This document shows, one piece after another, positions 1-64,000 of a DNA stretch of 64,000 nt; the first letter of the stretch is position 1; each line of letters begins with the position of its first letter. The DNA lies in assembly GCF_003008695.1 (NCBI RefSeq), contig NZ_PXZT01000003.1, forward strand, positions 251,439-315,438, read 5' to 3'. A program made the position numbers and the translations under genes. The notes below the pieces were generated by a model that searched no databases, had not been told where the DNA came from, and was given only the letters and a program-made list of their open reading frames with translations. The stretch is from Trichococcus alkaliphilus (lineage in GTDB: Bacteria; Bacillota; Bacilli; Lactobacillales; Aerococcaceae).

Positions 1-1298
1 GCCGCTACTTCAGCAATCAATACTAGGGCTTGGATAGCGTCTTTGTCGCGGACGAACGGTTTTGCCAGATAGCCGTAGCTTTCCTCGAAACCGAACAAGA
101 ATTCCTTGCTGTGGTCTTCTTCGTACTGCTTGATTTTTTCTGCGATGAATTTGAATCCGGTCAGAACATCAACCATATCCGCACCGTATGATTTTGCGAT
201 TGCGGTAGGCAACTCGCTGGATACGATTGATTTCAGGGCTGTACCGTTGGCTGGCAATGTGCCGGCCGCTTTTTTCGCGCGCAGCAAGTAATCCAGCATC
301 AATGAAGCGATTTGGTTACCAGTCAGGACAACGTACTCGCCTTTTGCTTTGCGGACGGCCGCACCCAAGCGGTCAGCATCCGGATCGGTCGCGACCAAAA
401 TATCGGCATCCAGTTCCGTACCCAGTTTGATGGCGTATTCGAATGCGCCTGCTTCTTCCGGATTCGGTGATTTCACGGTGGAGAAGTTCGGATCCGCTAC
501 TGCCTGTTCCGGCACGAGATAGATGCCTTCAAATCCGGCATTCTTCAAAGCGCGTTCACCCATCATCTGACCAGTCCCATGAAGAGGCGTGAAGACCAAT
601 TTCATTTCTTTGCTCATTTCATGGACAAGGGCAGGATCGACGGTCACTGTTTTGACCAGCTCAAGATAAGCTGCGTCGATCTCTTCTCCAAGCATTTTGA
701 TCAAACCGGCTGCTTTCAGCTCTGCTTCATCACCCACTTGGATCATCAGTGGATTTTCGATTGCTCTTACATATTCAGTCAAAGCGTCCGCATCGTCAGG
801 AGTCATCTGGCCGCCGTCGTCTCCATAGACTTTATAACCATTGTAATCAGCCGGGTTATGGCTCGCTGTGATCATGATGCCCGTTAGCGCATTCAAATGT
901 CTTACCGCAAAGGATAATTCAGGTGTAGGACGTAAGCTTTCAAAAACGAAAGCCGGAATGCCGTGCGCACCCAATGTCTTCGCTGCCTCCATCGCGAACT
1001 CCGGAGATTGGTGTCTGGAATCGTAAGCAATCGCAACGCCACGTTTTTTCTCTTCTTCACCTTTCGCCTCCATCAAACGAGCCAATCCTTCGGTCGCTTG
1101 GCGTACTGTGTAGATGTTCATTCGATTGATGCCGACTCCCAGGATGCCGCGCATACCGGCAGTCCCGAATTCCAGCGGAGCAAAAAAAGCATCTTTCAGT
1201 GCTTCTTCATTTCCCTCCAAAGATTGCAATTCTTCTTTTAATGTAGGTTCTAATAAGGCAAAATTATTCCATTGTGCGATGGTTTCTTGATAAGACAT
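1..1298 (-). CDS. pgcA: Alpha-phosphoglucomutase (PgcA-type phosphohexomutase), 3' end cut by window edge
   Basis: Interconverts glucose-1-phosphate and glucose-6-phosphate in the cytoplasm, feeding UDP-glucose synthesis (galU lies two genes upstream on the same strand). About 432 residues are present; family members are near 570, so roughly the last quarter is outside the window. The translation shows the start MSYQETIAQWNNF, the FGTAGMRG substrate motif near residue 44, the phosphoserine loop TASHNPADYNGYK, and the metal-binding loop DPDADRLG. Start 1298 is chosen because a GGAAGG ribosome site lies 9 nt upstream; ATG codons at 1304 and 1307 are too close to it. It has its own promoter and is separated from trxB by a terminator. 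Confidence 0.93.
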   Translation of the reverse strand, partial: MSYQETIAQWNNFALLEPTLKEELQSLEGNEEALKDAFFAPLEFGTAGMRGILGVGINRMNIYTVRQATEGLARLMEAKGEEEKKRGVAIAYDSRHQSPEFAMEAAKTLGAHGIPAFVFESLRPTPELSFAVRHLNALTGIMITASHNPADYNGYKVYGDDGGQMTPDDADALTEYVRAIENPLMIQVGDEAELKAAGLIKMLGEEIDAAYLELVKTVTVDPALVHEMSKEMKLVFTPLHGTGQMMGERALKNAGFEGIYLVPEQAVADPNFSTVKSPNPEEAGAFEYAIKLGTELDADILVATDPDADRLGAAVRKAKGEYVVLTGNQIASLMLDYLLRAKKAAGTLPANGTALKSIVSSELPTAIAKSYGADMVDVLTGFKFIAEKIKQYEEDHSKEFLFGFEESYGYLAKPFVRDKDAIQALVLIAEVA

Positions 1299-1330
1299 TT
1301 TCATCATCCTTCCCATATTAGTTTAACCAT

Positions 1331-1336
1331 ATTATA
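1331..1336 (-). promoter_or_regulatory. Extended -10 promoter for pgcA
   Basis: On the minus strand TGT-TATAAT, a consensus extended -10, lies about 33 nt before the pgcA start and downstream of the trxB terminator. No good -35 hexamer is visible. Confidence 0.55.
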
Positions 1337-1375
1337 ACATTATTTACATGCATTATGAGCGAAAAGATGGAATCT

Positions 1376-1416
1376 ACAAAAAAAGTTCACGCTCTGAAAT
1401 CAGAACATGAACTTTA
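1376..1416 (-). terminator. Terminator after trxB
   Basis: Inverted repeat with 16-nt arms (AAAGTTCA...TGAACTTT, two mismatches), followed on the minus strand by a run of seven T. Confidence 0.85.
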
Positions 1417-1466
1417 GTGATATTTATCGATTTGAAAACAACTTGACTGTTTTGATGAATATTTTC

Positions 1467-2438
1467 TCAGTCCGCTGTCTCGGCAGCCGCTTCGGCAGCT
1501 GCCATACGGTCATGCAGATCTTCGATGTAAGAAAAAGCGCGGTTTCCGGCTTCCCCGCCATCTCCGACAGCAGTCGTGATTTGGCGCAGAAGTTTCTGGC
1601 GCACATCCCCGATGGCAAAGATGCCCGGTATGGCGGTCTCCATATGCTGATTCGTGATGATCCAGCCTTCTTCATCCGTGATCCCCAGATCAAGGAAGGC
1701 ATCCGATTGCGGCAAAATGCCGACATAAATAAAGACGCCGTCCACGGCTTTTTCAGTGATTTCGTTGGTATTTTTGTTCCGGATTACTACGCCCGTGACT
1801 TTTTGTCCATCGCCCTTGATTTCTTCCACAAAGGAATCCCACGTAAAGGAAACTTTCTCATTCTTAAAGGCACGGTCCTGGATGATTTTTTGGGCGCGCA
1901 AGGCATCACGTCGGTGCACGATGTTGACGTCCGCAAATTGCGTCAAGTAAGTCCCTTCCTCCACGGCAGAATCTCCGCCGCCGACCACTGCCAATTTTTT
2001 GCCTTTAAAGAAGGCACCATCACAGACGGCACAATAGGAAACGCCGCGGCCATTGTACTGGTCTTCTCCGGGAACCCCCAATTTGCGGTGGTGGGAACCG
2101 GTAGCGATGATGACGGCACGCGTTTTATAGGACTTTTTGCCTGCTTCGACGATGCGGTAATCGCCATCGACGACAATGCGTTTCACATCTCCGTAGGCGT
2201 GCTGGGCTCCGAATTGCATGGAGCTTTCGTACATCCTTTCAGCCAACTCCGGACCCAATATCGATTTGAAGCCAGGATAATTTTCAATTTCGGCCGTATT
2301 GATCATTTCACCGCCGGGAATGCCGCGTTCCAGCATCAAGGTGCTCAAATTCGAACGGGATGCATAAAGCGCCGCAGTCATTCCGCCTGGCCCGGCTCCG
2401 ATGACGATGACGTCATAAATTTTTTCAGTTTGTTCCAT
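1467..2438 (-). CDS. trxB: Thioredoxin-disulfide reductase
   Basis: NADPH-dependent flavoenzyme that reduces thioredoxin in the cytoplasm. 323 residues, the usual length. The N-terminal FAD-binding GAGPGG motif is at residues 15-20, the redox-active CAVC at residues 136-139, the NADPH-binding VGGGDSAVEE just after it, and the C-terminal FAD motif GIFAIGDVR near residue 285. An open frame continues upstream to 2627, but the start at 2438 has an AGAAGGAG ribosome site and matches the family N-terminus, so the extra 63 residues are rejected. The C-terminus carries a short alanine/glutamate-rich tail. A terminator separates it from pgcA downstream. Confidence 0.97.
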   Translation of the reverse strand: MEQTEKIYDVIVIGAGPGGMTAALYASRSNLSTLMLERGIPGGEMINTAEIENYPGFKSILGPELAERMYESSMQFGAQHAYGDVKRIVVDGDYRIVEAGKKSYKTRAVIIATGSHHRKLGVPGEDQYNGRGVSYCAVCDGAFFKGKKLAVVGGGDSAVEEGTYLTQFADVNIVHRRDALRAQKIIQDRAFKNEKVSFTWDSFVEEIKGDGQKVTGVVIRNKNTNEITEKAVDGVFIYVGILPQSDAFLDLGITDEEGWIITNQHMETAIPGIFAIGDVRQKLLRQITTAVGDGGEAGNRAFSYIEDLHDRMAAAEAAAETAD

Positions 2439-2559
2439 GTTTAGTGTATCTCCTTCTGGTGTTAAGTCTGTTCCGGGCTGGTGCCGAAATCTGGTTCCTA
2501 TACAGTTTACTCTGACTTTATTTTTTGTGCCACAATTCTGCTCAGGGTCCTCAATTAAT

Positions 2560-2613
2560 GGAGAAGAAGCCGAGCCATGAATCGCAGAACGATTGATGGC
2601 CCGGCCTCTTTTG
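2560..2613 (-). terminator. Probable terminator after galU (possibly bidirectional)
   Basis: Long imperfect hairpin (GAGGCCGGGCCAT pairing with ATGGCTCGGCTTC). The T-rich stretch is modest on the minus strand and better on the plus strand, so efficiency in the galU direction is uncertain. Confidence 0.55.
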
Positions 2614-2653
2614 TTTTTATTCAACAATCAATTGGTTTGGATTGCCTGACTGG

Positions 2654-3547
2654 CTATTTGCCTTCGTCCTCGGCAGTCAACTTTTCGCCCAGCTCCACCA
2701 GATAATTTTTCAATTTATCCTTTATTTCCGGATGGGTCAGGCCGTAAGAAATGCTTGTCGTCAGGAAGCCGAATTTGTCTCCGACATCAAAGCGTTTGCC
2801 GTCGAAGCGTTTTGCGAAGACGCGCTGCGTTTGGTTCAAAGTATCGATAGCGTCGGTCAATTGGATTTCTCCGCCGGCACCCGGATTTTGATTTTCCAGA
2901 ATTTCGAAAATTTCCGGAGTCAGCAAGTAGCGGCCGATGATAGCCAAATTGCTCGGCGCGTCTTCCGGATTCGGTTTTTCGACGAATCGGCGGACGTTGA
3001 ACAGGCCTGGTTCCAGTTCCTGATCCGGATCGATGATGCCGTATTTGGATGTTTCTTCATGCGGCACTTCCATCACGGCGATGTTCGAAGCATGCGTGCG
3101 CTCGTATGCATCCATCAACTGTTTGGTCAACGGCACTTCGTCTTCCATCAGATCATCCCCAAGCATGACAACGAAAGGCTCATCCCCGACAAAGGCTTTT
3201 GCTTGCAGAACCGCATGGCCCAATCCCAATGGATAAGATTGGCGGACGAAATGGATGCGTAAACCGGTCGTTTCCTGCACCAATTCAAGCAGTTCATTTT
3301 TGCCTTTTTCGCGCAGATTCGCTTCCAACTCAATGTTTGAATCAAAATGGTCTTCGATTGGACGTTTGCTTTTTCCGGTTACGATCAGTATATCTTCGAT
3401 CCCTGATGCGATCGCTTCTTCGACGATGAATTGAATGGTCGGCTTATCGACAATCGGCAGCATTTCTTTTGCCATCGCTTTCGTTGCCGGTAAAAAACGT
3501 GTTCCGAATCCCGCAGCAGGAATCACTGCTTTTCTGACTTTCTTCAT
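2654..3547 (-). CDS. galU: UTP-glucose-1-phosphate uridylyltransferase
   Basis: Makes UDP-glucose from UTP and glucose-1-phosphate, the glucosyl donor for glycolipid anchors, teichoic acid and polysaccharide synthesis. 297 residues, full length. The nucleotidyltransferase signature [20 protein letters not shown] is near residues 13-32, and the catalytic-site stretch LGDDL near residue 109. It overlaps the end of gpsA by 4 bp (ATGA), and AAGGGGAG precedes the start. Its place at the end of hprK-lgt-ppaX-gpsA-galU ties it to glycerolipid and envelope synthesis. The product of pgcA, further along this strand, is its substrate. Confidence 0.96.
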
Positions 3548-4590
3548 ATTGACTGGCTCCCCTTTTCCACATTTTGAGAAGATTGCTCCGCTTTGCCTTC
3601 GCGCAGCATCAATTCCTCGATTGCTTTTTTGACGTCAACTTTCTCGTACAACACTTTGTAGATGGCTTCCGTGATCGGCATTTCGATGCCTTTTTCCTGT
3701 GCCAATTCATAAGCGGCTTTTGTTGTCGCCACGCCTTCAACGACCATCCCCATATTGTTCAGCACTTCATCCAGGTCATGGCCTTTTCCGATCAGATCCC
3801 CTGCGCGCCAGTTCCGCGAATGGCGGCTTGTTCCGGTAACGATCAGATCGCCAACCCCGCTCAGACCGAAGAAGGTCATTGGATCGGCTCCAAAGGCTGT
3901 GCCGAGGCGGCTGATTTCAGCCAACCCGCGCGTCATCAAAGCCGCTTTGGCATTATCGCCGTAGCCCAATCCATGGAGCGCTCCGGCACCGACTGCGATG
4001 ATGTTCTTCAAAGCAGCACCCAACTCAACCCCGATGACATCCGTGTTCCGGTAGACCCGGAAGTAGGGATTCATGAACAGTTTTTGCACATAACCTGCAT
4101 CCTCTTCATTCTCGGATGCGGCAGTGATCGTTGTGATGTCCTTTTTGGCGACTTCTTCCGCATGGCTCGGTCCGGAAAGGACGACTAAGCTATCGTATTT
4201 TTCAGCCGGAATCTCTTCTTGGATGATGACGGAAATCCGTTTATGGGTATCCTGCTCCAACCCTTTGCTGGCGTGGATCAGATGCGGCTTTGTTTGTCCG
4301 TCCAACAGCGCTGCGACTTCTTTCGCGACCACGCGGATCGCTTTGGTCGGCAGAACGAACAAGAGCGCGTCTGCTTCTTTGATTGCGGCTTTCAGATCCG
4401 TGTACGCCACAATCGCTTCACTCAACTTGGCACCCGGCAAGTAATGCTCATTCGTATGCTGTTCGTTGATTTCTTTGATTTGTTTCGGGTCATTCCCCCA
4501 AAGGCGGACATCATGTCCATTCTCATTCAATACCATGGATAAGGCTGTACCCCAAGATCCTGCCCCTAATACGGCGACTGTTTGTTTCAT
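3544..4590 (-). CDS. gpsA: NAD(P)H-dependent glycerol-3-phosphate dehydrogenase
   Basis: Reduces dihydroxyacetone phosphate to sn-glycerol-3-phosphate, the backbone of phospholipids and glycerol teichoic acids. 348 residues; the Rossmann motif [10 protein letters not shown] is at residues 9-18, the catalytic lysine region [23 protein letters not shown] around 190-210, and the substrate-binding segment [13 protein letters not shown] near 258. GGAGGGG precedes the start by 11 nt. It sits between ppaX (20 bp gap) and galU (4 bp overlap), so translational coupling is likely. Confidence 0.96.
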
Positions 4591-4609
4591 TTTGCTCGCT
4601 TCCCCTCCA

Positions 4610-5260
4610 TTAAACTCTCACGCCGGAAAGAATGTACTCTTCCAACTCCTGTGGATCTTTGACTATTTTTGTTGGCCGATATGGTTGGATGAATGCAGTC
4701 GTTTTTTCGGACCAGCCCACAAAAATGCTTGTGACGCCCGCATTATTGCCTGCGACTATATCGTGGTGATTGTCCCCGACCATTACGCTGGTTTCCCTTT
4801 CAGCGTCCAGACGATCCAGAGCCAGAAAGAGTGACTCCGGATCAGGTTTCGGTTGCGAAAAATCGCCTGAGCCGAGGATCGTATCAAAATAATCCGTGAT
4901 GCCGAGGATAGCGATACCTCGTTTCAGCACATCGCTGCGCTTCGTTGAAACGACGCCCAAGCGGAGGCCTTTCTGTTTAAGAGTTTCAAGCACTTCTTTG
5001 ATGCCCGGAAACATGACGATCATTTCATCATGTTTTTCCAGCATGACCTCCCTGTAGCGGGCGACCAGCTCCTCCTGTCGGCTAGGATCAAGATTCCCGT
5101 ATATTTCCTCTAGACTGGGACCGTTGAATTGGGCCATTTCCTCTTTTTTGAACCGGCCTGGAAAATTTTCCTCCATGACGACAAAGTGGCTTTCGCTGAT
5201 GAGCCGGTTCGTATCGGCAATAGTGCCGTCAAAATCAAATAAAACCGTTTTGAAATTCAT
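4610..5260 (-). CDS. ppaX: HAD-family phosphatase, PpaX-type pyrophosphatase/phosphoglycolate phosphatase
   Basis: 216-residue HAD subfamily IA hydrolase. Motif [11 protein letters not shown] with the nucleophile and acid aspartates is at residues 8-17, motif II VVSTKR near 110, and motif [16 protein letters not shown]...[16 protein letters not shown] in the C-terminal half. In B. subtilis ppaX follows hprK-lgt and hydrolyses the pyrophosphate released by HPr-Ser-P dephosphorylation; the same neighbourhood here supports that role, although phosphoglycolate phosphatase cannot be excluded. Start 5260 fits the family; an open frame reaching 5467 inside lgt is rejected. Its ribosome site (AAAGGAAG) overlaps the last codons of lgt. 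Confidence 0.85.
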
Positions 5261-5267
5261 TCTGATA

Positions 5268-6104
5268 TTATGCTTCCTTTCTGGTGATGTTCGTGTAAAA
5301 GGGATCAGGCGGATAATTGTTTCTGCGTCTGTAAGCCCAGACTCCCATCGCTCCGAGGAACAGCAAGATGGACAGCGCCTGCGAAACCCGGATAGGCCCG
5401 AAAAGATACAGACTGTCCATGCGCATGCCTTCGATGAAGAACCGGCCGAACGAGTACCACATGACATAAGTGAACATCACTTCACCGACACGCAACAGCT
5501 GCTCTTTTCTGCGCAGGATCAGGATCAGCACAAAACCGGCCAATGACCAGAGCGATTCGTACAAGAAGGTCGGGTGGTAATAAATCCCATTGATATTCAT
5601 CTGTTCAATGATGAATTCGGGCAGGAATAAATTCTCCAAAAAGGTGCGGCTGACTTCCTCACCATGCGCTTCCTGGTTCATGAAGTTCCCCCATCTGCCG
5701 ATGGATTGCGCAATCAGGACTGCGGGTGCCAAAATATCCATCGTCAATGCAAAAGAAATCCCTTTTCGTTTGGTGTACCAGTAAATCGTCAAAATACCGG
5801 CTATCAACGCCCCGTAAATGGCGATGCCACCATTCCAGATCTGAATGATTTCGCCTGGGTTCTGCAAATAATAATCCAATTCAAACAACACATAGTAAAT
5901 GCGGGCGCCGATGATCCCGATCGGTATCGTCCAGAACATCATGTCGACAATGAAATCCGGGTCCAACCCTTTTTTCTCGGCCTCTTTCGTCGCCAATGCC
6001 ATGGCAATGAGGATGCCTGCCGCGATGATGACGCCGTACCAACGGATTTCCAACCCACCAAATGACAATGCGACGGGGTTCAATGCGGCTATTAAATTAT
6101 TCAT
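5268..6104 (-). CDS. lgt: Prolipoprotein diacylglyceryl transferase
   Basis: Integral membrane enzyme that attaches diacylglycerol from phosphatidylglycerol to the lipobox cysteine of prolipoproteins, here including the two PstS proteins. 278 residues with about seven hydrophobic segments. The Lgt signature GRWGNFMNQEAHG is near residue 136, and the conserved arginine/glycine region SFGRFFIEGMRMDS near 215. AAAGGAG precedes the start. It lies 21 bp after hprK, as in many Firmicutes. Confidence 0.97.
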   Translation of the reverse strand: MNNLIAALNPVALSFGGLEIRWYGVIIAAGILIAMALATKEAEKKGLDPDFIVDMMFWTIPIGIIGARIYYVLFELDYYLQNPGEIIQIWNGGIAIYGALIAGILTIYWYTKRKGISFALTMDILAPAVLIAQSIGRWGNFMNQEAHGEEVSRTFLENLFLPEFIIEQMNINGIYYHPTFLYESLWSLAGFVLILILRRKEQLLRVGEVMFTYVMWYSFGRFFIEGMRMDSLYLFGPIRVSQALSILLFLGAMGVWAYRRRNNYPPDPFYTNITRKEA

Positions 6105-6125
6105 CTCATTCTCCTTTATGCAAGC

Positions 6126-7064
6126 CTATTCACCTTTTTGAGCATTTTCTTTTATCAATGCTTCCAAATTTCTTTCGAAAGTCTCAGCGGCATTGTAGCC
6201 CATGGTTTTCGCACGGAAATTCATGGCCGCCACTTCGATGATGATGGCAAGATTTCGCCCTGTCTTAACCGGAATCGTGATTTTAGGGATACCGACATCC
6301 AGAATGTTCACAATCTCCTCCGTGCTGCCCAGACGTTCAAATTTTTTGTCTTTGCTCCAGAGCTCCAGGTTGACGATCAGATTGACTTCATTGGTCTGTT
6401 TGACTGCCCCGGCCCCGAACAGCGTCATCACATCGATGATGCCGATTCCGCGGATTTCGATCAGATGGCGAAGGATGCCCGGTGCCTCACCGATCAGCGT
6501 ATTTTCATCATGTTGATACAGATCAACGCGATCGTCAGCAACCAGACGGTGTCCTTTTTGGATCAATTCCAAAGCTGTTTCCGACTTTCCGACGCCGCTG
6601 TCCCCTGTAATCATGACGCCCATTCCAAAAACATCCACGAAAACCCCGTGCATCGAAACCCGTTCCGCCAACTTGCCTTCAAGGAAATTGGTGATGTTAC
6701 TGGATACTCTTGTTGTTCTGGATTGTGCCGAAAGAATCGGTATGCCGGCTTCCTGCGCGGCTTTCGTCAATTCTGCAGGTGCCTGCAGCTTGCGTCCGAT
6801 GACGAAGCAAGGCGTCTCTTTGCTGCAAAGTCGCCTCATGACGATCAGGCGCTCTTCGGCGGTCATCCTCTCGATGAATGTCAATTCCGTTTTCCCCAAC
6901 AACTGGATACGGGCCGACGGGTAGAAATTAAAGAAACCTGTCAACTCAACGCCGGGTCTGGAGATTTCGCTGGTCGTGATCTTGTTTCCCAAAAATTCTT
7001 CTCCGCTCAGTACAATATAACCTGAAGAATCCACTAATTCCTTTACAGTGACTGTATTCGCCAT
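6126..7064 (-). CDS. hprK: HPr kinase/phosphorylase
   Basis: Bifunctional sensor enzyme that phosphorylates HPr at Ser46 or removes the phosphate by phosphorolysis, controlling CcpA-dependent carbon catabolite repression and PTS uptake. 312 residues. The Walker A loop GDSGVGKS is at 154-161, the catalytic histidine at 139, the Asp pair ADD at 177-179, and the HPrK signature LIEIRGIGIIDV around 205-216. Start 7064 has GAGGG 6 nt upstream; an in-frame ATG at 7085 would add seven atypical residues. It is the first gene of hprK-lgt-ppaX-gpsA-galU. Confidence 0.95.
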   Translation of the reverse strand: MANTVTVKELVDSSGYIVLSGEEFLGNKITTSEISRPGVELTGFFNFYPSARIQLLGKTELTFIERMTAEERLIVMRRLCSKETPCFVIGRKLQAPAELTKAAQEAGIPILSAQSRTTRVSSNITNFLEGKLAERVSMHGVFVDVFGMGVMITGDSGVGKSETALELIQKGHRLVADDRVDLYQHDENTLIGEAPGILRHLIEIRGIGIIDVMTLFGAGAVKQTNEVNLIVNLELWSKDKKFERLGSTEEIVNILDVGIPKITIPVKTGRNLAIIIEVAAMNFRAKTMGYNAAETFERNLEALIKENAQKGE

Positions 7065-7180
7065 TCTTATCCCTCGCTCTATCATTTAATTTCCTGACCC
7101 AAATCGGGCAGGATTTTTTTACATTCTCATCTTGCCGCAAACAATGATTGAATCGCTTGTGGTTTATTGTATTCCTATCC

Positions 7181-7186
7181 ATCATA
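7181..7186 (-). promoter_or_regulatory. Possible extended -10 promoter for the hprK operon
   Basis: Minus-strand TGT-TATGAT, about 115 nt before the hprK start and just beyond the liaZ terminator. The -35 is poor. A second candidate TACAAT lies slightly downstream. Confidence 0.4.
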
Positions 7187-7212
7187 ACATTTTATGGGTG
7201 CATACGAAAGTA

Positions 7213-7249
7213 CAAAAAGGCAGCTGAAACAATCGTTTCAACTGCCTTA
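7213..7249 (-). terminator. Terminator after liaZ
   Basis: Stem GGCAGTTGAAAC / GTTTCAGCTGCC (one G-T pair), AATC/GATT loop, followed by five T on the minus strand. Confidence 0.88.
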
Positions 7250-7293
7250 CTTTATGTAATTTGGAGCTAAGTGCCGTAACCGAACCCTCTTGG

Positions 7294-7638
7294 TTAACGC
7301 GCGTCGTCCCTGCTCAGGAACATATGCACGACCGACATGATCAGAGCCACCAGGAATGCTGTGCCGTAGCTTGTGAAGTGGAATCCAGGACCGACCAACC
7401 AAGACGTCAGATACAGCATAAATCCATTGATGACGAAGCTGAACAAGCCGAACGTCAGGATTGTGATCGGGAACGAGAGGATCGAAAGCACCGGTTTAAT
7501 CAGAAAGTTTACAATCCCTAAGATGATGCTGGCCCAAAAAGCTGTCCAAAGGCTATGCACATAGAATGAAGGTGCCATGAAATAAGCCAAAGCGATGAAC
7601 ACTAGCGAGTTGACCGCCGCTTTTTTCCAAAAACCCAT
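7294..7638 (-). CDS. liaZ: Phage-holin-family (YvlD/LiaZ-like) membrane protein
   Basis: 114-residue protein with four closely spaced hydrophobic segments (roughly residues 7-27, 30-48, 53-78, 85-107), the pattern of the YvlD/DUF360 family. It starts on the stop codon of liaY (ATGA overlap). In enterococci the third gene of liaXYZ encodes a protein of this type in the LiaFSR-controlled response to cell-envelope antibiotics and cationic peptides; in B. subtilis the equivalent is yvlD. The name rests on gene order and family, not on a tested function. Confidence 0.82.
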   Translation of the reverse strand: MGFWKKAAVNSLVFIALAYFMAPSFYVHSLWTAFWASIILGIVNFLIKPVLSILSFPITILTFGLFSFVINGFMLYLTSWLVGPGFHFTSYGTAFLVALIMSVVHMFLSRDDAR

Positions 7639-7955
7639 CAGAAATCACTCCAGTCATCCTCTTCTTGTTTGTCCACTGGTTTTGCTTCTTTTACAGATCT
7701 CGAGGCATCGGAACTGCGGCGGGAAGATGAGGAATCATACGTTCCGCCGAATGATTGTCCGCTGTCGCTTCGGCCCGGTTCAGGCATCAGTACAGCCATC
7801 AGGATGTACAGCAACACGGGCGAACCGACTCCCGCAAATACGGCAATCAGAAATACCACACGCACAATCGTTGAGTCGATGCCGAAGTATTCGGAAATAC
7901 CTCCCAGAACACCGCTGACTTGTCTGTCTGTAGCAGATTTGGTTAATTTTTTCAT
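7638..7955 (-). CDS. liaY: PspC-domain membrane protein (YvlC/LiaY-like)
   Basis: 105 residues. The PspC domain fills the N-terminal half: KLTKSATDRQVSGVLGGISEYFGIDSTIVRVVF followed by a hydrophobic segment at about residues 32-58. The tail is charged and serine-rich. It is the middle gene of liaX-liaY-liaZ and overlaps liaZ by 4 bp; AAGGAGAG precedes the start. PspC proteins act in membrane-stress responses; in enterococci LiaY is reported to work with LiaX in membrane adaptation to daptomycin. Confidence 0.85.
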   Translation of the reverse strand: MKKLTKSATDRQVSGVLGGISEYFGIDSTIVRVVFLIAVFAGVGSPVLLYILMAVLMPEPGRSDSGQSFGGTYDSSSSRRSSDASRSVKEAKPVDKQEEDDWSDF

Positions 7956-7996
7956 TTTCGTTCTCTCCTTATGTGTGCCATTTATTGTAGCTATTT

Positions 7997-9508
7997 TTAG
8001 TTATTTTTTAAGAATATGTTTCCTGTTGTTGTCTTTAATTCTACCATAACAGGCGATTCCTCGTCCATTCGTCTGAATTCCAGGTACTTGTTTGTGTGTT
8101 CATTTTTTTGGCGGATGATTTCGATATTTTCCATCCGGTTCATGATTTTCCCCAAAGAACTGCTGGCTTTCACTTCTGCGCTTTTGGCAGCAGGCAAGGA
8201 CAGCTTGACTGACCCGTTGACGGAGCTGGCTTGGATCTGTTTGGCGTTGGTTCCCGGATAGGAAAGTTTCACATCGCCGTTCACAACGGAAACAGTTGCA
8301 CTGATGACATCACTCTTGATCGTCAGACTGCCGTTGATGGTTTTCGCCAGCACATCCACGATCGTGCTTTCTGAGACATCCAGGTTCCCGTTGACGCCAT
8401 CCGTCTCCAGCATGATGGCCTTGAGACCTGAAATGACCATATTGCCATTCGTGGATTTGATGTAAAAATCTTTTCCTTCAATGTTTTTCAGGGTCGCATT
8501 CCCGTTCAACATCTTGATTGCGACGTAATCGTATTCGCGCTTTGGCAAAGAGACGACGATATCGCATTTCACCCGTTTGTTCGGAACGCGGAAAGTGAAT
8601 TTATCCTCATCCATCACCAGCGTGCTCCGAGCATCGAACGCTTCCTTCGCTATCGCTTCATCGGTTTTCCCGTAGATTTTCACATCCGCGGCAACCGAAA
8701 TGGTTTCGCTATCCCAACTCTGCAACGTCACATTGCCGTTTGCCAGTTGGAAATCAAGAATCGTCGCTGTGTTTTGATCGAATGTGAATTCATGCTGGAA
8801 TTTGCTGGTGATCAATCCAGGGATCTTGATGTTGAAATCAGTATCTTTCCAATCGACATTCTCTACGACCGTTTGCACCGTGTCGGTCAAAAATTTGCTC
8901 AGTTGTGCGCCTGCTTTGGTGAGGCGATCTGTGAAATTGGTGGCTGTATCTTTCCATTCCTCTTTATTGCCCAGTTTCTCGCCAAAGGATTTCACGCTGT
9001 TTTCCACATGCTCCTTCTTGAGGCCGCGCATTTTTTGTTCCATCTCGACTTTTTCGGCTTCCAGTGCGGCAGCTTGCCCGCGCAGGCCTTCCAGTTCTTC
9101 ATCCAAGCGCATCAAGGTGATTTCTTGCTCGCCCGTCAAATCGCCCAGTTCATCGGCTGTCGCCAATTCTTGTCTTTTTTCGGCTTTGTCGTTGATCTGT
9201 TTTTTCAGCGATTGGAGCGCTTCGCCTTTCGCATCTATCTGAGAGGAGAAATAGGAAATCTCGCTGGCCAGTTCATCCAAAATCTTTTCCAGATTTTTGC
9301 GGTCTTCCCGCTCTTGATCGGATGCTTGATCGGTCTGCTCTGTGTATTCTGATGCACTATCGGGTGTATCTGTAAAATCTTGCTGCTGATTCAATTTCAC
9401 GGCATCTTTTCCCTCACGCTTCGCCAAGTTTTCCAAAAGCACCAAGGCTTCTTCGGTAGTGATGATGCCTTCTCTTACCAACGCCAAAATACGGTCTCTT
9501 TCATTCAT
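7997..9508 (-). CDS. liaX: LiaX/YvlB-like DUF4097 protein
   Basis: 503 residues in two parts. Residues 1-40 form a short helical domain (NERDRILALVREGIITTEEALVLLENL) typical of YvlB proteins. Residues ~50-190 are highly charged and predicted coiled coil. The C-terminal half (about 235-503) has repeating valine/glycine/asparagine strands such as VNGNLDVSES and TINGSLTIKS, the DUF4097 beta-solenoid/propeller pattern. No signal peptide or membrane segment is visible. In Enterococcus, LiaX is described as a sensor and regulator of daptomycin and antimicrobial-peptide resistance. The start at 9508 follows a perfect AGGAGG; the in-frame extension to 9535 is rejected. Confidence 0.85.
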   Translation of the reverse strand: MNERDRILALVREGIITTEEALVLLENLAKREGKDAVKLNQQQDFTDTPDSASEYTEQTDQASDQEREDRKNLEKILDELASEISYFSSQIDAKGEALQSLKKQINDKAEKRQELATADELGDLTGEQEITLMRLDEELEGLRGQAAALEAEKVEMEQKMRGLKKEHVENSVKSFGEKLGNKEEWKDTATNFTDRLTKAGAQLSKFLTDTVQTVVENVDWKDTDFNIKIPGLITSKFQHEFTFDQNTATILDFQLANGNVTLQSWDSETISVAADVKIYGKTDEAIAKEAFDARSTLVMDEDKFTFRVPNKRVKCDIVVSLPKREYDYVAIKMLNGNATLKNIEGKDFYIKSTNGNMVISGLKAIMLETDGVNGNLDVSESTIVDVLAKTINGSLTIKSDVISATVSVVNGDVKLSYPGTNAKQIQASSVNGSVKLSLPAAKSAEVKASSSLGKIMNRMENIEIIRQKNEHTNKYLEFRRMDEESPVMVELKTTTGNIFLKNN

Positions 9509-9596
9509 GGTATTTCCTCCTTGATGGTTATCCATTTATCTATTCACTGACATGGGACAGTTTGCCTATTGCTGATTATCTGTTGCTTATGTACTT

Positions 9597-9625
9597 ATTA
9601 TGCCCAATTTCTTTTCCCTTGTCAT
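9597..9625 (-). promoter_or_regulatory. Promoter of liaXYZ
   Basis: Minus strand: -35 ATGACA (9620-9625), 17-bp spacer, -10 CATAAT (9597-9602), about 90 nt before liaX. The stretch CTTTAGACC just upstream could be part of a LiaR site, which is unproven. Confidence 0.55.
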
Positions 9626-9678
9626 AGGTCTAAAGATTGATTTTCCCTTCAGCAGAAATGACTAGAGGGTAGCATGTA

Positions 9679-9712
9679 CAATAAAAGGCCAACCGGAATC
9701 GGCTGGCCTTTC
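9679..9712 (-). terminator. Terminator after uvrA
   Basis: Stem AAAGGCCAGCCG / CGGTTGGCCTTT with a short loop, followed by TTTTATT on the minus strand. Confidence 0.85.
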
Positions 9713-9717
9713 GCTAT

Positions 9718-12567
9718 CTATTTTGTCTTTTTGTTTCTTGCTTTATCCCGTTCCAGAATAGGCTTCAGAAATTGGCCGGTGTAGCTGCCCTTCACTTCGG
9801 CGATTTCTTCCGGAGTGCCGGTTGCAAGTACAGTTCCCCCGCCGGCTCCGCCTTCAGGACCCATATCGATGATGTAATCGGCAGTTTTGATTACATCCAG
9901 ATTGTGTTCGATCACGACGATCGTGTTGCCGGCTTCCACCAAGCGGTCCAAAACCTGCAATAATCTGGCGATATCGTGTGTGTGCAACCCCGTGGTAGGT
10001 TCATCCAGTATGTAGAATGTCTTTCCGCTTGAAACGCGTTGCAGTTCACTGGCCAGCTTCATCCGTTGGGCTTCACCGCCGGATAAAGTCGTGGCTGGTT
10101 GCCCCAATGTCACATAGCCGAGGCCGACATCTACGATGGTCTGCAGTTTGCGCCTGATTTTAGGGATGGCTTCAAAATAGGCCAAAGCTTCCTCAATCGT
10201 CATATCCAAGACTTGGGCGATGTTCTTTCCTTTGTATTGCACTTCCAAAGTTTCGGAATTGTAGCGCGTGCCATGACAGACTTCGCAAGGCACGTAGACA
10301 TCCGGCAGGAAATGCATTTCGATCTTGAGAATGCCGTCTCCGCGGCAGGCTTCACAACGACCACCCTTGACATTGAAGCTGAAACGGCCTTTTTTATAGC
10401 CGCGTATTTTGGCTTCGTTGGTGCTGGCAAAAAGGTCGCGCATGTCATCGAAGACGCTGGTGTAGGTTGCCGGGTTGCTTCGCGGCGTCCGTCCGATCGG
10501 GCTTTGGTCGATATCGATGACTTTCTCCAGACCTTCGAACCCGCTGATTGTCTTGAACTTGCCCGGTTTTTCTTTCGTACGGGTCAATTCTTTGGCCAGG
10601 GCCGTCTTCAGGACATTATTGACCAAAGAACTCTTCCCTGAACCGGAAACACCGGTGACTGCCACGATTTTACCTAAAGGAAAGGCAGCATCCACATTCT
10701 TCAGATTATTTTCAGTGGCGCCGGTGATTTCCACGGCACCTTTGTCTTCTGTCCTTCGTGTCTCCGGAACCGGGATGAACAATTTCCCTGACAGATATTT
10801 CCCTGTCAGCGATTTTTTGTTTTTCATGACTTGCTCAGGTGTACCGGCAGCCACGATTTCGCCGCCGAGTTCACCAGCACCCGGTCCGATATCGATCAGA
10901 TAATCCGCCTGCATCATCGTGTCTTCATCATGTTCCACAACGATCAACGTGTTGCCAAGGTCGCGCATATTTTTCATCGATTCGATCAACCGATTGTTGT
11001 CGCGCTGGTGCAACCCGATGGATGGCTCATCCAAAATGTAGAGCACACCGGACAGATTGGAGCCTATTTGCGTCGCCAAGCGGATCCGCTGCGCTTCCCC
11101 ACCGGAAAGTGTGCCCGCCGTCCGGCTCAAGGTCAAGTAGTCGAGGCCGACGTTCTTCAGGAAAGTCAATCGGGACAAAATTTCCTTCAGGATAGGCGCG
11201 GCAATCTGCTTCTCTTGTTCCGAAAGGGAAATCTCCTCGAAGAAAGCGACCGCATTCTCGATGGAAAACTCCGTGACTTGACCGATGTCGTGTTGGGCCA
11301 CCTTCACGGACAGGGCTTGCTCATTCAAACGATAGCCATGGCAAGTGTGGCAAGGCAGCTCGGTCATGTATTGGCGCATCGCTTCGCGCGTAAAATCGCT
11401 CGATGTCTCTTTGTAGCGTCGATTGACATTGGTGATGACCCCTTCAAAAGGGATATCGACATCCCGGACACCGCCGAATTCATTCTGGTAATGGAAATGG
11501 AACAATTCGCCTCCAGCACCATAGAGCAGTTTCTGCTGGGTATCGGTGCTTAGTTCGACGTACGGAAGGTCCATATCGATCCCGTTCTGCACACAAAATT
11601 GGCGCAGCATTTCCGGGTAGTAATTCGAGCTGATCGGGTTCCAAGGCACCAGCGCCCCTTCATTCAGGGAAAGCTGTTTATCCTGAACGATTAAGTCAGG
11701 ATCGACTTCCAATTTCATCCCCAGCCCATCACATTCGGAACAGGCTCCATAAGGCGCGTTGAAAGAAAACAGGCGCGGTTCGATCTCACCGATCGTAAAT
11801 CCGCAATAGGGACAGGCGTGGTGTTCGCTGAACAAAAGCTCTTCACTGCCGATGACATCAACGATGGCGTATCCATCGGCCAAATGCAACGCGGCTTCGA
11901 TCGAATCGAAGATCCGCGAACGGATACCCTCCTTGATGACCAGCCGATCGACAACGATCGCGATGTCATGTTTTTTATTCTTTTCCAATTCAATGTCTTC
12001 GGAAACATCAAACAATTCCCCATCGACGCGGAGGCGGACGTAGCCTTGCTTCTTGATATCCTCGAACACTTTTTTGTGTTGCCCTTTTTTCCCTTTGATG
12101 ATCGGTGCCAGTATCTGCAGTTTCGTGCGTTCCGGCAGCTCCAGAACCTGATTCACCATCTGTTCGGGCGATTGGCTGCTGATTGGCGTGCCATCATTCG
12201 GACAAATCGGATGCCCGACACGTGCAAAAAGCAGGCGCAGGAAATCGTTGACTTCCGTAACTGTGCCGACTGTTGAACGCGGATTGCGGTTCGTCGTCTT
12301 TTGATCGATCGCAATCGCCGGGCTCAGGCCATCGATACTGTCCACGTCCGGTTTGTCCATCTGGCCCAAAAACTGGCGCGCATAGGCGGAGAGGCTTTCC
12401 ACATAACGTCTTTGCCCTTCCGCGTAAAGCGTATCGAAAGCCAACGAGCTCTTGCCCGATCCGGAAAGGCCGGTCATGACGACAAGTTTGTCTCTCGGGA
12501 TGGTGACATCTATATTCTTCAAATTGTGCGAACGGGCTCCCCGTACGATGATTTGGTCTTTTGCCAT
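9718..12567 (-). CDS. uvrA: Excinuclease ABC subunit A
   Basis: DNA-damage recognition ATPase of nucleotide excision repair; acts with UvrB and UvrC. 949 residues, full length. Two ABC modules are visible: Walker [10 protein letters not shown] near residue 33 and GVSGSGKSS near 640, with signatures [12 protein letters not shown] and [12 protein letters not shown]. Zinc modules are CPYC...CSEC (about 253-283) and CEAC...CEVC (about 738-764). uvrB, its usual operon partner in Firmicutes, is not adjacent; a metal-sensor gene lies upstream instead. The promoter overlaps a LexA box, so SOS induction is expected. Confidence 0.97.
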
Positions 12568-12625
12568 ATTTTCAGATCCTTCTTTGACTTATTCTTTGGT
12601 TTTCGTCTGCTTCCTAATTGTCTGT

Positions 12626-12631
12626 AGTATA
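12626..12631 (-). promoter_or_regulatory. Extended -10 promoter of uvrA
   Basis: Minus-strand TGG-TATACT about 60 nt before the uvrA start. The -35 region is weak and lies beside the LexA box. Confidence 0.55.
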
Positions 12632-12649
12632 CCATATCCAAGGCTAAAA

Positions 12650-12663
12650 AGAACATTAGTTCG
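12650..12663 (-). promoter_or_regulatory. LexA (SOS) box upstream of uvrA
   Basis: GAAC-ATTA-GTTCG matches the Gram-positive LexA/DinR operator GAAC-N4-GTTC. It lies about 19 bp upstream of the -10, where LexA would block the -35 region. Confidence 0.75.
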
Positions 12664-12672
12664 CACGGATGT

Positions 12673-13023
12673 TCAAGTCTCTTTCTTGTCTGCTGCGGCT
12701 GTATCAGCCTCTTTATGTCCATCATCCCTGCCGTGTTCGGCATGTTCGACAGCCAAATGCAGAATTGCGTAGACATGCTGATCGTCTTGACTGTAGAGGA
12801 TATTTTTTCCGCTTCTTCTGCTTTTTACCAACTTTGCTTCCCGTAGCTTTTTCAGCTGGTGCGAAACTGCCGATTGCTCCAATTCCAGTTCCTCTGCGAT
12901 GGCATTTACGTTCAGTTCCCGGTTTTCCAATACATGGAGAATCAAAAAACGGGTCGGATCGCCGATCAATTTGAATATTTTCGTAACTGCTTGTATCGTT
13001 TCTGTATTCAAGTCTGACATCAT
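12673..13023 (-). CDS. ArsR/SmtB-family metal-sensing repressor (CzrA type)
   Basis: 116-residue winged-helix repressor. HTH: LNVNAIAEELELEQSAVSHQLKKL (residues 37-60). Near the C-terminus the alpha-5 metal site is complete: Asp81, His83, His94 and His97, with the D-x-H-x10-H-x2-H spacing of CzrA/SmtB Zn/Co sensors; no alpha-3 cysteines are present. The tail adds further His/Asp residues (GRDDGH). Binding Zn(II)/Co(II) should release DNA and derepress an exporter, but no metal transporter is adjacent, so the target is elsewhere or it only controls itself. Start 13023 has AGGAG 9-10 nt upstream; 13020 is equally possible. Extension upstream to 13122 is rejected. Confidence 0.88.
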   Translation of the reverse strand: MMSDLNTETIQAVTKIFKLIGDPTRFLILHVLENRELNVNAIAEELELEQSAVSHQLKKLREAKLVKSRRSGKNILYSQDDQHVYAILHLAVEHAEHGRDDGHKEADTAAADKKET

Positions 13024-13056
13024 CTCACTTAGTCTCCTGTTCCTTACTTCAATCCT

Positions 13057-13062
13057 TATTTT
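13057..13062 (-). promoter_or_regulatory. Extended -10 promoter of the arsR-family gene
   Basis: Minus-strand TGC-TAAAAT about 35 nt before the start. An inverted repeat TTCAT-N7-ATGAA lies directly upstream and could be the operator. Confidence 0.45.
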
Positions 13063-13154
13063 AGCAAATTCATCCGTTCTATGAAAGCTATTGCCCTTGC
13101 TGTCGAAATCAAGCAGCTGCAAGCAAACTGCCTTGGCTTAAGAACTGACTGACC

Positions 13155-13197
13155 CAGAAAAAAAGCGTTGCAACACCGCTTGGGCATCGCAACGCTT
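13155..13197 (-). terminator. Terminator of the distal pst operon
   Basis: Perfect stem AAAGCGTTGC / GCAACGCTTT followed by seven T on the minus strand, just after phoU. Confidence 0.92.
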
Positions 13198-13203
13198 TCC
13201 TCA

Positions 13204-13872
13204 TTAAATTTTATGGTGGACATTCAGTTCTACGACTTCTCCGGAATCCAAGTAAATGATCCACTCGGAGATATTCGTTACATAATCGCCTATTCTTTCC
13301 AAATAAGTCGAAATGCGCATGTAATTGGTCCCTCCGAAAATGATGTCAGGATCCTGTTTCATATGCTCGATGCAGCTTTCGTAGATATTTTTTGCACGTT
13401 CATCTATTTCTGTATCCCTGGATGCAATCTCGCGTGCCCGTTCAACATCCATTACAACGTAAGCATCCAGAACTTCCCTTACCATCGCCATGACCATCAA
13501 GGCAGCTTCCGCGATAGCTGTTTCGATATCGGCATCATGCTTGGTGCCTTTCACTTTGATCGTCGACTTTGCGATACTGACAGCATGATCGCCAATCCGC
13601 TCTAGATCCGCACTGGCTTTCATCACGGTTACGATTTTGCGCAAGTCAGTGGTGACCGGCTGTTGCAAGGCTATCAATTCGAAACATTCGAGCTCCAACT
13701 CGTTCTCCAATGCATTGATGGCTGCATCTTCATCAATGACTTGCTGCGCTAATTCTTTGTCGTGCGTGACAAAAGCATCCACTGATTTCTGGATCGCTTC
13801 ATTGACCAACACACCCATCTTCAAAAAGTGAGCGTGCAAACTCTTTAATTCCTCTTCAAACACTCGTCTCAT
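13204..13872 (-). CDS. phoU: Phosphate signalling protein PhoU (distal operon)
   Basis: 222 residues with the PhoU domain duplicated; each half holds a metal-binding-type helix pattern (DKELAQQVIDEDAAINALENELE and RIGDHAVSIAKSTIKVKG; ERIGDYVTNISEWIIYL at the end). PhoU links the Pst transporter to the PhoR kinase and lowers phosphate uptake and signalling when phosphate is plentiful. It is the last gene of pstS-pstC-pstA-pstB-pstB-phoU. It is paralogous to the PhoU at 18.7-19.3 kb. Start 13872 (MRRVFEEEL) matches the other copy; the open frame to 13998 runs into pstB and is rejected. Confidence 0.93.
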   Translation of the reverse strand: MRRVFEEELKSLHAHFLKMGVLVNEAIQKSVDAFVTHDKELAQQVIDEDAAINALENELELECFELIALQQPVTTDLRKIVTVMKASADLERIGDHAVSIAKSTIKVKGTKHDADIETAIAEAALMVMAMVREVLDAYVVMDVERAREIASRDTEIDERAKNIYESCIEHMKQDPDIIFGGTNYMRISTYLERIGDYVTNISEWIIYLDSGEVVELNVHHKI

Positions 13873-13915
13873 CACAAACCAACCCCTTTGTAAATATTTT
13901 TCATTATGCAACGGA

Positions 13916-14680
13916 TCAGCCGAAACGTCCAGAAATATAATCTTCCGTTTGTTTTTCCTTTGGATTGGTGAAGATTTGGCTCGTTTCACCGAATTCAATC
14001 AATTCTCCGCTCAAGAAAAAGGCAGTATTATCAGAAATCCGCGATGCTTGTTGCATATTGTGCGTAACAATGATCATCGTGTACTCGTTTTTCAATTCCA
14101 TAAGCATCCGTTCGATCTGAGCGCTGGAAATCGGATCCAACGCACTCGTCGGTTCATCCAACAAAATGACTTCAGGTTCGATCGCCAAGACCCGGGCGAT
14201 ACAGACACGTTGCTGCTGACCGCCTGACAAAGATAAGGCGCTCTGATCCAATTTATCTTTGACATCATCCCAGACAGCTGCTTTCTTCAGGCTTTCTTCC
14301 ACGATCCGGGCGATTTTTTCCTTGTCCTTCATCCCGGCGATGCGCAAGCCATACGCCACATTATCGAATACCGAAAAGGGGAACGGATTCGGCTGTTGGA
14401 AAACCATGCCGACCTTTTTCCGCAACTCTACGGTGTCCATCTGCGGACTGTAGATATCCTGACCATTGAAACTGATTTTCCCGGTGACCGTCACATCCGG
14501 AATCAGATCGTTCATGCGATTCAACGTCCTTAAGTAGGTGGATTTTCCGCATCCGCTCGGCCCGATCAGAGCCGTAATTTCTTTTTTATGAAAATCAAGC
14601 GAAATGCCCTTCAACGCTTCGTTCTTTCCGTAATATAAATGTACATCACGCGTTTCAATAATGGGTTTTGTGCTGTTCAC
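13916..14680 (-). CDS. pstB: Phosphate ABC transporter ATP-binding protein (second pstB of the distal operon)
   Basis: 254 residues. Walker [10 protein letters not shown] near residue 37, signature [12 protein letters not shown] near 146, Walker [12 protein letters not shown] near 167, switch histidine THNMQQA near 202. It powers phosphate import through PstC-PstA. The start is GTG with AGGAGG 8 nt upstream. This operon carries two adjacent pstB genes, as in Lactococcus and the pneumococcal Pst2 operon; the products may form a heterodimer or be alternatives. Confidence 0.95.
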
Positions 14681-14692
14681 GTTGCTTTCCTC

Positions 14693-15499
14693 CTAGCCGA
14701 AATGCCCAGAAACATAATCTTCCGTCTGTTGAATCTTCGGACGGGTAAAGATTTTTCTGGTCTCATCATATTCAATGACATTGCCCAAATAGAAGAACGC
14801 CGTATAGTCACTGATCCGCGATGCTTGTTGCATATTATGTGTAACAATGATAATCGTATACTTTTCTTTCAACTCCAGCAAGGTTTCTTCGACTTGAGAA
14901 GTCGATATCGGATCCAACGCGCTGGCAGGTTCATCCAAAAGCAGGATATCCGGTTTCAGTGCGATCGCGCGTGCGATGCAGAGACGTTGCTGTTGTCCGC
15001 CAGAGAGCGCTAAGGCGCTTTTGTTCAATTGGTCCTTCACTTGGTCCCAAAGGGCAGCTTGTTTCAAGCTGGTTTCGACGATTTCATCCAATGCCGACTT
15101 ATCTTTCATGCCATGCCTTCTCAGCGCAAAAGCGATATTCTCATAAATCGATTTGCTGAAAGGATTCGGTCTTTGGAATACCATCCCGATATTTTTCCGC
15201 ACTTCGAATACATCGACTTCAGCTACGTTCACATCAATGCCTTGGTAAATGATTTCCCCAGTCACTTTTGCGCCGGGAACAGCGTCGTTCATCCGGTTCA
15301 GCGAACGAAGATAAGTGGATTTCCCGCACCCGCTCGGTCCGATCAGCGAGGTGATTTTATTCTTTTCAAATTCCATGGAAACGCCTTTGATTGCTTCAAA
15401 ATCGCCATAATGAACATGCAGATCATTTGTCTTCAGGGCAACTTCAGCCTCAGGACGCATCCGGATGATATTCGTTTCCAGTGTCTTTTCATTCCCCAT
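14693..15499 (-). CDS. pstB: Phosphate ABC transporter ATP-binding protein (first pstB of the distal operon)
   Basis: 268 residues with an N-terminal extension of about 20 residues before the ABC core. Walker [10 protein letters not shown], signature [12 protein letters not shown], Walker [12 protein letters not shown]; note Ala in place of the Thr found at this position in the other two PstB copies. The ATG at 15499 has AAGGAGG 8 nt upstream and is preferred over an in-frame TTG six codons earlier. It ends 12 bp before the next pstB. Confidence 0.95.
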
Positions 15500-15532
15500 C
15501 AAGGGTCCCTCCTTCAAATCAATTTTCCGGTT

Positions 15533-16423
15533 CTATGCTGAAGTAGCCTTCTTCTGCAATCTTCTGCCCAAACTTCTGGCAGTCAGATTGAAGATGAGGA
15601 CCGCCAACACCAGTACTGCTGAGGCACCAGCGGATACTTGCGCTCCATCCGGTTTCACGCCTTCACTGTTGATTTTCCAAATGTGCACAGCCAATGTTTC
15701 AGCAGGCCGGAAAATATTCAACGGACTTGTGATGGATTGCGGATTCCAGTTTGTAAAATCCAAAGCCGGAGCGCTCTGCCCAGCTGTATAGATCAATGCG
15801 GCTGCTTCACCGAAAATACGGCCCGCAGCCAAAATCATCCCGGTCAGAATACCCGGCAAAGCAGCTGGCAGAATGATCAGCGTGACTGTCTCCCAACGGG
15901 AAAGCCCCAACGCCAATCCAGCTTCACGCTGGGAAGACGGGATCGCCCGCAAGGAATCTTCAATCGTCCGCGTCAAAAGCGGCAGATTGAAGATGGTCAG
16001 GGACAAGGCTCCCGAAAGGATCGAGAAGCCAAAACCATACTGGATGACGAAGATCAGAAATCCGAAGAGACCGACTACAACAGACGGTAAGGAACTCAAA
16101 ACTTCGATAGCAGTACGGATGATGTCGGTAAACCAATTTTGAGGTGCATATTCCGAAAGGTAAATCGCCGCTCCCAGTGCAAGAGGCGTGCTGATCAGCA
16201 GCGTCAGGACCAATAGGTAAAAGGAATTGAATAACTGCACTCCGATTCCGCCGCCTACCTGAAAGGATTTTGCCGGAGCCGTCAGAAATTCCCATGAGAA
16301 CTGGGGCAGGCCGCGCCATAGAATAAAGAGCAGTAGACTTGCCAAGATAAGGATGATCGTTCCGGAAAATAAATAAATCAGGCCGACCATAAATTTGTCT
16401 ACTTTTTTGGGATTCATGTTCAT
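15533..16423 (-). CDS. pstA: Phosphate ABC transporter permease PstA (distal operon)
   Basis: 296-residue inner-membrane permease with six hydrophobic segments. The EAA-type cytoplasmic loop REAGLALGLSRWETVTLIILPAALPGILTG is about residues 175-205 and contacts the PstB ATPase. It overlaps pstC by 4 bp (ATGA), with AAAGGAG about 10 nt before the start. It pairs with PstC to form the channel for phosphate delivered by PstS. Confidence 0.95.
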   Translation of the reverse strand: MNMNPKKVDKFMVGLIYLFSGTIILILASLLLFILWRGLPQFSWEFLTAPAKSFQVGGGIGVQLFNSFYLLVLTLLISTPLALGAAIYLSEYAPQNWFTDIIRTAIEVLSSLPSVVVGLFGFLIFVIQYGFGFSILSGALSLTIFNLPLLTRTIEDSLRAIPSSQREAGLALGLSRWETVTLIILPAALPGILTGMILAAGRIFGEAAALIYTAGQSAPALDFTNWNPQSITSPLNIFRPAETLAVHIWKINSEGVKPDGAQVSAGASAVLVLAVLIFNLTARSLGRRLQKKATSA

Positions 16424-17343
16424 TTTTTAACGGCTCCTTTCTTACCGATGTAGCGTGTCAAAATATTGAAGAATAAAGCCATCAACAGGAGGATGGTCGC
16501 CAATGACCAGAGGACATTGTTTTCCAGGGTTCCCATCACGGTGTTCCCCATGCTCATCGTCAAAATACTTGTCAATGTTGAAGCCGGCGTCACCAGGCTA
16601 TTCGGCATCAACGTTGCATTCCCGATGACCATTTGAACCGCCAAGGCTTCTCCGAACGCTCGCGCCATCCCGAAGACGACCGCAGTCATAAGGCCTGGGG
16701 TAGCTGCCCGCAAAACCACCTTATAGATGGTCTGCCAGCGCGTCCCACCCATAGCAAGGGAAGCTTCCCGGTAATGACGGGGGACTGCGTTCAACGCATC
16801 CACTGACATGCTGGTCACGGTCGGCAAAATCATGACGAACAGGACCAAGGTGGAAGAAAGAATACCGAATCCGGTACCGCCGAACAACGAGCGGACAAAC
16901 GGCACTACAACCGTCAAGCCGATGAATCCATATACAACAGACGGAATACCAACCAACAGTTCGATGACTGGCTGCAGTATTTTTTTCCCGGATTTCGGTG
17001 AAATTTCCGTCATGAACAAGGCTGCAGCCACGGCAAACGGCGTTGCCAAAGCTGCGGAAATCAAGGTGACCAAAAATGAGCCAGCGATCATCGGCAAGGC
17101 GCCGACCAACGGGGTGCCGTCATCAGCGACGGTACCGGGGTTCCAGATGCTTTTCGTCAAAAAATCCCCTAGCGATACGCCATCCGTAACAAAGGTGGAT
17201 ATCCCTTTGCTGGTGACAAAATATAGAATGGACAGCACAATGAAGACGATGACTGCCGTGCTGATCAGACTGATGGTGCGTCCAAATGATTCCAATCTGC
17301 GTTTACTTGACTTTTTCATTAAGTTTCCTGGTGTCATTTCCAA
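16420..17343 (-). CDS. pstC: Phosphate ABC transporter permease PstC (distal operon)
   Basis: 307 residues, six membrane segments, EAA loop REASLAMGGTRWQTIYKVVLRAATPGLMTA near 185-215. The start is uncertain: AGGAGGG lies 6 nt before an in-frame TTG at 17343, while ATG codons at 17337 and 17319 have poorer spacing or a weaker site. TTG is chosen on Shine-Dalgarno spacing. It partners PstA, which it overlaps. Confidence 0.93.
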   Translation of the reverse strand: MEMTPGNLMKKSSKRRLESFGRTISLISTAVIVFIVLSILYFVTSKGISTFVTDGVSLGDFLTKSIWNPGTVADDGTPLVGALPMIAGSFLVTLISAALATPFAVAAALFMTEISPKSGKKILQPVIELLVGIPSVVYGFIGLTVVVPFVRSLFGGTGFGILSSTLVLFVMILPTVTSMSVDALNAVPRHYREASLAMGGTRWQTIYKVVLRAATPGLMTAVVFGMARAFGEALAVQMVIGNATLMPNSLVTPASTLTSILTMSMGNTVMGTLENNVLWSLATILLLMALFFNILTRYIGKKGAVKK

Positions 17344-17376
17344 GAGAAACCCTCCTCTTAAACTTTGAGCCGCAAC

Positions 17377-17411
17377 GAAAGGCGCCGTCCTCCGAAAAGG
17401 CGAAGCCTTTC
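17377..17411 (-). promoter_or_regulatory. Stem-loop between pstS and pstC (distal operon)
   Basis: GAAAGGC / GCCTTTC arms with an internal GGCG-rich loop and no T run. Such intercistronic hairpins after a binding-protein gene typically protect its mRNA or reduce read-through, which would give more PstS than permease (inferred). Confidence 0.45.
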
Positions 17412-17435
17412 ATCACAATGATATTTCAGTTGCTG

Positions 17436-18296
17436 TTATTCGATCGGTGTTACGTTTCCTTCAATGTCCCTATCGACCTTCATTTGCGTCGAAGGAATAT
17501 ATCCCAATGCTTCGATCAGATTGCCTTGCACTTCTTCCGACAGCATGTAATCCAGGAATTCTTTCGTCAATCCCGTCGGTTCACCATTCGTGTACATATG
17601 TTCATATGCCCAGATGACCCATTCGTTTGTCGCAACGTTCTCTGGTGTTGGCTCTACCCCATCGATGGAAAGCGCCTCGACATCTTCGTTGACGTACGAG
17701 AACGATACATAGCTGATGGTGCCTGGTGTTGAAGCAACGATCTGACGGACTGTTCCGTTAGATTCTTGCTCTTGGGTGATGATGCTTTCTTCTCCGGCCA
17801 GAACCCATTTATCGAATGTCGCCCTGGTCCCGCTGCCCTTCGCACGGTTCAAAACGACGATCGGCAGATCCTTTCCGCCCAATTCGGACCAATTGCTGTA
17901 TTTGCCGGTAAAGATGCCGCGCAACTCTTCCATGGAAAGATCCGTTACACCGACGCCAGGCGTCACGATAGGCGTAATCCCGACGATGGCGACACGATGG
18001 TCCACCAATTGGCTGGCATCGATCCCTTCCCTCTCTTCGGCAAAAATATCCGAATTGCCGATGTCTACCGCACCTGCGGCGATTTGGCTCAAGCCGGTTC
18101 CGGTACCGCCGCCTTGGACATTGACGAATTTACCCAGATTTTCCGCGCTGAATTGTTCCCCTGCTGCCTCGACTAGCGGTTGCAGCGCAGAAGAGCCGAC
18201 CGCGGTGATGGATTCCTCATCGACTACAGGTCCGCAGGCAGATAGCGCAAAAACGGCAGCGAGACTGACTATGGCTGAAACGTATCTTAATTTCAT
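17436..18296 (-). CDS. pstS: Phosphate-binding lipoprotein PstS (distal operon)
   Basis: 286 residues. Lipoprotein signal peptide with lipobox LSAC (Cys20), so it is lipidated by Lgt and anchored outside the membrane. The phosphate-binding loops TAVGSSALQPL (about 31) and KGSGTRATFDKW (about 154) are present. First gene of the distal operon. GGGAGG lies 6 nt before the ATG. It differs substantially from the PstS at 22.1-23.1 kb, so the two systems are diverged paralogues rather than a recent duplication. Confidence 0.95.
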   Translation of the reverse strand: MKLRYVSAIVSLAAVFALSACGPVVDEESITAVGSSALQPLVEAAGEQFSAENLGKFVNVQGGGTGTGLSQIAAGAVDIGNSDIFAEEREGIDASQLVDHRVAIVGITPIVTPGVGVTDLSMEELRGIFTGKYSNWSELGGKDLPIVVLNRAKGSGTRATFDKWVLAGEESIITQEQESNGTVRQIVASTPGTISYVSFSYVNEDVEALSIDGVEPTPENVATNEWVIWAYEHMYTNGEPTGLTKEFLDYMLSEEVQGNLIEALGYIPSTQMKVDRDIEGNVTPIE

Positions 18297-18352
18297 TGTG
18301 TACCTCCCATGTATTTACCTTGAACACATACTTATCCATCGTAACGAATGTT

Positions 18353-18391
18353 TGTAAATGTTTCGTATCTCTTTTGTAAATTTTATGTAAA
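18353..18391 (-). promoter_or_regulatory. Pho box of the distal pst operon
   Basis: TGTAAA (TTTACA on the coding strand) at 18353, 18375 and 18386: exact multiples of 11 bp, with a degenerate CGTATC at the intervening 18364 position. This matches the Bacillus PhoP box of TT(A/T/C)ACA repeats on one face of the helix. It sits 57-95 bp before pstS. Confidence 0.82.
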
Positions 18392-18424
18392 TCCACCATA
18401 TATTTTATTGATGGAACATTGTAA

Positions 18425-18452
18425 CGTTGATTTTACGTTATTTTTCTGTAAA
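18425..18452 (-). promoter_or_regulatory. Possible upstream Pho box array
   Basis: CGTTGA, CGTTAT and TGTAAA at 18425, 18436 and 18447, again exactly 11 bp apart but more degenerate. It may be an auxiliary PhoP site. Confidence 0.4.
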
Positions 18453-18579
18453 TTTACTCTACGATTATCCATATTATAACAAATTGCCGGAACGCTTGTC
18501 TTACATATAGCACAGAAATATTTATTACATTTTCATGAGTGTTTTCAATCAGCCACTTCTGGCTGCCCTTACTGAATAA

Positions 18580-18642
18580 AGCAAAAAAAAAGCCGGGAAG
18601 ATGCCGCACAATCGGGTTTGATTGCGCGTTCTTCCTGGCTTC
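18580..18642 (-). terminator. Terminator of the proximal pst operon
   Basis: Long stem (AAGCCAGGAAG...CTTCCCGGCTT plus an inner CGCAATC/GATTGTG arm) followed by nine T on the minus strand. It separates the two pst operons. Confidence 0.92.
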
Positions 18643-18672
18643 AGCATTTCTCATCCTGCATTCATAAATCTG

Positions 18673-19347
18673 TCAGTCTTCGAACTTGTTGTTTGTGTTC
18701 AATTCGATGATTTTCCCTGTACCCAAATAAATGATCCATTCACAAATATTTGTTACATAATCGCCGATCCGCTCGAGATAGCCGGCAACCATGATGTAGT
18801 CGGTCGCTCCCAGAACCAGCTCCGGATCAAGCTTCATCTCTTCGATGGCGCGTCCGTAGATATGTTCGGCGGCCTGATCGACCAGTTTATCGCTTAGAGC
18901 AACTGTTTTTGCTTTTTCGATGTCCGTTTTGATGTAGGCTGCAAGTACTTCCTCCACCATGACTTTCACTTTTTCTGATTGCTCTGCTATCGCTGCTTCG
19001 ATATCGGAATTGCGCTTATTGCCTTTAACACGGATAGTCGACTTCGCAATACTCACGGCGTGATCTGCCATACGCTCCAGATCCGCGCATGCCTTCATGA
19101 TGGTAACGATTCTGCGGAGGTTACCAGTGACTGGCTGATGCAACGCGATCAATTCAAAGCATCTTTTCTCGATTTCCGCTTCTCTTTGGTTGATGACGAT
19201 ATCACTCGCTATCACTTCTGCAGCAAGCTCTTTATCATGATTCACAAAACCTTTAACAGATATGTAGATTGCTTCATTCACCATTTTCCCCATTTCAGAG
19301 AAAAGTACGTGCAAATCCTGCAATTCTTCTTCAAAAATCTTTCTCAT
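18673..19347 (-). CDS. phoU: Phosphate signalling protein PhoU (proximal operon)
   Basis: 224 residues, two PhoU repeats; shares the MR(K/R)(I/V)FEEEL N-terminus and the ERIGDYVTNI(C/S)EWIIYLG ending with the other PhoU at 13.2 kb. Last gene of pstS-pstC-pstA-pstB-phoU. Because the operon lies directly after phoP-phoR, this copy is the better candidate for signalling to PhoR; that is an inference from position. Confidence 0.93.
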   Translation of the reverse strand: MRKIFEEELQDLHVLFSEMGKMVNEAIYISVKGFVNHDKELAAEVIASDIVINQREAEIEKRCFELIALHQPVTGNLRRIVTIMKACADLERMADHAVSIAKSTIRVKGNKRNSDIEAAIAEQSEKVKVMVEEVLAAYIKTDIEKAKTVALSDKLVDQAAEHIYGRAIEEMKLDPELVLGATDYIMVAGYLERIGDYVTNICEWIIYLGTGKIIELNTNNKFED

Positions 19348-19413
19348 CTTTTCGCCCCCTGTTACAAGTCATTATGCATCACAGTGCATCTCTTATCCCA
19401 TTATAGCCCAGTC

Positions 19414-20196
19414 TTACCCGAATTTGCCAGAGATATAATCATCTGTGCGTTTGTCATTCGGATTGGAGTAAATGATTTCCGTCTTATCATATTCTACCAC
19501 TTCTCCATTTAAAAAGAAGGCCGTTTGGTCCGAAATCCGGGCTGCCTGCTGCATATTATGGGTAACGATGATGATGCTGTAGTCTTTTTTCAAAGTCTGG
19601 ATAAGGTCTTCGACTTTGGACGTCGAAATAGGATCCAATGCGGAAGTCGGCTCATCCATCAAAAGGACTTCCGGTTCCACCGCCAGACTCCTGGCGATGC
19701 ACAAACGTTGTTGTTGCCCACCGGATAACCCAAAGGCATTCTGCTTCAGACGATCTTTTACTTCATCCCAAAGAGCTGCACCTTTCAAACTTTTTTCAAC
19801 AATCTCGTCCAAAATGGTTTTATCTTTGATGCCATGGATTTTAGGCCCGTATGCGATATTTTCATAGATCGATTTTGGGAAAGGGTTCGGCTTTTGGAAG
19901 ACCATCCCCACATCCGTACGCAGCTGTTCCACTTTGTATCTTGGATCAAAAATGTTTTGTTCATTATAATTGATTGATCCCGTCATTTTTACGCTTGGAA
20001 CCAACTCGACCATCCGATTCAAGGTTTTGATGAAAGTGGACTTGCCGCATCCTGATGGTCCGATGATCGCCGTGACTTCTTTCGTTGGAATATCAAGTTG
20101 GATGTTTTTCAGGGCGTGTGTATCCCCGTACCATAAGTTGAAATCTTTCACGCTGTAAATCATTTTTTTATCTTTTAAGCTCACTTCTGGATTCAA
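19414..20196 (-). CDS. pstB: Phosphate ABC transporter ATP-binding protein (proximal operon)
   Basis: 260 residues. Walker [10 protein letters not shown], signature [12 protein letters not shown], Walker [12 protein letters not shown], switch histidine VTHNMQQA. The start is a TTG with AGGAGGG 7 nt upstream; an internal ATG (20163) lacks a ribosome site. It is the only pstB in this operon, unlike the pair in the distal one. Confidence 0.94.
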
Positions 20197-20213
20197 ATGA
20201 GTACCCTCCTAAT

Positions 20214-21086
20214 TTAATAACGCTTCGAGAATTTATTGCGGATATAGATTGCCAATGAGTTCATGATGACCAACATAAGCATCAAGACAATACTTCCTGC
20301 TGCAGCGACCGCCTGGAATTCTTCTTGGGGACGTCCTGCCCAGTTGAAGATTTGGATCGGCATTGCCGTGAAACCGGATAAGATGCTTTCCGGAACATAG
20401 GCAATAAAGGTCATCGCTCCGATCATCAACAGCGGTGCAGTCTCCCCGACCGCCCTTGAAAGAGCCAATATCGATCCAGTAAGGATGCCGGGCACAGCTG
20501 CCGGAAGAACGACTGTACGAATCGTCTGCCATTTGGTGGCACCCATCGCATAAGAGGCCTCATATTGTTCCTTTGGAATGGCGCGAATCGCTTCTTGGCT
20601 GGAAACAACAATTACAGGCAAAATCATCAAGCTCATGGTCAAACCGCCCGCTAAGACGCTTCGGCCCATTTCCAGCAAGCGGACGAATACAGTCAGCCCC
20701 AGGAGCCCGAAAACAATGGATGGCACGCCGGAAAGATTCGAAATGTTCAACTCGATGAAGTGCGTAAATTTATTATCTGGAGCATATTCCTCAAGATAGA
20801 TCGCCGTTCCGACACCCAGAATGAGTGATACTGGAGCGACAATGGCCATGATCCAGACGGTACCATAGATGGCGGCTTTGATACCGGCATCTTCCGGTCT
20901 TCTTGATGCATAATTGCTCAAGAAATCCCAATCAAGATAGCTGGCTCCTTGCGAGACGATCCGCATGACCAGGATAGCCAAGACGACGATACCAAAAAAG
21001 GTGGCGAGAAAAAAAAGTCCTTTGAATAAATTGTTAAGCATCAGCCGGTTGTTGATTCTTTTGTTGTTCTTCTCTACTAATTTCAT
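20214..21086 (-). CDS. pstA: Phosphate ABC transporter permease PstA (proximal operon)
   Basis: 290 residues, six hydrophobic segments, EAA loop YEASYAMGATKWQTIRTVVLPAAVPGILTG near 178-208. GGGAGG precedes the ATG by 7 nt, and the start overlaps the pstC stop by one base. Partner of PstC in the phosphate channel. Confidence 0.95.
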   Translation of the reverse strand: MKLVEKNNKRINNRLMLNNLFKGLFFLATFFGIVVLAILVMRIVSQGASYLDWDFLSNYASRRPEDAGIKAAIYGTVWIMAIVAPVSLILGVGTAIYLEEYAPDNKFTHFIELNISNLSGVPSIVFGLLGLTVFVRLLEMGRSVLAGGLTMSLMILPVIVVSSQEAIRAIPKEQYEASYAMGATKWQTIRTVVLPAAVPGILTGSILALSRAVGETAPLLMIGAMTFIAYVPESILSGFTAMPIQIFNWAGRPQEEFQAVAAAGSIVLMLMLVIMNSLAIYIRNKFSKRY

Positions 21087-22015
21087 CAATATTCCTCCCT
21101 AAAACGACGAGACACATAATTCGCCAACAGGTTCATCAGCAAGGTGAAGAGGAACAAGGTCATCCCTACTGCATAGATGCTGTAGTAAATGGTTGAACCA
21201 TATGTGGCATCCCCCATGCTGACCTGGACGATGTAGGAAGTCATCGTCTGGATGGATTCTGTTACATCAAGCGTAAATTTAGGCGTGGAGCCAGCAGCTG
21301 TGGATACGATCATCGTTTCGCCAACCGCACGCGAGATTCCCAATACAATGGATGAGATGATCCCTGACAAGGACCCCGGTAAAATGACTTTCAGCGCCAC
21401 TTCCAAACGGGTAGCCCCCAAAGCTAAGGCCCCCTCACGCATGGCGTTCGGCACAGCGCCCATCGCTTCTTCCGACAAGGACGTGATCTGCGGGATGATC
21501 ATGATCCCCACGACAATACCAGGGCTCAGCGCATTGAATATCGGCAAGTTCGGGATAACTGTCTGCAGCAATGGGGTAACGAACGTCAAGGCGAACAGCC
21601 CGTAAACTACCGTAGGAACCCCGGCCAAAACCTCCAGAACCGGCTTGACGATTTTTCTGGTCCGTTCGGTTGCGTATTCGCTCAAATAGATGGCTGAGGC
21701 CAAGCCAAGCGGCACGGCTACGAGCATCGCAATGCCTGCTATCAAGAATGTTCCACTCAATAACGGCAAAATCCCAAAACTGGGATCATTTTTGAAGAAA
21801 GGATACCACTCTCTTCCGGTAAGGAATTCCAGGATCGGAACATCATTGAAAAACGTGAACGTTTCTTTCGCCAATGTGAACACAATCCCGAATGTCGTCA
21901 GGATCGAAATGATCGCACAGACCAGAAAAAAAAGAGGCATTGCTTTTTCTGTAAATTGCAAAGATTTTTGTCGTGAACTTTTTTCGTTCATCAAGTCTTT
22001 GACAGATTTGGACAT
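21086..22015 (-). CDS. pstC: Phosphate ABC transporter permease PstC (proximal operon)
   Basis: 309 residues; a charged, cytoplasmic N-terminus (about 25 residues) then six membrane segments. EAA loop REGALALGATRLEVALKVILPGSLSGIIS near 190-218. GAGGAG precedes the ATG by 7 nt. Confidence 0.95.
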   Translation of the reverse strand: MSKSVKDLMNEKSSRQKSLQFTEKAMPLFFLVCAIISILTTFGIVFTLAKETFTFFNDVPILEFLTGREWYPFFKNDPSFGILPLLSGTFLIAGIAMLVAVPLGLASAIYLSEYATERTRKIVKPVLEVLAGVPTVVYGLFALTFVTPLLQTVIPNLPIFNALSPGIVVGIMIIPQITSLSEEAMGAVPNAMREGALALGATRLEVALKVILPGSLSGIISSIVLGISRAVGETMIVSTAAGSTPKFTLDVTESIQTMTSYIVQVSMGDATYGSTIYYSIYAVGMTLFLFTLLMNLLANYVSRRFREEY

Positions 22016-22045
22016 ATTGATTCTCCTCTAATAAAGATGAGATGC

Positions 22046-22072
22046 AAGGGAAGCACAACGCTCGCTTCCCTT
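22046..22072 (-). promoter_or_regulatory. Stem-loop between pstS and pstC (proximal operon)
   Basis: Perfect 9-bp stem AAGGGAAGC / GCTTCCCTT with a 9-nt loop and no T run. Same position as the hairpin in the distal operon; likely mRNA stability or partial attenuation. Confidence 0.55.
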
Positions 22073-22101
22073 ACATCCCTTAGTTATTTATTTGGTTTTG
22101 T

Positions 22102-23067
22102 TTATTTTAAGCCTTCCAATGTAGTCAAAGCTGCTTCATACGTTTCAGCCGGTAGTGCTACATAGCCAACTTCAGCTGCCATTTCGGCTGCCATTTCCAA
22201 TGTGTATTTCGTGAACTCGTAGACATTTTCATTTTTCAATGACTCGTTCTTCACGTAGATGAACAATGGGCGAGATAGCGGCTCATAAGATCCATCTTGA
22301 ACTGTTGTGTCGTTTGGTGTGACTGCAACGCCTTCACCGTTTACGATCGGAACAGCCTTGACGATGTCACTGTTTTCCAGGAAGTATGCATATCCGAAGT
22401 ACCCGATAGCATTTGCGGATCCGGAAACACCTTGTACCAAGACATTGTCATCTTCAGATAATGAAGCTACTTTGTTGATTTGTTCGCCATCCAAGATCAC
22501 TTCATCAAAGTAATCGTACGTTCCTGAGTCAGTACCTGGGCTGAACAACTCGATTTTTTCTTCCGGCCAGCCTTCACGGACATCCGCCCATGTTTCTACG
22601 CCGGTTCCTTCTGTCCAGATCATTGCTAATTCTTCGATAGTCAATTGATCTACCCAGTCGTTCTCGCTGTTAACAACTACTGTCAAGCCATCCAAGGCAA
22701 TTTGGAACTCCGTATATTCGATGCCGGCTTCTTCCAACAAGGCGATTTCTTCGTCTTTGATCGGACGTGAAGCATTACTGATGTCTGTTTCGCCTGCAAT
22801 GAATTTCTCAAATCCGCCACCCGTACCGGATACACCGATAGTCGCTCTGAGGTCTGGATTTACGATTGAAAATTCTTCTGCTACTGCTTCCATGATCGGG
22901 AATACTGTGGAAGATCCATCTACTAAGATATCGTTGCTTGCAGTTGTGCTTTCTGTTGCCGCACCGCTTTCTGTTGCTGCGTCTCCTCCGTCACCATTGC
23001 CGCAAGCCGCCAATGTAGCGCCGATAGTTAAAGCCATTGCGAATTTAGATAATTTGCCAAAGTTCAT
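22102..23067 (-). CDS. pstS: Phosphate-binding lipoprotein PstS (proximal operon)
   Basis: 321 residues. Signal peptide with lipobox LAAC (Cys22) followed by a Gly/Asp/Ser/Thr linker to about residue 45. Phosphate loops DGSSTVFPIME (about 49) and SPGTDSGTYDYFDE (about 175). It captures phosphate outside the membrane and hands it to PstC-PstA. AAAGGA precedes the ATG. Confidence 0.95.
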   Translation of the reverse strand: MNFGKLSKFAMALTIGATLAACGNGDGGDAATESGAATESTTASNDILVDGSSTVFPIMEAVAEEFSIVNPDLRATIGVSGTGGGFEKFIAGETDISNASRPIKDEEIALLEEAGIEYTEFQIALDGLTVVVNSENDWVDQLTIEELAMIWTEGTGVETWADVREGWPEEKIELFSPGTDSGTYDYFDEVILDGEQINKVASLSEDDNVLVQGVSGSANAIGYFGYAYFLENSDIVKAVPIVNGEGVAVTPNDTTVQDGSYEPLSRPLFIYVKNESLKNENVYEFTKYTLEMAAEMAAEVGYVALPAETYEAALTTLEGLK

Positions 23068-23139
23068 TTTTTACCATCCTTTATGTTGAGGTTATTTGAA
23101 CGTCATTGCCTGTTCACAACCCTAATATTAACGGTCTTT

Positions 23140-23209
23140 TGTTAATTTCCTTGCGGTTTCGTGTAAAGTTTTTGTTGAGTTGCCCTCTTTTTTGTAAATG
23201 TTTTGTAAA
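23140..23209 (-). promoter_or_regulatory. Pho box of the proximal pst operon
   Basis: TGTTAA at 23140, TGTAAA at 23162 and TGTTGA at 23173 (22 and 11 bp steps), then TGTAAA at 23193 and 23204 (11 bp apart). On the coding strand these read TTAACA, TTTACA, TCAACA, TTTACA, TTTACA, the PhoP-box consensus. A likely -10 (TAATAT, about 23125-23130) follows. Confidence 0.85.
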
Positions 23210-23223
23210 CAAGCCCTCAGAAT

Positions 23224-23268
23224 CCCAGCAAAAAAGCTTTACAGACGCGTTTCTCGCCTGTAAAGCTT
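23224..23268 (-). terminator. Terminator after phoR
   Basis: Stem AAAAGCTTTACAGGCG / CGTCTGTAAAGCTTTT with a short loop and a T run on the minus strand. It uncouples phoPR from the pst operon. Confidence 0.9.
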
Positions 23269-23286
23269 TTGTATTTGAATCCATTC

Positions 23287-25047
23287 TTATAGGGGCAACG
23301 TCACTGTAAAGGTCGTCCCTTTCCCCTGCTTGCTTGCTACAGTCACCGTTCCGTTCATGTTTTCAACCAAATACTTCACGATCGACAAGCCTAATCCGGT
23401 ACCTCCGGAGTTGCGGCTCCGGGCTCTGTCGACGCGATAGAAGCGTTCAAAAACTCTTCCCAGATCGGCTTCCGGTATCCCGATGCCATTATCGGCAACG
23501 TGAAGATGCACTTGTTCTGCCATCCTCTCGACTGTGACCGTAATATGCCCTCCGGCTTGCGTATAGACTACGGCATTGTTGATCAGATTCGCCAGTATTT
23601 GCTTCAAGCGGTTCGGATCCGTATGCAAGGTGACGAAATCCTTTTCCACTAATTCCAGCGTCATGTTCTTTTCTTTGACTTTCTGATCGACCAACTGGAA
23701 TGTCGCCAGCACCGCTTCCGAAACGTTCACTTCTTCCACTGTGAGCGGAACTTGGCGCTGCTCCAACTTGGATAACTCCAATATATCATTCACCAAAAGA
23801 TTTAACCTTGTACTTTCGGATAAGATGATCTCCAAAAATTGCTTCAGGATGACGGGATTTTCCATTGCACCGTCCAACAATGTTTCGGCAAATCCTTTCA
23901 AAGCAGTGATAGGAGTCCGGAGCTCATGGGATGCATTCGCAACAAAGTCGGTGCGGACTTTTTCCAATCGCCGGATTTCGCTTATATCGTAGAGGAGGAC
24001 GATCAGGTTCATTTCGCCAGGCTTCTTGCTTGTGATCGGAACGATATTGGCATCGACTACCCTATCTTTTGGATAATAAAAGTAGATTTCGTCATTCTGC
24101 GGCTCTCTGTATGTGTACGCTCGTTCAATCATATGGCTGAGCCCATAACTGCTTACTGCCTCAACATAGGATTGGCCGACCAATGATTCTTCGCTTTCGC
24201 TCAATATTTCCTGCATAGCAGCATTGACCATTGTGATTTCCTTGTTTTCATCCAAAAGCATCACGCCGATAACAAGATGGTTGATCAACCCCGTAAGGCG
24301 TTCATCATTTTGCTTGATCTCGTTCATTTGATTATCCAGACTCTCGGCAAGCTCATTGATGGTTTCCCCCAATTTCTGGAAATCGCCGAAGCCTCTCCCT
24401 TTATACCGCGCATCATATTGGTGGTCGGAAAGCTTTTTGGCAACATCCATAACGGCATCAATCGGTCTGCCGATACGTTTCGTCAAAGCATAGGTGAGTA
24501 TGAACGCTACCACCAAAGCCAATAGGATAAAAACGTAAAGGGACTGTTCAATGCGTTGGCTGACCGTCAAGGCGCTCAGTGGTCTGGATAATCGGATAAT
24601 CGCAACGATGGTGCCTGCCTCATCATAGATGGGTACAGCTACATAATACAACTCCTGATTGGTGCTTTCGCTCTTTCGCTGACCTGTTCCGTAAGCCTCC
24701 CCGGAAAGAACCTCCTGGATTTCTTCCCGTCGCAGATGATTCTCCAAGTTAACTGTAGTGATCTGCGAATCATAAAGAACAACCCCATCAGTATCGACCA
24801 AAGTAATCCTGTCTTCCGTGAAAGCATCGAGTTTATCCAACTCTGCTTCAACAAAAAACCAATCACTGCCATCCGTGCTGTTTTGGAGCAGTGTACCCAC
24901 TATTTGAGTCTGTTCAACAAGCAGCTCACTGTGCAAGTTCCGCGTATAATTCCCTAACACTGTCTCCAGAAATATTCCGAAAGCCACACTGAAAAGCGCG
25001 AAGATCAGCACAAATGTGGCAAGCATCCGCAACTGCAGTTGCTTCAT
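23287..25047 (-). CDS. phoR: Phosphate-regulon sensor histidine kinase PhoR
   Basis: 586 residues. Membrane segments at about 9-30 and 168-190 flank an extracellular domain of about 135 residues; then HAMP (about 190-245), PAS (about 250-355), HisKA with phospho-acceptor His374 in ANASHELRTP, and the ATPase domain with N-box NLINNAVVYT, G1 VADNGIGIP and G2 GGTGLGLSI. It phosphorylates PhoP under phosphate limitation. It overlaps phoP by 4 bp. The extracellular domain makes it of the PhoR/WalK-like long type. Confidence 0.93.
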   Translation of the reverse strand: MKQLQLRMLATFVLIFALFSVAFGIFLETVLGNYTRNLHSELLVEQTQIVGTLLQNSTDGSDWFFVEAELDKLDAFTEDRITLVDTDGVVLYDSQITTVNLENHLRREEIQEVLSGEAYGTGQRKSESTNQELYYVAVPIYDEAGTIVAIIRLSRPLSALTVSQRIEQSLYVFILLALVVAFILTYALTKRIGRPIDAVMDVAKKLSDHQYDARYKGRGFGDFQKLGETINELAESLDNQMNEIKQNDERLTGLINHLVIGVMLLDENKEITMVNAAMQEILSESEESLVGQSYVEAVSSYGLSHMIERAYTYREPQNDEIYFYYPKDRVVDANIVPITSKKPGEMNLIVLLYDISEIRRLEKVRTDFVANASHELRTPITALKGFAETLLDGAMENPVILKQFLEIILSESTRLNLLVNDILELSKLEQRQVPLTVEEVNVSEAVLATFQLVDQKVKEKNMTLELVEKDFVTLHTDPNRLKQILANLINNAVVYTQAGGHITVTVERMAEQVHLHVADNGIGIPEADLGRVFERFYRVDRARSRNSGGTGLGLSIVKYLVENMNGTVTVASKQGKGTTFTVTLPL

Positions 25048-25775
25048 GGCTTAGCTACCTCGAATTTATACCCGAAGCCTCGGACCGTACGGATGTATTG
25101 CGGATTTTTGGTATCTTTTTCGATTTTTTCGCGGAGATGGCTGATGTGCACATCAACGATGCGCGTTTCTCCCGCGTAATCAAAATTCCAGATGGCGTTC
25201 AACAACTGTTCCCGGCTCAGGATGCGATTGGCACGCTTCGCCATGTAAAGCAACAATTCAAATTCTTTCGGCGTTATTTCAATCAATGCTCCATCAACAT
25301 GGACCTCATATAATTGCGGGAAAATAGTGATTTCGCCCACTTCAATTTTTTCTGTCTCATCTTCCGGTAGTTCCTGTTGGGCAGTCGTAACCGGTTCAGC
25401 CGGAACAGCTTTGTTTGTTCTTCTTAAGATAGCTTTCATCCTGGCCAATACTTCGCGGGGGCTGAAAGGCTTCGTCATATAGTCATCCGCCCCCAACTCA
25501 AGTCCGATGATCTTCTCCAATTCATCATCCTTCGCTGTCAAAATCATGATCGGTGTATCAAATTTTTCCTGTCTCAGACGTTTACAGATATCCATTCCGT
25601 CCATTGACGGCAGCATCAGGTCCAAAATGATGAAGTCAAAAGGATTCGAGATGGCCAAACGGTAGCCTTCCGCTCCGTCGGTGGCAGTTGTCACCTCGTA
25701 GCCGTCTTTTTCCAAGTTGAAAGCCAACAATGTAACGATGGATGGTTCATCATCCACTAGCAAAACCTTTTTCAT
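25044..25775 (-). CDS. phoP: Phosphate-regulon response regulator PhoP
   Basis: 243 residues. Receiver domain with acidic pair Asp8-Asp9, phospho-acceptor Asp52 (IILDLMLP) and conserved Lys in TAKDDE; a variable acidic linker (about 125-150); C-terminal OmpR-type winged helix ending IRTVRGFGYKFE. It binds TTNACA-type Pho boxes, found here upstream of both pstS genes. GGAGGAGG precedes the start. Confidence 0.93.
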   Translation of the reverse strand: MKKVLLVDDEPSIVTLLAFNLEKDGYEVTTATDGAEGYRLAISNPFDFIILDLMLPSMDGMDICKRLRQEKFDTPIMILTAKDDELEKIIGLELGADDYMTKPFSPREVLARMKAILRRTNKAVPAEPVTTAQQELPEDETEKIEVGEITIFPQLYEVHVDGALIEITPKEFELLLYMAKRANRILSREQLLNAIWNFDYAGETRIVDVHISHLREKIEKDTKNPQYIRTVRGFGYKFEVAKP

Positions 25776-26072
25776 GTTTCCTCCTCCGACCGATTGGGGT
25801 CCGGGATGGCGAATGCCATCCCATGTATTTTACGAATGTACGTATTCTGAGCCCCTCAGCTTCCTGTTCGGCTCGCTTCCTTTTCAGCATACTAAAAATG
25901 TTGGAAAACGGCAATTCAGATTTCACCGGCTGATTTTTGTTTCTCAAACCAGTAGACTCCAAAAAGTGCGCTGTACAGGAGATTCTGTCCGGTTCCGGGG
26001 AAATATTCGAGAGTAAAAATAATAATTAAAGCTTGTCTTTTTTTCGGGCAAGAACACTGTTTCAGGCAACAG
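25776..26072 (-). other. phoP upstream region without a gene
   Basis: No plausible coding region. It holds the phoP leader and an 8-bp perfect hairpin GGGATGGC-ATTC-GCCATCCC at 25803-25822, starting 28 nt before phoP. Candidate -10 elements are weak and no Pho box was seen, so phoP autoregulation is not supported here. Confidence 0.5.
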
Positions 26073-26116
26073 AAAAAAGGTTCTGGCCATACAGTAGTAT
26101 GACTGGAACCTTTTTT
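26073..26116 (-). terminator. Terminator after ftsX
   Basis: Stem AAAAAAGGTTCCAG / CCAGAACCTTTTTT with T runs on both sides; probably bidirectional. Confidence 0.88.
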
Positions 26117-26131
26117 GAACTCGAATTATTT

Positions 26132-27019
26132 TTAAACTTTCAGGAATCTGCGCATCGAGAATACGGAACCGAATGCTCCGATAAAGATGCCGATGCCCAC
26201 CATCAGAAGACTGATGTAGAGAAGAAATGGATTCGGAGTCAAAAGCCCGAAGTTTGTGCCTGCCAAGTAATCCCCGCTCACATCAAAAATGAAGCGGTAA
26301 AGGAATATGAGGAAGGTCATGGGAATCAATGCCCCTATCAGACCGATAACGGCTCCTTCAATCAGGAACGGCCATCTGATGAAGCTGTTTTTAGCCCCCA
26401 CCAAACGCATGATTTCAATTTCTGTGCTCCGTGAAAAGATGGTGATTCGGATTGTGTTGGAAATCAGGAATACGGCAACCAACAGCAAACCGATGATGAT
26501 GACAAGCCCGATCGTACGGATCGTCGCAATCGTCTCGAACAATTTATCCGCTGTGGCACCGCCGTATTCGACCTGCGTGACATACTGCATAGCGGATGCT
26601 GCTTCAGCTACCGCTTTCGTCTGTTCCGGAGCCGTTGTGTTCAGGACATAAGCATCATACAACGGATTGGCATCCCCACCGAATAGGTCGAACTCATCGC
26701 CGTAGCTGCCGATGATCTTATCCAATTCCTCGTCCTTGCTTGAGAAAGTGATCGATTCCACATTGGCGATGTTTTCCAGTTCTGTTTTCAACACTTCCTG
26801 CGCAGCCGGATCAGCCGCCAGATCGATGTAAACTTTTACACTCACATCATTTTCGACGTCGGAAGCCAATTTGTTCACGTTCAAGAGAATACCGGTAAAG
26901 GATCCCACAAGCAGCAAGGTCAGCGCCACAGCACTGATTGAGGCGATCGACATCCAGCCATTACGGAACAGGCTTTTGAACGCATCTCTTATGTGTCTCA
27001 TAAATGTTCTAAATTTCAT
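26132..27019 (-). CDS. ftsX: Cell division ABC transporter permease FtsX
   Basis: 295 residues: N-terminal cytoplasmic segment (KFRTFMRHIRDAFKSLFRN), first membrane helix near 25-45, an extracellular domain of about 120 residues, then three membrane helices near 165-190, 215-240 and 265-288. FtsEX activates peptidoglycan hydrolases at division. The ATG at 27019 has AAGGAG at 9 nt and overlaps ftsE by 11 bp; the ATG at 27025 is too close to the site, and the extension to 27061 is rejected. Confidence 0.94.
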   Translation of the reverse strand: MKFRTFMRHIRDAFKSLFRNGWMSIASISAVALTLLLVGSFTGILLNVNKLASDVENDVSVKVYIDLAADPAAQEVLKTELENIANVESITFSSKDEELDKIIGSYGDEFDLFGGDANPLYDAYVLNTTAPEQTKAVAEAASAMQYVTQVEYGGATADKLFETIATIRTIGLVIIIGLLLVAVFLISNTIRITIFSRSTEIEIMRLVGAKNSFIRWPFLIEGAVIGLIGALIPMTFLIFLYRFIFDVSGDYLAGTNFGLLTPNPFLLYISLLMVGIGIFIGAFGSVFSMRRFLKV

Positions 27020-27695
27020 ATCCATATTCTCCTTCTTGTTGATCTCGGACAATACGGCCATTCTCTATTGCTAATACACGGTGTTTGATGTCATTAACGA
27101 TTTGGCTGTTATGGGTTGCCATCAGAATCGTCGTGCCTTGGTTGTTGATTTCTTCCAGAATGCGCATGATTTCCATCGACGTATCCGGATCCAAGTTACC
27201 TGTTGGCTCATCCGCAATCAGGACGCCAGGCATGTTCGCAATCGCACGCGCAATCGCAATCCGTTGCTGTTCTCCACCGGAAAGTTCATTCGGGAACATC
27301 CGGACTTTGTGCTTCAGTCCGACCAAATCAAGCACTTCCAATACGCGCTTCTGGATGACTTTCGGACTTTTTTCGACTACTTCCATCGCGTAGGCGATGT
27401 TTTCGTATACGGTCAGTTTCGGTAATAATTTGAAATCCTGGAAGACTACGCCCACAAAACGACGCAACAATGGGATTTCCTTTTCCTTCATGGTCGTTAA
27501 ATTATATTTGCCTACTTGAACTGTTCCTGAGGATGGTTTTACTTCGCGGTACATCATTTTGACAAAGGTTGATTTGCCGGCTCCACTGGGGCCTACAATA
27601 TAAACAAATTCCCCTTGCTCGATCTTCACGCTCAGATTATTGACCGCCGTAATGCCGTTGTTGTATTTCTTAGAGACATTCAGCATTTCAATCAT
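27009..27695 (-). CDS. ftsE: Cell division ATP-binding protein FtsE
   Basis: 228 residues. Walker A GPSGAGKST near 38, signature LSGGEQQRIAIARA near 141, Walker B VLIADEPTGNLDP near 162, and MATHNSQIV. ATPase partner of FtsX. AGGTGAT lies just before the ATG at 27695; an open frame to 27755 is rejected because it overlaps the promoter and is not family-like. Confidence 0.95.
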   Translation of the reverse strand: MIEMLNVSKKYNNGITAVNNLSVKIEQGEFVYIVGPSGAGKSTFVKMMYREVKPSSGTVQVGKYNLTTMKEKEIPLLRRFVGVVFQDFKLLPKLTVYENIAYAMEVVEKSPKVIQKRVLEVLDLVGLKHKVRMFPNELSGGEQQRIAIARAIANMPGVLIADEPTGNLDPDTSMEIMRILEEINNQGTTILMATHNSQIVNDIKHRVLAIENGRIVRDQQEGEYGYEI

Positions 27696-27767
27696 TTTAT
27701 CACCTGTCTTTTCTTTTTTTCCTTGCTGCCGTTCTGAAACCTTCAGAGGCCGCAAGAATGCTTCCCT

Positions 27768-27823
27768 ATTATAGCACGTTGTGTAACTATGTCTGTTTTA
27801 GTTTCTTTACAAGTATGTGTCAA
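27768..27823 (-). promoter_or_regulatory. Two promoters of ftsEX
   Basis: P1: TTGACA (27818-27823), 17 bp, TAAAAC (27795-27800). P2: extended -10 TGC-TATAAT (27768-27773) nearer the gene. Both are on the minus strand. Confidence 0.65.
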
Positions 27824-27897
27824 TAGTTTCTCAGAAGCCCAGCTGAATCCTCATTATTCCTGCTCACGTCTGGCCATTTTTCATTTCGTTGCGGTTC

Positions 27898-29014
27898 TTA
27901 TAGCTCTTCCTGATCCATTGTCATTTTCAGATAGGCGTCGATAAAGGCGTCCAGATCCCCGTCCATGACGGCCTGTACGTTACCCGTTTCATAGCTGCTT
28001 CTGTGGTCTTTGACCATGGAATAGGGATGGAATACGTAAGAACGGATCTGTGAACCCCAACCGATTTCTTTTTGTTCTCCGCGGATGGCTGCCAGTTCTC
28101 TTTCACGCTCTTCCTCTTGAAGTTGATATAGTTTTGCCTTCAGCATCCCCATAGCGGTGTCCCTGTTCTGGAATTGGGAACGTTGCGCCTGGCTCGCCAC
28201 AACAACGCCGGTCGGGATGTGCGTGATCCGGATGGCTGAGGATGTTTTGTTGATGTGCTGTCCGCCTGCTCCGCTGGCGCGGTACGTGTCCACACGGATG
28301 TCATCCGGACTCACTTCTATCTCCGTATCATCCGCAGCGATCTCCGGCATCACGTCGATCGAACAAAAAGAGGTGTGTCTTCTTCCGGCCGAGTCGAACG
28401 GCGAAATGCGGACCAAACGGTGTACGCCCCTTTCCGAACGCAGGTAGCCATAGGCGTTCAATCCTTTGATAAGGATCGTTACGCTCTTGATTCCGGCTTC
28501 ATCCCCGCTTTGATAGTCCAGTGTCTCCACGTCGAAGCCTTTTTTATCGGCCCAACGTGTGTACATGCGGAAAAGCATGCTTCCCCAATCCTGGGATTCC
28601 GTTCCGCCGGCACCCGGATGGATTTCCAAGATGGCGTTGGATTTGTCGTGCGGTCCGTTCAACAGCATCGTCAGTTCGTATTTTTCCAACGCTTCGGTAA
28701 ATTCTTTCGTCTTTTCGTTCAATTCTTCCAAATAATCCGGATCTTCTTCCTCTTTCACCATTTCATACAAGACTTCCAGGTCCTCATACTGCGCTTCCAA
28801 ACTCTTGTAGGTATTGTAGACTACTTTTATTTGGTTCGATTGATTGATGACTTCCTGCGCCGCTTCGGCATTGTTCCAGAACTCAGGATCGAGCATGCGA
28901 TCGTCGAATTCCGCGATATCCGTTTCCAGGCCATCTAAGTCAAAGAGACCTCCTGAAGCTTGAGATTTTTGTTTCTGAACTTTCCAATATTGCTTTGATT
29001 TCACTTAATTCCAT
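27898..29014 (-). CDS. prfB: Peptide chain release factor 2, programmed +1 frameshift
   Basis: RF2 recognises UGA and UAA stop codons. Translation starts at ATG 29014 (AGGAGG 7 nt upstream) and runs 24 codons to CTT TGA C at 28945-28939; the ribosome shifts +1 on CTT, skipping the T at 28942, and continues from 28941 to the stop at 27898, giving about 371 residues. An AGGAGG element just before the shift site is the classic internal stimulator. Low RF2 favours the shift, so the factor controls its own level. The GGQ catalytic motif lies in [15 protein letters not shown], and SPF specificity loop in [18 protein letters not shown] at 29004 in the downstream frame is a prediction artefact. Confidence 0.96.
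28939..28958 (-). promoter_or_regulatory. RF2 frameshift signal
   Basis: Minus-strand AGGAGG followed by TCT then CTTTGAC: Shine-Dalgarno-like stimulator, slippery CTT and in-frame TGA, as in other bacterial prfB genes. Confidence 0.95.
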
Positions 29015-29039
29015 TTGATTTCCTCCTAGATTCGACAAA

Positions 29040-29090
29040 AGAAGGATGGGTCGGGATAAAAACAAGCTACTGTTTTTTATCCCGACCCTC
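29040..29090 (-). terminator. Terminator between secA and prfB
   Basis: Stem GGGTCGGGATAAAA / TTTTATCCCGACCC with a short loop; the following T-rich tract (CCTTCTTTTG) is imperfect. Confidence 0.75.
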
Positions 29091-29173
29091 CTCGATTGGC
29101 GCTGTATCCGATTAGTGTGTGTTTGACTTTTTTTGCTGGATGAAGTGTAGATTGCTTGAATCGCTCCCGGTTA

Positions 29174-31720
29174 TTATTCGGTAGGCGACTCTTGTTTTTC
29201 TGCTGCTTCAGCCGCTTGTTTGGCTTTTTGGATTTCCATCAGTTTTTGCATTCTCATTGCGGCGATCTGTGCTCTGCGCGCTTGTTCCTGTTGCTCGGTT
29301 AAGGACGCGACTGTTTCGCGCGTCGGCATGATGTTCGAGCCTTGGCCTACTGATTGTCGTTGCAGATTTTGGCGGATTTCTGATTTCATCACGATGCGGG
29401 TGACGTCATAGTCGATGGTGGCGATCATTTCTTGGAAACGATCATAGCCTTCGGTTTGGTACTCGGTCAACGGATTGTTCTGTGCGTATGAACGCAAGCC
29501 GATTCCTTGGCGCAGCTCATCCATATTGTCGATGTGATCGGTCCATTTGCTGTCCACGACCCGCAGGATGACGACTTTTTCAAACTCCAATATTTGTTCC
29601 GGACTCAATTGTTTCTCTTTTGTCTTGTAAACTTCCATTGCGCGTTCCACCAAATATTCCTCGATTTCATGCGCAGTTTTGCCTTCCAGATCGGCTAAAC
29701 TGATGCTGTCGGGATGCACTAGGGCAGCTCCCGCAAAATCGCGGATCCCTTGTAGGTTCCATGTCGCCTTTTCACCGATGGTGTGTGTTTCGACCACACG
29801 CGCAATCGCACGTTTGATCATGGCTGTTGCGACATACTTCAGGGATTCGGTTTCGTTGATGACTTCCAGACGCTGTCCATAAATGATTTCACGCTGTTCG
29901 CGCATGACTTCGTCGTATTCCAATACGTTTTTACGGGTATCGTAGTTGTTGCCTTCCACTCGTTTCTGGGCGGATTCCACTTGTTTGGAAAGCATTTTGC
30001 TTTGGATGACCACGTCTTCTGCTTCATCGTCCAAATTCAATTTGCTCCAAACTTGCTGGATGCGTTCCGATCCGAAGCGTCTCATCAAGTCATCTTCCAA
30101 CGACAGGTAAAATTGCGTTTCACCAGGATCCCCTTGACGTCCGGAACGTCCACGCAGTTGGTTGTCGATCCGGCGTGATTCATGGCGTTCGGTACCAATG
30201 ACGCAGAGACCGCCTAATTCCTTGACGCCTTTACCCAGCTTGATGTCGGTACCACGGCCGGCCATGTTGGTGGCGATCGTGACGGCTCCGGGTTGACCGG
30301 CTCCGATGATGATTTCCGCTTCCCGGAAATGGTTTTTGGCATTCAACACTTGGTGCGGAATGTTTTCTTGACGCAGCATGTGCGAAAGCAGTTCCGAAGT
30401 TTCCACTGCTACGGTACCGACAAGGATCGGCTGCCCTTTGGCATGACGCTCTTTGATGTCGCCGACGACAGCCCTGAATTTACTCTTCAAGGATGGGTAC
30501 AACAAATCCGGAAAGTCATTACGGACGATCGGTCTGTTTGTAGGAATCGAGATGACGTTCATATTGTAGATTTCCCGGAATTCTTCTTCTTCCGTTTTCG
30601 CCGTACCGGTCATACCAGACAGTTTTTTGTACATACGGAAATAGTTCTGGAAAGTGATGGTGGCCATCGTTTTCGATTCATTTTCGATTTCAACGTTCTC
30701 TTTCGCTTCAATGGCTTGGTGAAGTCCGTCCGAGTAACGACGGCCTTCCATGATCCGCCCAGTGAATTGGTCAACGATTTTTACTTTTCCGTCTTCCACT
30801 ACGTAATCGATATCCACAAGCATGATGAAGTTCGCGCGCAAAGCTTGATCCAAATGATGCACCAAGCGGGTATTATCCACATCGTACAGGTTTGGTAAAT
30901 GGAATGTTTTTTCGGCTTTCTCGATGCCTTCATCTGTCAATGCAATCGATTTGGATGTCAAATCGATCGTAAAGTCTTCATTCTCTTTCAATCCTTTGAT
31001 GAAGAAATCAGCTCGGTTATAGAGTGCTGTCGATTTTTCGGCTTGTCCGGAAATGATCAATGGTGTACGGGCTTCATCAACCAAGATCGAGTCGACCTCA
31101 TCGACGACCGCAAAGTTCAACGGGCGCTGCACCATTTGATTTTTGTAGACAACCATATTGTCCCGCAAATAATCGAAGCCCAATTCATTGTTGGTGCTGT
31201 AAGTGATGTCGCAGTTATAGGATTCTCGTTTTTCTTCAGAAGACTTGCCGTTAGTGTTCAAGCCTACAGTCAACCCCAGGAAGCGGTACAGTTCACCCAT
31301 CTCAACAGCATCGCGGCTTGCCAGGTATTCATTGACGGTGACAACGTGAACGCCTTCGCCCGATAAGGCGTTCAGGTAAACAGGCATTGTTGCAGTCAAG
31401 GTTTTACCTTCACCGGTCTTCATTTCGGCGATGTTGCCTTTATGCAGGGTGATCCCCCCCATGATCTGCACTTTATAAGGATACAGTCCCAAGACGCGTT
31501 TTGCGCCTTCGCGGACTACCGCAAAAGCTTCAGGCAACAGGTCATCCAAAGACTCCCCTTTTTTATAGCGTTCTTTATAGGATTCGGTCAGTTCGCGCAA
31601 TTCTTCATCATCCAAAGCGGCCATTCGATCCGCGTAGGAGATGACCTTATCCGCTACTCCTTCCAAGGAACGTAGCTCTTTCTTATCATTCTCGATGAGT
31701 TTCTTTAAAAAGTTGGCCAT
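29174..31720 (-). CDS. secA: Preprotein translocase ATPase SecA
   Basis: Motor that drives unfolded precursors through SecYEG. 848 residues. Walker [11 protein letters not shown] near 103, DEAD-type box [21 protein letters not shown] near 208, and helicase motifs [10 protein letters not shown] and [10 protein letters not shown] in the second nucleotide-binding fold. The C-terminus ends in a Glu/Ala/Lys-rich tail without the Cys-x-Cys...Cys-His zinc finger common in SecA. GAGGAG precedes the ATG by 7 nt; the open frame to 31768 is rejected. Confidence 0.96.
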
Positions 31721-31831
31721 TCTATATCTCCTCTTGCTGTCTGATTTCATTCCAGCAATCATTTTCACTGGGTATGCATTCGTGTATAAGTCGTTCGTTG
31801 CTGATGCAAAAATAATTCTTTTATCTCTACT

Positions 31832-31860
31832 ATTCTATCATTACTTTTAATTAATGTGAA
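31832..31860 (-). promoter_or_regulatory. Promoter of secA
   Basis: Minus strand: TTCACA (31855-31860), 17 bp, TGA-TAGAAT (-10 at 31832-31837). The implied 5' UTR is about 105 nt. Confidence 0.65.
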
Positions 31861-31898
31861 CTACTCGCCATCAACAAAACCATGCACCTGTTGCCTAA

Positions 31899-31934
31899 TA
31901 AAAAAAGCCCCCCGCCGTTTATTATGGGCGGGGG
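31899..31934 (-). terminator. Terminator after hpf
   Basis: Very GC-rich stem (CCCCCGCCC / GGCGGGGGG) followed by seven T on the minus strand. Confidence 0.93.
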
Positions 31935-31949
31935 ACGTTATTTTCGGAT

Positions 31950-32507
31950 TTAGTCAGTTTCGATCAGACCGAATTTGCCGTCTTTTCGGCGGTACACGAT
32001 ACTTGTGCCGTTCGTTTCAGCATCTTCGAAGATAAAGAAGTTGTGTCCAAGCATATTCATCTGTAATACAGCTTCTTCACTGTCCATCGGTTTGAGGGAA
32101 AGACGTTTAGTGCGGACGATTTCAAGCGGATTCTCATCGTCTTCCATTTTTTCTTCGATCAGATTCGGCTCGTTACCGATATCAAATCCTCTCTCTCTGG
32201 ATTTGCGATGAATCTTCGTCTTGTACTTACGGACTTGGCGTTCAAGTTTGTCCACGACCAAATCGATGCTTCCGTATAGATCGTTGGAAGTCTCTTCGGC
32301 TCTTAAAACCAGGAAAGGTAGCGGAACCGTAACTTCCACCTTAGCAGATTTTTCGGCTGGGAATGGATATACTTTTAAGTTGACATGCGCAGTTGTTTCA
32401 GGCACGTTGCTAAAGTATTTTTCCAGTCTGCCTAATTTTTTCTCGGCGTAGCTGCGGATCGGTTCTGTAACCTCAATATTTTCTCCTCGGACATTATACT
32501 TAAACAT
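31950..32507 (-). CDS. hpf: Long-form ribosome hibernation promoting factor
   Basis: 185 residues: N-terminal S30AE/YfiA domain (about 1-100) that occupies the ribosomal decoding site, a linker, and a C-terminal dimerisation domain (about 125-185, with VRTKRLSLKPMDSEEAVLQMNMLGHNFFIF). The long form dimerises 70S ribosomes into 100S particles in resting cells. AAAGGAGA precedes the ATG by 7 nt. Position between secA and comFC is conserved in Firmicutes. Confidence 0.95.
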   Translation of the reverse strand: MFKYNVRGENIEVTEPIRSYAEKKLGRLEKYFSNVPETTAHVNLKVYPFPAEKSAKVEVTVPLPFLVLRAEETSNDLYGSIDLVVDKLERQVRKYKTKIHRKSRERGFDIGNEPNLIEEKMEDDENPLEIVRTKRLSLKPMDSEEAVLQMNMLGHNFFIFEDAETNGTSIVYRRKDGKFGLIETD

Positions 32508-32591
32508 AGCACTCTCTCCTTTCGTCTGACGCATCGTCAGATAAAGACAACCCTCACCTATGGACCACTCATAGGGGGTTTCTTTAACTTC

Positions 32592-32620
32592 ATTATAATG
32601 TAAGCGCCTTAAAATTTCAA
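32592..32620 (-). promoter_or_regulatory. Promoter of hpf
   Basis: Minus strand: TTGAAA (32615-32620), 17 bp, TATAAT (32592-32597). The leader contains a small CTGACG/CGTCAG hairpin (32526-32540) next to the ribosome site. Confidence 0.75.
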
Positions 32621-32633
32621 TGTTTATGATTTA

Positions 32634-33323
32634 TTATCTTGCGATCGTAATCGAACGAACCGATCTGAATCCATGCTTGTACAGGAGGGTTTTCGCGTGG
32701 TAGAGCGTTCTTCCGGTTGTGTAGACATCATCAAAAAGAATAATTTCCTGCTGAAGATATTTTTTGTGCTCGTCCAGCAACGAAAATGGTTGCGTTGTCA
32801 GCAGTCGTTCCTGCCTGTTTTTTTCGGATTGTTTTTCCCCGGCATGCTGGTTTCCCAAGAATTGCACGTAGCGGATCCCAGCTTGTTTCAGCATCTCTTC
32901 GCATTGGCTGAAGCCTCTTTCCTCGTAACTGGCTGATGATATCGGCAACGGGAGGAACAGCCCTCTTGGATGCGCCCTTTGGAAAGCCTGCAGCTCGTTC
33001 GTGAAGGCACCGGCAAGACGGTAATCGCCTTGGAACTTGTAGCGTTGCAGCCAGTCCTTCACAACACCGGTATAGGCATAGCAGGCATGATGCGCGATCG
33101 TCAGCTCCGGATAACGACAGCTCCACCTCCGGCAGTCCTCGCACAACTCAATGGCTGTTTGCGGCCGCATGCAGCCCGGGCAGCACGTTTGACCGACTAA
33201 ACGCGGCAACTTTTCGTCGCAGGATCGGCAGATTGTTCCGCAAACTTTTTCCCTGGAACCGAAAAGTTCCTGAAGGGTCAAAACTTCGCGGATCTCATTT
33301 TGGCAAAACAGACACTGACCCAT
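32634..33323 (-). CDS. comFC: ComFC phosphoribosyltransferase-family competence protein
   Basis: 229 residues. N-terminal zinc-finger-like cysteines (CLFC at 4-7, CGTICRSC about 29-36, CCPGC about 47-51); C-terminal phosphoribosyltransferase fold with the PRPP-loop-like ILFDDVYTTGRTL near 197. Needed for DNA uptake during transformation where studied, together with the ComFA ATPase. Its start (AAGGGGG 7 nt upstream) lies inside the end of comFA (29 bp overlap). No comFB is present between them, unlike B. subtilis. Confidence 0.92.
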   Translation of the reverse strand: MGQCLFCQNEIREVLTLQELFGSREKVCGTICRSCDEKLPRLVGQTCCPGCMRPQTAIELCEDCRRWSCRYPELTIAHHACYAYTGVVKDWLQRYKFQGDYRLAGAFTNELQAFQRAHPRGLFLPLPISSASYEERGFSQCEEMLKQAGIRYVQFLGNQHAGEKQSEKNRQERLLTTQPFSLLDEHKKYLQQEIILFDDVYTTGRTLYHAKTLLYKHGFRSVRSITIAR

Positions 33324-34665
33324 TCAGTAGCCCCCTTCTTCCCGCATCCCGGTTCATCGAGCGGATCTGCCGGACCGCACCTTGGATGGCTTTCGTTTCG
33401 CCATCATGGGCAAAGCAGACCCACCCCGTCGGAAAGTCTTTGTGCCTGCCTGCCCTGCCGGCAATCTGCACCAACGAAGCTTCCGTGAAGACCCGATTTT
33501 CCGCGCCAAGCACGATGACATCGATGTCCCTGAAAGTCACGCCGCGCTCCAATATGGTCGTCGTCATCAAAAAATCATATTCCTCCGCGCGCATCCTTTT
33601 CACTTTCTCCTCGCGGTCAGGGTCGCTCGCCGAAACGCAAGTGAACTGCTTGTCCGGAAAAAGTTCCCTCAACCATCCGTCCAGCTCTTCCATCAGCTGG
33701 ATGTGCGGCAAAAAAAGCAGAAAGCGCCGATTCGTTTGGAGCTGCCTGCGGATCAGGGTAAGGAATCGGGCCGTTTTCTTTTTGTTGATGGCATTGCGCC
33801 AATTCCCGACCCACAGACACTCTGGTTCGGGCAACGCAAAGCCGTGATAGCGGGCAGGCAACACCGTCGCTGACAATCTGCCGCGCTTGATGTCCTTTTG
33901 CATCACTCTTGAAGGTGTTGCCGTCAAGTAAACCAGCGCGCTCGCCTTTTTTCTGGATTTTTGCGCCCCGAATTGTAGGCTCACATCGTTATGGAACGGG
34001 AAGGAATCGATTTCGTCGATGATCAGGAAATCGAACGCTTCCCGGAAACGCAGCAGTTGATGGGTCGTGGCGATGACGAGCGGCGTATAGCTGTAGCCCT
34101 CCTCATCCCCTCCGTACAGCAAGGCCACCGGGACGTCCGGGAAGGCCTGCTTGATCCGTGGGGCCAGTTCCAGGCAAACGTCCACGCGCGGGGAGGCCAG
34201 GCAGACTCTCCCGCCTTTGCGCAGACAGGCTGCAATCCCTTCAAAAATCATCTCGGTCTTCCCGGCACCGGCAACGGCCCAGATCAGGCGTGTCTCTTCA
34301 GCATGGACCGTCTCCACGATTTCATCCGATGCACGTTTCTGTTCCGAGGACAGCTGGCCCTTCCATTGCAGAATCGGCTCATGGGGCCATGCGAACGAGT
34401 TGGTTTCCGGCAGATGATGGAGGATTGTGCAGCTTTTGATTTTCCCCATGTTCAGGCAACTCAAGCAATAAAGACAAGCAGCTCCGCAAGAACATGGCGC
34501 TGCCTGCAGCTTTTTCCTTTCCTGATTTCCGCAGCGGTTACATGTCAACTTCCCGTTTGCGCTGACCAATCCGGGCCGCTTCTCAGCCAGAGCCAACAGA
34601 GCTTCGTCTGCATTGCGGCACTCGCTCCTCGTCAACTCCCTGCCGTACAGTTCCTTCCCGTCCAT
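33295..34665 (-). CDS. comFA: ComFA DNA-uptake ATPase/translocase
   Basis: 456-residue superfamily 2 helicase-like ATPase driving single-stranded DNA import. Four-cysteine zinc module CNRC (about 43-46) and CSCGAACLYC (about 58-67); Walker A AVAGAGKTEM near 151; DEAD-type DEID near 237; motif III TATPS; motif VI QIAGRAGR near 412. First gene of comFA-comFC. Complete reading frame, so natural transformation remains possible for this strain, subject to the other com genes outside the window. AGGTGG precedes the ATG. Confidence 0.93.
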   Translation of the reverse strand: MDGKELYGRELTRSECRNADEALLALAEKRPGLVSANGKLTCNRCGNQERKKLQAAPCSCGAACLYCLSCLNMGKIKSCTILHHLPETNSFAWPHEPILQWKGQLSSEQKRASDEIVETVHAEETRLIWAVAGAGKTEMIFEGIAACLRKGGRVCLASPRVDVCLELAPRIKQAFPDVPVALLYGGDEEGYSYTPLVIATTHQLLRFREAFDFLIIDEIDSFPFHNDVSLQFGAQKSRKKASALVYLTATPSRVMQKDIKRGRLSATVLPARYHGFALPEPECLWVGNWRNAINKKKTARFLTLIRRQLQTNRRFLLFLPHIQLMEELDGWLRELFPDKQFTCVSASDPDREEKVKRMRAEEYDFLMTTTILERGVTFRDIDVIVLGAENRVFTEASLVQIAGRAGRHKDFPTGWVCFAHDGETKAIQGAVRQIRSMNRDAGRRGLLNGSVSVLPK

Positions 34666-34758
34666 ATCATCCCACCTATCCCTTCTTTGGTAGCATACGC
34701 AAAAAAAGCCGCCGCTCTTCCGCTGATTATGCGAAGTGTGACGCCTTTCTGTTTCCTG

Positions 34759-35346
34759 TCAGGGATTTGTTTGTTTGCTGGAAATCGTCCGGCTTGTCTG
34801 ACCGTTGAACGGGAAATCAGCGATTGGGCGATAGACCAGCTTTCCGTTCACCCGCACACTTTCGAACAGCGTCAGCGCGGTGACCGGGATTTTCTGGTCA
34901 GAGGGCAGCGGCACTTTGATGAGTGATTCCCACTCCTGCGACAGTACGATCCCCCGACCGAGCGTAAGGTGCGGAATGAAGGCAACCTCGTCGGCGACTG
35001 TCGTTGCTTGCCCCAAAAGTTCCGCGTTAAGCTGATCATAGAGTTGATGGAGCTGTCTGTTTTCTTTGATGCCCAGCCAGATGATCCACTTGTTTTTCTT
35101 GAAAAAACAACCCCATCCATCGGGTTCGATCAGGAAGGGAGCCTGTTCTTGCGTGCAGCGGGCCAACACCGTTTCGATCGCACTTTTCTGTTCCGGATTC
35201 ACTTCCCCGATAAAACGCATCGTCAAATGAAAGTTATCCGGATCCGTGAATGATCCTTTGAGGCTGGCACGTTTCACTTCTTCCTGAACGGCACCCAGTT
35301 GTTCTTTAATGGGCTCAGGCAATCTGACGCCGATAAATACTCTCAC
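34759..35346 (-). CDS. thpR: RNA 2',3'-cyclic phosphodiesterase (2H/LigT family)
   Basis: 195 residues with the two catalytic histidine motifs of 2H phosphoesterases: HLTM (about residues 42-45, in FHLTMRFIGEV) and HLTL (about 128-131, in FIPHLTLGRG). Opens 2',3'-cyclic phosphates on RNA ends. Upstream of comFA on the same strand; no terminator seen between them, so co-transcription is possible. Confidence 0.9.
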   Translation of the reverse strand: MRVFIGVRLPEPIKEQLGAVQEEVKRASLKGSFTDPDNFHLTMRFIGEVNPEQKSAIETVLARCTQEQAPFLIEPDGWGCFFKKNKWIIWLGIKENRQLHQLYDQLNAELLGQATTVADEVAFIPHLTLGRGIVLSQEWESLIKVPLPSDQKIPVTALTLFESVRVNGKLVYRPIADFPFNGQTSRTISSKQTNP

Positions 35347-35394
35347 AAAAGCACCCCCGCTATCTGTTTAAAAACCAGTCCGAAATTCCCCCCA

Positions 35395-35437
35395 GAAAAA
35401 AACAGGAAGGCCAGGGACCAAATGGCCCTTCCTTCCG
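35395..35437 (-). terminator. Terminator after degV
   Basis: Stem AGGAAGGGCCA / TGGCCTTCCT followed by G and seven T on the minus strand. Confidence 0.88.
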
Positions 35438-35470
35438 GATGAATGTATGATTGCCGCAAACAGTTGTTGC

Positions 35471-36337
35471 CTATATCGGAAAGCTCAATTCGGTGTCTTC
35501 AGTCCAGGTCAGCCCCAGCGCACCCTCGCCCAAATGCGTACCGATGACAGGGCCGAAATAACTCATTTCGAAGCGGATGTCCGGAAACTTTCCTTGGAGA
35601 TGTTCCAGCCAATCTTGCCCTTTTTCGGGAATATTGCCATGGATGACGGTTGCGATGATCGGATAGTCCGCCTTTGAAGCCGTCTGGCCCAACAGTTCTT
35701 CGATCCGTCGCAATGACCTTGCATTGGTTCTGATTTTTTCGAAAACGACTATCTTTTTGTCCGAAAAATGCAGCACCGGTTTGATTTTCATGATCGAGCC
35801 GATGACAGCAGCCCCACCGGACAGTCTGCCGCCGCGCTGCAGGTTCATCAGATCATCCACCATAAAGTAAGCACGGGAACGTTTTTTCATATGGTCCAAT
35901 CGCGCCATGATCTGCTCCGGGTCAATACCGGCAGCAGCCAACCTTGCAGCCTCCAAGACGAAGCGGGCTTGCACGTAACAGCTGATTTCAGAATCGAAGG
36001 CATGGATGTTGTACTCCGGATATTCCCTGCTTAGAGCAGCAACATTCTGGTACGTACCACTGATGCCGCTTGAGAGATGGACGCTGATGATTGCATCATA
36101 TTCCTTAGCCAATTCTTCATACAGCTGCTGCATGGCACCCACTGCTGGTTGGGAGCTTTTAGGGAAATCGCCAGATGCTTTCATCAAGGCATAAAAATCC
36201 TCAGCAACCAGATCTATTTCTTCTTCATATGATTTTTCTCCGATATTAACGACTAATGGCAGCATATGAATATGGTGCCGCTGGCGTATCTCAGCCGTCA
36301 GATAAGCGGTACTGTCCGTAACTACTGCAATTTTCAT
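35471..36337 (-). CDS. DegV-family fatty-acid-binding protein
   Basis: 288 residues. Start motif KIAVVTDSTAYLT, the lipid carboxylate-binding SSGISGTYQNV near 92, and C-terminal IGTHLGEGALGLTW typical of DegV proteins. Members of this family bind a long-chain fatty acid, some feeding the FakA kinase; no fakA is adjacent. Start 36337 has GAGGA 5 nt upstream, within the end of the murE-like gene, suggesting coupling; an in-frame TTG at 36349 is rejected. Confidence 0.9.
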   Translation of the reverse strand: MKIAVVTDSTAYLTAEIRQRHHIHMLPLVVNIGEKSYEEEIDLVAEDFYALMKASGDFPKSSQPAVGAMQQLYEELAKEYDAIISVHLSSGISGTYQNVAALSREYPEYNIHAFDSEISCYVQARFVLEAARLAAAGIDPEQIMARLDHMKKRSRAYFMVDDLMNLQRGGRLSGGAAVIGSIMKIKPVLHFSDKKIVVFEKIRTNARSLRRIEELLGQTASKADYPIIATVIHGNIPEKGQDWLEHLQGKFPDIRFEMSYFGPVIGTHLGEGALGLTWTEDTELSFPI

Positions 36338-36345
36338 GGAAGTCC

Positions 36346-37839
36346 TCAATCTTTCTGCTCGTTGCGCAATTCAATCGCTTTAGCCGCCACTTCACTGTCC
36401 AACAGGCGGATCATTCTGCCTCTGTCGTTGTAGTCAGCCTCATGTCCGCGGCCCAGCAGGATGACCGTATCTCCCGGTTCTGCGATGGCGATGGCATGTT
36501 GGATCGCTTCCTTACGGTTTTCAATGTATTCATAGTTATCCTTTTCGATGCCGGCAAGCATCATCGCGATAATCTGTTCCTGCGGTTCTTTCCCGGTATC
36601 GTCCGTCGTCAGGACCACATAATCGGAAAGTTCCGTACCGATGCGGGCCATGATTGGGCGTTTTTCATGCTCCCGTTCCCCAGCGCCGCCGAAAACGGAA
36701 ATGACTCTGCCTTGAGTAAATTCGCGCACCACACTCAATACTTTTTCCATCGCGTCAGGCGAATGGGCAAAATCGACGTAGACGCCGATGTCGCTCGCGC
36801 CAGGCACGATCTCCAATCTGCCGGTAACACCAGCCAATGACGCTACCGCTTTTGTTGCATCCTCCAACGGAATGCCCACTGCATAAACAGCTGCTAGCGC
36901 AGCCAATGTATTGGAGACATTATAGAGCCCCACCAGGTTCGTCAGGACAGGATAGCGTTCCCCATTGACGATCAGATTGAAGCGTGTCTGCGTCCGGCTG
37001 TATGTGATATCCGCTGCAAAGAAATCAGCCGTTTCATCCTTCACGCTGTAAGAAATGACTTCTGCCGCCGTAGCGATGCGATAGCTGTGGATCGTTTCAT
37101 CATCCGCATTCAGTACCGCCGTTTTCGTCCGTCCATTTTTGCGTCCGTTTCCCAGTTGGGAGAAGAGCAGCTTTTTCGCTTCGGCATAGGCTGCCATCGT
37201 GTGATGGAATTCCATATGTTCATGCGTCAGGTTCGTCATGATCGCGACATCCAGATCAAGACCCCATGCTCTGCCCATTTCCAACGCAATCGAGGACAGC
37301 TCCAGCGTGAAGTATTCAGTCTCCTTCTCAACCATAAGGTGCAGGGCCTTTTGCATCGTGATGCTGTCTGGCGTGGTATTTTTCGTTTTGTGCACTTCGT
37401 CGCCGATATGCATTTCGATGGTGCCCATCAGTCCGGTTTTTTTGTCCATCGCCTTAAGGATGGCTTCCACCAAGTAGGTTACCGTCGTCTTTCCGTTTGT
37501 CCCCGTGACGCCGATGACTTTCATCGCCTCGCTCGGATAAGCATAAAAATGATTCGCAAGCAGACTCATCGCTTTGCCCGTATCGGGAACATACACGACC
37601 GGGACCGATGCTGCCAATTTTTGGATATCCCTATGGGCAACAATCAAGCCCGCACCATTGGCGACCGCCGTCTCAACGTAATTGTGGCCATCGACTTGCG
37701 TACCGTCGATGCAGATAAACAGATCCCCCGATTGGATATCGCGGGAATCCTGACTTATTTTTCCAATATTCAAAGCGGGATCCAAGCTCCCAACAACTTT
37801 TTTCATTTTGAGTACATCGATTAAATCTGTAGCTTTCAC
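36346..37839 (-). CDS. murE: MurE-like UDP-N-acetylmuramyl-tripeptide synthetase
   Basis: 497-residue Mur ligase that adds the third amino acid to UDP-MurNAc-L-Ala-D-Glu. N-terminal UDP-binding DSRDIQSGDLFICIDG (about 31-46), ATP loop VTGTNGKTT near 110, NLTHEHMEFHH near 213, and C-terminal FGGAGEREHEKRP near 383. The amino-acid-specificity site reads TTDDTGKEP where DAP-type MurE has DNPR and common lysine-type MurE has DNPA, and the tail has GRGHE rather than GKGHE; substrate is therefore uncertain (L-Lys is plausible for this group). Start is GTG 37839 with AGGTGA 5 nt upstream. An open frame continuing to 38493 is antisense to yigZ and is rejected. Confidence 0.85.
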   Translation of the reverse strand: MKATDLIDVLKMKKVVGSLDPALNIGKISQDSRDIQSGDLFICIDGTQVDGHNYVETAVANGAGLIVAHRDIQKLAASVPVVYVPDTGKAMSLLANHFYAYPSEAMKVIGVTGTNGKTTVTYLVEAILKAMDKKTGLMGTIEMHIGDEVHKTKNTTPDSITMQKALHLMVEKETEYFTLELSSIALEMGRAWGLDLDVAIMTNLTHEHMEFHHTMAAYAEAKKLLFSQLGNGRKNGRTKTAVLNADDETIHSYRIATAAEVISYSVKDETADFFAADITYSRTQTRFNLIVNGERYPVLTNLVGLYNVSNTLAALAAVYAVGIPLEDATKAVASLAGVTGRLEIVPGASDIGVYVDFAHSPDAMEKVLSVVREFTQGRVISVFGGAGEREHEKRPIMARIGTELSDYVVLTTDDTGKEPQEQIIAMMLAGIEKDNYEYIENRKEAIQHAIAIAEPGDTVILLGRGHEADYNDRGRMIRLLDSEVAAKAIELRNEQKD

Positions 37840-37939
37840 GCAGATCACCTTTCCATCGACCCCTGTGGCCGTTTGGTCTATTCCATCTAACAATACCACA
37901 AATGGAAATGTTCGGAAAGTCCCTTTCCTTGTTCGTGGC

Positions 37940-37968
37940 CTGTCATCCGAGCATCTCTGTGGTAAAAT
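37940..37968 (+). promoter_or_regulatory. Promoter of yigZ
   Basis: CTGTCA (37940-37945), 17 bp, extended -10 TGG-TAAAAT (37963-37968), 30 nt before the start. Confidence 0.6.
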
Positions 37969-37998
37969 GAGAATAAAAAAACTTGGAGGGGAAAGGAT

Positions 37999-38670
37999 AT
38001 GCTGACAACCTATCACACTATCGCAGAGAGCGGCGTTACAGAGATCATCATCAAGGGTTCCCGCTTCATCTGCAGCCTCAAACGTGTCCATTCTGAGGAC
38101 GAGGCCAAAGCCTTCATCCAAGCCGTCAAAAAAGAGCATTGGAAAGCGACGCACAACTGTTCCGCTTACCTGATCGGCGACCAGAACGAAATCCAGCGCG
38201 CCCATGACGACGGCGAGCCATCCGGAACAGCTGGCGTCCCGATGCTGGAAGTGCTCAAGAAAAACGATCTGCGTTACGTCGCAGCCGTCGTGACCCGCTA
38301 TTTCGGCGGGACAAAGTTGGGGGCCGGTGGATTGATCCGCGCCTACAGCCGATCCGTATCGACCGCACTGAAGGACATCGGCATCGTTGTCCGCAGCCTC
38401 CAGACAAAAGTTGGCTGCATCGTTTCCTATTCCGCATCCGGAAAATTGGAGAATTACTTGGCACAGTCGCCCTACACTCTGATTGAGGCCCAATACACCG
38501 ACCAGGTTTGTTTTTTGTGCGGCATCCCTACTGAGGACATCAGCCGTTTCCAGAATGCTGTTACGGATGTCATGAACGGCCGTGTCGTCTTTGAAATCGG
38601 CGAGGAGGACTATGTGGAGCGTCCTGTCTCCCCAGCTTACGACGAAGCCGATGAAGGCGAAATCGAATAG
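37999..38670 (+). CDS. yigZ: YigZ/IMPACT-family protein
   Basis: 223 residues. N-terminal UPF0029/IMPACT domain (about 18-130) with the signature DDGEPSGTAGVPMLEVL and YFGGTKLGAGGLIRAYSRS; C-terminal DUF1949 domain (about 140-200). Function is unsettled; homologues are linked to translation stress. GGAGGGGAAAGGA precedes the ATG. It is the first plus-strand gene in the window and is divergent from murE. Confidence 0.92.
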   Translation: MLTTYHTIAESGVTEIIIKGSRFICSLKRVHSEDEAKAFIQAVKKEHWKATHNCSAYLIGDQNEIQRAHDDGEPSGTAGVPMLEVLKKNDLRYVAAVVTRYFGGTKLGAGGLIRAYSRSVSTALKDIGIVVRSLQTKVGCIVSYSASGKLENYLAQSPYTLIEAQYTDQVCFLCGIPTEDISRFQNAVTDVMNGRVVFEIGEEDYVERPVSPAYDEADEGEIE

Positions 38671-38675
38671 ATTTT

Positions 38676-38740
38676 GAATAAAAAAATGAACAAGCGCGTG
38701 ATAGCCTATTTGGCTTTCATGGCTTGTTCATTTGTTTTTG
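38676..38740. terminator. Bidirectional terminator between yigZ and tagO
   Basis: Stem ATGAACAAGC / GCTTGTTCAT with an inner TAGCC/GGCTA-like arm. T tracts follow on both strands (TTTGTTTTT on plus, seven T on minus). The tagO stop codon is inside the stem. Confidence 0.85.
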
Positions 38741-39825
38741 TCGTCCTTTTCCCTCAAAAGGCGATACAATGTCTTGCGCAACTTGGAGCGATTGCTGTCC
38801 AACAGATTGAAGGAAGCGATGAAGAGCATCACGCCGAAAATCAGACCGGCTACCAAAACGACCGTTCCCCAGAAAGAAGAAATCGGGAACAGGATGGCAG
38901 TCAAGGAGAAGATGATCGCCAAAGCATAAATGACCAAAACGGTCTGGCGGTGCGTAAACCCTAAGCGCAGCAAACGGTGGTGCAGGTGGCTTTTGTCCTT
39001 CGCACTGATGGAACGCTTGTGCAAAGTCCGACGAAGGACAGCGGCAATCGTGTCAGTCAACGGAACCCCGAGAATCGCCACCGGTATCAGGAGCGATACG
39101 AAAGTGGCATGTTTCAGGCCGTACAAGGACAGCACCGCGATCATAAACCCTACGAACAGCGATCCCGTATCCCCGAGGAAAATGGAGGACGGGTAGAAGT
39201 TGAAAGGCAAAAAACCCAACAAACTCGCAACCAAAAGGAAAATCATGATGACGGTGGCCACATCCATATAATCGGTGAAGAAATAGCTGACGAAACCCAT
39301 CGTCGAGAGGGAAATGATCGAAGTGCCTGTAGCTAAGCCATCCAACCCATCCATCAGATTCACCGCATTCGTGATGACCACAATCCACAACATCATCACC
39401 AAGTAACCCGCTTCATGGAATTCAATCGTTCCGAAATAATCCAGCGTCAGGCTGTCTATTTTGATGCCCGTAAAGAAATAGAGGACATTCGCCGCAGTAA
39501 GGATGCCGATCATTTTTTGCCAGGGCCTCAGATCATAGGCGTCATCGATGATCCCCGTTATCAGGATGATCAAGGAGCTCAAAAACATGATGCCCGCAAA
39601 GCCCGAGCGGTTACTCAGAGGGATTCCAACGAAGAAGGCTCCCCAATAAGCCAAGAATATGGCTACGCCTCCCATCGTCGGCGTCTCCTTGACATGCACT
39701 TTAGCTACGGATGGCTTATCCGTCCAGCGGAAACGTCTCGCAGCCGCACGGAAAAGATAGGTGAACAGCATACTAGCCAGGATCGTCGCACCGAAAAGAA
39801 GCATAAAACGTATAAAGAAACTCAC
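38728..39825 (-). CDS. tagO: Undecaprenyl-phosphate N-acetylglucosaminyl 1-phosphate transferase
   Basis: 365-residue polytopic membrane enzyme (about ten hydrophobic segments) that starts wall teichoic acid or polysaccharide synthesis by moving GlcNAc-1-P onto undecaprenyl phosphate. Signatures: PTMGGVAIFLAYW near 43, NAVNLMDGLDGLATG near 150, FLGDTGSLFVGF near 216, and the histidine motif HLHHRLLRLG near 281. The start is GTG 39825 with GGAGG 6 nt upstream; the frame to 39885 is rejected. WecA is the Gram-negative name. Confidence 0.93.
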   Translation of the reverse strand: MSFFIRFMLLFGATILASMLFTYLFRAAARRFRWTDKPSVAKVHVKETPTMGGVAIFLAYWGAFFVGIPLSNRSGFAGIMFLSSLIILITGIIDDAYDLRPWQKMIGILTAANVLYFFTGIKIDSLTLDYFGTIEFHEAGYLVMMLWIVVITNAVNLMDGLDGLATGTSIISLSTMGFVSYFFTDYMDVATVIMIFLLVASLLGFLPFNFYPSSIFLGDTGSLFVGFMIAVLSLYGLKHATFVSLLIPVAILGVPLTDTIAAVLRRTLHKRSISAKDKSHLHHRLLRLGFTHRQTVLVIYALAIIFSLTAILFPISSFWGTVVLVAGLIFGVMLFIASFNLLDSNRSKLRKTLYRLLREKDDKNK

Positions 39826-39925
39826 CGGACCCCTCCTTTCACCCTGTATTCCCTTAATCATAGGCGATTCCGGCCCTACTTGCAAATCAACTCCCGCAAA
39901 AGGAGCCAGCCTGTGCCACCCTATT

Positions 39926-41815
39926 TCAATCGTTCATTTTGAAAAAACCGTTTAATTCTGCATACCGGTCTCCGGTGGTCGTGTCGTACTGGATCAGATC
40001 ATAATCCGCCAACAGACTTCTGGCCTGATCGGACAGTCCCTCTCGGCTCGAGACATATTCACCGGTATCGCCATTCACATACAGCGTCTTTTCGAAAGCT
40101 GGCACCTGTTCCTGAAGCGCCATCAACAAGGCTTCAAAAGCCGTGACGCGGCTGCCACTCAACTCCAGCACTTCCGGGAAGAAATAGATGGGGCTGGTGA
40201 CGCCCAAATCCTTTTGGGCTTCTTCCGTGTTGCTGTAGACGAACATAGGCGTCTCATGCATATTTTGGATCGTATTCAGCGCATAAAGATCCTCTCCGAA
40301 AACGCTCGGCCAATGATCCCCCCAAAACACGACGACTGTCGGCTCATCCCATTCCTGCAGAGTTGCCAACAGATCCGCCAACGCTTGATCGCTGTACTGC
40401 AGATCCTGCAGATAGTTCCGGATCGTCTGGCTGGCTATGCCGGTTTCAGCAGCAGATGGCGTTACCGTGTATTTATTTTGATAAGGCGTATGATTCTGCA
40501 TCGTCACCAAATGGATAAAATCTTTTTCCTCGCTGGCTTTCAGGATAGCCGTTATTTCAGCGTACGCGGCTGCATCCGAAATATACGGATTGGTATCCAA
40601 CTTTTCCGTATTTGTCATCGTGTCCTCGTAAAGAAAAGAATCGAATCCCAAAGTCTCATAGTTCTCCAACCGCTTATACATGGTCGTATTGTAGGGATGG
40701 ATCGCTGTGGTACGGAAACCGGCTTCTTCCAAACGGGACACGACGGAAGGGAAATCGTCTTGCGAAGACAGGAATTGCGTATAGGGCGTCGTGATGTTCG
40801 CAGCGAACGGCTCCATCGAAAAACCTGTCAATGCCTCAAATTCGATATTGGCGGTTCCGCCGCCATAGCCTTGGGACAACAGTTCGCCGCTGTAGCTTGT
40901 GTCCATCAAGGCTCGCGTGAACGGAATCGGATCGCTTTGCAGATTCAATCCTTCCAATTCAAGCGGGTCCGCAAAACTTTCATTCATGATATAGATGATA
41001 TTCGTTTCAGGCAATACAGCTGTTCTTTCTGCGTTGATTTCGTCAGCAAGTTGTTGATAGGTTACCTTCAACTCATTAATCTTTTCCTGTGAATAATCCG
41101 TCGGCAGCTCCATCGGTGCAGCCGAAAGGTTGTATAGGAAGCCGGCCACAAAGCCGGTGTTGTAGTAGTTCATTTGTTGGCTGTACGGAATCCAATAAGC
41201 CGTCCTGTCATAGGCTTTCTTCAGCAGGTTGCTTTCCTGCTGGAACTGGCCGGCATAGCCGAGCGCCATGCTTGTTGTTATGAGAATCAGCACGCGTGAT
41301 TTCCATCCCAATTTTACGGTTTTCTTGGACTTGGCATGACGCAGGGAATAAAGCACGAATGCCAAAAACAGGATGAACACAAAGCTTAGTGCCGCCAATG
41401 TCCGTCCATTCAGCATCTCCAAAAGGAAGGTGGCCTCCGTCAGCATCTTCAAGTCGCTCGGATAAACGGGCTCGTTCCGCTGCAGCATCTTTTCATAAGT
41501 CGCCATGCCGAGGATTCCTCCCGACAGCAACAGCAAGGCGTTCGCTAAGCGGATGTTCCCTACCAACGCCCAAAGCCATAGACCCAGCGTCACTAATACG
41601 CCCGTACTGATCAGGAACTTCTCGGTATGCCAAGCAAATACAAAATTCACGACCAGTCCGGCATCCAGATCATTTTGGGTCCATTGAAGGTAAAGATGGA
41701 CCACGAATACAGTCGCCAACAAGCTGAAGCAGTGCAAGAGCAGGATATGACCCCTGCTCTTGCACTGCAGTTCTTGATTTTCTTGCATCATTTTAAATTG
41801 TTTGCTGATTTTCAC
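39926..41815 (-). CDS. LTA synthase-family phosphoglycerol transferase
   Basis: 629 residues: five hydrophobic segments in about 22-185, then an extracellular sulfatase-like domain (about 235-600). Motifs: IIYIMNESFAD (metal site), GGGTANIEFE with the candidate nucleophile Thr, TMQNHTPY, and VVFWGDHWPS (metal site). Such enzymes polymerise or transfer glycerol phosphate from phosphatidylglycerol onto lipoteichoic acid or glycolipids. The variant GGGTANIEFE suggests the broader LTA-synthase family rather than canonical LtaS (GKTSDAEF). Start is a GTG near 41815 with a weak GTGGGG site; downstream ATGs lack one. Confidence 0.88.
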   Translation of the reverse strand: MKISKQFKMMQENQELQCKSRGHILLLHCFSLLATVFVVHLYLQWTQNDLDAGLVVNFVFAWHTEKFLISTGVLVTLGLWLWALVGNIRLANALLLLSGGILGMATYEKMLQRNEPVYPSDLKMLTEATFLLEMLNGRTLAALSFVFILFLAFVLYSLRHAKSKKTVKLGWKSRVLILITTSMALGYAGQFQQESNLLKKAYDRTAYWIPYSQQMNYYNTGFVAGFLYNLSAAPMELPTDYSQEKINELKVTYQQLADEINAERTAVLPETNIIYIMNESFADPLELEGLNLQSDPIPFTRALMDTSYSGELLSQGYGGGTANIEFEALTGFSMEPFAANITTPYTQFLSSQDDFPSVVSRLEEAGFRTTAIHPYNTTMYKRLENYETLGFDSFLYEDTMTNTEKLDTNPYISDAAAYAEITAILKASEEKDFIHLVTMQNHTPYQNKYTVTPSAAETGIASQTIRNYLQDLQYSDQALADLLATLQEWDEPTVVVFWGDHWPSVFGEDLYALNTIQNMHETPMFVYSNTEEAQKDLGVTSPIYFFPEVLELSGSRVTAFEALLMALQEQVPAFEKTLYVNGDTGEYVSSREGLSDQARSLLADYDLIQYDTTTGDRYAELNGFFKMND

Positions 41816-41840
41816 TGCAAAACCCCACTATCTGAACAGA

Positions 41841-42674
41841 TTAGGCTTCTTTCCAAAAACTGTCATAGACCGTGATCGGCAAGTGCCGTTTATGCTCGGT
41901 CTTCGTGTACCAGCCTTCGATGACTTCAGCTTCCTTATCCGGTATTTCCTTGCCTTCCAGATACGCATCGATCATCTCATAAGTCACTCCGAGAGCCACC
42001 TCATCAGGCAATGCCGGACGGTCTTCTTCCAAGTCCGCTGTCGGTACTTTTTCGTAGAGCTGCGTCGGCGCGCCCAGTTCTTTCAATAATTGACGGCCTT
42101 GACGTTTGTTCAAACGCCAAATCGGCAACAAGTCGGCTGCGCCGTCCCCGAATTTCGTGAAGAAACCGGTCACGGATTCTGCCGCATGGTCAGTCCCCAA
42201 AACAGCTCCGCTGCTGTCGCCCGCTATCGCGAACTGAACGATCATACGTTGACGCGCTTTGATGTTTCCTTTGTTGAAATCGGTGATGGTAAGGCCGGCT
42301 TCTTCAAGCGCATCGAGTGCAGCATCAGCCATTTCTTTGATGTTCACGACCAATTTTTGGTCAGGCGAAATGAAAGCTAATGCAGCCTGGGCATCGTGCT
42401 CATCGAATTGAATGCCGTACGGAAGGCGGACAGCGATGAATTGGTAACTATCGTCGCCTGTCTCATCGCGCATTTCCTGGATCGCCAACTGGGCTAAACG
42501 CCCCGTCAAAGTGGAGTCCTGTCCTCCGCTGATGCCCAAAACGAATGCCTTCAAAAATTGGTGTGCCGCCAAATAATCTTTCATGAAATCGATGCTGATG
42601 CGGATTTCCTCTTTTGGATCGATTTCTGGTTTCACTCTTAATGCAGCAATAATTTCTTTTTGCAATGGACGCAT
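41841..42674 (-). CDS. nadE: Ammonia-dependent NAD+ synthetase
   Basis: 277 residues, the ammonia-using short form without a glutaminase domain. ATP pyrophosphatase P-loop [14 protein letters not shown] near 48; [23 protein letters not shown] near 173 is the NaAD-binding stretch. It amidates NaAD to NAD+. It lies 29 bp after pncB, so the pair forms a nicotinate-salvage operon that needs nadD from elsewhere. Confidence 0.96.
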
Positions 42675-42703
42675 ACCTATTCCCCCTTGATTGATCTGAT
42701 TGG

Positions 42704-44188
42704 TTATTTAGTGCTTTCCAATAATGACGCTTCTTCCTTGATTTGCTTCTTGATGGCTTTGATTGTGGACATCTTGTGATCGTACGTCTTCTGCGACAAG
42801 TCGACAGGATAGTCTTCCGGATTCAGGATACGTTTGTATTCATCCCACAAACCGCTCATCTGCGCTTCCGAGAAGGCTTTTACTTCTTGGAGCGAAGGCA
42901 ATTCGTAAACCAGCTCACCGTCCACGATAATGTCCTGCAGAACGGGACGCGCCTCAAAGTCAGTGATGGTCTTGTTGATGTAAGTGAAGACCGGGTGGAA
43001 CATATACAGTTCCGCCTCTTGATCGGGCTTTTCTTCCCAAAGCGCAATGTAGTCCCCTTCCGACTTGCCGTCACGCTTGCGGGTGATCCGCCACACTTGT
43101 TTCTTGCCTGGCGTGGAGACTTTTTCGGCGTTGCTGGAGATCTTCATCGTGTCCACCATTTTGCCGCTCTCATCCGCAATTGAAACCAATTTGTAGACCG
43201 CTCCAAGCGCGGGTTGGTCATATGCGGTGATCAGCTTGGTGCCGACACCCCAGACATCTATTTTTGCGCCCTGCATCTTCAAGTTCAAAATGGTCAATTC
43301 ATCCAAATCGTTCGATGCGTAGATTTTCGCATCGGTAAAGCCTGCCTCGTCCAATTGCTGACGGACTTTTTTGGAAATGTAGGCCATATCCCCGCTGTCT
43401 ATGCGTACGCCGTTGAAGTTGATTTTATCGCCCATTTCCCGCGCCACTTTGATGGCATTCGGCACGCCCGATTTCAACGTATCATACGTATCCACCAGGA
43501 ATACACAATCCTTGTGGGAACGCGCATAAGCCATGAAGGCATCATAATCATTGCGGTAGACTTGCACCATCGAATGGGCATGGGTACCCGAAGCCGGAAT
43601 GCCGAACAGTTTAGCGGCTCGGACATTACTCGTTGCATTGAATCCCGCGATATAGGCTGCGCGTGTGCCCCAGATGGCGGCGTCCATTTCCTGCGCTCTT
43701 CTGGAACCGAATTCCATCAACGGCTCGTCATCGCAGACATAGCGCAGACGTGCGGCTTTTGTCGCTATCAGCGTTTGGAAATTCACGACATTCAATAAGG
43801 CCGTTTCGATCAATTGGCATTCCGCCAACGGACCTTCCACTTGGACAATCGGTTCATTCGCAAAGACGAGGTCCCCCTCCTGAGCGGAACGGATCGTGCC
43901 CGAGAAACGGAAATTTTTCAGATACTCCAAAAAACCTTCCTCGTAGCCGACATGCTCACGCAAATAGGCGATGTCCGTATCCGTAAAGCGCAAATTCTGG
44001 ATATAGGATACGAAGCGTTCAAGCCCCGCATAGACTGCATAGCCATTATTGAAAGGATACTTTCGGAAGTACAATTCAAAAATTGCATGTTTTTCGGTAA
44101 TGCCTTCATCCCAATAAGTCTTCATCATGTTAATTTGGTACAAATCAGTATGCAAAGCTAAACTATCATCGTTATAATCAAAACTCAT
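42704..44188 (-). CDS. pncB: Nicotinate phosphoribosyltransferase
   Basis: Converts nicotinate, PRPP and ATP to nicotinate mononucleotide. 494 residues. [15 protein letters not shown] at the N-terminus, GSRRAQ near 170, the phosphorylated-histidine motif [11 protein letters not shown] near 213, and the PRPP-binding GVGTKL near 320. Start 44188 is chosen as the first ATG; the ribosome site is weak, and a GTG three codons earlier is possible. Upstream of nadE. Confidence 0.95.
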
Positions 44189-44323
44189 CCAACTCACTCA
44201 TTTCATCTTTGATCGTAGGCCTCCGCATCCTTTTACGGTCCTGCAGTAGGAAGTGCTCTATTTACCTATTGTAACGCAATTCCCCTTACATTTCCGCTTT
44301 TTTGTCCAAAATCCATCAGATTG

Positions 44324-44352
44324 ATTATAGTGATCGGCCCGCGTTCCCGCAA
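44324..44352 (-). promoter_or_regulatory. Promoter of pncB-nadE
   Basis: Minus strand: TTGCGG (44347-44352), 17 bp, TATAAT (44324-44329). A weaker TACAAT lies closer to the gene. Confidence 0.55.
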
Positions 44353-44375
44353 ATACAACCGGCATTTCTGTGTAA

Positions 44376-44427
44376 ACAAAAAACCATCCTGGCGGGCGGA
44401 AAAACGCCCGGTGGATGGTTTTTTGTT
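44376..44427 (-). terminator. Terminator after the sugar transferase gene
   Basis: Stem AAACCATCC...CGGGCG / CGCCCG...GGATGGTTT with T runs on both sides; the minus-strand run is TTTTTTG. Confidence 0.88.
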
Positions 44428-44437
44428 TATTCGAGGC

Positions 44438-44462
44438 AAAGCGGGCTTAGACCGCTTTGCTT
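44438..44462 (-). repeat. Additional hairpin directly after the sugar transferase stop
   Basis: Perfect 9-bp stem GCAAAGCGG / CCGCTTTGC with a 7-nt loop and no T run; it lies before the true terminator and may protect the 3' end. Confidence 0.6.
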
Positions 44463-44463
44463 T

Positions 44464-45858
44464 TTAGTAAATGACTCTGATACCGCGTGCTTCAATCTCT
44501 TGCTCGGTCAGAATCTCCCGTTCGCTTTCATCCACTCCGCGGGATGATACTTTATCAAACAAGATTTTGACGGTCTGGAGCATGATTTTCAGATCCAGTA
44601 TCAAGGAATACTTCTTGATGTAGATCAGATCGAAGTTCAGCTTGCTGTTGAAGTCGGAAGCGTACTTCCCGTACACTTGCGCATATCCGGTAATCCCGGC
44701 ACGAACGTTGTGGCGCAGGTAATAATGCGGGTTCAATTCCTTGAATTGATCAACGAAGAAAGGACGTTCCGGCCGGGGACCGACCAAGGACATATCGCCC
44801 AGCAATACGTTGAACAACTGCGGCAGTTCATCGATGCGCAGGGAGCGCAGATATTTTCCGACTGTCGTTACGCGCACATCATTGCTTGTAGCCAAAACTG
44901 GGCCTGAATCTTTCTCAGCAGTCACACCCATGCTGCGGAACTTCAGGATTTCGAATTCCTTGCCGTCTTTGGTGATGCGTATCTGCTTGTAGAATACGGG
45001 ACCTTCAGAACTTTTCTTCACCAAGATAGCTGTAACGGCCATGATCGGCGAAGTGATGATGATACCGATGAGCGCAACTGCAATATCGATGATTCGTTTC
45101 ATCAGGCCATCTTCTGCCGAGATACGGAACGGGGAAACTTCGATGATGCTTTCATCCTCGATGTTCATCATATTCGGATTGACCATAATCAGATTCTCGA
45201 AACTCGTATTCAGGAACATCTTCTTCTCTTTGCTCGTCAACAGATCGTATATCTTCAGTTTTTCGGATTCTTCGATTTGGCTTGCTAAGTAGACGATGTC
45301 AATCTCATCCAGATGCCGCAGGACATTTTCATAATAATCCGACAGGACCACATGCGTCACGACATGGCGGATGCTTTTTGTATTCGTGAAGTTGTCGACT
45401 GCTGCAAATACTTCTTTTTCCATCCCGACAATCATGACCCGTTTGCTTCCGCTCATGCTCTGATACATTTTGAAAACCATTACGCGGAACAGGAACAGCA
45501 AGATCGTTCCCACAAAAAAGTTGATCAGAATGACCGATCGCGGGAATGCCAACCAGCGCCCGGCAAAAGTCAGCGCCATGATGATCAACGAAAGGACAAA
45601 TTGCCCGATGACCGTTATGAACAAGAAGTCACTGATCGATTTATTGTAAAAGATATACGTACCGAACAGGATATTGACGATGATGAAAATCACTGAGACA
45701 TAGGCAATGCTGCCCTGAAAGGCATCGAAGTTTATCAATGGTATATTTCTTCCGAATTTTAAATAAAAAGATAGCAGCAATGATCCGATGAACAATAGCA
45801 CATCAATGATACCGATGATAATTTTACGGGCTTTGTTCCATTCACCTGTTTGATTCAC
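44464..45858 (-). CDS. Polyprenyl-phosphate hexose-1-phosphate transferase (priming sugar transferase)
   Basis: 464 residues: four to five membrane segments in about 10-120, a Rossmann-like CoA-binding-type middle domain (about 125-250), and a C-terminal bacterial sugar transferase domain (about 260-464) with KRIIDIAVALIG, EILKFRSM, LRSLRIDELPQLFNVLLGDMSLVGPRPE and the tail RAGITGYAQVYG. It loads a sugar phosphate onto undecaprenyl phosphate to prime exopolysaccharide or capsule. It is an orphan here: no glycosyltransferase, flippase or polymerase genes adjoin. GTG start 45858 follows AAGGAGGAGGAG by 7 nt; the frame to 45900 is rejected. Confidence 0.9.
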   Translation of the reverse strand: MNQTGEWNKARKIIIGIIDVLLFIGSLLLSFYLKFGRNIPLINFDAFQGSIAYVSVIFIIVNILFGTYIFYNKSISDFLFITVIGQFVLSLIIMALTFAGRWLAFPRSVILINFFVGTILLFLFRVMVFKMYQSMSGSKRVMIVGMEKEVFAAVDNFTNTKSIRHVVTHVVLSDYYENVLRHLDEIDIVYLASQIEESEKLKIYDLLTSKEKKMFLNTSFENLIMVNPNMMNIEDESIIEVSPFRISAEDGLMKRIIDIAVALIGIIITSPIMAVTAILVKKSSEGPVFYKQIRITKDGKEFEILKFRSMGVTAEKDSGPVLATSNDVRVTTVGKYLRSLRIDELPQLFNVLLGDMSLVGPRPERPFFVDQFKELNPHYYLRHNVRAGITGYAQVYGKYASDFNSKLNFDLIYIKKYSLILDLKIMLQTVKILFDKVSSRGVDESEREILTEQEIEARGIRVIY

Positions 45859-45890
45859 GCTTAATCTCCTCCTCCTTAAACTTGCATAAT

Positions 45891-45908
45891 ATGAATGCAT
45901 TCATTTTA
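45891..45908 (-). promoter_or_regulatory. Extended -10 and palindrome upstream of the sugar transferase gene
   Basis: Minus strand TGA-TAAAAT (-10 at 45903-45908) runs directly into a perfect 14-bp palindrome ATGAATGCATTCAT (45891-45904) where transcription would start: a candidate repressor site. Confidence 0.5.
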
Positions 45909-46013
45909 TCATAGTTTATTCTTTTGGGATATCAAAGTTTGGGCAGGCAATATCCCTCCATTCCAGGATGGGAGCCTGCTTACGGCATCATGATTCAGGT
46001 TTATCCAACAATT

Positions 46014-46060
46014 GAAAAAGAACGTCCTCATCAGGACTTATTGCCTGATGAGGACGTTCC
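46014..46060 (-). terminator. Terminator after argG
   Basis: Perfect 16-bp stem GAACGTCCTCATCAGG / CCTGATGAGGACGTTC with an 8-nt loop, then TTTTT on the minus strand. Confidence 0.92.
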
Positions 46061-46099
46061 GGAGCGGACTAGCTGTCAAAAAACACTAATACCGGTTAT

Positions 46100-47359
46100 T
46101 TATTTTAATAGATCTTTCAATTCTTCATGTGTCGCTTGATCTTCAGCTTGCTCTTTCATGACACGGATGGATGTAGGCAATCCGAACAGACGGATAAAGC
46201 CGGCTGCATCAGTATGGTTGTATACATCGTCGCTCTCGAAAGTCGCGAAGCTTTCGCTGTACAATGATTTCGCGCTGACAACGCCAGCATCAGTGATGTT
46301 GCCTTTGTAAAGTTTCATCTTCACGAAACCTTCGACATTCTGTTGTGTTTCATCCACAAATGCAGCCAACGCTTTGCGCAATGGAGTGTACCACAATCCG
46401 TTGTATACAAGCTCCGCATATTTGTTTGCCAGCAATTGTTTATATTGGAAAGTATCTTTGTCCAAGCAAAGCTGTTCCAATTTGTCGTGGGCATGATACA
46501 GCACAGTTCCGGCTGGCGTTTCATAAACGCCTCTTGATTTCATGCCGACTAAGCGGTTCTCCACGATATCGATGATGCCGACGCCGTTCGCGCCTGCGAT
46601 CACGTTCAATTTTCCGATCAAGGCGATGCCGTCCAAAGCTTCACCGTTCAGGCTGACCGGTATGCCTTTTTTGAATTCCAGCGTGACATAGGTCGCTTCG
46701 TCCGGAGCTTTCTCAGGCGTCACGCACATCTCCAGAATTTTATCGTAATCAGGCTCGTTGGCTGTCATTTCCAGATCAAGGCCCTCATGCGATAGATGCC
46801 ATAAGTTTTTATCTTTTGAGTAGTTTGTTTCCAACGTAATCGGAAGCGGCACGTTATGTGCAGCAGCATACGCAAATTCATCTTCTCTGGAAGTCAATTC
46901 CCATTCTCTCCAAGGGGCGATGATTGTGATGTTCGGATCGAATTCTCTGATGCCGACTTCAAAACGGACCTGGTCGTTCCCTTTCCCTGTTGCACCGTGA
47001 ACGATTGCATCAGCATTTTCCAAATGCGCGATCTCTACCATTCTTTTGGCAATGATTGGGCGGGCGAAAGAAGTCCCCAATAAATATTGTCCTTCGTACT
47101 TAGCGCCAGCTTGCAATGTCGGCCAAATGAATTCTTCAACGAATTCTTTCTTCAAGTCTGCAACATACAACTTCGATGCGCCACAGTTGATCGCTTTTTC
47201 TTCCAATCGGCTGTAGTCATCACCTTGTCCTACGTCTCCTACTACGGCGATTACTTCACAGTTGTTGTAATTTTCTTTTAACCAAGGGATGATGACGGAC
47301 GTATCCAATCCACCTGAGTAAGCCAAAACCACTTTTTTGATTGATTCCTTTGCTGCCAT
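46100..47359 (-). CDS. argG: Argininosuccinate synthase
   Basis: Ligates citrulline and aspartate using ATP, the penultimate step of arginine synthesis. 419 residues; ATP pyrophosphatase loop AYSGGLDTS near 13, [13 protein letters not shown] near 118, and RFEV/ISRE-type loops beyond. It stands alone: argH, its normal operon partner, is not downstream (a terminator follows), so the other arginine genes are elsewhere or missing. Confidence 0.96.
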
Positions 47360-47444
47360 GCTTTTACCTCCTTATACAGATTTCAATATCCGTTGCTTTT
47401 ATGCATGAACTGATATCTACATTTTCGTTTATTTAACAATATGC

Positions 47445-47450
47445 ATTATA
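47445..47450 (-). promoter_or_regulatory. Extended -10 promoter of argG
   Basis: Minus strand TGC-TATAAT about 85 nt before argG. No convincing ARG box or -35 was recognised. Confidence 0.55.
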
Positions 47451-47543
47451 GCATATCTGCCATGAAAATCATCCCATTTTTTTACATTATTCTCATTTCT
47501 CTGTCATACCGTTTTCATTTATGCGACTTATTTTCGGAACAGC

Positions 47544-47587
47544 AAAAAAGAGAGAGCAGATAGGGGGATGCCCAGTCTGTTCTCTCA
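47544..47587 (-). terminator. Terminator of the fru operon
   Basis: Stem GAGAGAACAGA / TCTGCTCTCTC followed by six T on the minus strand. Confidence 0.88.
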
Positions 47588-47601
47588 ATGAATGTTTCAA
47601 T

Positions 47602-49503
47602 TTATTTCGCGACTTCTTGTGTTTTATCTTTTTTCCACAGACCCAGCATCAACGTTGAAACGGCTGTTCCGATCAACAAAGCCAGCAAGAACATCAACGG
47701 ACGGTTAGCCAATGTGATTACGAACAAGCCACCATGTGGTGCAGGGATCGAAACTGCCCATAGCTGCGTCAAACCACCCGCAATCGCTGAACCAACGATG
47801 GATGAACCGATTACGCGCATCGGATCTGCCGCAGCGAATGGAATCGCACCTTCAGTGATGAAGGAAAGGCCCAACAAGATGTTGGAAAGTCCGGATTTTT
47901 GTTCGATATCCGTAAATTTGTTTTTGAAAATCAATGTTGCGATACCGATTGCCAATGGAGGAATCATACCACCAGCCATTACAGCGGCCATCAAGCTGCC
48001 GTCCTGAGTGTCTGTGAAGATACCGATTGAGAAGGCATAAGCTGCTTTGTTGAATGGGCCACCCATATCGATTGCCATCATACCGCCAAGAACAGCACCC
48101 AACAGTACTGCATTACCAGTACCCAAGTTTTCCAGGAAAGTGATCATAGCTGTATTGATTGTGGAGAAGACAGGACCTACCAAGAAGTACATCAACAAGC
48201 CAGTGATCAATAGACCGAACACAGGGTACAAGAGAATTGTCTTCATGCCATCCAAGGTACGAGGCAATCCTTTAAAGGCTTTCTTCAGATAAACCATGAT
48301 GTAACCGGCCAAGAAACCAGCAATCAATCCGCCCAAGAATCCGGCGTTTGCTTGCACTGCCAAGTAGCCGCCCGCCATACCTGGGAGCAACCCTGGACGA
48401 TCTGCGATACTCATTGCGATGTAACCGGCCAAAATCGGAATCAGGAAGCTGAATGCTGCTCCACCAATTGCCATGAAGGAAATGAACAACGGGCTATCTG
48501 CACCGAATGACGTTTCGAACAGGAAGGAAATCGCAATCAGGATACCACCACCGACAACAAACGGCAACATGTGTGAAATACCGTTCATCAAGTCTTTGTA
48601 GACTCTTCCGATGATTGATGGATTTTCGTCGCTTGAGCTGGATGAGAATGTATCGCCTTCAACATTCAGGATCGGTGCTTCTTGACGCATTGCTTTTGTG
48701 ATCAATTCTTCAGCTTTGTTGATGCCGTCGCTTACCGGTCTTTGAAGAACGTGTTTACCGTTGAAACGCGCCATTTCAACTTTTTTGTCAGCTGCCACGA
48801 TGACGCCATCGGCACGGCGGATTTCGTCGGCTGTCAAGGCGTTCTTGACGCCATCCGAGCCGTTCGTTTCAACGCGGATATCGACGCCCATTTTTTCAGC
48901 CATCAGTTTCAATGAATCTTCAGCCATATACGTGTGTGCGATCCCTGTAGGACAAGCCGTTACTGCAATGACGAAAGGTCTCTTCGTTTCGGTTGCCGCT
49001 ACTGGAGCTGCTTTCGTTGCTGCTTCTGCTTGCTCTTTGGCTTCGCGCTTAGCTTCTGCTGCCGCAAACAAACCTTGAACTTCTTCTGGAGTCTGAGCTT
49101 TTTTCAATGATGCAGTGAAATCAGGATTGATAAGTAAACGGGATAATGACGCTAAAACTTCCAAATGAACATTATTTGCGCCTTCTGGAGCCGCAATCAT
49201 AAAGAATAGATGTGCTGGTTGACCGTCCAATGAAGCATAGTCCACACCGGCTGCGCTTTTTGCAAAAACGACTGCAGGTTTGATGACCGCTTTGTTTTTG
49301 GCATGCGGCATTGCGATGCCGTCGCCCAAACCAGTGGATGTTTGTGATTCGCGCTTCATGATGCCCTCTTTGTAAACTACAGCATCATTGATGATGCCAT
49401 TAGTGGCAAGACCTGCGATCATTTCATCGATAACGCCCTCTTTGGTTGTTGCTTGCAAATCCATAATCATCAATTCTTTTAGTAAGATATCATTGATTTT
49501 CAT
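47602..49503 (-). CDS. fruA: PTS fructose transporter subunit IIABC
   Basis: 633 residues, domain order A-B-C. IIA: phospho-histidine His67 in GIAMPHAKN; an Ala/Glu-rich linker (about 145-172); IIB: phospho-cysteine Cys184 in TACPTGIAHTYMAE; IIC: from about 300, eight or more membrane segments starting GISHMLPFVVGGG. It imports fructose and delivers fructose-1-phosphate to FruK. It ends the fruR-fruK-fruA operon. HPr Ser46 phosphorylation by HprK (7 kb) would limit its phosphate supply. Confidence 0.96.
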   Translation of the reverse strand: MKINDILLKELMIMDLQATTKEGVIDEMIAGLATNGIINDAVVYKEGIMKRESQTSTGLGDGIAMPHAKNKAVIKPAVVFAKSAAGVDYASLDGQPAHLFFMIAAPEGANNVHLEVLASLSRLLINPDFTASLKKAQTPEEVQGLFAAAEAKREAKEQAEAATKAAPVAATETKRPFVIAVTACPTGIAHTYMAEDSLKLMAEKMGVDIRVETNGSDGVKNALTADEIRRADGVIVAADKKVEMARFNGKHVLQRPVSDGINKAEELITKAMRQEAPILNVEGDTFSSSSSDENPSIIGRVYKDLMNGISHMLPFVVGGGILIAISFLFETSFGADSPLFISFMAIGGAAFSFLIPILAGYIAMSIADRPGLLPGMAGGYLAVQANAGFLGGLIAGFLAGYIMVYLKKAFKGLPRTLDGMKTILLYPVFGLLITGLLMYFLVGPVFSTINTAMITFLENLGTGNAVLLGAVLGGMMAIDMGGPFNKAAYAFSIGIFTDTQDGSLMAAVMAGGMIPPLAIGIATLIFKNKFTDIEQKSGLSNILLGLSFITEGAIPFAAADPMRVIGSSIVGSAIAGGLTQLWAVSIPAPHGGLFVITLANRPLMFLLALLIGTAVSTLMLGLWKKDKTQEVAK

Positions 49504-49521
49504 ATTAATAAGTTCTCCTCC

Positions 49522-50436
49522 CTATAGCTGGCTGATAGTGACTTGTTTGACTAGAGCATCAATTTCTTCGCGTTTGGCTAAGTCGTCGGCAAAAGCGGTC
49601 GCGCTTCCGCAAGCGATACTGACTTTGAATGCTTCCAACGGGTCGTGCGTCTTCATGTATGTACCGACAAATCCGGCGATCATTGAATCTCCGGAACCGA
49701 CTGAATTTTTAAGTACCCCTTTCGGTACTGTTCCATGGTAAACACCTTCCGGAGTGAAAAGGATGGCTCCTTTAGCGGCCATCGAGATGATCGCGTATTG
49801 CGCTCCAGCTTCAAGAAGCTTCTTCCCGTATGGCAGGATGTCCTCATCGGTTTCGAAAGTAGTATCAAACAATTCCGCCAACTCGTGGTGGTTCGGTTTT
49901 ACCAATAACGGATGGAAAGGCAATGCATTTTTTAATTCTTCCCCGGTCGTATCGATCAGGAACGGTACGCCTTTGTCCGTCAGTCTGCGGATGATTGTCA
50001 GATAATAATCATCCGGCAAGCTTGTAGGTTTGCTTCCCGCCAAGACTACGATGTCGTTTTCCGGATCAAGCGCATCGAATTGTTTCAGGAATTCTTCGGC
50101 GACTGCAGGCTCGATATTCGGGCCCGGGCCGTTCATTTCCGTCTCCATCCCTGACTTGATTTTGACATTGATGCGGGTCGCTTCATCCACATGCGTGAAG
50201 TGTATTTTGCTTTTTTCCGCTTCCAACCAGTCTTCGATGTATTTCCCGGTGAAACCGCCAAGGAACCCTAAAGCGGTGTTTTCCACTTCCAGTTCATTCA
50301 AGATGCGGGAAACGTTGATGCCTTTGCCTCCCGGCAGTTTGAAATCCTGTTGGATACGGTTCACTTCACCCAACTCGATTGCGGGTAAATGGACGATGTA
50401 ATCGATGGATGGATTTAATGTTACTGTATATATCAT
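49522..50436 (-). CDS. fruK: 1-phosphofructokinase
   Basis: 304-residue PfkB-family kinase that phosphorylates fructose-1-phosphate to fructose-1,6-bisphosphate. Substrate-binding GGKGINVSRILNELE near 37-51 and the PfkB signature/anion hole GSGDSMIAGFVG near 250 with catalytic Asp. It overlaps the fruR stop by one base and precedes fruA by 18 bp. Confidence 0.96.
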   Translation of the reverse strand: MIYTVTLNPSIDYIVHLPAIELGEVNRIQQDFKLPGGKGINVSRILNELEVENTALGFLGGFTGKYIEDWLEAEKSKIHFTHVDEATRINVKIKSGMETEMNGPGPNIEPAVAEEFLKQFDALDPENDIVVLAGSKPTSLPDDYYLTIIRRLTDKGVPFLIDTTGEELKNALPFHPLLVKPNHHELAELFDTTFETDEDILPYGKKLLEAGAQYAIISMAAKGAILFTPEGVYHGTVPKGVLKNSVGSGDSMIAGFVGTYMKTHDPLEAFKVSIACGSATAFADDLAKREEIDALVKQVTISQL

Positions 50437-51185
50437 TATTCAGCCTCCCAAATAGTTGTACTGTCTTTCAGGTTACGTTTGATTTCCGACGGGACATTGT
50501 AGCTGATGATGCCGCAATCCTCAATATCGCAGACCTTCACGAAGCTGACTTGCTTGAACTTCGAAGCATCCGCTACGACATAGCTTTGTGCTGCATTCTC
50601 GATGGCTATCCGCTTGATGGCCGCTTCTTCGGTGTCCGGCGTCGTGAAACCATATTGCTTGTCGATGCCGTTGATGCCAAGAAAAGCTTTGCTGAAACGG
50701 TAATTTCTCATTTGCATTTGGCTGACCGGTCCGATGACTGCTTTTGTCTCCATCTTGATTTTGCCGCCGATAAGGATCGTCTCGATTTGCATATCCGATA
50801 ATAAACTGGCATGCGGGACGCCATTTGTGACGACGAGGATGCTCTTGCCCTTCAGGAAGGGAATCATTTCGTAGGTGGTCGATCCGGCATCCAAAAAGAT
50901 GATGTCTTGATCGCTCACTAATTGAGCTGCTTTTTCAGCGATCCGTTGTTTGTCCTGAACGTTTTTGGACGTTTTATCTTCCATCCTGTCTTCAGCGGAA
51001 ACACTATAGTTTCTCTTTGCTCCACCATGGACACGAATCAGGAAACCGGCCTCTTCAAGAGTGCTCAAATCCCGTCTGATCGTGGATTCAGAACTGCCCG
51101 TCTCATCGACAAGGTCCTGCAGTTTTACGATATTGTCTTTGGCTAAAGTGTCTAGAATGATTTTATGCCGTTCTTCTGTAAGCAC
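50436..51185 (-). CDS. fruR: DeoR-family repressor of the fructose operon
   Basis: 249 residues. N-terminal DeoR HTH (RHKIILDTLAKDNIVKLQDLVDETGSSESTIRRDLSTLEE, about 6-45) and C-terminal DeoR sensor domain with DAGSTTYEMIPFL near 98, which binds a sugar phosphate. By gene order it should sense fructose-1-phosphate. Start is GTG with AGGTGAT 5 nt upstream. Confidence 0.93.
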   Translation of the reverse strand: MLTEERHKIILDTLAKDNIVKLQDLVDETGSSESTIRRDLSTLEEAGFLIRVHGGAKRNYSVSAEDRMEDKTSKNVQDKQRIAEKAAQLVSDQDIIFLDAGSTTYEMIPFLKGKSILVVTNGVPHASLLSDMQIETILIGGKIKMETKAVIGPVSQMQMRNYRFSKAFLGINGIDKQYGFTTPDTEEAAIKRIAIENAAQSYVVADASKFKQVSFVKVCDIEDCGIISYNVPSEIKRNLKDSTTIWEAE

Positions 51186-51207
51186 TTTCTATCACCTCTC
51201 GAACAAA

Positions 51208-51236
51208 AATATACCACCCACACGAGAATAAAGCAA
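51208..51236 (-). promoter_or_regulatory. Promoter of fruRKA
   Basis: Minus strand: TTGCTT (51231-51236), 17 bp, TATATT (51208-51213), 23 nt before fruR. Two CATTCA repeats 10 bp apart (51264, 51274) lie upstream and may be operator half-sites. Confidence 0.7.
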
Positions 51237-51349
51237 TCATTTTCCTCCAAAAACATTAACTTTCATTCAAAACCATTCAGACGGGGATGTTCTGAAATTA
51301 TAGACAGAAGTTTTCATTATTAAATTGCATGATTTTACGTTCATTTCTA

Positions 51350-51395
51350 TAAAAAAATAAATACAGGCTCCATTTCCGGTAGAAATGAAGCCTGC
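51350..51395 (-). terminator. Terminator after the MATE gene
   Basis: Stem CAGGCTTCATTTC / GAAATGGAGCCTG, then a T-rich tract TATTTATTTTTTT on the minus strand. Confidence 0.88.
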
Positions 51396-51443
51396 ATTTG
51401 ATTTTCTGTGGATGATTTTGATGACTTCAATGGTTACTTTTCA

Positions 51444-52772
51444 TTATTCAGGGGATAGCATGCTTCGATCGGATATATTTTTACTGAATCGATGGACCAA
51501 AAAGAGCGAGCGTATGTAAAGATCAATTCCAATCGAAATCCAAACGCCGGCAATTCCCCAACCCAATACTCTTCCTAAAACGATCACCCCGATTATGCGC
51601 AAACACCACATCCCAAAGGCGGTGCTGTACAAAGGCGATTTGGTATCGCCCATCCCTTGCAAGGAACCTGTCGTGATTAAGCTGACCGCAAGACCCGGCT
51701 GGTTGAACGCATCTATTCTCAACGCAGTCACGATTTGATTGATTGCCACAGTGTCCGATGTGAACACTTGGGCAAAATATGGGGAGCCTATAAACAGGAT
51801 CAACCCCAAGAAGCTCATAGCGATGACGCCAAATGTTGCCGATAGGAATGCGACACGTTTTGCCTCCTTGAAATCCGCTGCACCTGTACTGTTCCCGACG
51901 AGAGTGGCAGCAGCAGTGGCCAACCCGTATGCCGGCATATACACAAAGCTTTCGATATTACCCGCACTGGAGTGTGCTGCAAAAGTTTTCGCGCCGATCG
52001 CAACGATCAAGCCGAAATAGACTACTTGTCCCACCCGCATGACCAATCTCTCAAGCGCTGCTGGAATCGAAAGCCTCATTAATGGTGCAAAATCACTTTT
52101 TGCAAAAATAGACTTCAGATTGAATGAAACAGGGGATTTTTTTATGTGTTTGTATAACAGCAGGCATCCCAACATTCTTGCCACCATTGTGCCTATCGCA
52201 GTCCCAACAACACCAAGAGCCGGAATCGGTCCGATACCAAAAATCAGAATATAGTCTAAGCCTACATTCAGTATATTTACGATTATACTGACTTGCATTG
52301 GGGACTTTGTATTCCCGGACGCGCGCAGTATACTCCCGAAAATGGTCATGACCGCCAAAAAGACCGAACTGCCCCCCACGATATAAAAAAACGCGGCGGA
52401 ATAGGCCATCACTTGGTCATCCGCGCCCATCAGCGCTAAAAATGATTTTCCGAACACAAGCGTCAGTAACCCAAAAAGCAAGCCTATGATTATTGCGGAA
52501 AAGGTTGATTGCTGAGCAATCCGGACAGCCCCCTCCTTGTCCTTTGCCCCAAGTTTTTGGGCTATCAGGGAAGACGTCCCGACCCCTAATGCTATGAATA
52601 GCGCCAAATACACATTCAGGATTGTGTTGGCTACACCGACTGCCGTGACAGCCATGAGGCCTATCTTTGCTATCAGTAGCGTATCAACGAAACCGACCAA
52701 TGTCTGGAGCAGATTTTCGATTGTTGCAGGTATTGCTAAATTCAGAATTTTCTTTCCTGTGCTTTTTTCCAT
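51444..52772 (-). CDS. MATE-family efflux transporter
   Basis: 442 residues, twelve hydrophobic segments in two homologous halves; N-terminus KKILNLAIPATIENLLQTLVGFVDTLLI is typical of NorM/DinF-like MATE proteins. These exchange cations (Na+ or H+) for organic cations or metabolites. It starts 8 bp after the CsoR-family gene and is in the same operon, so its expression is probably set by that repressor. Substrate unknown. Confidence 0.93.
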   Translation of the reverse strand: MEKSTGKKILNLAIPATIENLLQTLVGFVDTLLIAKIGLMAVTAVGVANTILNVYLALFIALGVGTSSLIAQKLGAKDKEGAVRIAQQSTFSAIIIGLLFGLLTLVFGKSFLALMGADDQVMAYSAAFFYIVGGSSVFLAVMTIFGSILRASGNTKSPMQVSIIVNILNVGLDYILIFGIGPIPALGVVGTAIGTMVARMLGCLLLYKHIKKSPVSFNLKSIFAKSDFAPLMRLSIPAALERLVMRVGQVVYFGLIVAIGAKTFAAHSSAGNIESFVYMPAYGLATAAATLVGNSTGAADFKEAKRVAFLSATFGVIAMSFLGLILFIGSPYFAQVFTSDTVAINQIVTALRIDAFNQPGLAVSLITTGSLQGMGDTKSPLYSTAFGMWCLRIIGVIVLGRVLGWGIAGVWISIGIDLYIRSLFLVHRFSKNISDRSMLSPE

Positions 52773-52780
52773 CTCATCAC

Positions 52781-53062
52781 CTAATTCATTTTGTTGTACT
52801 GCGAAATTACTTTTTGCAGTTTCTTCATTTCATCATCCAAATCAGCGCCTTCACTGACATGCATCAACGCATGCTCTGTTTGGGCCTCCAAAAGTATGTG
52901 GCTGATTTTTTGGATGGCGGATCTGGTCGAATTCAATTGGATGATGACATCAGCAAAATCTTTTTCTTCGATGATCATCTTTTTGATCCCCGCGACTTGT
53001 CCTTCAATCCGATTTAATCGTTTAACAAGACTGTCCGTTCTGTGTTCCTGTGAATGAGACAT
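52781..53062 (-). CDS. CsoR/FrmR-family repressor lacking the metal ligands
   Basis: 93-residue all-helical DUF156 protein. Family core RIEGQVAGIKKMI is at 18-30. The copper ligands of CsoR (Cys36, His61, Cys65) correspond to Phe36, Gln61 and Ala65 here; there is no cysteine at all, so copper, formaldehyde or persulfide sensing by the known chemistries is excluded. His3 of the RcnR-like N-terminus (MSHS) is kept. A perfect palindrome covers its own promoter. The start has AGAGGTG 6-7 nt upstream; the frame to 53191 crosses the palindrome and is rejected. Confidence 0.88.
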   Translation of the reverse strand: MSHSQEHRTDSLVKRLNRIEGQVAGIKKMIIEEKDFADVIIQLNSTRSAIQKISHILLEAQTEHALMHVSEGADLDDEMKKLQKVISQYNKMN

Positions 53063-53081
53063 GAGTTGCACCTCTTGTTTA

Positions 53082-53114
53082 TATAGTATATGCCCCCATA
53101 GGGCATATACTATA
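53082..53114 (-). promoter_or_regulatory. Operator palindrome of the CsoR-family gene
   Basis: Perfect 14-bp arms (TATAGTATATGCCC and its complement) around a 5-nt centre. The G/C tract inside an AT-rich palindrome resembles CsoR-family operators. It sits 20-52 bp before the start, over the likely -10. Confidence 0.78.
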
Positions 53115-53178
53115 CGGAAAAATAGATCAGAAGTCAAAGTCATTGTTGAAGCAATCTGGCTTTGAAAAAAATCTGCAG

Positions 53179-53219
53179 AAAAAAGGACCAATCAGCCAAA
53201 AGCGGGCTGCTTGGTCCTG
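53179..53219 (-). terminator. Terminator of groESL transcript
   Basis: Stem GGACCAAGCAGCC / GGCTGATTGGTCC followed by six T on the minus strand; about 300 nt beyond the groEL stop. Confidence 0.9.
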
Positions 53220-53224
53220 AACCT

Positions 53225-53281
53225 CGTTAGTGCTCAAACTCTGAGCTTAGGATTCATCACACACTGTTATAGTTGAACTCT
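53225..53281 (-). repeat. Degenerate half copy of the groEL-downstream element plus linker
   Basis: TTAGTGCTCA and ATTCATC match the right half of the neighbouring copy (53353-53381), but the pairing left arm is missing. It is followed by linker ATCACACACTGTTATAGTTG, which resembles the linker at 53380-53403. Confidence 0.65.
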
Positions 53282-53379
53282 GAATTGCAGAGGGTTCCGC
53301 CTAAGTTGATAACCACACACGGACAAAAAACGTCCGCTTTGTGGTTATCCTCTTAGTGCTCACCCTCTAAACGCAATTC
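53282..53379 (-). repeat. Structured tandem element, copy 2
   Basis: 98 nt. Outer stem: GAATTGC+AGAGGGT (53282-53295) pairs with ACCCTCT (53362-53368) and GCAATTC (53373-53379), leaving an AAAC bulge (53369-53372; GTTT on the groEL strand). Inner stem: CTAAG/CTTAG, GATAACCACA (53308-53317) with TGTGGTTATC (53340-53349), and CGGAC/GTCCG at the tip. Confidence 0.85.
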
Positions 53380-53403
53380 ATCGTATCCTTATAGTTGAGT
53401 TCT

Positions 53404-53502
53404 GATTCGCAGATACCGCTCCCGTTTCGCAAACCGTGGTTGTCCACAAAAGAGGTGGACATCCACGGTTCACTCCAACGTCCGGGTATCTAAACGCGAA
53501 TC
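53404..53502 (-). repeat. Structured tandem element, copy 1
   Basis: 99 nt. Outer stem: GATTCGC+AGATACC (53404-53417) pairs with GGTATCT (53485-53491) and GCGAATC (53496-53502) with the same AAAC bulge (53492-53495). Inner stem: AACCGTGG (53432-53439)/CCACGGTT and TGTCCAC/GTGGACA. It ends 15 nt from the groEL stop. Confidence 0.85.
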
Positions 53503-53517
53503 ATCACATCCTGTTTT

Positions 53518-55131
<1,614 letters not shown>

Positions 55132-55159
55132 TTATCGATTCACCTCATGAATTATATTT

Positions 55160-55444
55160 TTAGTCCAGGATTGCTACGATGTCGCTTTCTTTGATCACTA
55201 AGTATTCTGTTCCCGCATATTTAACTTCTGTGCCTGCATATTTTTCGAAAAGGACAGTGTCTCCCGCCTTAACGGTCATTTCGATTGTTACGCCGTTATC
55301 TGTCACGCGGCCTGCGCCGACAGCAATTACGGTACCTGTTTGGGATTTTTCTTTAGCGGATGACGGTAAAACGATGCCGCCTATAGATTTTTCTTCTTCT
55401 TTGGCAACTTCTACAATAACACGGTTTCCTAATGGTTTTAACAA
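55160..55444 (-). CDS. groES: Co-chaperonin GroES
   Basis: 94-residue Hsp10: [25 protein letters not shown] start and mobile loop typical of the family. The start is TTG with GGAGGG 6 nt upstream and no alternative ATG nearby. Forms the GroEL lid. Confidence 0.97.
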
Positions 55445-55470
55445 GATGATCCCTCCAAAATAATATCATT

Positions 55471-55497
55471 TTAGCACTCATCAACTTAGAGTGCTAA
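55471..55497 (-). promoter_or_regulatory. CIRCE operator of groESL
   Basis: TTAGCACTC-N9-GAGTGCTAA, a perfect match to the HrcA binding site, between the -10 and groES. Confidence 0.97.
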
Positions 55498-55508
55498 GTT
55501 ACATTTCT

Positions 55509-55537
55509 ATATTAATCAATCTCCAATTAATTTGCAA
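55509..55537 (-). promoter_or_regulatory. Promoter of groESL
   Basis: Minus strand: TTGCAA (55532-55537), 17 bp, TAATAT (55509-55514). CIRCE begins 11 bp downstream of the -10, over the start site. Confidence 0.82.
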
Positions 55538-55583
55538 GAGGGAAGCCGATTTTTTCCGATTCTATTTTTATTCGCTATTATGC

Positions 55584-55589
55584 TATACT
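55584..55589 (+). promoter_or_regulatory. Extended -10 promoter of ydiL-ydiK
   Basis: TGC-TATACT, 45 nt before the ydiL start; the -35 is weak. Confidence 0.5.
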
Positions 55590-55634
55590 GTTTTTAAGCG
55601 CAAAAACGTCAGTTCTCTCAGAAAGGTACTATAT

Positions 55635-56312
55635 ATGAATAAAAAAATACGTTCAAGGTTAACGTTAGCCATACAGATCATCCTCATCTATCTCGCTTCT
55701 CAGCTCTTGCCGGTCCTGATGCTTTTTTTCATTCCGGAGGCAGATCGCATCGCAGCCGCCATGAATCTCTCGTTATTCTTTGCTTTCCTGGGAACTGTCC
55801 TTATGGTAGCATGGAATAGCAGAAAAAAATGGACACCACTAAACAGTCTTACGGATCAACCGTCTGCCCCAATCGGAAAAACGCTCACTACCGGACTCTT
55901 CGGTTTCATGGGAGCTGTCCTGATTCAGATCGTCGCGATGAATGTGGAGTATCTATTGTTCAAGATGCCAGTCGTTTCCGAAAATACGGAAGTGTTGCTG
56001 GACTTGACAAACCGCTACCCGTTCTTTATTTTCAACATCATCATCTTTGCACCTGTGATGGAGGAATTTGTGTTCCGTAAAGCGATTGTCACGCATCTGG
56101 TTGACGGAATCGGGATAGTCGGCGCAGCCACTATCAGCGCTTTGCTTTTTGCGATTGCGCATAATGATGGGCACTATTTGGTTTACGGCTCTCTGGGTCT
56201 TTGGTTTTCTTTCCTTTATTACCGGACAAGAAACATAGCGACTCCGATGATTGCGCATGCGTTGATGAATGTCGTGTCAGCCTTGCCGATTCTGTCCCAA
56301 CTCATTTCGTGA
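55635..56312 (+). CDS. ydiL: CPBP-family intramembrane protease-like protein (YdiL)
   Basis: 225 residues, about six to seven membrane segments. Abi/CAAX-protease motifs: APVMEEFVFRK (glutamate pair and Arg) near 138, ALLFAIAHND (His) near 174, and a final His/Asn segment MIAHALMNV. Substrate unknown. B. subtilis ydiL lies next to groES in the same divergent layout. AGAAAGG precedes the ATG at 55635; the frame from 55491 overlaps the groESL promoter and is rejected. Confidence 0.88.
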   Translation: MNKKIRSRLTLAIQIILIYLASQLLPVLMLFFIPEADRIAAAMNLSLFFAFLGTVLMVAWNSRKKWTPLNSLTDQPSAPIGKTLTTGLFGFMGAVLIQIVAMNVEYLLFKMPVVSENTEVLLDLTNRYPFFIFNIIIFAPVMEEFVFRKAIVTHLVDGIGIVGAATISALLFAIAHNDGHYLVYGSLGLWFSFLYYRTRNIATPMIAHALMNVVSALPILSQLIS

Positions 56313-56353
56313 GACACGTGAAGCCCGCTATTTAGGAAAAAGAAAGGAATAAC

Positions 56354-56560
56354 ATGACTTTAAAAAATCTACTAATTCAAATAATCATCCGCTTCGTTTT
56401 CGCCATCCTCTTCATCTGGTTGGCAGTCGATGCCGTGAATACTGCAGGCTGGGGATTCATGGCCATCGTCAGCGTGTTGTTCGCAACAAGTGATGTTGTC
56501 AAAGGCGTACGCATGTTCAATGCCTACGTGAAAATCAAAGACAGCATCGATAAAAACTAG
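56354..56560 (+). CDS. ydiK: Small membrane protein YdiK-like
   Basis: 68 residues with two hydrophobic segments (about 8-28 and 31-50) and a charged C-terminus. Matches the length, topology and position of B. subtilis YdiK, downstream of ydiL. Function unknown. AAAGGA precedes the ATG. Confidence 0.75.
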   Translation: MTLKNLLIQIIIRFVFAILFIWLAVDAVNTAGWGFMAIVSVLFATSDVVKGVRMFNAYVKIKDSIDKN

Positions 56561-56597
56561 AAAAAAGAAGGATGAGGCGGCCTCATCCTTCTTTTTG
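56560..56597. terminator. Bidirectional terminator between ydiK and rex
   Basis: Perfect stem AAGAAGGATGAGG / CCTCATCCTTCTT with T runs on both strands. Confidence 0.93.
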
Positions 56598-56627
56598 CGT
56601 TTTCTTATCATCAGCTGTCGACTTTGC

Positions 56628-57260
56628 TCAGCCGATATCATTGTCCAAGAAATAGATCAATGTCTGCAATTCATTCGTCAAGTCCACATTCTGAACGCGG
56701 ACATTATCCGGAACGGAAAGACGGATCGGGGTAAAGTTCATGATGCCGCGAACGCCCGCTTCGGTCAATCGGTTCGTGGCATCCTGCGCCACTTCTTGGG
56801 GAACGGTCAAAATGGCTACATCAATCTGTTGGATGCGCAATTGCTCAACCATATCAGTCATCGGGTAAACCGGCACACCGCTAAGGATTTTGCCGACGAT
56901 GCCTTCATTGACATCAAATGCGGCACTGATGCGCACATTATTGCTTACATGGAAGTTGTAGTTCAACAAGGCATGTCCCAAATTACCCACACCGATCAGA
57001 GCCACGTTCGTCAAACGGTCCTGATTCAAGGTTTTGCTGAAGAAATCCAACAAATACTCGACATCATAGCCGTATCCTCTTTTGCCCAGTGCGCCAAAAT
57101 ATGAAAAATCCCTACGGATAGTAGCACTATCCACTTTTACTGCTTCACTCAATTCAGTGGATGAAACGCGTTTTTTACCAGCGTTGTGCAAAAAGCGCAA
57201 ATAGCGGTGGTAAATCGGCAACCTCCTTGCCGTAGCTTTTGGAATATCATTCGTCGACAT
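56628..57260 (-). CDS. rex: Redox-sensing transcriptional repressor Rex
   Basis: 210 residues. N-terminal winged helix ([18 protein letters not shown]...[36 protein letters not shown], about 7-67); NAD(H)-binding Rossmann motif [11 protein letters not shown] near 89. High NADH releases it from DNA, derepressing fermentation and respiration genes. GAGGAG precedes the start. Convergent with ydiLK. Confidence 0.95.
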
Positions 57261-57608
57261 TATTTTCTCCTCTTCTTTCCTCGTTCATTTCGTACCTCAT
57301 ATTGTTTGCCCGAATGCACAAACTTTAAAAAGTATGTTCACATACTTAAGCTTTCATTTCATATTGACTATTATATCATCTGATTGTGAAAAATCTACTA
57401 ATTTGTTCGAAACCGGACTTGATTGTGAATCCTTTTTTGAACATTATGTGAAATACAATACTAATTGTAAGCGGGGTCATCAATAAAATTCACATGCACA
57501 AATACGTGAATATAGCAATAACTCTGCTTGTCTCTATCGAATCAGTGCTTGCTGTGATAAAATGAAAAGGATAAATGCGAGTATTTGTTTAGAAAGAGGA
57601 CACTACAT
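57261..57608. other. rex-ydiF divergent intergenic region
   Basis: No gene. Holds the rex promoter (minus-strand TGA-TATAAT, -10 at 57370-57375), an AAGTATG-TTCA-CATACTT palindrome in the rex leader (57330-57347), three TGTGAA half-sites (57385, 57424, 57447), and the ydiF promoter (TGA-TAAAAT, -10 at 57558-57563). Confidence 0.6.
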
Positions 57609-59564
57609 ATGATTTTATTACAAGGACAAAATTTGGCGCGCCTTTTTGGGGCGAGCGTTTTATTCGATAATATTCAAATTACCGTCCAAGACCATTCGCG
57701 CATTGCGCTCGTCGGCCGAAACGGAGCAGGGAAATCAACCTTGCTGAAGATCCTGGCGGGCATCGAAGCGACGGATGCCGGTTCTGTTTCCAAGAGCAAG
57801 GAAGTCACGATCGGCTACTTGGATCAGCATAGCGCGGTCGATTCCTCCAATACGATTTGGAAAGAAATGTTGACCATTTTTGCCCCACTCATCCAATTAA
57901 GCAAAGAAGCTGAGCAAGCCGCTTTTGCTCTGGGGGATCCAGATCTGCTCGAGGATGAAGAAGCCTATCAAAAAGCTTTGGAACGCTATGACCATCTTCA
58001 GCACACCCTGCATGAAAAGAATGCGTACGGCTACGAATCCGAGATCCGTTCAGTGTTGCACGGGTTCCAGTTCTACGAAGAAGATTACAATCGCCCGATT
58101 TCCCAATTGTCAGGCGGCCAGAAAACAAGGCTCGCCTTGGCCAAAATCCTGCTTGAGAAGAACGACCTGCTCATTTTGGATGAGCCCACCAACCATCTGG
58201 ACATCGACACGTTGGCTTGGCTGGAAAATTATCTGATCGGTTACAACGGCTCGCTGTTGATCGTTTCCCATGACCGCTATTTCCTGGACAAAGTAGCCAC
58301 CGAAGTCTATGAAATCAGCCGCCACAAGATCCAGCACTACAAAGGGAACTACTCTTATTATCTGACCGAGAAAGCCGCCCGCCTGGAGCAGGAATTAAAG
58401 GCTTACGAGAAGCAACAGGATGAAATCTCCAAATTGGAGGATTATGTCGCCCGTAACCTGGCGCGCGCCTCCACGACCAAGATGGCGCAAAGCCGCCGCA
58501 AACGTCTGGAAAAAATGGACCGGATGGACAAGCCAAAAGGCGATGAACGTTCCGCCCGCTTCTCCTTCGAGATCGCAAAAGAGAGCGGAAACGTCGTCTT
58601 GACCCTTGAAAACGGGGCTGTCGGCTATTCCGATACGATCCTGGCTGACCCGATCAATCTTGATATCCGCAAACAACAAGCGATCGCGATCGTCGGGCCG
58701 AACGGGATCGGCAAGTCCACTTTGCTGAAGTCGATCATTTCCGAGATTCCGCTTTTGAAAGGCAGAGTCCAGCTCGGTGCCAATGTGGACCTTGGTTATT
58801 ATGACCAGGAATTAGGCAACCTTTCCAAAAACAAGAGCGTTCTCGCTGAAATTTGGGATCTTCACCCTACGCTGAACGAAAAAGACGTGCGCAGTATCCT
58901 GGGGAGCTTCCTGTTCTCCGGCGCCGATGTCGAAAAAACGATCCCGGCATTGAGCGGTGGCGAGAAGGCAAGGCTTTCGCTCTGCAAGCTGGCTTTGGAT
59001 CAAAAGAACTTCCTTGTCCTCGATGAACCCACGAACCATTTGGACATCGACAGTAAGGAAGTGCTTGAAAATGCCTTGATCGATTATGACGGCACCCTGC
59101 TTTTCGTATCCCACGACCGCTATTTCATCAACCGGATTGCGACAAGCATTGTCGAGCTCTCCGCTGAAGGCAGCAAATTATACCTCGGGGACTACGATTA
59201 CTATATTGAAAAGAAACAACAAGAAGCGGCGTTGGCAGCTCTGCAGCAGGCCGAAAGCGCTGTGGAAACAAACACTGCCGTTGAGCCCCTTTCGAAAGCC
59301 AAAGGGGATTATGTTTCTTCCAAGGAAAAGCTGAAATTGGAAAGAAAACTGGCCCGGCAAGTGGAGGCTTTGGAGGATGAATTGGCGACCGTCGAGGAGT
59401 CCATCGCTGCAATCGAGCTGCAATTGACCGAGCCGGAAGTCTACGGTGACCATGAAAAAGTCCAACAGTTCAATCAGCAATTGCTCGCTCTCCAAGCACG
59501 GCAGGAAGAGCTGATGCAGGATTGGGAAGATCAGACAACTGCGCTTGAGGAACTGAGCGAATAG
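57609..59564 (+). CDS. ydiF: ABC-F family ribosome-associated ATPase (YdiF-like)
   Basis: 651 residues, no membrane segment. Two ABC domains: Walker A GRNGAGKST near 36 and GPNGIGKST near 367; signatures LSGGQKTRLALAK and LSGGEKARLSLCK; Walker B ILDEPTNHLDID and VLDEPTNHLDID. A linker helix pair (about 240-310) and a C-terminal coiled coil (about 555-651). ABC-F proteins act at the ribosomal E site in translation or antibiotic protection; a housekeeping role is favoured by the conserved locus. AGAGG precedes ATG 57609. Confidence 0.92.
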   Translation: MILLQGQNLARLFGASVLFDNIQITVQDHSRIALVGRNGAGKSTLLKILAGIEATDAGSVSKSKEVTIGYLDQHSAVDSSNTIWKEMLTIFAPLIQLSKEAEQAAFALGDPDLLEDEEAYQKALERYDHLQHTLHEKNAYGYESEIRSVLHGFQFYEEDYNRPISQLSGGQKTRLALAKILLEKNDLLILDEPTNHLDIDTLAWLENYLIGYNGSLLIVSHDRYFLDKVATEVYEISRHKIQHYKGNYSYYLTEKAARLEQELKAYEKQQDEISKLEDYVARNLARASTTKMAQSRRKRLEKMDRMDKPKGDERSARFSFEIAKESGNVVLTLENGAVGYSDTILADPINLDIRKQQAIAIVGPNGIGKSTLLKSIISEIPLLKGRVQLGANVDLGYYDQELGNLSKNKSVLAEIWDLHPTLNEKDVRSILGSFLFSGADVEKTIPALSGGEKARLSLCKLALDQKNFLVLDEPTNHLDIDSKEVLENALIDYDGTLLFVSHDRYFINRIATSIVELSAEGSKLYLGDYDYYIEKKQQEAALAALQQAESAVETNTAVEPLSKAKGDYVSSKEKLKLERKLARQVEALEDELATVEESIAAIELQLTEPEVYGDHEKVQQFNQQLLALQARQEELMQDWEDQTTALEELSE

Positions 59565-59672
59565 TCAGGCGGATAACCGTTCTGGCTCACGCGCTTTCTG
59601 TTTCAGTTGAGGAAAGCCGGAACTTTTGTTAAGATGCACTGGAACAAGTACGCATAACATGGAGGTAAGAAT

Positions 59673-60329
59673 ATGTTGGAAGCCGTTTTATTTGATATGG
59701 ATGGTGTCATCATCGATACGGAACCATTCTTTTTGCGATCAGAGAGTATGTTATTGAAGGAATTTGGAGTGGATACCGAGCTGGAGTACCATTTCCGTTA
59801 TCAGGGAACGACGCATGAGTATATGTGGGAAACAATGAAAAATGAATTCGATCTGGATGCTCCAGTCGGAGAATTGGTGGAGCGGGCGAACGTCATCCGG
59901 AATCGTCTGATGGAAGAAGATGGCCTGCAACCGATCCCCGGTGTGATTCCCTTCATTGCACGTCTGCATGAAGCTGGTGTTCCTTTAGCGATTGCCTCTT
60001 CCTCTCCGTTGACGGATATCCATAAGGCTGTAAAAGAATTGGACATCGAAAAATATTTCAGCTATTTTGTTTCGGGAGAGAGCGTTGCACATTCCAAACC
60101 CGCGCCCGATATCTTCCTGGATGCTGCCGAAAACCTGAAAGCCAAACCGGAAAACTGCGTCGTCATAGAGGATTCCAGAAACGGGGTTGCCTCTGCACAT
60201 GCGGCCGGCTGCAAATGTATCGGTTTCCGCAATCTCGACTTCCCGCCGCAGGATCTATCCTTGGCAACCGTCATCGTCACCGATTTTTCGGATCTCGATG
60301 CCGATTACTGCAGAGCATTGATTGGCTAA
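59673..60329 (+). CDS. HAD-IA phosphatase/phosphomutase (beta-phosphoglucomutase-like)
   Basis: 218 residues. Motif I LFDMDGVIIDTEP at 6-18, cap domain 20-90, motif II ASSSPL near 110, Lys in HSKPAPDIF near 141, motif IV VIEDSRNGVASAHAAG near 163. Likely a sugar-phosphate phosphatase or phosphomutase; substrate cannot be told. It is inserted between ydiF and tsaD relative to B. subtilis. GGAGG precedes the ATG. Confidence 0.85.
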   Translation: MLEAVLFDMDGVIIDTEPFFLRSESMLLKEFGVDTELEYHFRYQGTTHEYMWETMKNEFDLDAPVGELVERANVIRNRLMEEDGLQPIPGVIPFIARLHEAGVPLAIASSSPLTDIHKAVKELDIEKYFSYFVSGESVAHSKPAPDIFLDAAENLKAKPENCVVIEDSRNGVASAHAAGCKCIGFRNLDFPPQDLSLATVIVTDFSDLDADYCRALIG

Positions 60330-60342
60330 GAACGACAAAAAA

Positions 60343-60386
60343 AGAGAACGTTGGTCGCCATAATCGGCCAGCGTTCTCTTTTTTTC
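60343..60386. terminator. Bidirectional terminator between the HAD gene and tsaD
   Basis: Stem AAAGAGAACG...TGG / CCA...CGTTCTCTTT with T runs on both strands. Confidence 0.9.
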
Positions 60387-61407
60387 ATTCTCCGAGCACC
60401 AATCCGGGATGTGCATTCAGATCGTATCCAGCAAAATGTTTCTGGCGGTATTCAGTGTAGGCCGCAGCCCCGATCATCGCCGCATTATCCCCGCAAAGCG
60501 ACAACGGCGGAATGACGACTTCGACTTCCGGAAGCTCTTGTGCCATTTTTGCGGACAAAGCCTCACGCAAGCCTCTGTTGGCGGCAACTCCGCCGGCCAA
60601 CAGCAGTTGCTTGATATTCTTTTCCTTGGCTGCGCGCAAAGTCTTATGCACCAAAACCTCCACGACGCTTGCCTGGAAACTGGCAGCCAAGTCGTAGGGA
60701 TTGATGTCATCCCCTTTTTGGCGCGCATTGTGGACAGTATTGATGACGGAACTTTTCAATCCGCTGAAACTAAAATCATAGTTGTCCTCTTTGATCATTG
60801 CGCGCGGAAAATGCATCGTTTCTTTGCCTTCATGAGCCATTTCATCCATTTTTTTCCCGCCTGGATAAGGCAAGCCCAAAATGCGGCCGATTTTGTCGTA
60901 AGCCTCTCCCGCAGCATCATCCCGCGTTTCGCCGATGATGTCGAAAGAGCCGTCCTTTTCCATATACACCAATTCCGTATGCCCTCCGCTGACCACCAAA
61001 GACAACAACGGGTAGCGCATCGGCGTCACCAACTGGTTCGCATAGATATGGCCGGCCATATGGTTGACCGGAATGAGCGGTTTCTGATGCGCAAAAGCCA
61101 ACGCTTTTGCCGCACTGACGCCGATCAGCAACGAGCCGACCAAGCCTGGGCCATGTGTTACCGCGACCGCATCGATGGCATCGAAAGTGACTTGGGCCTC
61201 ACTCAATGCCGCTTCAACGATTTGGGTGATCTGCTCGACATGATGACGGCTCGCTACTTCCGGCACGACCCCGCCAAAGCGCATGTGGCTTTTGATCTGG
61301 GAAGCAACAACATTCGAAAGGACCGTATTTCCGTTTTTCACCACAGCTACACTTGTTTCATCGCAACTGCTCTCAATCGCGAGTATGGTCACATCTGTTT
61401 CTGTCAA
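60385..61407 (-). CDS. tsaD: tRNA N6-adenosine threonylcarbamoyltransferase TsaD
   Basis: Transfers the threonylcarbamoyl group to A37 of ANN-decoding tRNAs. 340 residues; metal-binding HMAGH at His116 and His120, [11 protein letters not shown] near 13, and [11 protein letters not shown] near 314. Overlaps the upstream rimI by 4 bp. Works with TsaB (encoded upstream) and with TsaE and TsaC elsewhere. Confidence 0.97.
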
Positions 61408-61907
61408 CAGCCTTCCGCCTCCTCTTTATTTTCCGATATCAGCGCCAATTCCATGATGTAGGCATCCTCGATCGGATTCTGGTAATACTCTTTTCTTCGG
61501 TATATTTCTGTGAAACCTATTTTTTTGTACAGGTTACAGGCAGCTTCATTAGAGACACGGACTTCAAGCCAGAGCCGTTCTATGCCCTTCGTTTTCAGCA
61601 AGACGATCATCTCCTGCAACAATTTTGTTCCGATGCCTTTTTCCTGCTGGTCAGGCGCTACCGCAAAATTATTGATCGACGCCTCATCCACAACCGCCAT
61701 GCAACAAATATAGCCCACCAGCTTATTTTCTTCCATGCAGCCTGTATAAAGGGAATGATTATCCTTCAATTCAGACAGGAACGAGGATGCTTTCCAACTG
61801 GAATGCCCCTCATTGGCCAGCAATGTAAGTTCATACAAAGCCTGTGCATATTGCTCCAACTTGCCTGCGTCCGCCTTCAGGTCACAGATTTCAAACGTGC
61901 GTTGCAT
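61404..61907 (-). CDS. rimI: GNAT acetyltransferase, RimI type (second copy)
   Basis: 167 residues. Acetyl-CoA-binding V-x-x-x-x-Q-x-x-G-I/L-G pattern: [15 protein letters not shown] near 94-108; terminal [18 protein letters not shown] typical of RimI (ribosomal protein S18 alanine acetyltransferase). Start 61907 is favoured because AAGGAAG lies about 8 nt upstream; 61913 is possible. Overlaps tsaD and the other rimI. Confidence 0.88.
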
Positions 61908-62520
61908 GAACATCTTCCTTTTCTTCCGATTGTTTTCCCGCTAAGGGCCACACCATCTCCAACGCGTCTTCGCCATCGCCGTGATAATAATGCTGCTTGA
62001 CCCGCTCCGGCAGAAAACCTATTTTAGCGTACAAAGCCTTCGCTCTGTGGTTTGAAATCCGCACTTCCAGACTGATGCTTGTGACTCCTTTTTCATCCGC
62101 AAAACCCTTCAATACCCGCAACAACAAAGTGGCAACACCAATCTGCTGAAATTCGGGCACTACCGCCAAATTCGTGATATGGATATCTTTCCCATCCAAT
62201 CTGACACCCAAAAAAGCTATGGGCGAATACCCTTCATACAAAACGTAATACAGCGATTTGGGATTCTGCAACATATCATTCTCCAATGCCGTCCTTCCCC
62301 AAGGGGTCGCGCCATCATAGCTCATCCGTTCGATATAGAGAATATCCGGAATATGCTGTTTCCTGCCGATCATCAATCTGACCGGCAGCTGATTACGCAG
62401 CAGATAGGTTTCCTCCTCGGAGAGAACGCGCTTGTAAACGAACTTGGACAGGATGTATGACCGGACATCGGTTTGAATTTCCTTGTACACGGATTTAAAT
62501 CGATGAATCCACTCTTTCAA
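61891..62520 (-). CDS. rimI: GNAT acetyltransferase, RimI type (first copy, long N-terminus)
   Basis: 209 residues: a 50-residue N-terminal extension, then a GNAT domain with VVPEFQQIGVATLLL near 119-133 and the RimI-like ending KQHYYHGDGEDALEMVWPL. Start is TTG with GGAGGG 9 nt upstream, 26 bp inside the end of tsaB. Two neighbouring RimI genes are common in Lactobacillales; which one modifies S18 is unknown. Confidence 0.88.
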   Translation of the reverse strand: MKEWIHRFKSVYKEIQTDVRSYILSKFVYKRVLSEEETYLLRNQLPVRLMIGRKQHIPDILYIERMSYDGATPWGRTALENDMLQNPKSLYYVLYEGYSPIAFLGVRLDGKDIHITNLAVVPEFQQIGVATLLLRVLKGFADEKGVTSISLEVRISNHRAKALYAKIGFLPERVKQHYYHGDGEDALEMVWPLAGKQSEEKEDVHATHV

Positions 62521-63229
62521 CGTAGTCTTCCCTCCGATTACTGTGATGCTGTTCTTCCCATTTTTCTTCAGCTTCCGGGTTTTTCAAGTAAGCCGGCACA
62601 AATGTGTGCGGATCCTCCGCTGTTCCGGATTCCGAAAGTGTCGCCAGAACGCTCGCTCGCGGCAAAGCCTGTGATTCTCCCGCAAATAGTGCGCGTTCCT
62701 TGAATAATGCAACGATCCGCTCGCGGTATTTGCTGACATCCTCTCCCACGAACAGGTAAGTGCCTTCTTCCGCCAATAAGCGCTGGAACCACTCTTCACT
62801 GGCTATATGTGTGTCGGCAATCCGTTCCACCAACAAGTTGTCCTCGAATTGATAAACTGCTGTGTAACAGTTGCCCCTGCGCGCGTCAATCATAGGAACA
62901 AGCTTGTGCGCTGCCCCTTCACAATTGCCGGCAATAACCTTCAGGCTGGAAACAGGCACTAACGGAATCGCCAATGTCCACGCCAATGTTTTAGCGATGG
63001 TCGCTCCGATCCTGACTCCTGTGTATGATCCCGGCCCCTTAGCAACTGCGATGCGTTCCAAATCGGCAGGCTTCCATCCAGCAAGCTGCATGACATGGTC
63101 CACCGCGGGCATCAATTGGGTACTATGCTGAAGATTTCCATTTGTAGTGACCTCTGCGAGCAAGCGGCCATTTTCGCATACAGCCGCACTCATGGTCTGG
63201 TTTGAGGATTCAATGGCTAATATTTTCAT
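62495..63229 (-). CDS. tsaB: tRNA threonylcarbamoyladenosine synthesis protein TsaB
   Basis: 244 residues. ASKHA-fold start ILAIESSNQTMSAAV, HSTQLMPAVDHVM near 36, and AKGPGSYTGVRIG near 64. Scaffold that dimerises with TsaD. First gene of tsaB-rimI-rimI-tsaD. The C-terminus overlaps the next gene. Confidence 0.95.
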   Translation of the reverse strand: MKILAIESSNQTMSAAVCENGRLLAEVTTNGNLQHSTQLMPAVDHVMQLAGWKPADLERIAVAKGPGSYTGVRIGATIAKTLAWTLAIPLVPVSSLKVIAGNCEGAAHKLVPMIDARRGNCYTAVYQFEDNLLVERIADTHIASEEWFQRLLAEEGTYLFVGEDVSKYRERIVALFKERALFAGESQALPRASVLATLSESGTAEDPHTFVPAYLKNPEAEEKWEEQHHSNRREDYVERVDSSI

Positions 63230-63266
63230 CTAGATAGCCTCCTTTTCCTGATTATTCTGCTTATCT

Positions 63267-63272
63267 AGTATA
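63267..63272 (-). promoter_or_regulatory. Extended -10 promoter of tsaB operon
   Basis: Minus strand TGC-TATACT about 38 nt before tsaB. Confidence 0.55.
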
Positions 63273-63330
63273 GCATTTAATCAGAACGATAAAAAGCATG
63301 TGTCCTTCCAAATACTCCCAGAAGAATGAT

Positions 63331-63344
63331 GGATAACGGTTTCA
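63331..63344 (+). promoter_or_regulatory. Possible cre site upstream of the CsbD-like gene
   Basis: The complement, TGAAACCGTTATCC, matches 13 of 14 positions of the CcpA consensus TGWAANCGNTNWCA. It lies just upstream of the csbD-like -35. Confidence 0.4.
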
Positions 63345-63361
63345 TTTCCAAGGGCTATTGC

Positions 63362-63389
63362 TTGATTCTAAAAATAAATGCGTTAAAAT
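63362..63389 (+). promoter_or_regulatory. Promoter of the CsbD-like gene
   Basis: TTGATT (63362-63367), 16 bp, TAAAAT (63384-63389), 53 nt before the start. Confidence 0.55.
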
Positions 63390-63441
63390 AGATTATAGTA
63401 AGCGTAGTCAAAAAGTGCGACATCAAAAAGGAGGAGACATC

Positions 63442-63675
63442 ATGGATTCAAATTTGGGCGATAAAGCAAAAGGCATGAAGGACAAAGTTGTCGGCAAAGT
63501 TAAAGAGGAATACGGCGACCTGGTGGATGACTCAGGAAAAGAATTAGAAGGTAAACTCCAACAAGCACGCGGCGAAGCAAAACAAAAAAAAGCTGAAGTT
63601 GAAGACGAACTCCATGACAAAGCCGATGATTTTGTAGACAAGGCTGATGATAAAATCGATGATTGGAAAAAATAA
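63442..63675 (+). CDS. CsbD-like stress protein
   Basis: 77 residues, soluble, very rich in Asp, Glu and Lys with heptad-like Ala spacing. GDKAKGMKDKVVGKVKEEYGDLVDDSGKELEGKLQQARGEAKQK is the CsbD/UPF0337 pattern. Family members are often induced by general stress and may be intrinsically disordered; function unknown. AAGGAGG precedes the ATG by 7 nt; the frame from 63358 is rejected. Confidence 0.88.
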   Translation: MDSNLGDKAKGMKDKVVGKVKEEYGDLVDDSGKELEGKLQQARGEAKQKKAEVEDELHDKADDFVDKADDKIDDWKK

Positions 63676-63697
63676 GACTCATTTTTGATAGGATATG

Positions 63698-63753
63698 AAA
63701 AGAAGCCGCCCCAACAACCTGTATCGGTTTGTTGGGGCGGCTTCTTCTTTTTT
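63698..63753. terminator. Bidirectional terminator after the CsbD-like gene
   Basis: Perfect long stem AAGAAGCCGCCCCAACAA / TTGTTGGGGCGGCTTCTT with T runs on both strands; also ends the LacI-family gene. Confidence 0.95.
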
Positions 63754-63782
63754 CAGAGCGGTTCAGCATTGATTTGGTGGAA

Positions 63783-64000
63783 TCACTTTGTCGATGCGCG
63801 CTTGATCCATTCCGTGGACAAACTGATTTTTTTGGATACTTTCCGCGGATAGGAGATGCGGTCCAGCAATAAGGATACACCTGTGTTGCCCATCTCGCGC
63901 GTATCGACACGGATGGTCGACAAAGTCGGATAGACGTATTTGGCGACCTTGCTGTCGTTGAATCCGACTACCGAAATTTGATCAGGAACCGCAATATCCG
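63783..64000 (-). CDS. LacI/GalR-family regulator, C-terminal fragment (cut by window edge)
   Basis: The last 72 or so codons. The translation DIAVPDQISVVGFNDSKVAKYVYPTLSTIRVD matches the hallmark of the LacI-family ligand-binding domain, followed by REMGNTGVSLLLDRI. The DNA-binding part lies beyond 64,000. Likely regulates a sugar gene set outside the window. Confidence 0.88.
   Translation of the reverse strand, partial: DIAVPDQISVVGFNDSKVAKYVYPTLSTIRVDTREMGNTGVSLLLDRISYPRKVSKKISLSTEWIKRASTK

Follow-up and report, generated by a model that had tools for sequence, protein, structure and literature searches.

The array behind groEL

The window analysed here, a 64,000-nt stretch of the Trichococcus alkaliphilus genome, carries on its minus strand an open reading frame of 537 aa (53518..55131), named GroEL by eye and from an initial annotation of this DNA, whose TAA stop codon (53518..53520; direct reading and list of open reading frames) is followed on its 3' side by an array of structured repeat units. 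We describe these units with two covariance models: R1, built on 11 units of the same genome (alignment A2), and R2, based on an alignment (A4) of 27 units, type-B and distant ones, taken from four genera. The first unit (53392..53512, minus strand; R2 128.3 bits, R1 57.0 bits) starts, by direct reading, 5 nt past the groEL stop codon and has a type B core (..CGTTGGAG..hairpin..GAAACGG..). A 2-nt spacer (53390..53391, minus strand), visible as the gap separating the model matches, leads to the second unit (53270..53389, minus strand; R1 130.5 bits, R2 50.9 bits), which has a type A core (..GAGCACTAAGAGG..hairpin..CAACTTAGGCGGA..). Beyond it lies a truncated third unit (53152..53265, minus strand; R1 28.6 bits, E 0.00011 over the window), described in the initial annotation as a degenerate third half copy and recognisable as the 5' half of a different, GAGCTC-type subtype that has lost its 3' arm; the R1 search of the whole genome recovered it as G000:C19:304590-304703. 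Its distal hairpin and the T-run that follows (AGGACCAAGCAGCC..GGCTGATTGGTCCTTTTTT; about 53179..53218, minus strand, direct reading) are probably the intrinsic terminator of groESL. The repeat itself thus probably forms the terminator that had been named before, and the units lie, as had been stated, between the groEL stop codon and a probable terminator. Further on, at 53082-53114 of the window, a perfect 14-bp inverted repeat stands just upstream of a minus-strand gene that looks CsoR-like by eye, and is possibly its operator.

Direct reading of the sequence agrees with the earlier description of two palindromic units starting 122 bp apart. On the plus strand, the spans given for them were 53282-53379 (98 nt) and 53404-53502 (99 nt), with outer arms GAATTGC+AGAGGGT / ACCCTCT+AAAC+GCAATTC in the former and GATTCGC+AGATACC / GGTATCT+AAAC+GCGAATC in the latter, so that each of the six differences between the arms is matched on the opposite arm and the AAAC bulge (GTTT on the groEL strand) is common to both units. 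The linkers (TTATAGTTGA..TCTGA), which form repeat family D1 of the window, are indeed alike, and most of their length consists of unit ends; the unit is therefore about 120 nt long, and the proposed length of 98-99 nt cannot be kept. Folded on the groEL strand, the 306-nt stretch reaches -128.5 kcal/mol (z = -10.95), and none of 100 shuffles folds as well. Only one open reading frame of at least 60 aa touches the two units (53504-53689, minus strand), and it continues from the end of groEL.

A dispersed repeat family at gene 3' ends

The two groEL units are members of a dispersed repeat family and not a feature of groEL. A BLAST search of the array region against its own genome returned 25 matches at E<=10 including itself, the first 16 of them at E 1.2e-4 or better, and the short 5' motif GAGYGTGATGAWTC, with up to two mismatches, occurs at 90 sites versus 11 for the reversed pattern. 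The covariance-model search suggested in the initial annotation yielded many further copies: R1 gave 20 matches in the same genome at E<=1, and at E<=0.01 it matched all 13 genomes of the genus, with 19, 30, 39, 33, 17, 41, 28, 27, 28, 28, 21, 9 and 47 matches (9-47 per genome, partial matches counted). At E<=0.001, R1 matched 18 of 76 genomes of the bacterial family. R2 matched at least 71 of 395 genomes of the order, in at least 28 of 80 genera (E<=0.01), and at least 9 of 398 genomes in a sample of the class (E<=0.001), these counts being lower bounds because the filters were stricter in the order and class searches and no more than nine candidates were scored per genome. Among 20 named genomes, four were matched by R2, namely Bavariicoccus seileri (1 match), Ligilactobacillus salitolerans (7), Paucilactobacillus wasatchensis (27) and Macrococcoides goetzii (1, weak), and no match came from the remaining 16, among which are two Enterococcus, five Streptococcus and two Lactococcus. 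Aerococcus tenax is also a carrier of the family.

At the gathering score, Rfam models found nothing in the window and, at 20 element loci, only one T-box and two tRNAs, all outside the units; weaker Rfam matches (E up to 5) were dismissed as chance. At one locus of genome G012 (L204, 5308-5578, minus strand), a T-box leader upstream of argS scores 96.4 bits. Plasmid and phage sequences searched with the window sequence gave no match; with a distant unit as the query, we obtained one Aerococcus tenax plasmid record and no phage match. Two pattern searches of viral contigs returned 0 and 4 matches, and we attribute the four to chance because they represent one common sequence that R2 does not match. 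A literature search, in which most subscription papers were outside reach, turned up no title or abstract opening recognisable as this repeat family. Taken together, this is a large structured repeat family for which we found no description.

The position of the arrays relative to genes was analyzed in two complete genomes (G012 and G009), where the R1 matches (47 and 28, respectively) were clustered by proximity into 26 and 19 arrays, of which all 26 and 16 of the 19 were used; the three G009 clusters outside this set (near 1672247, 1766688 and 2178677) are present in the orthologue set described below, behind the purH, ABC and CBS genes. We found that 33 of these 42 arrays, two of whose starts (L207 and L231) were shifted by hand to take in an upstream unit, begin between -12 and +8 nt from the stop codon of an open reading frame on the same strand; of random intergenic positions in the same loci, 706 of 6634 (10.6%) fall in this interval. 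The element itself can supply the stop codon: in 10 of the 33 arrays a T and the first AG of the element make TAG, which arises at the unit start only where a T precedes, and in two more the element's TGA is used. Among the nine arrays outside the interval we recognised, by eye, arrays with another repeat in front (L198 and L203) and reverse copies near promoters (L202, L211 and L234), and for the array at L218 the caller probably overlooked the open reading frame. Stop codons are less closely linked to the arrays of other genera than to those of the two complete genomes, with 20 of 37 selected arrays starting in the interval (a selection made without the G033 arrays, L075, L076, L091, L412, L415, L421, L422 and one L403 array). 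An earlier and looser tally, which pooled the source genome, other genomes and the complete genomes, had placed 59 of 92 arrays at a stop codon.

Arrays are also often followed by terminators. With a simple scripted rule applied to 34 of the 42 arrays, a terminator was found within 260 nt after 19 of them and inside none. In some loci of other genera (L407, L409, L410 and L411), where the unit opens with a AGAGTGGGA- or AGAGC-like sequence, a stereotyped terminator (gaggctggga..ttttgtcccagcctc) that is alike from locus to locus comes no more than about 60 nt behind the unit. The genes upstream of the arrays are mutually unrelated and include housekeeping genes; NCBIfam models above their cut-offs identify MnmG, MnmE, YchF, GatB, ArgS, ProS, HisIE, GlnA, PurH, glutathione reductase and DegV. 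Of the earlier idea of a structured 3' UTR of groESL, the covarying structure 3' of groEL stands, and the groESL specificity falls because the family is also found behind mnmG, mnmE, ychF, gatB, argS, proS, hisIE, glnA, purH and others. The units are probably transcribed as 3'-UTR hairpins.

Covariation within units and exchange of their cores

Intact units of the genus measure about 117-125 nt, and in the two complete genomes many copies stand in tandem, repeating about every 115-133 nt. Covariation of paired positions, which the initial annotation had made the touchstone of a conserved structure, is found nearly throughout. In alignment A3 (118 matches at 80 loci, 112 of them distinct, fitted to the model and with the training units included), 94.8% of 4306 cells are paired versus 70.9% after shuffling, 37 of 39 pairs show changes on both sides, and a covariation score of 0.597 compares with 0.173 for shuffled alignments and at most 0.092 for slid structures. 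Some letters of internal loops and bulges are constant over several genera: in A4, the constant letters include GA near both ends, AG past the bulge, GGA facing GA, and CTG. The two ends of a unit are also matched to each other, since GAG is combined with CGTTT in 58 units, GGA with a CAACT-like end in 40 and GTG with CGTTC in five, and other combinations make up only 8 of 111 (six truncated rows and one short row being left out of this count).

To distinguish pairing in RNA from pairing in DNA, we compared G-U with A-C cells, on the premise that selection at the level of the transcript should tolerate G-U over A-C. Raw cells show more G-U than A-C in all three alignments (86 v 50, 46 v 14 and 37 v 10), and when only pairs with 80% or more Watson-Crick cells are counted the excess is not significant (16 v 13 pairs, p=0.71; 5 v 6, p=1; 11 v 3, p=0.057). 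Changes between orthologous units, counted in pairs of units of like length with 1-12 differences (63 units at eight genes), comprise 12 to G-U, 11 to A-C, 18 other pair-breaking changes, four on both sides (two of which are perhaps one event) and 42 at unpaired positions. Both counts are weak evidence against a strong claim of RNA function.

We then compared species at the 3' ends of eight orthologous genes, selected for having a unit there in one genome or more. In the 13 genomes these gave 98 matches, of which 90 regions were used (seven rows of look-alike paralogues and one at a contig end were omitted), and 58 of the 90 hold a match to the repeat: 2 of 11 for mnmG, 7 of 12 for proS, 9 of 12 for the CBS gene, 9 of 11 for glnA, 5 of 10 for gor, 11 of 13 for the ABC gene, 4 of 10 for the DALENE gene and 11 of 11 for purH. 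Many of the apparently empty orthologous sites bear remnants of units. Between G012 and G009, the flanks and unit ends at hisIE are nearly identical and the core is different, and at mnmE one genome has a type B unit and the other a type A unit. The third gatB unit of G012 corresponds to a short remnant in G009; it had been taken for an insertion specific to G012, a reading that we rejected in favour of a deletion in G009. By eye, two units at L204 are chimeric with broken middle stems, and the linkers behind purH are similar across species. No target-site duplication was evident by eye where empty and occupied regions of the DALENE gene were compared, many other empty sites having remnants, and the occupied and empty regions compared gave no clean case of simple insertion with target duplication. 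Gain, loss and exchange among loci are seen, in line with the suggestion of a palindromic repeat that moves between loci, and recombination that swaps cores between matching ends, together with tandem gain and loss, would be the simplest account of these patterns.

Other short repeats accompany the family. A second repeat of about 80 nt (E2; GGATGCACTGTGACCG..CGGTCAAGTGTATCATG..CTCTAAGCGATT..AATCGCAAGAGCCATGACAAA), with two hairpins by eye, occurs within or just before units and also after stop codons (L331, L334, L353, L356, L279, L284 and L285). A third (E3; TTAGGC|ACTCAAACGTCACAGTGCGACGTTTGAGGTC..) takes the place of the 3' arm of units (L351-L354, L356, L284, L047, L226, L232 and L236), with the junction at the same TTAGGC point across different core subtypes. 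Behind a gene at L017 (1463-1523), the unit is represented by its 5' end alone (GAGCGTGATGAWTC), in three short copies at a spacing of about 24 nt, which are either a minimal form or a deletion product.

Relation to known repeats and possible origins

In E. coli, REPs located near stop codons are reported to make the termination of translation slower. Like REPs, BIMEs and REPINs, the present repeat is extragenic and palindromic, lies near gene 3' ends (33 of 42 arrays) and can supply TAG. It differs in being about 120 nt long with several helices, whereas REPs are 20-40 nt; in lacking the GTAG/CGTC tag, its 5' ends being mostly A-GAG, GGA or GTG and its 3' ends CGTTT, CAACT-like or CGTTC; in showing no linkage to RAYTs (R1, 30 of 47 Y1 loci); and in exchanging cores between nearly constant ends. 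By size, tag or RAYT link, the repeat is not a REP. For GTAG REPs, PMC3733652 describes a preference for ORF 3' ends and the supply of TAG stop codons by the termini, and both mRNA stabilisation and gene conversion have already been proposed for REPs (PMC2267715). With MITEs the repeat shares that it is short, non-coding, dispersed and polymorphic for presence or absence.

Within the order, the nearest named lead, by description, would be the Efa/Efar repeats of Enterococcus faecalis, which in the available parts of PMC1590033 and PMC2267715 appear as dispersed structured repeats, larger than REPs and near the 3' ends of CDSs, with Efa-1 given as 163 bp and as a pair of adjacent stem-loops (PMC2267715). 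Compared by these partial descriptions only, the present family resembles them in being a dispersed, structured Lactobacillales repeat larger than REPs and near CDS 3' ends, and differs in that its unit is one long interrupted hairpin and not a pair of adjacent stem-loops; R2 found no match in E. avium and E. xiangfangensis. BOX and RUP of Streptococcus pneumoniae, for which PMC2267715 lists lengths of 84 nt (100-200 in the literature) and 63 nt (108 in the literature), are likewise, by description only, intergenic structured repeats of the same order. R2 gave no match in five named Streptococcus genomes, a set in which S. pneumoniae is not included.

Another likeness is to the attC sites of integrons, which are imperfect palindromes directly after a stop codon that vary in sequence and keep their structure and unpaired bases. 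The present repeat does the same and also adjoins stop codons, but its units follow one another in tandem, carry no genes and lie behind fixed housekeeping genes, and we saw by eye no attC R box motifs at the base of the units.

We consider it probable that the repeat is a non-autonomous, palindromic extragenic family of about 120 nt with a REP/BIME-like lifestyle, that it spreads by the copying routes proposed here and that it has a passive 3'-UTR role; its most likely nature is that of a selfish or neutral palindrome with possible passive effects on 3' UTRs. New copies would arise by ectopic recombination or gene conversion among units with matching ends, further ones by slippage or unequal exchange inside arrays and, more rarely, by transposition through a putative enzyme reading the folded single strand. 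Once transcribed, the hairpins may act as passive barriers in 3' UTRs, protecting mRNA 3' ends or slowing termination, and the interval between stop codon and terminator would be where units are tolerated. Several points speak against this explanation: no target-site duplication and no mobilising enzyme were found (Y1 transposases being the only ones sought), nine of the 42 arrays start outside the stop-codon interval, loop letters constant across genera need a reader of structure that pure copying does not supply, precision at the stop codon needs either a preferred site or purging of others, and arrays of other genera keep less closely to the stop codon (20 of 37).

That the units are functional 3'-UTR RNAs, kept by selection for host use in mRNA stability, small-RNA processing or ribosome behaviour at the stop codon, is possible though unlikely. 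Their sense orientation directly past stop codons, the terminators after many arrays, the strong covariation, the loop letters constant over several genera and the raw excess of G-U cells would all fit such a role; however, this excess loses significance in well-paired positions, changes that break pairs or weaken them to G-U and A-C greatly exceed both-side changes between orthologous units, presence at the same gene varies by species, and units decay. We think it rather unlikely that the post-stop sites are fixed places for docking, where a putative structure-specific recombinase or transposase would serve the matched and nearly constant ends, with the cores as cassettes swapped, added and removed as folded single strands; this would amount to an integron-like exchange without cargo genes across Lactobacillales.

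That the repeat is a MITE which an ordinary DDE transposase mobilises in trans, the long stem serving as its terminal inverted repeats, appears improbable: size, palindromy, dispersion and presence/absence polymorphism all fit, and enterococcal EFAR repeats are classed as MITEs in the accessible part of PMC3733652, but the stem sequence changes freely if it remains paired, unlike terminal inverted repeats read as double-stranded DNA, and no target duplication was seen by eye in the regions compared, such as that of the DALENE gene. It is very improbable that a RAYT (Y1) transposase moves the units as a true REP/REPIN system. Such a system would share with GTAG REPs, in what is available of PMC3733652, the lifestyle at ORF 3' ends and the termini that give TAG stops, and Y1 domains occur in 12 of the 13 genus genomes; against it stand the unit size of about 120 nt, the missing GTAG/CGTC tag and the absence of R1 matches (E<=0.1) within about 1.5 kb on each side at 30 of 47 Y1 loci, and G003, with 33 R1 matches, lacks any Y1 match, as G000, with 19, has only two pieces of a single one. 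We give hardly any credence to the idea that an old, dead repeat preserves its pairing in the absence of selection, through hairpin-templated correction (quasi-palindrome repair); the idea is compatible with the lack of a clear G-U excess and with some both-side changes between orthologous units but leaves loop constancy across genera, the boundary at the stop codon and core replacement unexplained.

In summary, the 3' UTRs of core genes are marked by a structured repeat that has no Rfam entry, reaches tens of copies in some genomes and is present in at least 28 of 80 genera sampled from the order. Because its covariation may stem largely from the moving and swapping of units, the family could mislead the discovery of RNA motifs. 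It is also a natural system in which to study how extragenic palindromes reach stop codons and keep their complementarity, and whether hairpins past the stop codon alter termination or the decay of mRNA. A dedicated mobiliser, should there be one, would be a hairpin-reading enzyme still to be found.
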